Shown here piece after piece: positions 1 through 64,000 of a DNA stretch of 64,000 nt (position 1 is the stretch's first letter; every line of letters begins with the position of its first letter). This stretch comes from Paramacrobiotus metropolitanus (Eukaryota; Tardigrada; Eutardigrada; Parachela; Macrobiotidae): positions 1,240,001-1,304,000 of the forward strand of contig NW_026570235.1 in assembly GCF_019649055.1 (NCBI RefSeq), in the 5' to 3' direction. Position numbers and translations under genes: made by a program. Under the pieces are notes generated by a model. That model made no database searches. It was not told the origin of the DNA and was given only the letters and a program-made list of their open reading frames with translations.

Positions 1-190
1 ACTGAATTGTATTTTCTGTGCATTTTGTTTGTATTAATTGTAATTTGTAATTGTACGATTTTTTTAATTTATGCAAAGTGGGCTTTAATTATTTGGTGGT
101 ACCGGTGCGGAAAAGGGACGGAAGGGATAATTTTATTGGCCCTTTCGTTACTTCAAATCTGAATATTGTTTCCGCTTCTTCGGTGTGTAG

Positions 191-7755
<7,565 letters not shown>

Positions 7756-8056
7756 TACATTTAAATGTAGATTTAACCTTTTTTTATAATTTTTGTATGA
7801 TGTATTTTAGTGCGCCCTAATGTTGTATTGTGATACGTCAAAAGTTTTATGGTGTACAACGGTTCCTGCCATTTTTTTTTACCACTTTTGGAACAAATTC
7901 TTATAAACTCTTTCCAGAATGCGGATGACAATTATTACTGTACAGATATTTTACAGTTAATTTTACAGGCATACAGATAATTTTCCTTACACACTGCAAC
8001 GAGATCACATGCAAACAAAGATCTGGACGGAATGCAGATTTTTCAAACTAACTGGA
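7756..8056. other. Short intergenic gap
   Basis: AT-rich sequence between the GCN2 stop and the end of the convergent glutamine synthetase-like gene. I searched it for the missing glutamine synthetase C-terminus (about 100 residues including the conserved arginines) and found no trace on the minus strand. Confidence 0.5.
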
Positions 8057-9449
8057 TTAGTGAAAAGAAACTTTTTTCAGCTTTTCAACGGCCTCATTGA
8101 TGGCCTGTTGGCCAATCCCGGGAGTTCGCATAGCTTTGGTGCTAAATCTGACAGTTATACTGGCATCAGTGCCACTCCAGTCTCCCGGTACCGATTTCGG
8201 GTCGAAGGACACTACAACTCCGAAATCTTCCGCCACACGGAGTAAGATGTATCGAGCCATCCACAATTCGTCTGCCTATTGGGGGTAATTCCTTTGACAT
8301 TGTTTTATTAAAATGCAATACCAGAACGTGAGAACGAGCGTTTAGACGCAGTTTTAACGCATGATGCACACAGAAACTTACAACCGAAATGCCGTCACAA
8401 GGTCCAATCTGGAATTCCCACTGTCCCGGTTTTACACCGGCCTTGAACCCGGCAAACTGATCCCAGCATGCAGGCAAGCATGACAATGAGCTATCGCGAT
8501 GTCTGCTCCCATCGCGCAGTCATATCCTATGAATATCAGAAAATGATTATTTCGTTCAGTAGTATCCTTCGTAATGCACCTGAGTAAACCACCTTATCTC
8601 CAAAGCAGATGATAAATACAGATATATAACAATATAAGTATATTCATTTTGGTTTCTTGCAACACCTTGTGACTTCGGAGATCCACTTTGCGCTCGAATG
8701 GTCGACCGTCAACGTCCAACAACGAGTATTTTTGCTCGATTCCAAACCGTGGCTCAAAATACTTTGCTTGATTCATCACATCGGCAATTCGGCATGATCG
8801 GCGCTTATTGCTCTCTATAAAGAATTTATTAAAAAAATTTTCAAGTTTTAATTTGCAAGCTATTATCATTCTTTCGCACTACGGTATAGGCTTCTTCGTA
8901 ATTGTTAACCTGTCGGCATCTTGTCGCTTGTAAGCGTTTCGCACAGTACGAGCTTGTTTTTACTGCCGTTAAATGGATCCGCATACAATGCTACAGGTTG
9001 TAGATAAATTTCGCTGCTGCTTCCTTCGGCCTGGTAAGTTTTTGAACCATCGTAGCTCCAGATGGGAAGATCTAAACGTAAGATTACAATACGTAAAGTC
9101 ACCCCAAAAATGTTCTGAAACATCTCATCAGCCTGAGCACTTTCTACGCTTATCTGACCAATTATTCTGCTCTACGCTTGCAAGTTGCAACATAGCACTC
9201 TTCACTATTTCAGCTTCCGTTTGCTTGTTAGCTTATTATCAAAGTATCAACTCACCTTCCGGGCTTTTCGGCTCTGAATCCAGTGTCTTGGATTTACAGC
9301 GAAGATCTCCATGACCGTCAGTCCATACGTAACATGCAATAATTTTGTCTCCTTGTGGCAAATCCGATAATAGCTCAAAACGCTCTGATAATTCTTGTTA
9401 GTTTTGTTCAGTAACACGCGGGAAGACGCAGAAGGTGAAACAGATACGC
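8057..9449 (-). pseudogene. Glutamine synthetase, decayed copy with introns
   Basis: Five exon-like blocks match eukaryotic glutamine synthetase in order: 9449-9256 (LPQGDKIIACYVWTDGHG), 9071-8910 (LPIWSYDGSKTYQAEGSSSE), 8814 to about 8666 (RFGIEQKYSLLDVDGRPF), 8526-8382 (QWEFQIGPCDGI) and 8275-8057 ([19 protein letters not shown]). Splice sites between blocks are good, so this is not a retrocopy. The reading frame changes inside three blocks: before LPQGD, after DGRPF, and between AHCHACLHAGIS and FAGFKAG. The metal-binding EQE motif reads EQK. The NGAGCHTN active-site loop is replaced by [10 protein letters not shown]. The protein stops right after EKLKKVSFH, losing about 100 residues. No start methionine is visible in frame. 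Neighbouring genes keep their frames, which argues against poor sequence as the cause. A dead paralogue is the best reading; a functional copy presumably lies elsewhere. Confidence 0.85.
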
Positions 9450-10018
9450 CTAAAAGAAAAATTTTTAAATTTCAATTTTAAAAATTAACCAAAATCCACA
9501 GTTCCACAAAATATGATGCGCGGTATATTTTGTGAAAGTGGATTTTTGGGTCGGGAGTGGATCTGGTGCTGTGATGACAACATGCTGTCATTACAGCAAA
9601 ACCTTACACGATCAAGTAATGGTTTCGGTGTTTGAAATTGGCAGTTTAGGCTTTTCGCGTACATGATTATAATCTAAAACAATTTTCGGATTCTCAAAAA
9701 TTTTCGGATTCTCGCGTAAATCTTTTCGTATACGATTCGTAACAAAATAACGAAAATCAAAAGAACGAAATAACAAAATAAAGAATAAAAATAACGAAAT
9801 TACAAGTCGGCTACTTGTCGTTTTCGCGAAAATTCACTTAAATTCGTATGCGTTACGAAAACGAATACGAAAATATTTTCCTTCGGCAAAACTATCAAAA
9901 ATAAAGAATGGAAAATCTCATTTACAAATTACAAAAAACCTGTGTATTGTGCAGTTGATATGATTACTGCCCATAATGCAGCTCATTTACAGACTGTACG
10001 AGTACTGGTATGCTTATG
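9450..10018. repeat. A-rich, low-complexity intergenic sequence
   Basis: No gene seen. A 14-nt unit (ATTTTCGGATTCTC) occurs twice near 9682 and 9699. Positions 9720-9880 are a degenerate run of AACGAAA/TAACGAAA-like words with CGTATACG and CGAATACG palindromic words. Confidence 0.5.
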
Positions 10019-10557
10019 CTATTGCTTACTGTCTTTCCCCTTAGACTTCTCGTAAGCGCTCGCCGTCCCGACCACGACGAAGCTGCCCATAAATCCTGCC
10101 ACTCCAGCCCGGAATCCAGCTGCACCCAGTTGTCGAAAATTCTGTCGGCGAAGTGAAAACCCATACAACGCAGCTCCAACCATCCCCGAACAGGCTCCCG
10201 CGGGAATGCTCAGCAGACCAATGTCCATTGTACGATGCTGCTTGTCGGGAGGATACAAACAGCAGCAGTACAGCAGTGCCCCACAAACGCCACCTCCCGC
10301 AATTCCTGCCAATTCCGCAATACCGGAAAACGAGTATTCCAGCCGGACAGAAGACGCCGTAGTGCTAAATACCCAAAAAACGACTGGTGTCATTCAGGCT
10401 ACACAGTACACACACTGCACAGCATGTTGCAGTTGCAGCATATATCCCGCCACTCTGGAATAAGGTCTACATACCTGAAGAACTTCTTGACTTTGAAGCT
10501 ACGAGATAAGGATGCGGAAACCTTATTTGGTACGAATCTAATAAATGGAAGAGACAT
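10019..10557 (-). CDS. Small Gly-rich membrane protein with mitochondrial-like presequence
   Basis: Two exons join in phase: 10557-10475 (start MSLPFIRFVPNKVSASLSRS, donor CAG|GTATG) and 10364-10019 (acceptor TATTTAG|C). The product is about 142 residues. Its first 27 residues are rich in Arg, Lys, Ser and hydrophobics with no acidic residue, as in mitochondrial targeting sequences. Two or three glycine- and alanine-rich hydrophobic stretches follow (roughly residues 40-60, 75-95 and 108-125), with a CCC cluster after the first, then a lysine-rich hydrophilic end (YEKSKGKDSKQ). This suggests a small inner-membrane protein, but I do not recognise the family. Within the open frame of exon 2 alone a later ATG is available, so a shorter form is possible. 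The in-phase junction supports the two-exon model. Confidence 0.6.
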
Positions 10558-11560
10558 GTTCGTTTGATTATAAAGAGAATTTTTGAACAATTAATGTTGC
10601 AAATGTGTAGAAGTGTGATCCAGATTGTAAAATCGTCAAATCTGTCATTCGAAGAACAGGACATATTCCTGGTGCGCCTAATAGCCATAGACCGCCTATG
10701 CATACGCCTCGTACCGCGTTATTTTTGCAATTTCCAAAGTGATTAATATTATTATAATATTAATCGCTTTGCAATTTCTGAGCGAAAAATTCTGAATGTT
10801 CATTTACGCTGTGTCTTGCAACTATTCAAGTAATATTATCTTTAACTCAAATCTGCCTCTGTAATAGATTATCAAACTTATAGTCGCAGGCCGCACCGCA
10901 CGAATGACCTATAATTATATTGTTAGCTTTATTTACAACTAAATTTACTAAATCAACTACTTCTACTGATGTTTGTATGTAATGATTAAAAATTAAGCAT
11001 GAGTACATGTTTTAATTTTAACCGCGCACTTTTTTTAAGCCGTTAAACTAATAAAGTAGTATTCCGAAGTGAAAAAACTAATAAAGTGAAAACTAGTAAA
11101 GTACGAATTTTCATAGTATTCCACAGGACGGCAAATGATAACTAAAGACTGAACGTTGTGTTACAATTTCCTGTTAACTGAGTGATTATTTCGTTTATAC
11201 GAGTATAATTATGCGAGTAATTATACTATGTAGTAGTAATGTACTTTGTATTTAATTGTAGCGGCGCATAGCATTCACTTATGACACAATGCACAGTTTA
11301 ATGATTGAATTACCGGAAGTGGAAGCGCTACATGATCTGCTTCTCTCCTTGTATCGTTAATAGCGTACGTAGTGACTAACTGCTGCGTAATCACCAACCA
11401 CGTCAACAAAACTTTATAACAAAATTGTAGGCAGTTTTCTGTTGCACAAATATAAAAACTAGAAAGTAAATAAATTAAGAAGCTCAATATAAACGAGATC
11501 GTAGTTTAACGCCATTTTGGAATGTCGTCCAGCGGCCAGCAACAATTCGAAAACACCGGG
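10558..11560. other. Intergenic region, no gene seen
   Basis: AT-rich sequence with short open frames only. It holds the promoter side of the small membrane-protein gene and the 3' flank of the neuropeptide gene. Confidence 0.4.
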
Positions 11561-13539
11561 CTACGTGTTCTGACGTCTTCCTCCGAAGCAGGACACCGAA
11601 TTGAAATAGCACAGGATGGACCGGCTGCGGACATCGCGTGGTGGAGTGCGTTTAATCGGCGGCAAGATGCTGTAATTGTCGGGATACGTCGCGGGACTCG
11701 GCACGCCGGCCTTGACAGCACTAGCGTCGTCCGCCGCTAATGACGCCATTAGTTTCATTTCTGCCATCTCCGGACCGGAATAGGCGGTGCGCCGGTCATA
11801 GACGGGGAAGAATGGGGCCTGTGCGACATACACAAGACATTAATGAATGAATGGCGCTTGTGGCGGAAGTGAACCAAGGTATGTTGCACGAGCTACCGGT
11901 ATTCCGATTAGGAAATGTCTCTAAATATAATTAGCGCCTGTTGTGTAATTATAGCTACCTATCCAGCGTATCGCTTATTGATGAGCACGCCTATTTCCCA
12001 AAATTGTTGATAAAGGATAATCGTTCAAACTAAACAAAAACGTGATGTTCAAAATTATGGAATACAACAAATATGCGCAACTCATTGATATTGTATTGGT
12101 TGTCGTTTAAGTATGTTATCCGCCAAATCGATATTATTTCGCCGGTTTTGACAACGTTTTAGGTGCGCCGCAGCAAAACTGATGGTGAGAAGAACGTTCT
12201 ATGACGTAGATGGCGGTCTTATCTATTCTTATAACAGTTTTAAGATTTAATTCCTTTTAAAGCGCAGAACAAAACTTTTTTGCATCTGTCTAAAATTAAG
12301 CACAACTAATTGCAGTGGGTATCCGTATTCAGAATATGGGGTATTTTGTATGGTATTATGATTACCAAATTTAGTGTTTCGGTTATGCGTAAGCGAACGT
12401 GGCTACCTTGTGATTTACGAAGAATTATTAGTTCGTAAATTTCCGTTTCATGAAGGAAGTACACTTAAACGTAACTAAGGCTAGGTTAATCCCTAAAGTT
12501 AATTATCACCCGATAGGTCAATTCGCAGTGCAAAGCGAATCTGATCTTTCTACGAAGCGATTACTGTACAATGTGTCCATGTTTCGCATAAACGGTAAAC
12601 TGCATTGTGTTCACAGAACTGTATTGTGTCAGCACTGTTTCCGTTCCACTCAAACCTATCCACATCCGCAAGGCGTCCAGCTGCGCCATTTGTGCTAAAT
12701 TGTTGGAGCAATAGCAAAATAAAAAAAAGCTAGGAGGTTCTAATTATGATATGGGCGGATGATTTTGCGGATCGATGTGAATCCGTGTTGGTTTCTGGGT
12801 ACATTTTGTTTTCCGGCTGATCCCTGCTGCATTTAGATTTAATCATAAAAATCTATTTCAGTCTTTTGGTGATGGATGTTACAGACAGTCTATAGCTTAA
12901 CGATCCCCGTTTCGCCTACGGCCAAGATCAACTTCAAATTTTACGGTCTTTAGAAATGGAATCAAAACTGGATAACCTGTAGGACAAGTTAGGTTAACAA
13001 CAAGGCTTTTTGTATCGTGGTAGTTTGGTTTGCGTAATGCTTATGCTGTACGATATGCAAGATGAATTTTTCGCGGCGTTTAAGATACAGTAAATCTTCG
13101 CAAAATTTCAACGGTTTTTTTTAAATTTCCAATCAGACGTAATACTTTTATCTTGATATTAATGTATTAATTCTTGTATCTAATTAAATTAAGATTAAGT
13201 TTCGAGTCTTCAAAACTTACACGTGTTACGCGTACGTAGTACGTAATTAACTCGCAAAGTAAAATAACAACGCAACCATTACAACCTCACTGATTTGACT
13301 AAACATCAGTCCTTTGGCGCCCACGTATATTTATGCTTATCAGTCGTATATATTACAAAAACGCTTTGCTTAAAATTAGTTTTTAAAATGGCGTAAACTA
13401 TGTGCTTAGTGCTTACCACATTTTCGCTCTGGTCGAAAAGGTCAGCGTCATCCAGTGCCGGCACCGGCACGGCAAAACACTGCATAACAACCATGAGGAT
13501 GGCGGACGCCAGGATAGCAATCAAACTGCTTTTGTCCAT
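11561..13539 (-). CDS. AstC: Allatostatin-C-like neuropeptide precursor (two exons)
   Basis: Exon 1 (13539-13417) encodes a 41-residue start with a clear signal peptide, MDKSSLIAILASAILMVVMQ, then CFAVPVPA, and ends at a strong donor GTG|GTAAGC. Exon 2 (11818-11561, acceptor CGCACAG|GCC) joins in phase 0 to give a 126-residue precursor, a usual size for this family. Near the end lies KR (97-98), then TPPRDVRSRSILCYFNSVSC, then F, GG and RR (122-123), then QNT. Allatostatin C peptides carry a CYFNxxSCF ring with two cysteines six residues apart, which is seen here (C111, C118). Cleavage after KR and before RR would free a 23-residue peptide, whose terminal glycine could be amidated. The GG before RR is unusual, since many family members end at the phenylalanine. 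Processing and function are inferred. An allatostatin-C-type receptor lies at 55986-59465. Confidence 0.8.
11819..13416 (-). other. Intron of the neuropeptide precursor
   Basis: About 1.6 kb between the signal-peptide exon and the peptide exon. Only short, unsupported open frames are visible. A further small in-phase coding exon cannot be excluded by eye. Confidence 0.5.
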
Positions 13540-15580
13540 AATTCAAATTGCGTATAAACCACACTTTCCTAATCGAAACTGAATGCTGCACAGAAATGGC
13601 GTGGGGAGACAACTGGTCGACAGCGGAAGTAACCACGTAATGTCCGCCAAAAATTACCTCTAATGTCAAAATGGCAACCCGAAGGCTTTAATATCACGGC
13701 ACAGCTGTGTAATGCGGAAAAGCGTACAAGAGCAATTATTGACGAAAGCGCGGAAATAACGTTACAAGCAAACAAATACTAATCATCTCCTTTGGATTCC
13801 ACTAACAAATAAGGACGGGGTGTTGTAACACAACAAGGAAGATCGGCCACTTATATACACACATTCACCGTGTCCATACCGGCAATTTCATTGACGCGCT
13901 GTGTATCACCGCGTCATCATTTTCCACTCGGCACAGGATTTGCCGGGTGTCACACCTCCTCGGCAACAGGTAATGTACGTACTTGCGCCCGCCGGAGATT
14001 ATTACACTGGGAATAACAATTTAACGCGGGAACAGTAGCTGTACCGGACACTACGTGCTAACTATAGTAACCCACTTCTTTTAGCACCCGGCGCTCCGCG
14101 TATAATCATTTCTGCTGAGCCAACGCTGATGACACACTTGTCATCCTGTTGCACGATGCTGCTGGGAGTTAAAGAAAGCCGGGTGTAAATGGGTTTTTAA
14201 TTATTGCTTCTAGTAAGCCGAAAACAGGGATGAGTGCTAATTACGTTCGTAGGCAGTGGATTTTAATTTCCTTGAGGTTGCTGTGTTAAGCAGCTTTTGG
14301 GCGGGGAATGTGTCGGGGTCAGATTTTGGGAAATGACTGTAACATGCGGTAGGGAATAGCTTTTCAGTACAATGAACAAAATTATTTTGTCCGCGTGTTA
14401 CGCGCAGCGGGACATGTATATAAACACCAGGGAGCGGAAGTGACTTACTCGTTACGACACCGGCTGTTCGATGTTGCTAATTGGACAGAGAGACACCAGC
14501 GTCATTTAGAAGACAACAAAGTTACCAGACAGTATCCCAGTTCGGCAAAACGTGCAAAAACATTGTCAATCAAAATAGCGAACAGGATGGCAGTTACCGG
14601 AGATTAACTTTTCACCTGTGCAACTTTGACCTTTTATAGTGATGCGCATGTTTGTAAATTGCGCTAAGCCTGGACATTTTTCCCTTGTAACATATTTATT
14701 TGGGAAACGGCTATCAGTCCTTAAATTCCAGTTGATAGCTCATACATAACAGATACGGAAAACCTGGGCTTTGAACTAGCATTGGTCAGCCATATCAGGT
14801 GATATTCTGTAGCTGTCGTTAAAGCAAACGTTACCGTACAATTATACAAATATGTATATGGCAGCGTTGGGAAACGAGGGCAGATAGAATTGTTTTTTTA
14901 ATTGATTGTTTTTTGATTGTTTTTCAATTTCCGAATTTTAAATTATGAAATAAAGTAATCAGGTTTGCCTTGTAGTTAATCGGGTGCTATTGCCTTTTGA
15001 ACTGAGTCCCAGATGCTCTGTAAAGAATAAAGCAAAACATGAAATACTTGAAATTCAGAACACGCTCAGAAATTTCGTAAAAAAGTGTAATTTCATCCTA
15101 ACTTGTTATCGTTTAATTATGCGTAATTATTATCCGAGATTGCGCAAAACACAGGAGCAATCAAACTTTGCAACGGTGATTGCTTTCTGATTCTCAAGTA
15201 GGCATTAACTTTGTGCATTACATGGTTGCTCCACAGCAGAGTAAATGTACAACTGTAGGAAGAATAATTGACATAAAGCGCATACTCGTAAAAAAAAAAT
15301 TTTTGGCACAACTTTAAAACACTTTTAAACTGACGACCAAGCCTGCAACAGAAACCGAACGTTTTTGCAAATTTAATGGGAAAACTTTGTCATACAATTT
15401 TACACACGTGTTATTCACTCCCGGATGACATGTCGCAATGACACAACTACAGAGCTGCTTAGAAAGCGAACATCACGTTTCATTTTAACGTGTATCCGTA
15501 AATCGTCATGCTGAAAATGAATAAAAATTGCTGATCAGCTGCTGAAATTAACAGTCGCGCCAGCCCTGTTGCATACATGA
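13540..15580. other. Intergenic region, no gene seen
   Basis: Promoter side of the neuropeptide gene and 3' flank of the acetylcholine receptor gene. The short open frames here show no family features. Confidence 0.4.
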
Positions 15581-18500
15581 TTACACTTGAAAATGCGGTG
15601 CCGACATGAGAACACCACCCGTAAAGCCAATCGTAAACATTACGATGATCCATAAAAAAAGCCGGTCGAGGACCATGGCGGCAAACTTCCTGCAACAGCC
15701 GCAAACATGTTTACCACGTGTCACACACAATTGCAAGTAACAGAAACTGCGATAAACGCGGGAAGTGAATAAAGTAATTATGTGCTAATCTAAAAAATAC
15801 TGTACCAGTCATTTGTCGTAATCATGTCCGTATCTTCTGCTCGCATCCGATCCGCCACATATCGCACTTCGGTTAAAATATCTTCCACATTTTCCACACG
15901 GCCTGACTGCTGCAATTGTATCCGCTGGAATTAGTACTCGCACATTTTCATTAAGTTTTCGCGTACAAGACTACGCGTGTAATTGTACTTTGTGTTCTGT
16001 CTTCATACATAGAAGTATTGTAGAAGTTTATCAGAGTGTAAGCAACTTTTATCCATCAATACCATACTTCGTATAGCAAAAAAACACGAAGAAAGGAAAG
16101 GAACCGACAGAAACTAAAGAAACAAAAAATGTTTAAAATTACTAGCTCCTGGAGCACTGGGAGGATACCATGTGTTGACCGACAAATTTATTTGCATCAG
16201 CAAACCTTGACCCACTGTAATTCTTTAACATATAAGCCAGTAATTTATATGATTGTAAGGAATCAAACCTGGCCATGGAACAACTGTGGTACGTACATAT
16301 ACCTGGGTGCACATTTTACTTAACTTTTGACTGGTATTCAGACGAATTTTACCTGTTATTCACCACAGTGTCACATTTTATAATTTTAATGCTGTCGAAA
16401 ACAGTTTGTTTTATTTTACTGTGAGGACTTGTGTGAATATGTACACAGAGGGAAAAAGACGGTATGATACTTTTACGTATAAGAAAACTTTTTAACAAAT
16501 GGTTATAAAATGAATGCTGTTGGCGGTAAATATAAGACCTTTATGATTATCGGACAAATCTTTATATGACTGCACATGTACAGAGTATACGGCACAAGAT
16601 GATTCTCATGCCGCTTTTCTGCCATGAGTAGAGGTACTCAAAAAGTGATTTTGCATGCACTGAGACTCATAGCATGCAAAATTAGTTTAAACTAAGATTT
16701 TATGCGCCTGACTAAACGAATCACAAGAAAAGCGAAGAAAATGCAGGTAGCAATTAACTGCAATACCGATAGCTTTCGAAACAATGGGCCCATGGGGGAT
16801 CTTCAGCTTTCGTCATTGTTAAAGAGCTGGGCAAACGACTGCATGAAACAACACACTGGCGAAACCCGTTCCCATGAATTTTTACGTCTGAGATTATCAC
16901 TGAAGATCCGACAACGGGGGAACGCAGCATCGGTTTTGGGAACAATGGAAGGAGCAGAAAAGTTTAATGACGTTTCAATGTTTCAAAAATTATGATGTTA
17001 TAGATAATACGTTTTACCACAGGTGAATAAAAAGAAAACTGCAATAATTATTAAAAAAAACAGTTGAGAGAAAAGTTAACATCGGCCTTTGCATGGCATA
17101 TAATTAACTCTTAGTCGCCGTCGCACCGAGTTAACAAAGTGGACACGATTTTATACAGCTTAATGTTCGCTATTATCAAATTTATCCTTTAATTATGCTG
17201 TAGTAGCGGATGCGTTCATGTACTGTTTAATTTAATAAGCCAATAGAAGGTTTAACATTAGTAACCTGAGGTCTGGATCGGCGACGTACGACGTACTGAT
17301 GATCCGGAGAAGAAAAAGTGTTGTGATTTAGCAACTGCAAGGATTTTGGCCGGTCATCGAGCTCCAGTACATTCGCGAGCAGACTGCACGAGCGCGACTC
17401 TAGATCTAAGGCATTTAGGGAACGACCGTGATTTTTGTCTGAGTTGACGTTGTTAGCATTGACGGTTTTAAAGCAGGAACGGCAGATTTTAGGTTTTGGA
17501 GGGCACATATTTGGCATGGGTCCAGGACGCTTCAAGCCTAAGATAAAAGGCAGCCAAACCAGCAGTATCTTGCGAACCTGCAAAATCGACAGATTAACAC
17601 AACTCATCAGTATTTCATTACAAGAGAAGAGATTAAACTGTAACTATTTAATTAATACTTAATCTTATAATGCTAAATGTGAGATCGAAGATAATTCAAA
17701 ACATTAAAATTTATCAGCGACCGGCAACGTTGTTCGAATACCACAAGTCACGCGGCATCCATGTTAAGTAAACCGTATACTTTTTATAAACTTTCATGTC
17801 CCCAATTTTTGTTGCTTTTTATTATGCCCTCTAATAGAAAAATAAACACGTGCGGCAATAATAGTTTTACAAGAAATATGGCGGGCTTTTGAAGGCACCC
17901 GCATCCGTACACGAGACAGCTGATAACAAAGGAAATGGCGGAAACACGGAGCGCCCCGGCATACACTCAAAGGTCACACAAAAAATGTTTTCCCCAATTA
18001 AAAAATAAAAACTTACCCAAGGATGCATAACGTGCGTTTGGGGAGTACGAAAGTGCACATTTAAGACAATCACCGTAAGTACCACCTGAAAAGTAATCCA
18101 TGTGATCAGGAAAAAATCACGGGTTTTTGTATCGTTCTGCTTACGGAAAGCCCGGTCATCATCATAATGAGTGAGAAGTAAGTGCCTATATTAAAAACAT
18201 CAAATGACAAGATGAATTTCCATTAATGGCACTCTGATCTGCCGTATTTTAAATATCGAAAACAAATTTCTTTTGTGCAAGCGTCAATCCATCATACAGA
18301 CCTAAAAGCGGTACGGCATCCGAAGTAGCCGGCATACTCTCAGCAACCATCAAAAGGAACACAGTAAGAGAGAGCAAAATTGTCACACCTGTCAAAAGTA
18401 ATGCATTTAACAGACCAGCAATAATGATCCAAAAGTGACCGATACGAGTATTTGTATTGTATTAATAACTGCATAATTAAAAATCAGTACTAATCAGTAG

Positions 18501-20703
18501 GCACTTCTATTTAGAAGAACTAAATTCTTGACGTAACTACTGTAAAGTATACAAAAACTAAATTATACAAATAAATTATACAACGCATACAAATAAATAT
18601 CAACAACAACAACATTATTATACAAATAAATTAATATTATTACACAACTAAACTATACAACATCTAAATTATACAACTTGTACCTAAGGTCAACTTTTCT
18701 CCTGATTCAACCGGCAAACAGAATCCCAAAAGTGTGATGGAGCTTATTAAAGCACATGGAAGCACGAGATTGAAAACATAAAACAACACCCTTCGGCGAA
18801 TAATAATCGTAAAGGTCACATCCACCTACGAACAACCATGGTTTCTGATTTGAACTTTGATGAAATTAAATTTATACTGTCTAGCATAGATAATGCCATC
18901 TTACATATGGTTCAGGGCAGCATTCATAAGTGATAACGTTTCTTTGAGCAGGTACTCCTAAAAATGACTCTTGAAAACGTTTCGCCCATACGAAGTAAGG
19001 GTAAACGTGTTTTTTACCAATGAGTTCCCATTCGCCATTCTTCATGAATCCGGATAGATCTGCTTCGTTCTTCTTCAGCTGCAGATCGATCCTATTGCCG
19101 TCGTAACTCCAGGAGCCGAATTTGAGCGTACAATGCTGTTCGTCAAATGGAAACCATTTTATGTTAATCTTGCAAGTGCTCTTGAAGATCCCGGGAGGTA
19201 TGTACACGCAGTCACCCGTACTGTACACCACCACATTAGAATGAAATGTGTTCTCGAAGCGCTCATCAGCACTGCAACCACGAATGCACAATATCATTTG
19301 AGTATAAAGAATATTGCTCATTTTCAGAATTATCGTATAAGATATACATACTCTGTACAGATACTGTACTATACTCTTATTTAATTGCTCTTTACCAACC
19401 TGTTGTACAGCAGGACATCCGGCTTCCAAACCTTGTCCGGATGCACCCGTATGTCGGATAATCCCCCATATTCGCTGCTGTTCCATTTCAGATTGTAGTC
19501 ATTCCACTCCTGTATAAACATAAACATAAAATATTTTCAAAGTTTTTGCACAAGCATCTTTAGAAAATGTTTGCAGTTCGGTAACATTTTTAGAGGCTCC
19601 AGACGTATGCGACATTGCGGCCAAACTGATACTGGCTGCATTACTGGTTAAAAAAACGGTGGTTTGATTTGCAGAGATATTGTGTGTTTTTTTACTGTTG
19701 TTTTACTGCGTATTCCTTGTTCACTTTCATCTAAAAATACCACATTAGGGTTTAAAAATTGTCCTTTAATTTCAAAGCTATCACTGTTGAAAGTAATTAG
19801 AAGTTAGAACAGAGTTTAACCAGCTTTACCAAATCCCATTCAGTCTTCACTTATTTACTATTCCGGAGTCTCATAAATTCTGCCATTTAAAATTAGAGTA
19901 ATTCAGTAACAACAGCGCAGACGGACATAGTGACGTACAGTATTCCAAAGAGTGATTCAGTTATTCAATGAATTTTAAAAAAATTGTATATACACTAATT
20001 ATCCATCCTGTAATTATTTCCACGGCAAAGAAAAGGCTTAATTTGCTGTTCCCGCATAAAAATTAATCCAGCCCATGATATTTAGTATCTTCAAAAAGAT
20101 TCAACTAATTTTTACATCGATAACAAAAAATTACTATTCAACTTAATTTGCCCAATATCCGCTTATCTTATTTAGCATAATGTTAGTTATTAGGGTGGCT
20201 GCTTGCTGCTAATTTAACTGCAAACGGAACATACATCTACTACAGCAAGGCCTATTATCGTCTGTACAAATACTGCAATCGTAATGCACGCTGCAGCATT
20301 TCTTGCAAAAAGTAAAAGGTTTTTCCAAGGGGCCGGCATAAATTTGAATGTTACAAAAGCACGAACCATTGTAATCCAGAGGGTGGTGGAGAGAAGCTGA
20401 TTTCTTTCATCCTGCAAGATTGCTCTGATCATTACTAGCAGATATATCAACTTATCAAGGCACTGCGGATGAACTTTCGATAAAGAAAAAAACGATACGT
20501 ATGTAAATTACAAGGGGTCAAACGCAAATGCGCAGTCAAGTATGATCGACATACCACATCCATAATTTGCTGTAATGTTAAACCGAAATGAACTGGAAGA
20601 GCGAGGGACTCATTAAGGATGGGCCGTTCCATGTTACTGTAATTCGACCCCGGTCCGAAAAAACTGTTTAAAAGACGCTTTTCGTGATATCCTTGCAGAG
20701 AAT
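15581..20703 (-). CDS. Nicotinic acetylcholine receptor, alpha-type subunit (5' incomplete)
   Basis: Ligand-gated cation channel subunit of the Cys-loop family. Exons on the minus strand: 20703-20555, 20411-20367, 19509-19400, 19271-19018, 18957-18905, 18825-18684, 18388-18302, 18185-18145, 18085-18017, 17577-17266, 15909-15806 and 15689-15581. The ligand domain shows [19 protein letters not shown], the Cys-loop ([15 protein letters not shown]) and the vicinal cysteines of an alpha subunit (YECCPEPY). M1 follows, then M2 with [21 protein letters not shown]3, a cytoplasmic loop ([13 protein letters not shown] onward), the amphipathic helix ([15 protein letters not shown]) and M4 ([14 protein letters not shown]), ending SAPHFQV at the stop 15581-15583. 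Borders keep phase throughout. A 60-nt intron at 18958-19017 has no stop and can be misread as a loop insertion. The signal-peptide exon lies upstream of 20703 and was not found. The alpha7-like class is suggested by ECCPEPY. Confidence 0.93.
18520..18690. repeat. AT-rich degenerate tandem repeat in receptor intron
   Basis: Repeated words of the type AAATTATACAA and ATACAAATAAATT, with a short CAACAACAACAA run at about 18600, inside the intron before the M2 exon. Confidence 0.6.
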
Positions 20704-23700
20704 CTATAAAAAATAGCTTTGTTAACATATGAATAAAATTATATTTAAACGCGTTACTCAGTTTAACATGCACAAATCAAAGTTACGAATACATTACGCC
20801 GAAAATACAACAACAATAAACATACAGCATAAATAGCGCATTAATATACACACCAGAATCAGGGTTATGTACGGTGGTTATTTACTTAATTCAGTTTATC
20901 CCAGAAATTCGACTATAACAAAAAATAATCGAAGTTGTAGCTGCATTTATTTACTTTGGAAATCGGTCGCATAGTGCTGGCTACGTAAGGCTGCATACGG
21001 CAACCGTCAGCTTGGTATATGTATATCGTTAAACAACGTTTACATATGTTTGCATATATCGGACAAATTGGATCTGGCACAAATGTTGACGCAGACGATT
21101 ACCAAAACTTTTCAAGTATTTTCGGGAATACGATCCAGTTCCAGAGAGCGTCATAATTTTTCATTTAAGAGGCACACAAAGGTTTGGTACAGATATATTG
21201 ATTTATGAATGTACTATACGTAGCGTAGCATTCATGGCTAGTTGGTCCCAGAAAAAACTGTAGTATAAATCGTAACACAGAGCCATATGACCAGCTCAAG
21301 ATTAAGGAAACAGAATAGGGTGCGGACAAATATAGCTATTATTTTCGGGAGCTAACTTTCGAAATATAGAACGCAAAGCCAATGCTAATTTTGTAAAGGT
21401 AAAAATTTGCTGTTAGCTTTGTAACAAGCTCAGTAGAACCTGTACATCAGCATTGTCGCAACCTGTAGCATCTGCGGTCTTCTGTAGAATCTGTTAAAAC
21501 TGACTGCCCCGTCTGCCCGTAATCTGTTATCCGGCACAATAAAAAATTATGAGCACAGAAGAAAGAAAACTTTATTACAAAATTTTCAGATTACTAGGAA
21601 CTATCGATTTCTAGTGGATGACCTAGACAAACTTGGAGTCCAAAACTTAAACATGCAGCAACTGCTAGAAAAGCAGTGTTTGTTTAATTCACAAGATTCA
21701 CGGGACTTTCTTACGCTTTGACCGAAAAATAACAAAAGGTAAGATAAGACTGAAACTTGTTACATAATAATACTAATATTAGCCTCAACACTGTAGTTGC
21801 CAGAACCTTTTCCGACCTGCAACAAAAAATTGCAAAATCAAATATTTTTGAAAACTGATATATGCAATTTCAGTCAGATACATAATTACCAATAAATTTT
21901 TTTTGCAGTTGTTTTGTTCAGCCAAACTGCGGTCTCCCGTAAACAACGTCACTAGAATCTCATAGCTCATATACCCCAGTTATGTACTTCTGCCTAACAA
22001 TAAGACTTCACAACCCAAATTATGTCGACCTGTCGTAAATGCTAGTATACAGTGTATAGCATTCATAATAACATGTTCGCATCTACAGTAATACTCGTAT
22101 ATAAAGGGTAAGTAATCGTCCAACTGCACACAAATTATGAATCAAACTATTTCTTCCGGTAAGCGTTCTCTTTATTATTATTAGTTAATTAATGAATATT
22201 CTGCATTTGATCCGCTTTGGTAATCAGTGTGCTAAAAAAATGAACATGCGGATACGAGACATAGTCGGACGCTTCAATTAATGCACGCTATCGATCGCGA
22301 CCTTTACGTGTGGCAAGACTGCCGCATGAGCGCCCTGTAAATTCTACCTCAGACGAAAGACGGAATTGAATGCATACCTTTACAAATGGACAAAAGGCCT
22401 ATTATTCCAGCAAGAACATTCAGGGAACTCCTCATGGGTGCTCATGTAATATAGCTGGTAAAAGGTCACAGTGAGTTGCTGTATAATCGTGCACGAGCAC
22501 AAACGAGCCCACGTTTGCAGCCAGCTGCAACCTATAGCTGTGCGATGCATAGGAGATGGACGATAGTGTCAGGGAGGCTGTAATTAGGCAATATAAAAAG
22601 TATGAAGACTATACGTCGTGTGAAGGACTGTCAACACAGGAAATGGTGAGTAGTTACTTGGCCAGCACCGTTCCCATGATTTAATAATGTATTACTTCCC
22701 ATGAGTCCGCTGCAGCAATATATATGTCCTGATAGGCAATACACGCATGGCGACCAAATAGCCGCATCCCAAGTATTTTGCCGGTTTTGCATATACGGCG
22801 GGGTGGAGCATCGGGGGGACAGATCAATCTGTTAAGTGCATTTCAGAAATCCGTTTATCGCGCAAAATGTTTCAGAGATTGCCATCTTGTAGGGATCTCA
22901 AAAAAGCCACTTAAAAGCTGAATCGACTCTTCAAACGGTTCATGCCTCTTGGCTCACACACAGACACGCGCACACACATATGTAAGTATAGCCGCATCAT
23001 TGCAATTTTCAATGTATACGCTTGATTAACCAGATCATAACGTAATCGGGCCAATTTATCGCGGGTGGATTTAAACTCAATTAAGCAACAGGCTATCCCG
23101 TAATTGGGTTTTTCACCAGCAGTTTGTCGTCATCTTACACGTTTCCTACTGCCTGACATATGCCGCACTGGAGCAAACGGCGCTGTTCAAACAGGCTGAG
23201 TCCACCACACAGTTGGCAAATGTTTCCGGTGACAATTTAGCACACACACATAAATTAGCGTTTAATGCAGAATACAGCGGTAAAAACATCTACTGATAAC
23301 TGCTAAGATCGACGATTTTGTTATTTACACTTGCAAAATACAAAATACATGGCAGGAAAAAGTCACGGTATGCCGGTGAAAACTCCGCCAGCACGAAACA
23401 ATAATCGATCCGGCTTTTTGAACGTCACAAGTGACAGCTAAATGAGAATCGATCTAGTGATACTATACGCATTGATTTGGTTTTTGGCTGCAACCACTGT
23501 TGCGTTTCCCACTCACCATTATCCATAACAATCAATTTTTAATCAAAAAACTCAGTTATATTCTGCAAACAGACTTATAAGGGAAAAGACAACAGTCTCA
23601 CATCACGAATCGCACAACTTGAGCTAACAGCCATGATTTATGCCACTCGTGCTTTTCTCACGCGCACAGCATATATATGTACACAACGGTATTACAAAAA

Positions 23701-24044
23701 CATACGGTAGCACCACGAAATGCACTATTTACAAACGTACTTTTCAAATTACAAAAAAATATAAAAATTTAATAAAATTATTATACATCTGTGACATCCT
23801 GTTAGTATTGTGTTCACTAATCACATCGGTCACCGAAAATATTGACATTTTACGAAAGCGTCAACATTAGAACAAGAGAGGAAAATCCTTTTCTTACCAA
23901 CTTCACGAACGAAGATTTTACCAGTGAAGATTCTGCTTACAGATCATGGTACCTTAAAAACAGAGTTCCATAAATCAAAACTTTAAATCCAAGAAAGTAC
24001 GACAGATTAGCACTGTTGTAGGTTGTTCCCACCGGGCCACCGGT
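20704..24044. other. Long region without a recognised gene
   Basis: Upstream of the known receptor exons on the minus strand; it may hold the missing signal-peptide and 5' untranslated exons. A CA-rich microsatellite lies at about 22959-22980 (CACACACAGACACGCGCACACA). A 28-codon plus-strand frame with a signal-like sequence is listed separately. Nothing else was supported. Confidence 0.4.
23442..23528 (+). CDS. Possible tiny secreted peptide frame
   Basis: A 28-codon frame beginning MRIDLVILYALIWFLAATTV and ending AFPTHHYP before TAA. The first 21 residues look like a textbook signal peptide with an Ala-x-Ala-like cleavage region. It could be the first exon of a secreted peptide or chance. 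No donor site was seen that clearly continues it. Confidence 0.2.
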   Translation: MRIDLVILYALIWFLAATTVAFPTHHYP

Positions 24045-25754
24045 TCAGTCCGAGTCACTGGAGTAGCTGCTGGAGGAGCTGCTACTGCTCCGATGCCCGT
24101 AACCATGTCCGCCATGATGGTGGCGATGTCCCATTGCGTAGCCAAGGCCTGCTCCTCCTAGCCCAGCCGCCGCTCCCAATCCCAAACCAGGCAGTAGGCC
24201 TCCTCCACCGCCGTGCGCATGATGACCATAACCAGGTCCATAACGATGGCCCCCTCCACCGATCAAGCTGCCTACCGTTCCCAGCAGGCTTCCCGTACCT
24301 ATACCGCTGCCGCTGCCGCCCATCGGTCCAAACATTCCGTACTGTTTACGACCTTTATGTTTCATTTTCTTCTTCATTCCGGGATAGAATAGTGGCGCGG
24401 CTTTTGCCGCCAATCCTCCCAACGCGCCCAAAGCTGCTCCGCTCTACATGTATTCAATTTACCAACACCAAAACTTATTTATGCACCAGCTTCAAAAATC
24501 AGATGCAGCACCATTTATTGTGACAGATTTAACAAACCACAAACAAACCAAAGATTTAACAAACCATTTACTGTGACACTTACACAAACTTACCGTAAGC
24601 AAACTGGCCATCGAACTTCCTGGCGTAGTGGAGCGCTGATTTTGCGGCATTCTTCCATACTCCGGTGCAGTTGTCTGGTAAGCGCCGTTCGGTGGGGCAC
24701 TGGACGATGGAAATCCTGAGTATGAGGCCGGCATCGGAGGAAATCCTGACTGAGAATTTCCGTATAACGGCGCCTGAGGTGGCAAAGAATTCGAAGAATT
24801 CTAAATTCACAAAAAAATGGAGAAATTTACAATATTATCGCATAACATTTCAAGAGGTAACTGCGTGACCGGCTAGGTAATAGCATGTCAATTTGAACGA
24901 ATTTGCTGACTGTCAACTTCAACAAAAACCACCAAATCCAGTCAAATAATATTCCAGTATAAGAAAAAAACCATTCGCAATACGAAAACTGTACGAACAG
25001 TACGGGCAGCGCTTGACTATCCCCAGACAGAAACAATATTTTAACTGTAGCCTGTAAGTAATCTGAAGCAGCAAATACACGTCTCTTGCCAACCGTTCTT
25101 TAAGCACAGTATTAAAATTACTAGCAGTATGTATCTAAACTTCTCCTTCGCACAAGTGGAATAACTGAATGTTTTTTAAACTTGTACCTGGGCTGTTTGA
25201 GCTCCACCGGGAAATTCTAAACGAAGAACATTCACCGTTACGCTGCCATCCATGGCGATGGCACGGATCTGTGTAGGGTCCATCCGGTGTGGAAATTCAC
25301 AAAAATGCTGATTATTTAATGCAATCTGTAAAAAATCATCAGTGACGTTTAACACGATAACCTAACATTCAGAAATCTGAAAAAAAATTCACCATGAAAG
25401 CTCGTCTCTGCACGAGGATGAAAATCTGGAAGGCGTCCATTTTATTCATTGGACAGGATGAATAGTCCATTGGCGTTCCCCATTGGTTCCGTTGAATAGT
25501 ATTAACGGAGAGGCGAGAATTGGGCGACAATAAGAATCCCAGATGGAGTGCAACATCGTCTCTGGGATTCACCGATGGACCCATCTGTAGGTTGACAGCG
25601 AATCTGAAAGCGGAAGCAAGACATGAATCTCTGTCTCACAGACGCACTGTGGTCATACGGCGCACCCTCGGCTATCAAAGGGAACAAATCCTTCTATGAC
25701 GAACATCCCGTAATCAGGTAATGTACCAGGAATCTCGTACACGCAGGGCACAGT
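24045..25754 (-). CDS. Galectin-domain protein with Gly/His/Ser-rich C-terminal tail (5' incomplete)
   Basis: Exons 25754-25666, 25603-25393, 25325-25188, 24800-24594 and 24443-24045 join in phase. The first three make a beta-galactoside-lectin (galectin) fold: FVIEGFVPFDSRG, FAVNLQMGPS, RDDVALHLGF, SVNTIQRNQWG, ALNNQHFCEFPHR, AIAMDGSVTVNVLRLEF. Usual galectins keep H-NPR, N, W and E-R for sugar contact. Here the HxNPR and E-R positions are not kept (HLGFL and WGTPMDY), so binding may be altered. The domain is followed by a Pro/Ser/Gln-rich linker and a final exon of 133 codons: an alanine/glycine stretch, a lysine-rich segment (KKKMKHKGRK), long glycine-rich repeats with His clusters (GHRHHHGGHGYGH) and an eight-serine run ending SYSSDSD. 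The start methionine was not located; the gene begins upstream of 25754. No signal peptide is seen. Confidence 0.8.
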
Positions 25755-26803
25755 CTCCGAAAAAAGAAAGTTTTAAAAGGGATAGGTTATAGGTAAACCG
25801 TAAACATCTACTCTATATTAGAAAGCGAATGCAGCGCAAACTGTAGTTTAACACCTTTAACTACTAACCATTAATAAAACAAAGTGGACATCGCTACTTC
25901 TATAGATATGAATATATGGTAAATTAACCTAAAAGCTTTAATCCACCCTTCTTATCTTTCTCATAATTATACGATATGCAGAGCTGCAGACATGTACAGT
26001 ATAATTACCGGGCCAATGACAGGGGAACCATAGTTTAAATGCGGCATCACAAATGCTAAATCGTAAGTATACTGAAAAGCAACCGACAATTAAAATAACC
26101 AGTGGAATATTTAGATAAAAATATGAATGGAAAGTACGGTAATTCACTTTTATTACGGGAAGTACGAGAGAAACCACAACACAGAAGTCATAACACTCAA
26201 AAACTTGCGAAATCACAGCGCCATGGTCTGTGTATATTATACACAGACCATGACAGCGCGCTTCTGATGTTGTGCAACACATGTGATGTCATATCGTAGC
26301 ATTCAGTAAGAGCAGTGCATAGCACTTCACTATTATGGTATGACAAAATTAGTAATTGTAAATCGTACTGTAGATCACCGTGCGGCGTCGGCAATTAGCA
26401 TAACTGCAATCGCCGAATTATTTTCCCATTTCGAGTGTTTTCCCTTTGCAGTAGCGATAGCTGATGGCCGATGACACATTCGCAGTTGTTAAAAACGTTT
26501 TGAAATATTTATTCCAGAGTTCTTAAACAAAGAAAACGAAAATACTGTTTCGGATGCACTAGTAACATCCAATTTCAGAAGTCCATGCGGCAGACACTTT
26601 TTAAACAAATCTTCGCGGTATCAAATACGGTTCTGTGTTTTTAATTTTCGAATTCAACAAACCCTGAATCTAAAAACAGGTAAGCTTTCAAATGTAAGAA
26701 TTCACAGGAATGCAGCAAATAAAAAATTAAGAAATAAGAATCCCTCGCAATACCGGCACAGTTAAACAGTCAACCACAACTTTGGCCATTTCATTTGAAG
26801 TTC
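25755..26803. other. Intergenic region with a perfect palindrome
   Basis: No gene seen. It should contain the first exon of the galectin gene. A perfect palindrome at 26222-26252 is listed separately. Confidence 0.4.
26222..26252. repeat. Perfect 31-nt palindrome
   Basis: Two 15-nt arms (CATGGTCTGTGTATA and its exact reverse complement) around one central T. As RNA it would form a tight hairpin. Confidence 0.85.
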
Positions 26804-27814
26804 TCATTCACTCCTGTTTTTGCGCTTTCGACGAGCACTTCCTGATTCTGAATTCGGCAGGCGTAAAACTTCTACGGACAAATTAGCCTCTGCAATCTTA
26901 TCCCGTTTACTGACAAACTGGTTGCCGAGAATATAGTAGCGCCACGGCTTAGCCGCCCATTCGGCGCCGTATGAATCAATTCCGATCCGCGGCGCGGACA
27001 CTACCGTGATCGGCTGCTGGGTAGTGTCATCTTCGAGCCATAATTCCCGTTTTTCCGTCAAATCCCGCCCATTAAATACAGCTGTCGTGATGTTGAAGGC
27101 CTGGCATAACCGTCCTGGGCCATTGCACAACTGCAGCAGTTTAACACGATCACCGTTTTTACGGAAATTCCGAATGGCTTCCACACCGTCCAGCGGCTCG
27201 ATAGCGCGAATTAGCACTCCAGCACCGGGTTCTAAACGAATCTGCTTTAATTATTTAATTTTAAATGCGCAAGTAGGCCTTCGTACCGAGAGCGCTGATG
27301 TTGAAGCAGTCATACATGCCGTAAACAAAATAAACATACGCGGTCCCTGCTTGTGCAAACATGGCTGCATTGCGCTTAGTTTTCCCGTTGAAGGTATGGG
27401 ATGCCCGATCCGTTTCCCCGGGATATGCTGTTAATAAATTCGACTATAAATTTAAGTTCACGTCTGACGTCTCCACCAAACGAGTGCATAATATATCTGC
27501 AAACGAGTGATTTTACCTTCGGTTTCGACGATCTTCCCTTTGATTAGAGTGCCACTTTCGAGCTGCCTGACCAGAATTTTCCCTAGCAGCGCCTGTGCAA
27601 GGGTCTGACAAGGAACTGCGTAAAACACAGAAGTTAAAGCTATTCGCTGCACAGCGGATCTCATCGCCGGACGGTCCGCACAAGCAGCTGCTGATGGCGT
27701 TATAGATAGTGACTCCTCCACAGGTGACTGAGGCGAGGGATCCACTGTCGGAAGAGAAGAAAAATAGTAGGGAGACGAAACGAAAGCGCCAATTTCACTG
27801 AGGCTTCGTTCCAT
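26804..27814 (-). CDS. MPG: 3-methyladenine DNA glycosylase (alkyladenine glycosylase)
   Basis: Base-excision repair enzyme that removes alkylated purines and hypoxanthine. Exon 1 (27814 to about 27527) carries an N-terminal Ser/Pro-rich region, then [14 protein letters not shown] and GKIVETE with the catalytic glutamate. Exon 2 (about 27431-27287) continues [38 protein letters not shown]. Exon 3 (27241-26804) gives [48 protein letters not shown], and ends with a basic tail [13 protein letters not shown]. All core motifs are present. The junction of exons 2 and 3 is odd: the only GT-AG pair (27286-27242, 45 nt) leaves the two exons one base out of frame, whereas a GC donor at 27278 would restore it. 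This may be a non-canonical intron, a sequence error or a disabling change. Confidence 0.9.
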
Positions 27815-28351
27815 TCTAAAGCAGCGATAATAAAAGCGCGCCTGCTGCGCCGTTATCGTTTAAACTTCGTCGCAACAGCAAAAGTTAAAACCATTTTGTA
27901 ACTAGCAAAGCAATACTTCAAACTACATAGAACGAAGCGGCTAAAATGTTATAAAAATGGAAGGAACTGGCAAAAAATAAAAGAAAATTGGAGAGTGGAG
28001 ACGAAACAGCTGACGACGAGCGAGTATGTATGCGGCTGTATGTCGTTTAGCCGCCTGACGTCATGCCGTTGTTGTGGTTTTTGGCTTATCATTTTCTCCG
28101 TGACAAAGCATATTTCAGTTTTTGATAGAAGGCACCGCTACACAGTTAAATAGCACAAAACACTTTCACGGACCAAATTTTTTTTTGCGCTACGAACGGC
28201 TAGTTCGATTCATATTTCTTTTCACTTTTAAACGCGAATAATAAGTAAATTTGGGAGTAATCGTTTGTTTTGGCTTGTCGTTGTGCTGAGTGCTGAGTAA
28301 CTCATTTGCTGAAAGCAGCCTGTGCAGGGATTTTGACTCAATTTTGATGAT

Positions 28352-30174
28352 ATGGTTGGAGAGAAGAGACTTCCTGGATTGGCAAGCAGCTGGCAGCCCA
28401 GCTTGGGACAGAAAATTTACGACGGAAAGATTCAAGAAGTCAAAGATGTGATCGAAAAGGATAGGTCAGCTGCGACAAAGCCCGACGAGGTATGTCCTAA
28501 TGAACCACGTACTGTAACGTCCTGGATGGATGAAACATGTAGAGGAACACTTTGAACTTTGAAGTTCCCTTTCGTAAGTGCAGCACAAACTTGTAATATA
28601 CAGTACAACTTCACATTAGATAGTGTAATGTTTACCGACAGTGTAAATACAGTACATGCCCACATTTATTATCCCATTCGTTGCATTTTGAGCTTGAATT
28701 CTTTTATTTTAGAGCGGTCGAGCAGCGATACATTGGGCATGTTCAGGCGGGCATAAAGAATTTGTGGAGTATTTGGTTAATCTCGGCGTTCCCATCGACG
28801 AGCCTGATCAGGTAGGACTCGTAAGCCGTGATCGTTACCGTCTGTTCCACTGTAACTTAATTGCTCCTTAAAAATGCTTTTCGTTGATTCTTTTAAAGGT
28901 TTACTAGTAATACCTTCAGCACTAACTGTCGATTGCATATTTTTAACTTTACCTGGAATTTTTGTTGTAATTATAAGTCACTAATTAGCATATTACAGTT
29001 AAAATAAATCACTCTTTGCAACAGATCGAGCTTTCATATGCGTACTTATATGGCGTCACTGTTCTATATATTGTAATACCCGAGTGAAACAGCTTGAGGA
29101 AAAACGCTAGTTTAACGTGCAACTACCCGTTACTACCGCAGTACCGCTAGGTGAACGGATGTGTCTCAGCTTTGGTCGTTAACGAGCATTTAGCTAACGT
29201 TTTTGCTGCAAGTTGTTGTACTCGGGGAAATGCTTACTACTTGATGGGTTTATCCTTTACTGGTAGTTGATCGTTGCAATGAGTCTTGAGATCCTGTTTT
29301 CATTTATTTTGATCACTAGAGAGTAATTTTATGCCTCATGAAAAAAATTGCCATAGAATGGTTGGACGCCATTGCTGATTAGCGTTGCGTCCGGAAAGGA
29401 GGAGTTAGTTCGCTACCTGGTCTCCAAAGGGGCCAACATCCGGCAGACGAATGATACTGGTCAGCAGCCGATCCACTACGCAGCCTCCAAGGATAAGCTC
29501 CCTGTACGCCTTTTCGAATTTTTCCAGAAGATATTGAAGTCTTTACTGACATATGTATTATAGATCGCTGAGCTTCTTTTGGAACTGGGTGCACATTTGA
29601 ACGTGAAGGATAATTCCGGTAGCACACCTCTTCATCGGGCTGCTTCCCAGGGCCACAGCCGCATATGCCGGTTTTTGATACACAACGGAGCAACGGTTAA
29701 CGCCGTTGATAATTTCGGGAACACGCCATTGTGAGTTATTTGTGCACTTACAGCTGGCCGTGGGTATAAAATTTTACAACTAATAGAGGCTTTTCGCTAA
29801 TAGACTTCGTTAATCTTTTCGTTAAAAGGCTCATCAATTATGGTCGTGATTTTTTTAACGCAGACACGTAGCTTGTGAATCCCAAAATCCAGATGTTGCG
29901 CGAATACTGGCAGAAAATGGCGCGTCAGTTGAAATGAAAAACAAGGTACAGTAATTATTAATACTAACTAACAATAATTACGATATTCCTGATACTTTAA
30001 GATTCAAATCAACTCGTATCAGTAGCATATCAGCAGTACCTGTTTTATAAATTTTGGTCCAGTTTTGAAATGACAGCAAGCTAAATTAAATTGTGATTGC
30101 AGGATGAAAAAACACCACTGGATTTCTGTGATAAGCAGTTGAGCAATTTGTTATCGCGGCTCACCGCTGGCTAA
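28352..30174 (+). CDS. PSMD10: Gankyrin, 26S proteasome assembly chaperone
   Basis: Ankyrin-repeat protein that helps assemble the proteasome base by binding an Rpt ATPase. Exons: 28352-28489 (MVGEKRLPGLASSWQPSLGQ, KIYDGKIQEVKDVIEKDRS), about 28714-28811 (AAIHWACSGGHKEFVEYLV), about 29357-29512 (GWTPLLISVASGKEELVRYL), about 29564-29731 (IAELLLELGAHLNVKDN, STPLHRAASQGHSRICRFLI), about 29873-29945 (HVACESQNPDVARILAENGA) and 30103-30174 (DEKTPLDFCDKQLSNLLSRL then TAG and stop). Six or seven ankyrin repeats of the usual spacing and an EKTPL-type end match gankyrin. The first intron starts GTATGTCC. Its 3' end converges on the canopy gene 216 nt away. Confidence 0.93.
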
Positions 30175-30389
30175 CCATAAGCTGCAAAAGCGAGGCTGTG
30201 CAGTAAAATCATTGCTTCGTATTAGAAAAACGCATGCGAGTGCAAAAAGAATGGAAGCCACAATCTCATCAAAGGTCCAAACCCAGATCCCACAATTAAA
30301 AATAAATAAAAACGCTAAAAGTAAATGATAAAGTACTATACTCGTAGTTCAATATCCATCCTCTCTTTTTCTATCCCTATTGAGTATCC

Positions 30390-32169
30390 TCACAGCTCCA
30401 TTTTTCGGTTTTTGATTTCTTGCCATTCTTTGTCTTTCCCTTCTAGCTCTTCTTGCTTCCATTTTTTAACTTTTTGCCGACCCTCTTCTCGTTCTTGCTC
30501 TTTCTCTTCTTCGGTTGTCACAGGGCGATCACCGTACGGCTGCCATTTCTCGTCCAAACACGCTGGATAAATTGAAATGCTTTACTCTGAATTCTGAAAT
30601 ATTTACACAGTACGAAAAATGTCATATTATGGTTCCCATACTTTGATTTTCTTTCTTCAGCAGTCTGTCTCGGCATATAAAATCGGTTAGCGGCTTCGTA
30701 TCTTGTTGCTGAAAATACCAAGCGCTCAGATCATCTTCGTATTTCTCGACCACTTCTTCGCACTGGAAAAAAAATAATGTAATATTATTAATTTTGCTTC
30801 CGAATTTCCACTGTATATAGTGCCAGCAATTCTTACTTTACGCTTTAGCGCCATTATTTCCTTATTCGCTTGTTTGTCCACGATTTCCCATGGCATTCCA
30901 ATTTCAACTTTCACTCCTTTTCGTCTACGCATTTAAGGCAAACAGTTTTGAAAGACAGCTTACGAAAATGAGATCAGACTCACGATCTCCCTTTGTTATT
31001 TTTCATAAAAGTGCAAACGGTTTTTTACAAAAATTTTACATAATACACACCTCAACGAGTTCAGAGCATCCAGAGTTTCGCTTTCCTGCTTGGCAAATCT
31101 CTGCATTCCATCCTTAACATGCACGTAGTACTGGCTAACATCGTCACAAGCAGTGTCTAAAATTTCAATCAAGCGAAGCTCCCTGCAAGAAAAAGCTAGT
31201 AAGCAAATTATAGCGGAACTTGGTAATAAAACCGTAAAAACAATATAACTGCTGCGTCACATTTTTACTGATAGATCAGTATTACTGTCTAGACGTAAGT
31301 GGCTAACGATTGATGAGTAAGCAATAAGTTGAATATTTAGCACGGCGAGCACCGAACAGCCCCATCCAGGACACTGGTCAGCGTAATAAGGTACTCCACT
31401 ACTGCTACGGAATACTACGAATCGGTGAAACTTCACATACGATCGACTGTAATCCAGCTTGCGCGAATCCGGCCCTTCCGGCCGCGATCCCAAATCCAAC
31501 TTCAATTTGGCTGCTGTTTTTTGCATTTTTTCTTCCATTTCATGGACTAGTACTCTGCAAACTGATACGTTCAAATTTTTCACTGTACAAAAAATGCAGA
31601 CAGTACCAGTAATTAGAACGGTGCTAAATTTATCAAGAATTTTTTTTACAATTAAAGATGCATATACCGGTATGTCAATAATATTTTGTTAGACTCAACG
31701 TCATTACAAAAATTAGTGCGAAAGAAAATTAACGGCAGCAGGAGTGAATGCTTTGTTCTTCAGGTTTTCAGTCATATTAATTTGACGGTGAATCGTTCGA
31801 AAAATAACTAATACGTTATTTACCGGTTACAGGCCTAACTGTAAAGAATAAGCACGAAAAAGGGCCAAAAGTGACAACTACGTTATTTGCGATAACATTA
31901 TTTACAATCAGAAGAATTATTAGTACAAAAAAGTCGTAATGTCTTAATTTTTTAATGTGTTCATAATAATTTCATTTCATACAGTTATAAAACAGCTGAT
32001 TCTTCATCCTACCTTCGCAAGGTGTAGGTTGTCGTGTTTCTTTCGGTTCATCTGGAGGAGGTCTCCGATCTCTTTCCCGTTCATGATGGCTATTATCGTC
32101 CGCCTTCTTACATTCGTAGCAAAAACTGCTCAGATATATGAGAAAAAAGACATAAAACGAGAAAGACAT
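30390..32169 (-). CDS. CNPY: Canopy-family ER protein (CNPY3/4-like)
   Basis: Saposin-like ER-lumen protein; relatives assist folding of receptors such as Toll-like receptors. The start MSFSFYVFFLIYLSSFCYEC is a signal peptide. A proline- and charge-rich segment follows, then CEVCRVLVHEMEEKMQKT (exon 31563 to about 31437), LRLIEILDTACDDVSQYYVH with GMQRFAKQESETLDALN (about 31179-31051), KGVKVEIGMPWEIVD (about 30917-30837), CEEVVEKYEDDLSAWYF with DFICRD (about 30763-30634), and a last exon 30566-30390. The cysteine pattern and the GMPWE motif match the CNPY3/4 branch. The C-terminal tail after ACLDEKWQPYGDRPVTT is about 45 residues of almost only Glu, Lys, Gln and Arg, predicted helical, ending RKMEL. 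It lacks a standard KDEL-type signal. Confidence 0.88.
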
Positions 32170-33253
32170 CCATTGCGGAAAAACTCTGGTAGTCCTGTGC
32201 ATTTTGCGGAATGCGGACAAGCGCAACAGCACTATTCCACTAAAAAGATTGCTCCTAGTCGCAACAATTGTGTCCAAATAATCGTAAATGCAGACAGGAA
32301 CTCGCCAATGAACCGGTTATAAGCAGACATATTCAGTGGTGATCGTTGCGCATGATAACAGGAACTACGACAAAATCGCTGCCAGCAATTTGAAATTTGA
32401 ACCGTTTTTACGTGTGGCATTGTGGTTGGATAACTCACGGTTAAAATCAAAAGCAGTATTAAAGTGTTTCTCAATCCGTCACTACTGTAAATAACTCTGA
32501 CATTTTTTCCTACAATTAGTATTAGACTATTAACACTTTAACAGAGTATCAGTTATTAGTCAATAAGACGTTATTAGACGTTATTATTTATTAGACGTTA
32601 TTATTTATTAGTTATTAGACCAATCACATAATTTTTAAGCCAAAACGCATTTTTAAGCATTTTTAAGCCAATTTTTAAGCCATAAACATAAGCGAGGGCT
32701 TAAACCAATCACATAATTTTTAATAAATGCTTCAACAAAACAAAAATAAACAGTTCTCTGTTCTCATAACTTTATACAGATATGAGATATTACTGTCCAG
32801 TGTGCACTACTTTTATTGAACAACCACGTCAGCTGACAATGAGACTCAAAATAATTACCGTAAAATTATTAATAATAGGCTGTAAAATACAGTAAAGTGT
32901 AAACTACGGCAATTGAAACAAAATAAACAAGTAATTTTTGTTTATTTTAAAAGGTTTTCGGACCAGAACTACCAAGTAATTACCTAGTGCGCCGTTTTTA
33001 TCAGTGCAGAGTCAATGCAAGAGTACCAAACACAGCGTGTGCAGCTGCATCTTTGTGATTATGACCTTGTGTTGTCGCCCACTTCCGATGCGTCACAGCT
33101 TGAATAGAGATGATGGAAGCCGAAAACCGTCTGCCGTCTGGTTTTGCTGCATGGATGTTTTGCAAATTGCGAATTACGAAGGATTAATAGAATTTTTCGT
33201 TTTTTTTTCGTTGTGATTGATTTTGTCTTCCTACAAAATTATAATATTCCTAC
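32170..33253. other. Divergent intergenic region between canopy and ARPC1
   Basis: Shared upstream region of two divergent genes. It contains AT-rich tandem repeats (32550-32730) listed separately; no further gene was seen. Confidence 0.4.
32550..32730. repeat. Degenerate tandem repeats
   Basis: Three to four copies of TTATTAGACG-type words at 32565-32620, then repeated ATTTTTAAGCC words at 32630-32680. A 20-nt unit (ACCAATCACATAATTTTTAA) occurs at about 32619 and again at about 32703. Confidence 0.75.
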
Positions 33254-35715
33254 ATGGTGCATTCAAATATGTCAAACGGGAATTATCAGGTTGCAGAAGC
33301 TCATAGTTTCGGTTTAGAGCCTATCACTTGTCACGCATGGAATAAGGATCGAACAGGTACTGGACGCATGTACACGTATTGCTGTTGTAGATATGGATAA
33401 TTCGATTGTGAATACAGGGTAACTAGCGGAGTGAAATGCCAAGCATGGACGCAGCAATGTTTACACTGGTCGACTTGTAGCTGTACCATTTTGATTTTTT
33501 ATCATCAGTACTTATCTGCTTGGTCATTTTGCAGAAATTGCCTTCAGTTTAAACAGTAATGATGTAATCATCTGCAAAAATCACAATGGGCATTGGAGTA
33601 CAATAGCAACACTATCGGCCCACGACCTCCGAGTGACGAGTATAGACTGGGCTCCGAATACCAACAGGATCGTCACTTGTGGGGCGGATAGAAATGCGTA
33701 CGTGTGGACATTGAGCAATGGATTATGGACTAAATCCCTTGTGCTGCTAAGGATAAACAGGGCGGCTATGTGCGTCAAATGGTCGCCTAAGGAGAACAAG
33801 TTCGCAGTGGGATGTGGAGCGAAATTAGTCGCAGTATGCTACTTCGATGAGGAAAACGACTGGTGAGTCGTGAGTGATCGTCACTCAATTACTATTCCCG
33901 AACTGGGCGCCGCAGCTCTTTTCTTTTGCGAATTTATCCAAGAAAAAATTTGCTTTCTCTGGCTTCGGTGTACAGTTTTGCAAGACAGTAACGGAGATAG
34001 TGCGACAGTTGGAGAGAAATTTATATTAAACAGTTTTTTGTGGAATTAGAAATTTCCTTATAATTGAGTATTTGTTGATCTTAAATCCTAATTAAAAGCG
34101 ACTGCGGTTCGCTTTTGTTAAAGGGTTTGGTTTACTTAGCCATTTCATTTTATTGGCGGTGTTCGGCATGAGATTAAGGAGGAAAAATATGGGTGACTCA
34201 ATTACTCACTACTAGAATGGGTGGATTAAAGCTTTTTTGAAAGTTCGTAAACAAGGGTGGGCGTTATCTCCTGCTCTCTGATCGTAATTGTAAATATTGG
34301 ACACCTACGTACGCTGACTGAAACTTTTTTTAGGAAATGCAAAGTTGTTTTTGTTGTGTAAGCTTTAAGTGATTCTTGCAAAAAATATGAATTGTGTTTT
34401 GCAAGCTAGTTAACAATTTAAAAATAATTAAAATTAATTATATATATTATATTATATTATAATTATACTTTATAGATATTATATTATAATTATTAATTTT
34501 TCGTTAGCCCTTTAAGTATACTCTGTAGGCAATGAGGCATCGAATAAACAGTAGTAAAATCATTTTACGGTATTAAAAATACTGTATTAATTACTATAAT
34601 GCATGTTAAAGCTACACAATGATCATTGTGCATGTGAGCGATGTGACCCACAAGCTTCCTGTGTTTTAGGTGGCTTAGTAAGCACATAAAAAAGCCGATC
34701 CGATCCACTGTTACGTCCATAGATTGGCACCCCAATAATTATTTGTTAGCAGTTGGAGCTACAGATTTCACTACTCGGTACGTTACGAACTGAGCAAATG
34801 AAATCAGTTTAGTGTATTAAAATCCATCGAATAAATTACTGTAGAGTGTTCTCAGCGTACATAAAAGAGGTCGACGATAAACCATCGCCCTCATCATGGG
34901 GAGATAAGACTACGTTTGCCAACATGCTCAGCGAATACAGCCGGTCCGGTAAGTGAAATGGTGACAGGCGCAATCATCGTCCGCACTCAGGCATGAAATA
35001 TGGCTACTGCATTATTTGTGTATCAGGTGGCTGGACACACGATGTACGCTTCTCACCTTCTGGTGACAAGCTAGCCTGGGTGTCGCATGACAGTTCTATC
35101 TCGGTGGTGGACTCCAAGCGTGACGTCAACAATGCCGTCACCCAGAGGACCATGTTCCTACCGTTTATGGCCTGCATTTGGCTAAGGGAGAACCATATAC
35201 TTGCGGCTGTAAGAAGCGGAAATAACGTGGAATCAGATTATTGTGGCTCTGTTTAACGAAATTTACCAATTGCTTGCCAGGGCCATGACTGCTGTCCTAT
35301 GTTGTACAAATATGACCAAAGCGGGAAGCTTGCTTTTGAAATGAAAGTGGACCAAGTTCAGAAGCGAGAAACTGGGGGATTTAGGTATTGTTTCGCTGCC
35401 CTGCATCTTTATTGGCGTTATCTTGTAATCAGAATTGTGCGTTTTGTTCTAGTGCTTTGAAGAAGTTCGCAGATATGGATAAGCGGGCAACTAGCGAAAA
35501 TGTTGATGTCCTTTTAGATACAACACATCAGAACACCATAACGTGAGTGTTTTATTTTTAATAAACAATAAGTAATAGTTTCCATAATTTGAATTTTGAA
35601 TGTATGCCCAATTATTAGGCAACTTTCGATGGCTTCGTCAAACAAAAACGACACAACAATTTGTTCTACCGGTATGGATGGATTAATGGTTATTTGGGAT
35701 GTTAGGGTGAAATGA
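33254..35715 (+). CDS. ARPC1: Arp2/3 complex subunit 1 (WD40)
   Basis: Seven-bladed WD40 propeller subunit of the Arp2/3 complex that nucleates branched actin. The start [20 protein letters not shown] at 33254 is followed by [15 protein letters not shown]. Exons continue at 33535-33863 ([44 protein letters not shown]), about 34670-34778 ([20 protein letters not shown]), about 34846-34948, about 35030-35208 ([20 protein letters not shown]), 35280-35384 ([20 protein letters not shown]), 35452-35540 and 35620-35715, ending [14 protein letters not shown]. The length of about 370 residues matches the family. No defect is seen. The AT-rich intron at 33865-34669 is the longest in the gene. Confidence 0.94.
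34425..34500. repeat. AT-only low-complexity tract in ARPC1 intron
   Basis: A run of ATTATATTATA and AATTATTAATT words inside the large intron; no other signal is seen. Confidence 0.7.
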
Positions 35716-36512
35716 ATTACCGAAAGAGATGTTTTTCTATTTTTTGTCCTCTTTTTTAACCGCTATTTGATTTTCTTAATCTTTACCGTTGACTTGTTGT
35801 TTGTCCGAAGAGATTCATCGAATGCAGTGTCTCTTTGCTGGCAACAAAACCAACATGTAGTCGGTTTTACTGAGAGATATCCTGATCATTGTGATTGGGG
35901 ATTTTTAATCGTAGTTCTTGATTTTTTTCTTACATTTGCTGCCTTGTTCCGTTGTTGAATGTCATTTTTTACTGAGGTTTGAAGTGTTCTTACTGACCGT
36001 GATATTGACTGCTAATGCCAATGCGTTATGGTCGGCTCAGTAACGATTGCCATTGTACTGCCGACGAATAGTTGGCGGTGTTTGTATACTACGCAAGTCA
36101 CCTCTACCGTAAAGAATAAAAAATTTATTATTGGTCAAAAGCCGTGATTTACAAATATCTCACAAAATTCAAGCAAATGCTGCAATATAATGGAAAAAAT
36201 CCAAATAATGTAATTACACAATCAAAACCAAAAGAGTACATACCGAAGGTAAAGGCTTCAAACAAGCATACCGTTTGCAGCAAAGCTTTTATAATAAAAC
36301 TACATTTCAAACAACAAAATCACAAAGGAAATCACAGTTAAGGTAAAAATGTCCAGTAACACCGGGCGGTCTGAAGAGTTGCTGCAGGCAGCGTATCCGT
36401 AAATCTATACAACTTTCCAGCTGTGTTGAGATCATGCATATGCATCCCAGTCTCCCCGTTCAATCCGTGCAAGAATGCCATCGGATTATAGTGGTCCAGA
36501 TCGGGACACGAT
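35716..36512. other. Convergent intergenic region
   Basis: 3' flanks of ARPC1 and of the unrecognised membrane-protein gene. Short open frames only. Confidence 0.4.
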
Positions 36513-39500
36513 TTAAAGCGTTATCGGCGGTAAAAACGGCTGCTGTTTCTCCTGCACGTCGAAATCATTAGAGAAATTTCTGAGTCCTGGCCGCGATATT
36601 TTAACATAGGCCATTTCATTCGATATATCGCTCATATCCGTGTAATGAATACGAGGCATCGGCTTCATCCTTTGGGAAGCAGGAAGCAATTTCACTGGAC
36701 CAGACTGCATGACGGGGCGCACAACCCCCGGCCCCTTCCTACGTTGCCCACTGGTCATATTCCGGCCGGGAGGGAATGGACGTTGGGGATTGGGGTTCAG
36801 TACGCGAGAATAAACTTTTCTTTCTTGGTGTACAACAGGCAGAGTTTTCGGTTGCAGCACCAACGGCTTCACTTGCACTTTGGCGGCAACGGGGATACCT
36901 TTGTTGTTGGGAACACCAGGTCTCCTCAAAACTGCTGTGCCGTCTATCAAGCAGAAAAACAGTTGGACTATCACAATAAAAAAACCAAAGATTAGTATAA
37001 ACGAAAGACTGAACCACTGCTCAGTAGGAAACAACAATTGTTTCCGCTGCAAACGACCAAACATTCGCCAATAGTAAATCCACATCACATTCAATCTACT
37101 GTAAATGGCATTATCAAACCGGCTTACTCTGCTTTCCAAGGCGGTAGACGTAAGGTCTCGGTACTCGACCATTCCTGGACCGGTTAACCATTGAACTAAC
37201 TCCCGATTCGAGTCGGATTACGGGCATTTGTTTCGGAGGTGCAAATGGAGAAGGATTAGGATAAATAACTGCGCTTGTGTTTAAAGGTCCGGTGATATTA
37301 GCCAGCGGGTTGAAAACTCGCCCTGCCATATTCATTTGCGGCGGTAAGACTCCGCTTCGATTATTTCGCACCAGTGGAATTTCTGGAGGCATGATGGGCG
37401 GTGGTGTCATGTAAGCGGCTGGGTCTGCGTTCAAAATACTGCATAGGTAAATTGTTTTTTTGCAAACATTTTAAAAACTAGTTTTACGTTTCTAACTTTA
37501 AGGATATTGTCAGATCAAAGCCTACAACTTACAAGGTACAGTATTACTATCAAATTCTTACCAGCAGCTGGAGGTAAAGGTGGCGTTGGCAGTCCATAGC
37601 CGGCACCCACTTCTAGCGGCACAACCGGTGTCCCTCCCGCACCAAATGCTGTCTTTGCCTTCCGACCAGCCCGTCGATCACAAACAAACTCTTGCAGAGG
37701 TGTTTGATGAGAGCTGCTGGAAAACGATATCAGAAAGAAACTGCGATCCTCCACAAAAAGAAAGTCCACTTTTTTAACGTCTTCGAAGAGTGATTCAGAT
37801 GATCCTAACACGCTAAGGGATCTCTAATATATCAAACACACAAGGGTAGAAAGGTAAGGAAACGAGCCAAATACGGCAAATTTGTGAATGTCGTTTAATT
37901 TACTCGTACCTCGTTGCCGGTGTGCTGAGCAAGCACGATATTACAGCACGGCGATGGGAAATGATAGAAATCAGAAACGCCCTTCACGGTCAAATTCTTA
38001 ATGGGGACAAACTCATTGCCGTTCCATTTCATAGTCAAAGGAGTGCTTGGGCAGAATTTAAAATTAGAGGATTTTTTCGATATGGCCACAAATAACCCGA
38101 GTTCACGCTTCGGATTAGTGTACAATTCCATTCCATTCACTTCACACAATTTTAGTGATTGAGCTAAAACGAGTTTCCACTCCGTGGGCGATCCTGTGAA
38201 ATACAATTATTGTACTGTACCAAATTCACAAATGAGGAGAAAAAAAATATAATTTTTTATTTATCATTTTGCGTGTGCTAGAAACCGTAATTTGTTCAAG
38301 TTTCGAAAAATTAAAATTTCTTTACAAAAACAACGTGTATGGGCAAGTAAGGAAGCTGCTTACCGGAAGAAAGACAATACAGAAGTGTGTCCAAGGGACC
38401 ACCGCTCCCTCCGTTACTGTTCTGTGCGAATATGATCATCAAGCACTGGCCACTTTCGAAAACGACAACTGATACGGAATTAACGGTATCCGCGGTCATT
38501 GATGAGATCACAGAGCGGCTTAAAGGACTCCAAACATGAACCGAACTAAAAAAGCAGGCGGTTGCAAACTTATTCTAAATTTTTGGAAAAACATACTTAA
38601 ATTAATAACCATCAATTTACCACACTTCTTCTAATACATATATTCAATCTCGGTAGTTTTGTCTTAACTACATTTTTTTTTAAAGCCATTCCTTTTTAAG
38701 CCATTCCATTTTTTTAAGCCTCCCATTCCTTTTCTAAGGGCATGTGTTCGCAGCTGTTTACAAAGCTACAATTCCAGTGATTTCAAAATGTATAATGATT
38801 TTCCCACGTACCTGGTCACTTCCTTAGGTCGCGACGGAGATAGGGTGGTCGACTGGGCAAAGGCGAAAATAACTTGTTCTTTGTAGCAACTTATGCTGAT
38901 GTCGGCGACACCTTTCAATCCCGACAACTGGGCATTGTGCGCAATAACGTATTCCTCCATGTTTCCCGGCTCCACTGGTTTGAATACCAAAAGCTGCACA
39001 TCGGATCCGATGCCATCTTTGGTAATCAGGACAACGATATACGCTTCCGTGTCGTCGCACGATGCGGCCTGTCAAAACGGCATCTGCGGTTAACCGCCGA
39101 CAGTTTGTCTGGTCAGACCAATATCCGCCAACATAAACATTTCGAAACCAAGGAAATTATTCTAAATTATCAGATGTCAGTAATTTGAGTGTTTCCCATT
39201 AATTTTTAAATTTTACTCTGATTAGTGATTAGTACTTACCTACCAAACTGAGTTATTCGAATTAAAAAGCCTTCGCCCCGCAAAAACTAATGCAGTAAAT
39301 AACAATTAGAGTTAAAATAGTTTCAAACGATACAAAATGCAACAAAACGCCCGGTAGAAAAGTTTTTCAGTAAAATCAACATTCCGAACCTGTACCGACA
39401 AAATAAACTGCGTACGCAGATTTCCACCACTGACCTTAATTCCAAGTGGTTCATACTGCAGCTTTGTCGACGCTATCAATTCAAACCGAATTCCCGTGGA

Positions 39501-39947
39501 CAACACATCCAGACGAAAAACGTCGATGGTGCAGTATTTTCCGTTATGCAGCGAAGCACGGGCAATATAATTGTATTTCCCTAATTTGAACTGTACGAAT
39601 ATTCCTTTCGTCGGCTCTTCTTCCGCGTGTACAGGAACAACAGAAAACGCGCAAGTCGGGACAACTGTACACAAGATAAACACTGAGTGTCAGAAATCTC
39701 CACAAAACGTGACCGACTCAGAAAAGCCACACACACATCACGGTGACGGCTTCGACTTACAGGAAGGTGGTTGCAAAGAATTAAAAGACAAATCGCTCCA
39801 CGGGACAGCCAAAATGTTGGTACGTTCTGATTCTTTTTCTAGTGTTGACGAGGAAGCAAAAGCTCCCAGAAAGCGCGAACAAAGAACAATCAAAACAGAC
39901 ACAAAAACGCGCCCCATCAACATCGATTTTTGTAATGCCATTTCCAA
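36513..39947 (-). CDS. Unrecognised secreted or single-pass membrane protein
   Basis: The start at 39947 gives a signal peptide (MGRVFVSVLIVLCSRFLGAF after a short lead). A donor CCTTCCT|GTAAGTCG joins in phase to 39669 (acceptor TTGTGTACAG), giving VVPVHAEEEPTKGIFVQFKL. Further extracellular-looking blocks: about 39071-38818 (TEAYIVVLITKDGIGSDVQL, ISISCYKEQVIFAFAQS), about 38550-38364 (VVVFESGQCLMIIFAQNS), about 38195-37908 (WKLVLAQSLKLCEVNGMELY, SPCCNIVLAQHTGNEV), all beta-rich with paired cysteines. The end is Pro-rich (37811-37150), followed by one hydrophobic span (FSLSFILIFGFFIVIVQLFF, about 37010-36960) and a basic Pro-rich tail ending FLPPITL. The link between the Pro-rich exon and the membrane-span exon near 37110-37180 could not be placed in one frame. 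I do not recognise the family; a receptor or adhesion role is only a guess. Confidence 0.55.
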
Positions 39948-41115
39948 AAATCACCAACAACTAAGTTAGTACACCTGATACCCAACCACAAAAACGTACC
40001 GGGTAGGATCAATAAACAGAAGAAATAAAAAAATATCGACCGCGTTATTTTCACCTCCCCCAAAATTATCTAACCGTAAAATAAAAGAATCCTGATCTCC
40101 GCAACTGCCTGCCGCCTGCGACAGTTCAATGCCTGTGCACTGGTCAATGCTACCATGCAGCACAGTGGTTACCAGAGCATGGGGAATAAGTACGTACTGT
40201 ACGTAAGTACTGCGTCACTGCGGTCACGAAACTATTATGTCGTAAGCAGGTGTTTCCGCGCCTTCCTCCCGAAATGGTGACATCTTGTACGGAGGTCGAT
40301 GTTACGTACAGTACGAGTTGCATTATGTACTTGCATGACTGTATGACGTAACAAGATTACGATAATACGGTAATTATAATAATAATTTTATAACATTGTG
40401 TACTACTGTTGTAGTAACTGCAAATTTCTTATAATTTCTACAATCAAAACAACTGTCGGCAATGTTCAAGAAGTGCCAATGCCCCGATGCAAAAGTTTTG
40501 GAGAAAAATCTGACTGTAAAGGCCTCACCAGGTCACCTGGATCAATCAATGAAGTCTATTATTTTGCTATGGTAATATAAAGTGATGAAAAACTAGACAA
40601 AAAAGACAAAAAAAGACAGAGGTATAAAAAAGACAGGTCACAGGGCACTGCAGACCACAGAAAATTCAACAACCCTGTATTCTGGCGAAATTATTTCTTG
40701 ATCTGAAATTCGTCAAGATGTTAAGACACCAGCCACGCGTCCATTGACGATAAGCTTAAGGTCATCAAGCAACTATACAGTGAAAAGTAAAAAAGTAGTC
40801 AAAAAGTAAGAATTTAGCAGTTCACTTACGCATCATCAACAAAAAGAGCGTGCTGAACATGCAGCTCTCATCAGCATCAAAATGTGAGTAACAAAGGATA
40901 TCAAAGTACTCAAAAACCAGTTGTACAAAATGTTTCAATGCTAAACAACCGTGCACGTACTGGCAAACTGTTCGGCTAAACAGCCGAAAAGCTACGAGTT
41001 CCAGAACATGTGTAGAGGTCAACTGGCTCGACAACGAAGGTTAACGCGAAAGTAGGAATGGCCACAACTTCTTTTGAAGTCCGAGATACACAATAACTCG
41101 TAGTTCAACAGCCCA
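39948..41115. other. Intergenic region rich in GTAC words
   Basis: No gene seen. Positions 40180-40340 carry many overlapping GTAC, TACGTA and GTACTG words. Confidence 0.4.
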
Positions 41116-43593
41116 TCATCGCGTGCCGAACAGGTACTGCGTTTTCGCATTTCCCCGTTGTGCCAAACGGGATGCTTGTTCGGGCGTGACCTGATCGAGA
41201 CCTCGACTGTTCCGTACTAAATTAGTCGCACGATAGCGAGTATTATTAGATCCCATTGGCGGCACCGGAGTTTTACCCGTACTCGGTTTTGAAAGCCCGC
41301 TTGTGGCAGGGTTCGTGGTGATCGATGCACCATTCCAACCTGCAACAGTAGAAAAAATTTTTTTTAATTGTTTTATTGACAAATTGTACAAGCTAAAAGC
41401 CATTTACACTTGAACTTGAAAAAAAATTAAATAACTTCCTGGTATAGTTGTTCAACTTGTACAGGTATACATTGGTTCATTCCACGATTACCATCACAAA
41501 GGAACTGAAAATCAACCAACTGTTCTCAACAGAACCTACTGTTTTACCGAAATATCCCACACGCGGCATCAAATGTTTCTATGCTACGAGTATTATGTAC
41601 TTGTACAGTTGTACTATCACTCTACTTCTACCATCTGTAAGTTACCTGTGCTATCATTCTTTGGCGAGATCATATTATCGACACGTCTCCCTCCGGAATT
41701 CCCGGACGTACTCAGGCCAGGAAGATCGTCCTTCCTAACTAGCGTGTTTGTGGATCCAGCAGCAGAGCCCTAAGCGCAAACGCAATGACATTCGAAGTCC
41801 TGCCACCTCTGTAGACTAATGATCATTTAAAATAATACTCGTACAGCTGTCTTGGCGTGCCAATCGAAATTGTAATCGTATGTGTAACCGCTACGGGAAA
41901 ATAGGGTGCGGAACATTTGGCGAAGGTAAAGGTAATCGGGCTTCATATCAAAATCTATACTGCGGCAATAATCCAAATACTGACCGAATTCACCTGCAGC
42001 ATAGACATGGGTAAAACGAATCACTTAAAAATCTGTCAATCAAACAAACATACGGGGATAACCACGACAGAGCTCATCCACAGGAGTGCCAATTTTCTTT
42101 TCGCTGATTTTCTCATATTTCTGCCGTTTATTGTTGGCTTTCAATCCTTGCCACGGGAGGGATCCTCGTTGAAAATACATCAAGACATATCCCAAAGCTT
42201 CAAGGTCGTCACGCCGGCTTTGTTCTAAAATATTGCAAAGTAAAACGATAAGAACACTACCGTAGCATAAAAAGGGATGAACATTCATGAAACCACACAA
42301 CCAAAATTTTTACCGATTCCTTTGTGTGTATTGATGGAAACGTATCGTGCGGTTCCAGTCAGGTTTTTATTGTCTCGGTAAGGAATATGTTGATGGCTTC
42401 GTGGATCCCGATACTTCTTTGCCAAACCAAAGTCGATAATGTACACAAGATTTCCTTTTTTACCGAGACCCTAATGTACGATAACAATTTATGTTGTTGC
42501 ACTCATGGATTTCGATGAAAGTGTTTTTACCATGAGAAAATTATCCGGTTTTATATCGCGATGAATAAAGTTCTTATTATGGACAAACTCAATTCGTGAG
42601 ATCTGAAAAACGAGAAAATGCGACTCAAAACTCTAACCAATAATTAAAATTAGGAACCCAATTCTTACCAATTGGTCAGCCAAAAGTAACACAGTCTTCA
42701 ATGAGAATTTGCGATTGCAAAAGTTGAACAGATCCTCCAAACTAGGCCCCAACAACTCCATAACCAGCACGTTATAGTCGCCCTCCGCTCCGCACCATTT
42801 TATAATAGGTATTCCCACTACAACTCACGTGTTACCGATGTTGAAGGGATCATTTTCTTATTATGTACAATGCCATAATAGTAAACCGAATAATACGAGT
42901 AAAACATCCATTATGCAACTGCACGTGATACTACGCGTATATGTTCACATCCTGAGCTAATAATTGTCAAAAATTTGTTGTTCTCACCTCCTCCTTGCAT
43001 AATTCGGTAGAATTTGCTCTCGATGTGCAACTGCGGATGCTTAGTTCGGATGTATTCCAACTTAATGGCAACTTCTTCTCCGGTCGTGACATCCGTACCT
43101 GCAAATTCAAAGGAAAAATGCCGTACAAAAACTGACCGGTGAAATTATTATTTATTATCGTGAGACTGTGAGTCAATACAGTTGCTAATGAAGGGAATGA
43201 CGAAAGATTTCATTTCTTTCACTGTAATATTTACACTATCATACTGTTATTCAAGCATAAATTAAACCGATATGAATATACAAATTTTATTCTACAAAAA
43301 AATAAGGGGATATGGAAAGCCATACCAAATTGAAATGTCACAAACACAGGAAGCTTATTGCATCTGTACAGTGATACGTAATACTAACACAAAAATTTAA
43401 ACGTAACCAGCAAAATTTTGGAAAGCTTCGCAATCTACATATTTAACAAATAATGGAAATTAAAAAATTGTAAATAATAAATAATCCTACATTACACATC
43501 ACACATACCGAGATAGATGTCACCAAACGATCCGGAACCAATTTTCCTTCCTAGTCGATACTTATTTCCCACCCGCAGCTCTGTCGATGTCAT
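41116..43593 (-). CDS. CSNK1: Casein kinase 1 (delta/epsilon type)
   Basis: Ser/Thr kinase acting in clock, Wnt/Hedgehog and vesicle pathways. Exon 1 (43593-43509) starts [20 protein letters not shown] with the glycine loop [11 protein letters not shown]. Then come [20 protein letters not shown] (about 43095-42987), [20 protein letters not shown] (about 42818-42670), [17 protein letters not shown] (about 42605-42530), [20 protein letters not shown] with [20 protein letters not shown] (about 42470-42310, continued about 42225-42052), [17 protein letters not shown] (about 42003-41850) and two low-complexity C-terminal exons (about 41771-41650, 41341-41116). The SIN motif and the [16 protein letters not shown] stretch are diagnostic of CK1. 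The tail is short and Ser/Thr/Asn-rich, ending [11 protein letters not shown]. Confidence 0.93.
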
Positions 43594-45246
43594 CCTTTCA
43601 GTGCTGAAAAGAGAGCACGGCACGCATTATGTAAGTGGAGCAAGCAGCACACAAGCAATTAAAAAGGAAAGCCTGCTGCAATTTGCACTGGGACTGGGCC
43701 TTCCGCTGTGACTGTCAAAATCGTTAATTTTTAAAAACGGAAAAACTACGCAGACTGAAGGATTTTTCTTTTGTTAATAACAGCCTCAGGAGGACATCAA
43801 GGATAAAGACCAAACCCACCTGACGGTCGCGGCTGCCGAGGAGAGACGAGTGGCACGAATAGGATGCCTTGCTGATCACTCACGCTGCCAATCCCATAGT
43901 GACTCTACAGTCTACATCCGCGCGCAGCCAGTGTTCGATGGTTTACTGCGGAAAATGCTCTAACACTAACAGTCTAACTGTATGCAGCAGATAATACAAC
44001 AGAAATTGCCTCATTTTTTATCAAATATAACAATCTTGATTATTGCACGTGTAAAAGACAGAAGGAAGACAGACATACATCAGAACACCTTATTGACTCA
44101 TTATAATCATTGAGCTTATTAATCTGGCGTCAGCCAGTGAAGAAGCATCTGGCAGATCCGTACGAATAATGAGCAAAAGATAACGACAAAAACTAGGACA
44201 ACGGAGCTTACTTCACTTTATTGCTAATAATCACTTACCTACAAAGTTCGATGAGCACATCTGCAGGGCTTGACAGCGAGATCGTGTTATATGGCAACAT
44301 TGCCAAACCACATTGGTGAAGTGTGGTTCTGCAACTTCTGCTAACAATAACGAGTGATGCCTTGATGGTGAACGTGCCAGCAATGTCTTGAAAGCGATAC
44401 AAAATTTGTTCAAAACGCACGGTAAATTAACCAAAAACTGCAAAGAAATGGAAATCTGCAATCATACCAACAAAAAAACGACTTCGCAAGAAGTTCTCGT
44501 AACAGAAACAATGGGCACGCTGTGGAAAACAGTGTGAGACGATTGTACCACTCGGTTGACTAGAATCTAGATTGACCGAATGAAGTGGAGCCGAGCCTCG
44601 AGTAAACAAGCGGAAATGGTTCTGTGCCATTCAATCTACCATCCTTTACATATGGTAAACCGGTTGGATTCCATTGTATCCACGAATAATTCCGTGCTTG
44701 TCGCTTGAGCCTTGACGGTACGGGCAGGAATATACGGTATGAAAATGGAAATTTCTCGTTCGGACATAATAATTTTATGTTGCAAAGCCAGCAAATAATA
44801 TTAACAAAAATATAACGCAGTGTGGTTTAAAAGTATTTGTTAAATAATTCGGCACATAATTTCATTGCTAACATGCATGTTTTAATGTGTGATTTCTTTG
44901 CGCTACTTGTTGACTGATAATTTGGGGTGCAAAATTTAAAACCAACATAGGTAAACAACCGGTTTAGCATTCAACAGTTAATTATTCATAACCATTATAA
45001 AGTTCATATGGAATCACCTTTAAGAAAACTGTATTGTTTCGACTGGCCACTGTACTTCATGAAGTTTTCATGAACAATAACCAAACCTTCTGCAAACGAT
45101 GTCTTCTGTTTCTTTGTAATTCTTCTACCGCACTTGTACGTTAGACGCAGAAGTAAGTACAAAACGCAATCTGCCGGAAACAAACGAAGTCGCTTTAAAA
45201 GAAGCGCTATACTACTAGTAGTTTTTACCAATGTAACATTATCTGC
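43594..45246. other. Upstream region of casein kinase 1
   Basis: Probably contains non-coding first exons of the kinase. Minus-strand open frames at 44231-44630 and 45004-45231 have no recognised domain and were not called. Confidence 0.35.
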
Positions 45247-47469
45247 TCAAATACTCGCTTTCCGCAGAATAGCGACCACTGTATCAAAACGTAATAAAGA
45301 CTCTTGAAAGACATTAGTCGGCCGCAGGTTTCGCCGAAATCCTACGAATCCATACAAACTGTTAATAACTTGAAATCCTTGCGTAAGTAAGTGGGGAACA
45401 TATTTGCTCTCGGCAATTATGTGCGTGAATGGCGCATCTGACGTAATATTATACGTACGCAGATCCACTGTTTCGGTTTTGTTGTATCTACAAAAAGCCC
45501 AAATACGAGTGTGTACTGAAGCTATCGGTGCCAAGTAAAACAACGATTTTTAAATAAACGTACATCCATTTGTCGTTCATATGAAGAAACCGGCTCACTC
45601 CGTTCTGACAACTGAAGTTATCCAGAAATAAGTGAACACTTTTTGTAGAACTTTCAATTTGATGTAGCTCGTAAAGCGCATCTCCTCCCCGATAATTCCA
45701 CGATGATATAAACAAGAACATGGCTGCTGCCAAAAGGTTGACCAAAAGATGCGCCTTGCAAAGAAGGGAGGAAAATCTGTTCGTAGAGCTTCTGAAATTA
45801 AATTTCCACGACTTAATGAAGACTAGCAAAGAAAACCTGACCGGAAACAACTTACATTCGAGCGCATGCAACAGCCGCGCTGAGATTGAAAACTGGTACT
45901 ATGTAAATGACGAAGCGCAGCTCTTTGTGTGGCAAAAATGAGTATGAGAAGACAAAAAGCAAGAAGGGTGCAATTAAGTTCAGGATGTTCCTGTTTTTTA
46001 AAGTTCCATACAAAGATAATGGAAGGCTTGCAAGCGAAAGTCTTGGAATCACGGAGTAAAAGTACCATGCGAATGGAGAAGTCTGAAAAAAATCAGTTTA
46101 ATAATTCTGTCTAAACACCCTGATGCCACTGGCTAAGAATGTCCAAAACTTGGTTGACGGACAGCTTACACCCCAGTTTGAGCTCTGATTCTTGACAGTG
46201 TTAAACCAAAGGACTTCCCCTTCAGGCCATACTGGTCGTCCCCAAAAATATGAATCCACGAGAAAGGTTAAGAGGAGACTGGCAGCTACCGCTTTACCAC
46301 CTTCGACGAAACCCCTCATAAACGAAATCTTCTTCCGGAGCAATGAAGAAAGGAGCATAGGGCCAAACAGTAAACACAATTCCGATCGGAAAATAACAGT
46401 GGCAAATGCGCCGAAGCGAATTGTTTTCGTTACTTGATCATCAATCCAGAAGGCTGTCGCTAAGATCACTAAGCCACAACCAATAGAAAAGAAATTACGT
46501 TGAGGGTTTATTGACACAGTAATATTTAATATCAACGTAAAAATACTTAATCAAAAATTTACAAACTTACTGTCCCATTTTGTCAATGTACGACATTCAA
46601 CAAAATGAAACTCTAAAACTACCCGGACGCCGGGAAGAAACAACAATAAAAAAAATAGTTTCGCAAGTAGGAATAGGAAAAATACAGCATTACGAAGGGA
46701 CAGTGTATATGCAGTATACTATATTATAAATATCTGCAAAACTGTAAATAAACAAAACTTAAAAAAGCGTGCAGAAAGCGGAGACACAGAAATTTTACCT
46801 AGAGGAAGTGCAAAAATGTTTGCAAGTGGACGAGTTGCATAAAACAGGAAATGGAACTGCGAAGCGGTTATTAGGGCTGTCCACAGTGCAACGTCCTGAC
46901 CGAAATGCTTCCTAATAATTCTGAGCAATACTTTGAAAGAGCAGATCACAAGGAATCCCAGTGAACATCGTGCTGCAAACAGCAGATCCATATTACGAAA
47001 TAAATAAGCCTTTTTCGGCAAACATTTTTTCCCTCAGACTCCGCGTACCAAAAGCGAGCGCCGCGACTTTGTTGAAATGCAGGCAGTCAACCAGAAGAAA
47101 TTTAGGAAGCAGACTTATGGATGCCACGGAAAACGCTCCAATAAAAGTTCTCGGAACAGGTCCTGGAAATTCTTGATGATCGTACTGCAACAGAAACACG
47201 TGAAGGGAGAATCACTTCGCTTTGCGACAGATCTGATTATTCTAATATTTACCTACCGCCGAAATATTAAATCCATGAAAAAGAATATCGTGGATAGCCT
47301 GTGTGTTGAAGCTCTCCTCCACTTTAGTCCATGGGCAAACAGCAAGGTGAATTCCAAATGCGCTCATGAATATCAACTCCGGCAGGAGCCACGTTCTTTG
47401 GATGTGCTGCTTCTGCTTCGGTTTTGACGCGGGCTTTGCTAACTTGCGCGTCTCTGAGCTTTTCATCAT
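45247..47469 (-). CDS. ALG12: ALG12 mannosyltransferase (alpha-1,6, ER N-glycan assembly)
   Basis: Multi-pass ER enzyme of glycosyltransferase family 22 that adds the eighth mannose, from dolichol-P-mannose, to the lipid-linked oligosaccharide. Exon 1 (47469 to about 47257) shows [20 protein letters not shown] with the conserved VEESFN. Next come [19 protein letters not shown] (about 47190-46985), [13 protein letters not shown] and [18 protein letters not shown] (about 46985-46795), [20 protein letters not shown] through [20 protein letters not shown] (about 46520-46130), [20 protein letters not shown] (about 46060-45855), a final transmembrane and lumenal region, and [15 protein letters not shown] before the stop at 45247. 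HKELRF and [12 protein letters not shown] are strong ALG12 markers. No defects seen. Confidence 0.92.
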
Positions 47470-47750
47470 GAATATGGTGCGTCTTCTAAAACAGATTTAA
47501 GCTATTCCCAAAACAAGCAACGAATGCAAACTTGAACCGTAGCAGCAAAACCAAACTCGTTCAAGATACAAGAAATCACTAGTGTACCTAGTGCGATTTG
47601 CTCCAAAGCAAAATGCAACCGGAAGTCAAAAATGATCGTGCTACCGAAAATTGAAATTGACGTCACGCCAAGGAAGCTGTGATTGGTTAGAGTTTTAGCT
47701 CGGCTCGGAAATTTGCCAGGCTATGCATTTTGGCTGAACCTGGCATCTTC

Positions 47751-47786
47751 TGAAAATTCCGAAAAACCGACTTTTTGGAATTTTCA
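47751..47786. repeat. Interrupted inverted repeat
   Basis: The left arm TGAAAATTCCGAAAAA pairs with the right arm TTTTTGGAATTTTCA (15 pairs, one bulged G) around a five-base loop. Confidence 0.8.
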
Positions 47787-47956
47787 TTTTCCCGTCTTCG
47801 GGGAGATGCCGAGAGTGTCTGAAATTCCAAATTTACTGTGTCGTCGTGCCGTACTCCTGTTGTCTAGCAGTTACGAATAACAATCTTTGAATTTATGTTT
47901 CTCCGTGCATATTGCTACTGCCTTTTTTCAGTCGCACAACATCTTTACCGACTCAC

Positions 47957-48128
47957 TGGTAGTGAGTCGGCGATGTCCGCCTGGGGAAGCAACCGGGCGC
48001 CGTAAAACGCATTTAATCAAGGGAGCAGACAGAAATTCGTTAGACACACGCTCTGTCTAACTCTGTACTTTTGATTAAAAGCGGTGCCCGTTTTACGGTT
48101 TACGGCGGATACCGCCGACTCACTACCA
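47957..48128. mobile_element. Hairpin-type repeat element, MITE-like
   Basis: A 172-nt stretch with 15-nt perfect terminal inverted repeats (TGGTAGTGAGTCGGC at 47957-47971, reverse complement at 48114-48128). The interior also pairs partly: CCGTAAAACG with CGTTTTACGG, and TTTAATCAA with TTGATTAAA. The left end itself sits in a perfect local palindrome (CCGACTCACT, GGT, AGTGAGTCGG at 47949-47971). It has no coding capacity. A non-autonomous DNA transposon is the likeliest reading, although no clear target-site duplication was seen. Confidence 0.6.
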
Positions 48129-48633
48129 TGTCAAACTGCTTAACTTAAAAATATTGAAAATTCCAGTAAAAAAATGGGCGTAAATCCAGTTAATGGTGCA
48201 TCTTGAATTTTGCCACAAGCAGCACTTTGTCATCGCACGCGGTCTAGTACTCAAAAGCCAAAAATGGTAAATGAATCGGAAAACAAAAAGCACAACAGTG
48301 GAGCGGAACTGGAAACGCACCAGCCGATCAGCTGTCGGGTAGTCGTACAGTATGCCGACCGAACCGACTGCCACTGCCAGACTGACGAAAGAGATTATTT
48401 CATTTATAATTTTGATAATCTTTTTCAAAATTTACAATCAGCGTTTCTCGGTCAGTTCTCAGTCTCATTTCAAAATCATTTTTCTGCTGCTGAAGAAAGA
48501 TCCATTTCTGTTGTTTCATGCGGCACATGATTTGATCGGACATTCGAAATACACCTGTTTCGAAAAACTAAGGCCACGAGCATATTAATTCTTACAGAGC
48601 CGCTCTGAAAGGTATCCGACAAGGACCATACGA

Positions 48634-50808
48634 TTGTTCAGAACAGTTTTGGATTTGGGAATGGCAGATACGGATGCATCCCGCCGAGGTCGTTTGGAAT
48701 ACTCGGGGAAGCACATTCTGGCTCCCATGGTGCGAATGGGAACACTACCATTCCGATCCTTATGTTTGGACTATGGAGCCGATATTGTTTATTCTGAAGA
48801 GATTGTGGATATAAAATTCCTTCAATCAAAGCGAACTGTTAACACTGCCTTGAATACGGTGGACTACACCATTCCCAAGGAGCTTATCTTTCGAACTCAT
48901 CCTTGTGAACATTCCAGTGTGGTACTGCAGATCGGCACTTCGAACAGCGATCAAGCAGTACAAGTTGCTAGAATGGTCGAGAACGATATTGCGGGGCTGG
49001 ATATTAATATGGGCTGCCCTAAGGATTATTCGGTCCGAGGTGGTATGGGGGCCGCACTGCTGAAGACCCCTGATGTTGCAGAGGATATTTTAAGGAGAAT
49101 TCGGGCTGAGTTTAAGAAGCCTTTGACTTGCAAGATAAGGCTGTTTCATAACATGCAGGACAGCGTTAATTTTGCCAAGCGGATGGAAGCAACTGGGATT
49201 GAGGCAATTGCTGTTCATGGTCGTACAAAAGAGGTACTTTAATTTTTAATGGTAGTGTTCTCGGCTCGGCATTTAATTACTGTACTTCTAATTCTGTACA
49301 TTTGACTTTAGAGCTGCAAATTTTGAAAGCTGTCTTATACTAGCGCAGTAACGACAGCCACATTTCTGGTAGGGTAAAAGTCAGGTTTTAAAAAAAAATT
49401 ATTACATAGTTAAACTTTTAAACTTGAATCTTTGAATGCCGACCGGCATGTTATTACGACGCCTTTCGATATGCATATACAAATCGGAGCGTTCGTAAAT
49501 AGACCCATAATTTGAGTACGTTATATTTGTTAGCTGATGCTTCCCCGACATATGGCAATGCTGTCTAAAATTGAAATTTTTCTCCAAACGAAGTGTTTAT
49601 TGAAATTAATAATATTCATTGTTTGTCATACATTTCAAGTGCGGAACTTTATGCTGTTTGAGAGTTCGTCAGAGCCTTTTGCCGGAATTGGTGCTACCTT
49701 TTGTGTCGTTGTTTTTCTTTGTTTAATACTTTATTGAAATTATCGCTGGGGTATTAATTGGCATTTTACAGGTTTCTTTCGTTTGAATACTATGTTAATC
49801 AGCAATCGGTAATAGTTTTAAAATGTCTAGTGAGGCAGCTTATTAATGTAAAAGTTGCATAGGTTAAAAATATTATTACGATACATGTTTTGAATCTGTG
49901 ATACCGAACAAATTTTATGTACATGCTGCGTTAGATGTTTTGCGTATTTCGTAGAGTCTGTTGCTGCAAATTAGTGTTTTCACCAGTCAGCTATATACTT
50001 TTACTTTTCTTAAGATAGTCGCGGGTTTACATTAGATGGTTTTGCTTATTAGGAAAGACCAAGTCATAAAAACAACAGTGCCGCCATCCGAGCCATTGCG
50101 CAAGCGGTATCGATTCCCGTAATCGCGAACGGCGGCTCTTCTGACATTCGCTGCTATAACGATTTGGAAAAATTCCGATTGGAATGTGGGGCGTCTTCAG
50201 TAATGGTGGCGCGGAGTGTACAAACCAATCCTTCCATCTTTCGTCGCGAAGGTTTGCTAAGCCGAGAGCAAATGATCTCCGATTTTCTTCGAAAATCTAT
50301 CGATTTTGATATTCCTTTTCGTAATGCCAAGTATGGAGTACAGCATCTCTTTGGGGACACCAGCACCGAATTCGGTCAGACTTTTTTGGCCACTCGGGAT
50401 TATCCTGATATGTGTGAGGTCTTCGGCTTTGAAGATTATTATGCACAGAAACATGTGTCGACACCAGAAAAAGATCGTCTCGTCGTGGAGAAAAAATCGT
50501 GTTCCCTGAAGAGAGATCGGGAAGAAGACATCGTAGTGGAAGAAGTCGACTACAATCCCATATCTAAAAAGCTGAAAAAGGCGCTGAATACTTTTACGCC
50601 CAAAAGCATTTTACTGGAACACTGCAAGAAGCATTCCATCGCTCCGGCGCAATACAGTTTTACCAGTACCGGCAAGACGTTCTGTGGTAGTGTCCTGGTT
50701 ATGGGAAAGACTTTTATTAGTACGGTGCCGCACAGAACTAAGAAAGATGCCGAACAAGCGGCAACAGTAGTCGCGCTTCGGCATATTATGCCGGAATTCA
50801 GTTTGTAA
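48634..50808 (+). CDS. DUS2: tRNA-dihydrouridine(20) synthase, DUS2
   Basis: FMN enzyme that reduces uridine-20 in the D-loop of cytosolic tRNA. Exon 1 (48634-49233) shows LAPMVRMGTLPFRSLCLDYG, DIVYSEEIVDIKFLQSKR, DINMGCPKDYSVRGGMGAAL with the conserved cysteine and Lys/Ser phosphate loop, TCKIRLF and AIAVHGRTKE. Exon 2 (50053-50808, after an 819-nt intron) continues ERPSHKNNSAAIRAIAQAVS, VIANGG, SSVMVARSVQTNPSIFRREG. It ends with a double-stranded-RNA-binding domain (CKKHSIAPAQYSFTS to AATVVALRHIM), as in animal DUS2. Two start codons are possible: MFRTVLDLG at 48634 or MADTDASRRG at 48661. The catalytic domain and the added RNA-binding domain are both complete. Confidence 0.94.
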
Positions 50809-51697
50809 CAATTATCATTATTTTTATGAGAGACTTACTCTGTGATAAAAATTATTATATGTATTGGTTGCATAAATTATATTTAGTTGTTGAATAGTGT
50901 AGTTTGGTGTGTGTTGCTGTATAGTATAAAGTTGACGGGTAGTTAGATCATATTAGTGATGTTACTAACGGTTTATGTAGCAACGGTAAAACTTTCGGTG
51001 TGTAATTGTGTATTGTTCGACTGAATGCAGGCGGATGCCCTTTTGGGAATGCATGTTAAATTATTTCCAGTTTTGTAGCTTAGTTGGTGTTGGTTGGTGG
51101 TGTTGGTGTAGATTATTAATTTTAGTTTGATTTTGCTTATAATTTTCTTTACGATCTCCGAGAACTTTTCGATCAGTTTTACGAAATTCACTGCAGCACA
51201 AGCCGCTCAGAGGAGGCGCTTAGTTGTTAGTGTTAATCGAGCGTTTGAAACGACGTAAAACAATACAGCACTTACTGCTACCGGAAATGACTATTAACAA
51301 CCAAAATTAAAGTGTCAACATGACAGAAAATCATTCACAAGAAGCTGTCCCAATCGGCCACAACAATATCCAGTATATATTAACATCAATTATATACTGT
51401 AATGTCCAAACAAAGATTTCGTTCAGACCCCCCTCAAATCACAAGCAACATACACGACATCAACACAACAAAAACAGACTAAAATTAGCCAGTCCATAAT
51501 ATCAGTTCAGCATACCGCTCGGCCCACAAAAATACAAAACGCAGTAACCTGTGCGCACAAAACGAGACTGAAATGAGATCTGTCGATCGGATTAAGTTCC
51601 CTTGCACTTTCCCAACGGCCAGTTGTCGTGGACAGGGACAACAGTGTCGTGAAAGGACGCAACGGCTTCTTTGCAGACGATCAACGTGGCGGGAACA
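50809..51697. other. Convergent intergenic region
   Basis: 3' flanks of DUS2 and of the LDLa-repeat gene. A TTGGTG-type simple repeat lies at about 51085-51110. No gene seen. Confidence 0.4.
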
Positions 51698-52917
51698 TCA
51701 AACTCTGACTGGCCTACGGGTAGTGTTTGTCCTTAAACTGGCCAGATAGCCGGGACACGCTAGCTCATTTTCGTCCAGTTCGTCCGGACAGTCGGGTTTG
51801 CCATCACATATCAGCGCTCGCGCTATGCACTTGCGGTTACGGCGGCATTTCCAGAAGCCGGGCAGGCATCCCGGCTGATTAGTCTGACCGTAACAGCGCT
51901 TTGCATTGTCATCTTCGCCGCCTAGACAGTCGGCGCTCCCGTCGCATACCCAGTGCGCCGGAATGCACTGGCCTGCAATTAAAAAATCAACCTTTAACGC
52001 CTTCATAAGTCGCTAAACACAAAAAACAAAACGAGTAAATCAAATCATAAACATTTTGATACAAACTGAATTCCATTATTTCGAGAAAAATAATATGGTT
52101 ATGGCTGAACAAGAATAGCGGCAATAAAATCTCTTTTCCAATAAAGCTCAAAGTCATATTAAACACTAAACAATAATGCGGTACGTACTGTTTGCACATC
52201 GAAAATGATCTGACGGACAATCGTCGTTTTCGCATCCTTCCTGATCTTCGTCGGTTCGATCCCGGCAGTCTGCTCTACCGTCGCAGCGCCAGTTGAGGGG
52301 AATACACCGATTGCTATCGCACCGGAATTCATCCTCTTCGCAGGGAATATCACCACAATTCGCCTCATCCGACTTGTCGCGACAGTCATTTTGGCGATCG
52401 CACACCCAACTGCAAACAACCGAATCAGTGAACGCAACAGGTCTTCCATGCGCGGCATGCAAATGGCGTGCAATGGGACCGGTTTCAAAGCGCAAAGATG
52501 GACCACCAGCTAGCCATCACGATGCACACAATTCGCCAGGGAAAAAACGCTCTACAAGTGCAAAAGCAGGGCCTCCGAAAAACGGTACTCGCGTATTCCC
52601 GCAGTTCTGCGTTACGCAATCGCGCGCGCAATTCCGACGGTGCCCTTCGTTGGCTGCACAACTCACCTTTTTCTGATGCATTCGCCGTCGTTGCAGCGAA
52701 AATTACCGTATCCACAATACGATTCATGATCGGGTGACTGTGAAGGGGGATAAAGCGTGGAGGCATTTGCAAAATCGCTGGATAAGGGAGCACAGCCGAT
52801 CGGGCCGACATCTAGATAGCTCCACAGTATTATTAGGAAGAACAACGGTACTGACGGTCTAAGCTCGTCAAAACAGTAATGAAACATATTTAGATAAAAG
52901 GAATAACGTAGAACCAT
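51698..52917 (-). CDS. Secreted protein with four LDL-receptor class A repeats
   Basis: Three exons in phase: 52917-52665, 52409-52189 and 51972-51698. The first exon has a hydrophobic signal region (VPLFFLIILWSYLDVG) and the first half of an LDLa repeat. The four repeats are: CGYGNFRC...ECIRKSWVCD...DCRDKSDEANC, CEEDEFRCDSNRCIPLNWRC...[28 protein letters not shown]...DCLGG, and CLPGFWKCRR...LICDGKPDCPDELDENELAC. Each keeps the CxxFxC, CD and calcium-binding D-x-SDE pattern, although the third has GGEDDN in place of SDE. The protein is about 240 residues and ends TTRRPVRV. It has no transmembrane span, so it is probably extracellular. It could be an egg-coat, yolk-uptake or matrix protein; partner and role are unknown. 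Confidence 0.85.
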
Positions 52918-55900
52918 TGGATATTAATGGATTAACATGGGGGTGTGATAAAATTCCGGGAAGTTCCTTACGCCGGTATGCAAAACAGGCTTAAAAATTT
53001 CGGTAAATTCAACTTGTTGCGTGCGAAATTAGAAACTTTAAAAGGGGCGGTCAACGCGCGCCTAGACGAATGAATGAATACTAGGGACTAGGGAGTGGTT
53101 GGATAGTGGATACATATGGCTGCAACCTGCAGGCGATTCGCGTACCGGCCAGACACCGTAGTCGGGGATTCAGGTGAAATTGCGGTTTTCGCGTCTGGCT
53201 TTTTCATTATTCTTCGTCAGCGAAGGAATGTGTCTAGCCCTTTCTTCGTTTTCTGGTGCCGGGAATTTTGGCCAACAATCATGTCTGCCGTCATCGGAAG
53301 TGTTCTTGGGTGCTCCTATACATGTGGCCGTTGTGATTTTGTTTGGCGGGAAAGCCAGACGCGGCTGCCAGGAATGCATTCAGAGCCGCCAGTCACTCAT
53401 CGTCGTGCATGAATACCTACTACCTAGAAATCTTTGAATTTATCGGACGCCTTCTAACACTTATGCGGGGATTGGAACTTCGATTCTCCGGAATCCAGAC
53501 TTAGCACCTGTGTCGGGAGATAAATTTCATGTAAACTCTGCACTGCTTAATTGATATAAAATTATTTATTGTTAGTTAAAAATTTTTAATTCCAGGGTAC
53601 GTATGACTATGGACTAAAAGTGAGGTTTAGCTAATACTGTACCTTAATTAAATTTAACTTTGGTTGCTCACGTTTCGAAACAATCTCAGCTGCTTGTGAA
53701 GGTAAAAATCTGAAAAATATGCTATTTTAATTTTATGGTGCAGTGCAGGCATTCGTAAAAACTTTCACCGTAATGAGCTACGCCCACTACTTCACATGCA
53801 CGGTAATCATGTAATAATCTATAGCAAGTATGACTATTAATTTTCATTTATTATAATTAACAGAAGATGACGAAAAGTTTTTGACGTCATAATGTTTGCT
53901 CATGGGCACGATTGTAGTGTGGTGATACCGGATACGGTCATAAGCAAGCTTATTAATTCCAGCAATAGTAATTTATACATTTACACATAATTTTGTATTT
54001 ATTGATTCTGACGGTGAAGGTACAAGACGGCGCTTCAAAAACTGTGGGTTTCTGCACGCTGTTTATTACTTACCTCTGTAACTTCAGGGACGGTGTTCAT
54101 AACTTCGCATACGGTCCGCGAAAAAAATCTTTGACAGAAGTATGAGGATGGTGGAACACTTCACACGGAAAATTATTTTTTTCTAGAAACCGGTAATTAA
54201 TAGCCTGTTTGTATTCAGCGAAACAAAGATATTATTAATAATGTGTGCAGACCGTGCAGTACTTACGTATTGTAGTACGTACCGGCTTTTTTACACACGA
54301 TGTACTCTTATGCATACTACGATGTATTTATCTACATACGGTACTGTGTTCCAAAAACCACTGTTTAATTATGTTCCAAAAACCACTGTTTAATTATGTA
54401 CTCGTACAGTCGTCCTAATGGTAAGTAATTTTATTGTTAATAGCCGATAGATTCTTAATTACATATGCAGATAAGGAGTTCTAAACAATGCGCTTAACTT
54501 AACGGCGTAATACAAGAGTAAACCGTGGCGCAGAGTGTACTGTGCGATACCGTACTACTGTATGAACAGTAGCTATTAACGATAAATTTATTAATATAGA
54601 TATTTACATCTATAGATACTGATGTTGTAAGTTGGTGTGCTGTGTACGTACAGTGCTTCTATTATTACAGTAATTACTTTGTAACAATTTATGTTTTAAT
54701 ACTTAATTTACTTCAATAATACATATTATTATTATGGTTATTATTACATCAACCACTGGTTGCCCGGCAACCGTATGATTGGTACAGTTGAACACTGTAA
54801 TTATACCCTTTACTAGCGACTACGGTATGTGTGTGAGTCGGTATGACCTTTGTGAAGTTCCTATATACTATATACAGATAGTGGTAATAGTAATACAGAA
54901 AAAAATTACAAACACATAGTTGAATGGGGATTTCCAAGAACATGATTGTTTCATACTGACATACTCATACTACGTGTGTATTGTACAACGCCGTAGTAGT
55001 GCTAATATTTTTATAAACACGTTCGTTGACCTTTTTGAGATTACTTATTAGGGATGCAGCATGTGGGTGTTGTACTCCATTTTACTGTTCTTCGCAATTA
55101 AGTACTACATTAAAATCGGGAATGGAATACGTTTAAAATTTTAACAGTGGCACACAATTAATGAACTTAAAAACACACTACTCCAAAATGTGTTTGTGTA
55201 GTATGTTGATGGTATTTGTACGAACGTTATTTTGCTTGTCATGTTCGACATCCTAGATCTTTTAGTGTACGTATTGTACCTGCATTTCATTGCACAGCTC
55301 ATTTAATTCAGTATTTTAATACGTACTGTAATTAAAGCATTGTGCTATACTTTGTACATACAGATATAGCTTCATGTTTATGTGCTGTACTAATTTTTTA
55401 TGATTAAAAGCAGCAAACTTGTTAAGCTGATACTTAAACGAAACTTGTAAACTTCTAGACGAACCACATTAACAAGTACGAGTAACAACGTAGGGATCTG
55501 ATTTCCGCAGAAGGGTACAGTACTAATTTAAGGGTGAATAAGGTTAAGTTATAAATTCGTCACACCTGTCCACGACCTCAAAATTACATATTGATTTTGT
55601 GTTCACTAATTTTAAGCTGGTTTTTGGTTTACTGTTTTTACCGAATTACGTCTTTTTAAAGGTTTGGGTAAGTAGAAACTAATTAACTGGCAGATCCTGA
55701 AGGATATTGTTTCGTCCAACACATGAAGTTAGGAACACCTAATGTTACAAATAGTAAGTACATATATTATGCGACATAAGTCAACAGACTCGAGACAAGA
55801 AAGAAAAGCAGAATTAAAATAAACAAATGAAAATTCCCTCTTGAAACCCAACGCGAGAGAAACCATAAGTACTTCTATGCATAAAGTTGCTTGAAAGACC

Positions 55901-55985
55901 TGTCTTCAAGTAAGGACAAAATGGGTGTAACCTGTAAATGTCATGCACATTTGGCTTTGCCGGTCGATCTACAGTTTATGCTACT
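52918..55985. other. Long gene-poor region
   Basis: No gene recognised. A plus-strand 87-codon frame at 53174-53437 has a signal-like start but no family features and overlaps a frame on the other strand. Positions 54230-54660 are rich in GTAC and TACGTA words and include a 25-nt tandem duplication (listed separately). Confidence 0.35.
54348..54397. repeat. 25-nt tandem duplication
   Basis: GTTCCAAAAACCACTGTTTA plus ATTAT is repeated twice, head to tail and without mismatch, from 54348. Confidence 0.9.
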
Positions 55986-58900
55986 TTATACAGCATCGTC
56001 TTTTTCGCCCAGCGGAACACTGGCCATAGTGGTAGTGGTAACCGTAGTGGGAATGTTCCCGAAGTCCGTCAGAGATCCGTTACGGTAGCGGATCTCGGTC
56101 GGCGGTGGAGCCAGCTTGTTCGTTCCGTTGGTCGTCGACTTGCGTTTCTGTGACCTTTTCAAAAAACTGGTAATCTCCAGCTTCTCATCATTGATGTGCA
56201 TAGTCGGGCTCTCATCGTCATCCTCGTCATTATGCTGTTGAAAGCGCCGGCGAATGGAATTGCGAGAGCGTGCAAAAATGTTACTGTGCTGATCGGGGAC
56301 GGAAGTGCGCTCAGGCTGTAGCTGGTCCATGTTGTGACCGCCGCGGCCCCAACAACAGGCGGCTGCGAAGGACTTTTTAAAGTTCTCGCTCAGCATGGCG
56401 TACAAAATGGGATTGACGCTGCTGTTGGTGTAGCAGAGCGCTTGCAGTATGGTGCTTGTATAAATAATCGCATTACGTGCGGCATTTTTGCCGTCGTTGA
56501 CCGCTGCTGTTGCCGCAGCCGGCTTCGCAGAATCACAGGACGGTTCGGGATTAAGATAACTCGTAATCGACGATATGTAAACAAGCAACACCTGCCAGAC
56601 CCTGCAACAACAACGCACCACTCAGGCGATGAAATAAACGTGTGACCACGCGCTGGCCATCTGTGCTACAAATTTACTCGAGAGTTTACATGGATAGCTA
56701 TTACATCACCTTTATACTTCTAATCTGGGCGCAGCACGCAATGATGTAATGCATCGCAGAAAATCGCAATTTTAACCTTTGTTACAATTTTGACACATGC
56801 AAAAACGCCCGCTTATTGTATCCATAATTTCAGTAATTAATGCGATAAACGCGAAAGTATTATCAGTTATCACACGTGCAGTCGTGTACCCACCAATAAG
56901 GCAGCCAGCAGATAACGTACGCCGACACCACGGCTAACACCATAATTGTTACGCGCCGGTGTGACCTTCGTCGGCCATCGCTGGTGGCCTGTGAATTTTT
57001 CGGGCCGAGTGTTTTCAGTTTGCGTAACACCATGGAATAAAAGGCAATGATGAGAAGCAGCGGAAAGGTGAAGCCCAGTACCAGGCAGTACAATGTGAAG
57101 GCTTGCATGCCGTCAATGTACTCGCCTCCCGGCCACGCAATGTGACACGTCCCATTCGATTCGCCTTCGGATTCCAGTTTGGCGTAGATGAATACCGGTA
57201 TCACTGCGAAGAAAACGATGGCGTTGGATTCTTTTGGGTGCGAGTTCAACAGCGTTTTTACCAGAGCAGCATTTTGTGTAAATCAAGGAATTCGAAGGCA
57301 TTGGTCAACTGTTTTAATTTAACCTTTACAGTACGTACTCCAGGAATCTAACGATTAATTTGATCTAATGATGCGCATTTTTGCTAATTAACCTGATGAA
57401 ATGCATTTACGGTGTATGTTACATGTATTGCAAAATGTTACAATACTTGTTCATAAAAATTAACGGATACGGCGAAAATTTTGTAGTGCCAAAAGCAATC
57501 TTAGCAGTAATATCAGGTGCTCCGTGGAATTACATTATTCCTGCTTATATCTGTATGTGCCGATTAACCAATTTTCCACATGGACACATAGGAGGCGCCG
57601 CGTTGCGCAAGGTAAGACTGATCGATACGAGACAATGCATGTCGATATCTGTTCGTGTCCCGGTCGCAAATAAGCGCATTTAACATTGATCGTCCTAGTA
57701 CATTCGTGACCTTTTTTAAAGACAAATCATAGCTAGGAGGATCTACTTTTTTCTTCTCTCTGTGGAAGACCAGAAGGACTGGGAAAGACCTTTGCTTAGA
57801 GCGTATTTTTTTTCTGGAGAATCTTACTCAGAGTTGCCGACGTGAGCCACGTTATGGCGCAGACGACTTTGGCGGCTTTGGCAGTGCGGTATTTATTGCT
57901 GCGGATCGGATGACTGCAAGGCAAAATGCATCATCATCAACAGTGTTCTACCAGGCATACGATGGGGCTACTTTAATTGATGAGAACATCAACATCTGGA
58001 ATGCCGACGGACGGTGCACGTGTTGAGCCAAACAGTGCAGAAAGAGAGAGAAAAACTGATCCAAGTGTGTACTCACCAAACAGCAACTGTAAAAAAATAC
58101 AACAGTGTCTTCTTAAGAATGCCGTTGTTAAACTGTTTGCCGGTAGTACTTGGAAATTTATTTCATAGCTAAGCTGAATAGAAAATAAAAAGTAACCATG
58201 TCGATGACAACGTACAATATCGATCAGCCGACATAACCATGAGGAAGAATGAGGACGCAAACTGATTAACCGTTGTCATTGTGAAGAAGATCCGACAATA
58301 AATATCACCAAAGATCCAACGGTCTTTGAAGGTTGTGACCATTACCAAGGGTAAATTTAGCAGGAACGATAAATCAGCCAAGGCCAGTGACAGGATGAAA
58401 AAATTTGTCACAGTGTGCATTTTGGAGAAGCGCCATACGACATAGATCTGCAACATTTCATCCTTATCACAGAACGTAATTATTGTTTTTGCACGAGAAA
58501 ATTTTTACACGCTAAAAGCTTAAAACCTAACTGTCACAGATTTTAAGAATTTGCTGTCGCATTTGTTTTCGTGAGCCGTGAACGGAAATTTACAAGTTAA
58601 GATCACCCAAAATTTTTATAACAAATTTTGTTTGATAACCCGAATTTTACTTGATAACAAAATGGTAAAAGGCTACTCCGCCCATAAAAAAACTGTTGGT
58701 TTGAACTCGAAAGTGTGCACTTGATTTGCAAATAACTGGATGCTTTGCTACGCTATCCAAAACAATTCACTAGTCAAGCATTATACCATTTTAAAACTAA
58801 GATACAGTACTCGTGCTAATACTACGCCCTTTTTTCAGGTTGTTCAGATATTTTCAAATATTCACTTCAAATCATACTTTTAATCAACATATGCTCGAAA

Positions 58901-59465
58901 ATGTTCTCATATTCGAATTTTTGCATATTGTTTCGTGGCAACTTTTATGTTTTTAAATTTTCGATCAAAGGATGCACGGTTAATTTTTGTTACTAGATCT
59001 AGAAAGACATTTTGCATAAAGCATACCATTTTATTCATAGTTGCTTATAACTTGTAAGAAAGGCAGTATTGCGGTCAAAGCATTCTAGCGCACAGAATGA
59101 TAATAATTATAATTACAAATTACAAACACGGGAATCGCATCACCTGCTGTTAGCGTAAATGTCTATATATTTATCTACTCAAGAGCGGTGAATACCGCGG
59201 TCACTGCGCTTTAAAAGTTATTATTAATCAAGCAACTAATAGACACTGCACGCTGTTATCTTACCACGAGGCTATTCCCACACATGCCCACAACCCAAAT
59301 AATTCCATAATACAGGTTGACCATAAACAGCAGGGATCCCGGCTGGGTGTCATAATAAGCCGCGGTGTTATTGCCGAAGTCGCTACCGGCTGAACAGTTG
59401 CCGGTAGCTGGATACAGTGTACGATTGATTACGTAAGTGTCCAGCGGAGCCGTCATGTTGGGCAT
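55986..59465 (-). CDS. AstC-R: Allatostatin-C / somatostatin-type G-protein-coupled receptor
   Basis: Class A peptide receptor. Exon 1 (59465-59265) has an N-terminus with several NxT/S sites and TM1 (YYGIIWVVGMCGNSLV). Exon 2 (58447 to about 58211) has IYVVWRFSKMHTVTNFFILS, LALADLSFLLNLPLVMVTTF, FGDIYCRIFFTMTTVNQFAS and ADRY. Exon 3 (57913-57828) has HPIRSNKYRTAKAAKVVCAI. Exon 4 (57203-56894) has the rest of TM4, TM5 and RRSHRRVTIMVLAVVSAYVI with CWLPYW. Exon 5 (56601-55986) has VLLVYISSI, CYTNSSVNPILYAMLSENFK and a Ser-rich tail. These motifs match the allatostatin-C receptor group, homologous to vertebrate somatostatin receptors. The join after DRY needs a weak donor. The tail ends DDAV, which could bind PDZ domains. 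Its predicted ligand type is encoded at 11561-13539. Confidence 0.9.
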
Positions 59466-62364
59466 CAGTGTGGGGAAGACTTCCTGTTATGAATTTGTTT
59501 TAATCGTTATCCCCATATGTAAAACATGGTAAAGGTTTCCCTCTATCGGTATGCGGAATGAAAAGTGGAATAAACCTTTTACCGAATCATCCGCCATCCA
59601 TATTTAATACGGCATGCATACATGACGGCGTATCAATTTTCTGTATTTTAGCCGATAATTCGCCCAATCGGCAAACCGAAATACAAAAACGTGGCTATCA
59701 CCATCACGTATAATAGAAGGAAAATTAGCTTAATGAAGACGGTGTTAAAAGCCGTAAATTTGCCGCATGACCGTCAACACACGTTATACGTCGGAGACTC
59801 ACCTTTAGCCGTTAACGAGGGCCGGATGCCGGTAATGAGATCAGTGTTTCCTGATCACTTTATCCAATATATAAAACGTGATGACGGGCACCGTGTGTGT
59901 GTGATGTGTGTGTGACAACACAACGTAAACGGGGACGGTGTTATAAAACCCGGGACAGAGAGAGCGCGAGTGCCGATCCGCTCAAACTAATCAGAATATC
60001 CGCAAGGGATACAACAGCGCCGGGACTCGTTCAAGTAGCCGGGCTATCAGCACGATTTACATATACGGGGAAAACGATGGAATTTGTCCTGGGAATATGA
60101 AGCTGGCGGAGGCCGGGGCGCCGGATGTGTTAATGTGCAGGCGGCTGGCGTTGCCGTTGCTTACAATGTATACAGAGTCCGGTTTACTTTGATATTTTTT
60201 ATACGTGGAAATTTTCACGGGATTAGGTCAATACCAATGAGGCGATCACTGAGAAGACCGATGATGGGAAACGGCAGGTTGCAACGTCTGTAAAAAGTCA
60301 GAATAACAGTGGGCCATTGGAAAAGGTCACCGGGTGTATACACAGTAGCTTTCGCCTTAGTAACATTGTCATCATTTCCCCTGAGGACAGACTTATATAC
60401 ACTCCCACATGGACACCAGGTTGCTCTATTATTTTTAGGCCGTACTAACAAAACTTTGGTTAAAATCCGTGTCCAGTGTCACGACACTGAACCTACCCAG
60501 TGGATGATCTATCCGAGCTATATACAGTAGTGGAGTATTCTCTTCCCGAGACGTTATTCAAGAGGTGGGAAAGGAATAGGCCAAATGAATGAAAGACGAA
60601 CAGTGCAAACACACGCAGTAACAGTACAGCTCCACATTCCCAACGAATTTCCTGAAATTGATGCATATTGTACGGGGGGGAGGACACACCACACTGTGCG
60701 TTGTCCATGGGTAGACAAAACTGTTTACACTAGCAATCAATATAGTCCCAAAAGAAAGAAAAACAATGCATTGTAATTGCTATTTTTTGCGTTAAGTGCA
60801 AACGCACTGGTCAGGACTGCAAGTGCTTATGGTAAAATATTCATAGGTTCTGGATCTCTGCTCCATTAATTATTCGCAAATGCCGGTGTAAAATGCATCG
60901 ATTTGGAAGTACAATTGTGTGTACCGACCACATACTGCACACATCTGCCGGTTTCGCTTTAACGCTGCAGCGGATGCGTGCATGTTCCACGGATCACGTA
61001 TGAAAATTGTGAAATTAAAAGCCAAATCTGAATACTTAAATTTAACTCAAAATGTTTTTTATCCAGTCGAGATCAGAATTTAAATTATTTTACATTCTGA
61101 AACTGCTGCAAACTGCGGCGATTGGAATATTCGAAATAAAAACTATACTCACAGCAACAGCGGCATACGAAAGTCAGTGCCTAAAAATTACTCGTGGTTG
61201 CTGCATTCTGAGGTACTCGTATTTACCAGAAACTTCAATTCAATTCAAATGGACACTTCCGCGTTCATTTATTTATTAACATTTCTACAAAACGGTATAT
61301 GTATAAAAAATGTTTTACACGCTCTTTAATGCTATCCAGGTGTGAAACAATATAGAGGCTACTCTTGCCATAATAATGCAGTTATAAGATTCAAGTTAAG
61401 ATAACCGACTACGCTTTAACGAATGTTAAACATAAAATAGCTCCATCTTTGATTCCATTGAAACCCGTTTTACTTGCGAGTACCTATTTTGTGACCTTAG
61501 AATTTTTCTAGTCATTATGCAGAAATGCTTAATGTAGGTATAAATGTCAGGATTGCAAATATTTCACCTGACATGAGTAATTTTGAAATAAATAGCATTT
61601 ACTTTTGTAAGTGTTCGCAGTGCAAAATTCAAGAAAACAAAGTACAGTCATGTAGAAAACTTAATTTCTTTTATGTCCTGTGGTGATAATATCCAGTTTT
61701 GGACTGGTCCAGATACCTTTTCCTGTCGTTTACAAACAAACAGCATGTCGTATCGAGTCGTACAACACACTGGTAATTTTTGCGCAAGATCTAAATTCAT
61801 TTCGATCCGGAATTTTAAAGTTCTACAAGAATTCTAGACGGTATGCAAGGTGATTCAATAATATACAATTTATAACCATAAAATTAGAGAGCTTCATGCA
61901 AAGTAACGCAGAATTTTGGCTGTATATAACGGCATCCGATATTCAAAACATACCTAAATTATGCTTTTTCATCGTCTCCTATTTTTAGCAGGACTGCAGT
62001 AACACATACAATCTACGTCGAGTACAAAAAAGTACTTAAGCGCCACCGGCAAACAAAGAAGTCCATTGATAAACCCCACGTCCAACGAACACACTACTAA
62101 AGCATGCAACATCCGACTATCACTCACCCTTTTAACCCAGCAGTATGAATTCTAGTTGCTGTGTATTTGTTCTTGGACCGTGCCTCACAATTAACGGGAC
62201 AATATGAAAACCGTTAAAGTAAAACCCGAGGGGCACTTCCGGTCTGATTGGGTATTACCCGGAGCACAATAAAGAAAAATTTACAGCTATAAAATAAAAA
62301 GCAAAGTAGCACGGAAAAATAAAAATGCCGGCGTTAGTGTTCAGAATGCGGACAGTCTGGACGT
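59466..62364. other. Upstream and intergenic region, no gene seen
   Basis: Contains the receptor promoter region. Several open frames of 60-80 codons (for example 59691-59915, 60215-60451) show no signal peptide or domain and were not called. Confidence 0.35.
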
Positions 62365-63020
62365 TTAATACACCACAATACCGTATCCCAGTTTTATGAG
62401 ATATAAAATTCTGCTGTTCCTAACAACCGTATGCCGCTCGATTATTGACGGAGGGACAGCCAAGTCGGTAACCTGAGTACGAACTGTGTAAGCTCCTTTA
62501 TTTGCACACAGAGAATTCGACGAGGCGAAACCAGAGACCGGACCGCTCATAATTTCCCAAATTGACGACAAGAGCATCAGCTGGATCAACCCAACATGAT
62601 CGACAATATTTTTCCGATTTCTATGTGTGTATATGAGCTTCAGTGACATCAGGACACAGCCATTTCGCTGTTCCATACGCCGAAACATGCGTCCCCAGAA
62701 AAGAGACCTTTACAATGCTGTCGACTATAGCAGACGCAAGATCTATATATCCCTATGTGAACGGAAAAAATCGAAATTATGCTACTTGATATGGGGTACA
62801 AGAAGTCCAACTACATCTACCTAATTTCCAACATATTTTCACAAACAGGATGATCGAGTTTCCATAACAGCGTCGTTGATGCACCGGCGTATATATGCCA
62901 TCCATCAGTTAAGGGACTCGCACGGCAGAGAGAAAAAACCCTATCAATCGGGTCACTCAACACCAGAAATTTCGCTAAGGTTTCCACTGGGTGATGATAA
63001 CGTGCGTCTACGTTAGTCAT
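62365..63020 (-). CDS. Possible terminal exons of an unidentified gene
   Basis: A frame from 63020 (DARYHHPVETLAKFLVLSDP) reaches a plausible donor ATTAG|GTAGATG near 62823. A second frame, from an AAAG acceptor near 62710, runs through IVDHVGLIQLMLLSSIWEIM to GYGIVVY at the stop near 62365. The two have moderately hydrophobic segments as in membrane proteins, and the rest could lie right of the window. I do not recognise a family, and chance open frames remain possible. Confidence 0.25.
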
Positions 63021-64000
63021 AGGAGACTAAAAATGTCATGCAATTATGTTCATTAGGTCTTTTCAGAAAGCGGAAACCACCCGTATTGCTATATACGTGC
63101 ATAACTGCGCTTGTACCGTACCATACGAGAATGGAAGTAAAAAAGAATTTGATGATCTGCAGTTATCCATTATCACTGCCATTATCCAAACGAAAATAAG
63201 CCTAAACACCGCTGCATCTTTGCAGTGATTTATCCAAAGATACTAAAGAATTTTAAAAGTAACTGAAAAAACAGAAGTAATGAGTAACGCTTTATGGAAA
63301 CTTTTAAAGAAAAGGTAAATGCGCTGCGAACGAAACCCGACCTTTTCTAGGGTTGATAATGACAACCGGAAGCAAAAAACGTAGATTTCGGATTGCAAAG
63401 TGAAATACCTAAAACTGTTGCATATTCGTAATACAAGGAAAACTTTGTGCTTTCTATTATCAACAAGGAAAGAAACTGTCATAATGTTATACACACACAC
63501 CAAGAAACAGGCTTTCGTCTAATTTTTTAAATGCATGAAGTTTAACTATTGCGAAGGTTGCTTCTGCGTATACGCAAGGCAAATGAATTATATGGGAGAG
63601 AAACTCCATTAACATGCACATGCATCAGTCAAACTCAAAACAACTGCACATGTAATGCCAACGTAACAAAACGTGGATGACACCAAATCCCTACGCTGCC
63701 GGCTTTCGTGATCCGCTGCTTATACTACATAGTCGCATCCCGGTAATGACCAATACGGTATACCGTATACAGCTAGCACTATTGTACCATATATGGCGCA
63801 GGTTACAATAATGTGTACGCCTCCTCCGGTCACACAGATCCAGTGATCTATCCTTAAAGCATGCCCTAACTCAATAATCAATGTTATAAATAAAAGGGAA
63901 GAAAATGTCAGGAAAATACGTTTAATTAGATATAATTAAGTATCCTTCTCGCTGCGGGTGCAGCTGATGCTACGTCAGCGAAATGGATTTTTTTGTTGCC
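63021..64000. other. Right edge, no gene seen
   Basis: AT-rich sequence with one 86-codon minus-strand frame (63243-63503) of no recognised type. Confidence 0.3.

Follow-up and report, generated by a model that had tools for sequence, protein, structure and literature searches.

The window, a stretch of 64,000 nucleotides, lies on contig C15 of a eutardigrade assembly of 169.8 Mb in 533 contigs, and this assembly was also the genome searched. Two genes on the minus strand of the window are described here, a neuropeptide precursor gene at 11561-13539 and a rhodopsin-type receptor gene at 55986-59465. Exon 1 of the precursor gene (13539-13417) starts with an ATG and ends in phase 0 at the donor gtaagc. 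It encodes a putative signal peptide and the beginning of the propeptide (MDKSSLIAILASAILMVVMQCFA followed by VPVP...). Exon 2 (11818-11561) opens after the acceptor cag, encodes the remainder of the propeptide and closes with a TAG stop. The putative phase 0 intron between them (11819-13416) is 1598 bases long, has GT...AG ends and could hide another small exon. Joined in phase 0, the exons give a precursor of 126 residues without stops, in which a hydrophobic start and an internal RR are followed by KR-TPPRDVRSR-SILCYFNSVSCF-GG-RR-QNT. The sequence-only reading of this DNA had proposed the same exon positions, in-phase join and precursor length, and direct reading found all of them correct. 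That the two exons are spliced together we infer from their sequence.

Other features of the gene are those of a coding locus for a secreted peptide. The precursor begins with a hydrophobic core and a possible cleavage site between CFA and VP, as judged by a hand rule for signal peptides, and carries dibasic sites at residues 97-98 (KR) and 122-123 (RR). The G+C content is 0.53 and 0.59 in the exons versus 0.37 in the intron and 0.43 and 0.40 in the flanks, and the GC3 of the coding sequence is 0.67. A possible TATA box (TATATAAG, 13850-13857, minus strand) is located approximately 310 bases upstream of the ATG; it is a consensus match only, and the same octamer is found once more on the minus strand of the window, at 60399.

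The encoded peptide has the hallmarks of allatostatin C (AST-C, PISCF-type). Its ring, CYFNSVSCF, contains two cysteines six residues apart with FN inside, and Phe follows the second cysteine. The precursor holds a single copy of the peptide towards its C-terminus, flanked by basic cleavage sites and preceded by the signal peptide that the hand rule assigns. Pfam returned no family match for the precursor. A genome search with the Pfam model PF05953 (Allatostatin), which we take to represent AST-A and not AST-C, gave no match, and likewise none in the control genomes.

A second gene of this type is located on contig C52. Its frame ends in KK-SSNVVCFFNPVSCF-G-RR-QLRSRIRPRYLRLPPLVQPT, and the ring CFFNPVSCF is followed by a single glycine and RR, the standard signal for a Phe-amide. 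An upstream ATG frame starts with hydrophobic residues and ends in phase 0 at a GTAAGT donor, and the peptide exon opens at a gcag acceptor, assigned by hand, that closes an intron of 370 bases. The two genes seem to have a common layout in which a signal exon is followed, after a phase 0 intron, by a peptide exon whose ring lies close to the end. Exon 2 of the window gene matched itself and one weak relative in the genome, on C52. The two precursors resemble each other only slightly (E 0.4, 29% over 52 residues), and the link between the genes therefore rests on the ring, the tail and the gene layout.

The available portion of a study of lobster peptides (PMC6008092) allows comparison with the three crustacean forms. 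The window ring is identical to that of AST-CC (GNGDGRLYWRCYFNAVSCF) at eight of nine positions, the pattern CYFN-x-VSCF being common to both, although AST-CC ends in a Phe acid and has another N-terminal arm whereas the window peptide has GG after the Phe. AST-CCC (SYWKQCAFNAVSCFamide) has a ring of equal size with seven of nine positions identical; it is amidated after the Phe, as is predicted for the C52 peptide, in contrast to the Gly-amide predicted for the window peptide. AST-C (pQIRYHQCYFNPISCF) also has a ring of equal size, seven of nine identical positions and Phe after the second cysteine. It has its proline in common with the C52 peptide, while the window peptide differs from it in lacking both the proline and the N-terminal Gln and in having the extra GG. 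Ring identity of eight versus seven positions does not decide between AST-CC and AST-CCC orthology.

The mature form of the window peptide depends on where the precursor would be cut. The earlier reading had pointed to an extended N-terminal arm, and TPPRDVRSR is indeed encoded after KR but is perhaps absent from the mature peptide. Monobasic cleavage follows a rule by which a basic residue stands at P4, P6 or P8. For Arg107, which lies directly before SILC, the P6 residue is Arg, and for Arg105 both P4 and P8 are basic. Arg107 may thus be a monobasic site at which the arm is cut off, and the mature peptide may begin with SILC... or with TPPR....

At the other end, the codons after the ring (TTC GGA GGA AGA CGT) encode Phe-Gly-Gly-Arg-Arg. 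This places GG between the ring Phe and RR, where an AST-C peptide would end at the Phe as an acid or an amide. The extra glycine suggests most simply a duplicated GGA codon; the C52 relative has one Gly. In the available portion of the lobster study AST-C, AST-CC and AST-CCC all end at Phe, and only AST-CCC is amidated (PMC6008092). No GG end after the ring Phe was met in the passages of AST-C literature consulted. Outside the family, the adipokinetic hormone (AKH) precursors of the moths Ostrinia nubilalis and Chrysoteuchia culmella contain ...SSWGGKR, and mass spectrometry identified a WG-amide product, according to the part of that report available (PMC9573411). These precursors have the Gly-Gly before a dibasic site and the Gly-amide end in common with the window prediction, although the peptide family is unrelated to the window ligand. 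The GG end had been called unusual; the description holds against the Phe-ending lobster AST-C, AST-CC and AST-CCC, but conversion of Gly-Gly before a dibasic site to a Gly-amide is already known from moth AKH. Within the limited literature consulted the GG end is atypical for the family and ordinary as chemistry, and it is a modest variant.

We propose that the precursor would enter the secretory pathway, where the two ring cysteines would pair as a disulfide. A convertase would cleave at RR, as well as at KR or Arg107, and a carboxypeptidase would trim the RR to leave ...CFGG. An amidating enzyme would then convert the last glycine, giving ...Cys-Phe-Gly-amide, and the mature peptide would signal through at least one of the somatostatin/AST-C-type receptors of the genome, of which at least four were counted. 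The genome has 15 matches to the copper monooxygenase class that contains the amidating enzyme, a count that takes the amidating enzyme and its relatives together. A Phe-Gly-amide end is the probable outcome, because the WGGKR precursors of the moths yield a WG-amide. A parallel for a ring peptide with a C-terminal extension is nematocin, described as an extended vasopressin-type peptide in the available part of the source (PMC7181382).

One alternative concerns the same gene but a different mature end, which would be a free acid (...CFGG or ...CFG) or would be trimmed to ...CF, leaving the glycines functionless. Non-amidated AST-C and AST-CC exist, and the two moths also show an unamidated ...WGGK product of AKH in the available part of the report (PMC9573411). 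However, the C52 gene with its single Gly before RR carries a clean amidation signal, and the GG plus dibasic site of the same moth precursors does lead to a Gly-amide. We consider a free-acid or trimmed end a possibility of some weight, though doubtful, and retain the Phe-Gly-amide as the preferred prediction.

The receptor gene of the window has six exons on the minus strand (59465-59265, 58447-58216, 58086-58077, 57913-57828, 57203-56894 and 56601-55986), which encode 484 residues. All five introns are GT...AG. The product matches Pfam 7tm_1 with an E of 7e-60. Among the best 60 of 251 PDB sequences matched, searched with a model that included nine extra residues in TM4, somatostatin receptors rank first among the rhodopsin-type receptors. 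The best match is SSTR2 (207 bits, E 5e-60), and the best kappa-opioid receptor scores 164 bits (4e-47); no insect AST-C receptor is present among these 60. AST-C receptors are well known to resemble somatostatin receptors, as stated in the available part of a crab study (PMC11959706), and the window receptor is therefore of the right type for the ligand.

The third exon of the receptor gene is a putative microexon of only 10 bases immediately downstream of the DRY motif (cag-TTGCTGTTTG-gtgagt). Of the four somatostatin/AST-C-type receptor genes, three (in the window and on C18 and C87) have an apparent tiny exon of 10, 15 or 19 bases at this motif, and the gene on C26 is without the extra intron. 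The 3' end of the tiny exon, within a Cys codon, is identical in all, while the 5' end varies (splice sites assigned by hand). The pattern suggests that introns were gained repeatedly or have slid.

At least four receptor genes of the somatostatin/AST-C type are present in the genome, in the window and on contigs C26, C18 and C87, in addition to a partial copy on C215. The search used the same model with nine extra TM4 residues as query; 83 matches were listed and 108 of 441 candidates were scored. Assignment of the four genes was based on identity across several exons and on the presence of the NQF stretch in TM3. Joined exon pieces of the C26 and C87 genes have somatostatin receptors as their top PDB matches, and the C18 receptor resembles the window gene. 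Single exons of the C26, C87 and C18 genes are too short to decide: one C18 exon of 88 residues has weak best PDB matches to oxytocin receptors (E 2.6e-6), and one C87 exon has none at 1e-8. Matches on C14, C47 and C16 were not counted because the NQF stretch is absent from the exons inspected. The partial copy, on a small contig (C215:2600-6500), is close to the C26 gene and could be an allele, a recent duplicate or an assembly artefact. In all four genes the Asp of the somatostatin receptor motif VDGINQF is replaced by Thr or Ser and NQF is kept. The role of that Asp is tied to the Trp-Lys pair of somatostatin, and its replacement suits a ligand that has no such pair.

The ligand and receptor genes lie approximately 42.4 kb apart on the same contig and strand. 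The sequence between them contains a neurotransmitter-gated ion channel (18881-19498), a methylpurine-DNA glycosylase (26804-27250), an Alg9-like mannosyltransferase (46098-46550) and a dihydrouridine synthase with a dsRNA-binding motif (48589-50808), all identified with Pfam except for the 48589-49242 portion of the last, which was assigned by reading only. Random placement of two ligand and four receptor genes, with contig ends ignored, would bring at least one pair this close with a chance of approximately 0.4% (0.5% with the partial copy), a figure that was computed after the pair had been seen and that rises if there are more than four receptor genes. The position on the same contig and strand, the short distance and this low chance could indicate that the ligand gene and its neighbour at 55986-59465 encode a matched peptide and receptor whose linkage has been preserved. 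However, the intervening genes are of other kinds (the ligand-gated channel, the glycosylase, the Alg9-like and the dihydrouridine synthase genes), contig C52 with the other ligand gene has no receptor match among the matches listed, and with many peptide-receptor families one close pair somewhere is unsurprising. We consider a conserved cognate pair unlikely. Because the linkage was examined post hoc and there are many peptide families, it is treated as a lead, and the receptor encoded 42 kb away is regarded as no more than a candidate partner of the ligand. A more elaborate scheme would have one paralogue end in Phe-Gly-amide and the other in Phe-amide, with the two discriminated by different members of the at least four receptors and the gene for the Gly-amide receptor still within 42 kb of the ligand gene; as a whole this is decidedly improbable. 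No title on such a ligand-receptor linkage was found in the literature covered, which was mostly open papers with few subscription papers.

The ring motif alone says little, as the codon pattern CxFNxxxCF has 81 matches in the genome compared to 49 for a control read backwards. In 16 of the 81 the nine codons themselves contain a stop. The frame context was read at a different set of 16 of the 81 places, which includes 10 of the 11 with xSCF. Only two of the 16 places read, the window gene and C52:939861, lie in an extended open frame where the ring is flanked on either side by basic cleavage sites. The remaining 14 were rejected because they lacked a secretory frame or did not have cleavage sites on both sides (two on C4 and one each on C66, C116, C128, C102, C104, C7, C26, C59, C19, C20, C41 and C205). 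Because the pattern fixes the ring positions of F and N and requires an intron-free ring, further AST-C genes could escape it.

That the window frame is a pseudogene or a chance frame with a ring-like motif, as the frequency of the ring codon pattern might suggest, is scarcely credible given the signal exon, in-phase splice sites, dibasic flanks, high GC3, stop-free frame and second gene of similar layout. The assignment of the locus to the AST-C type, which the earlier reading had made, stands on the ring, the single copy near the C-terminus, the dibasic flanks, the second gene with a similar layout and the presence of somatostatin/AST-C-type receptors in the genome. The locus is very probably an AST-C-type neuropeptide gene, one of at least two in this eutardigrade, and as read from its sequence it is real and probably functional.

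Duplication of AST-C in tardigrades was reportedly shown for Hypsibius and Ramazzottius by Koziol in 2018. The precursors of these two genera are probably orthologues of the genes described here. The searched literature, from which subscription papers were mostly absent, yielded neither the exact ring sequence CYFNSVSCF nor a title on this gene among works on tardigrade AST-C. The ligand gene is mostly ordinary; what is new is a somatostatin/AST-C-type receptor gene within the window of an AST-C-type ligand, and this nearby receptor gene is the part of the locus most worth following. The linkage would be notable if it is kept in other tardigrades and is otherwise routine annotation. Tardigrades are close relatives of arthropods, and their AST-C genes therefore bear on the time of origin of the arthropod set of AST-C, AST-CC and AST-CCC. 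According to the available part of the crab study, the receptor for crab AST-CCC still eludes identification (PMC11959706), and the available portion of the lobster study suggests that the amide may guide AST-C peptides towards certain receptors (PMC6008092). With two peptides whose ends are predicted to differ and a set of at least four receptors, this tardigrade would offer a small natural test.

Several other features were observed. Two frames of the window, at 774-1268 and 6660-7190, resemble segments of a GCN2-type kinase that has a HisRS-like end. The first has no Pfam match, and the second matches only HGTP_anticodon2, under the cut-off (E 1.2e-4). A minus-strand frame at 24045-24443 is rich in Gly, contains His-rich and Ser-rich runs and matches no Pfam family. 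CAHS proteins mark eutardigrades, and a CAHS query matches 20 places in the genome (best E 3e-69, 65% identity).
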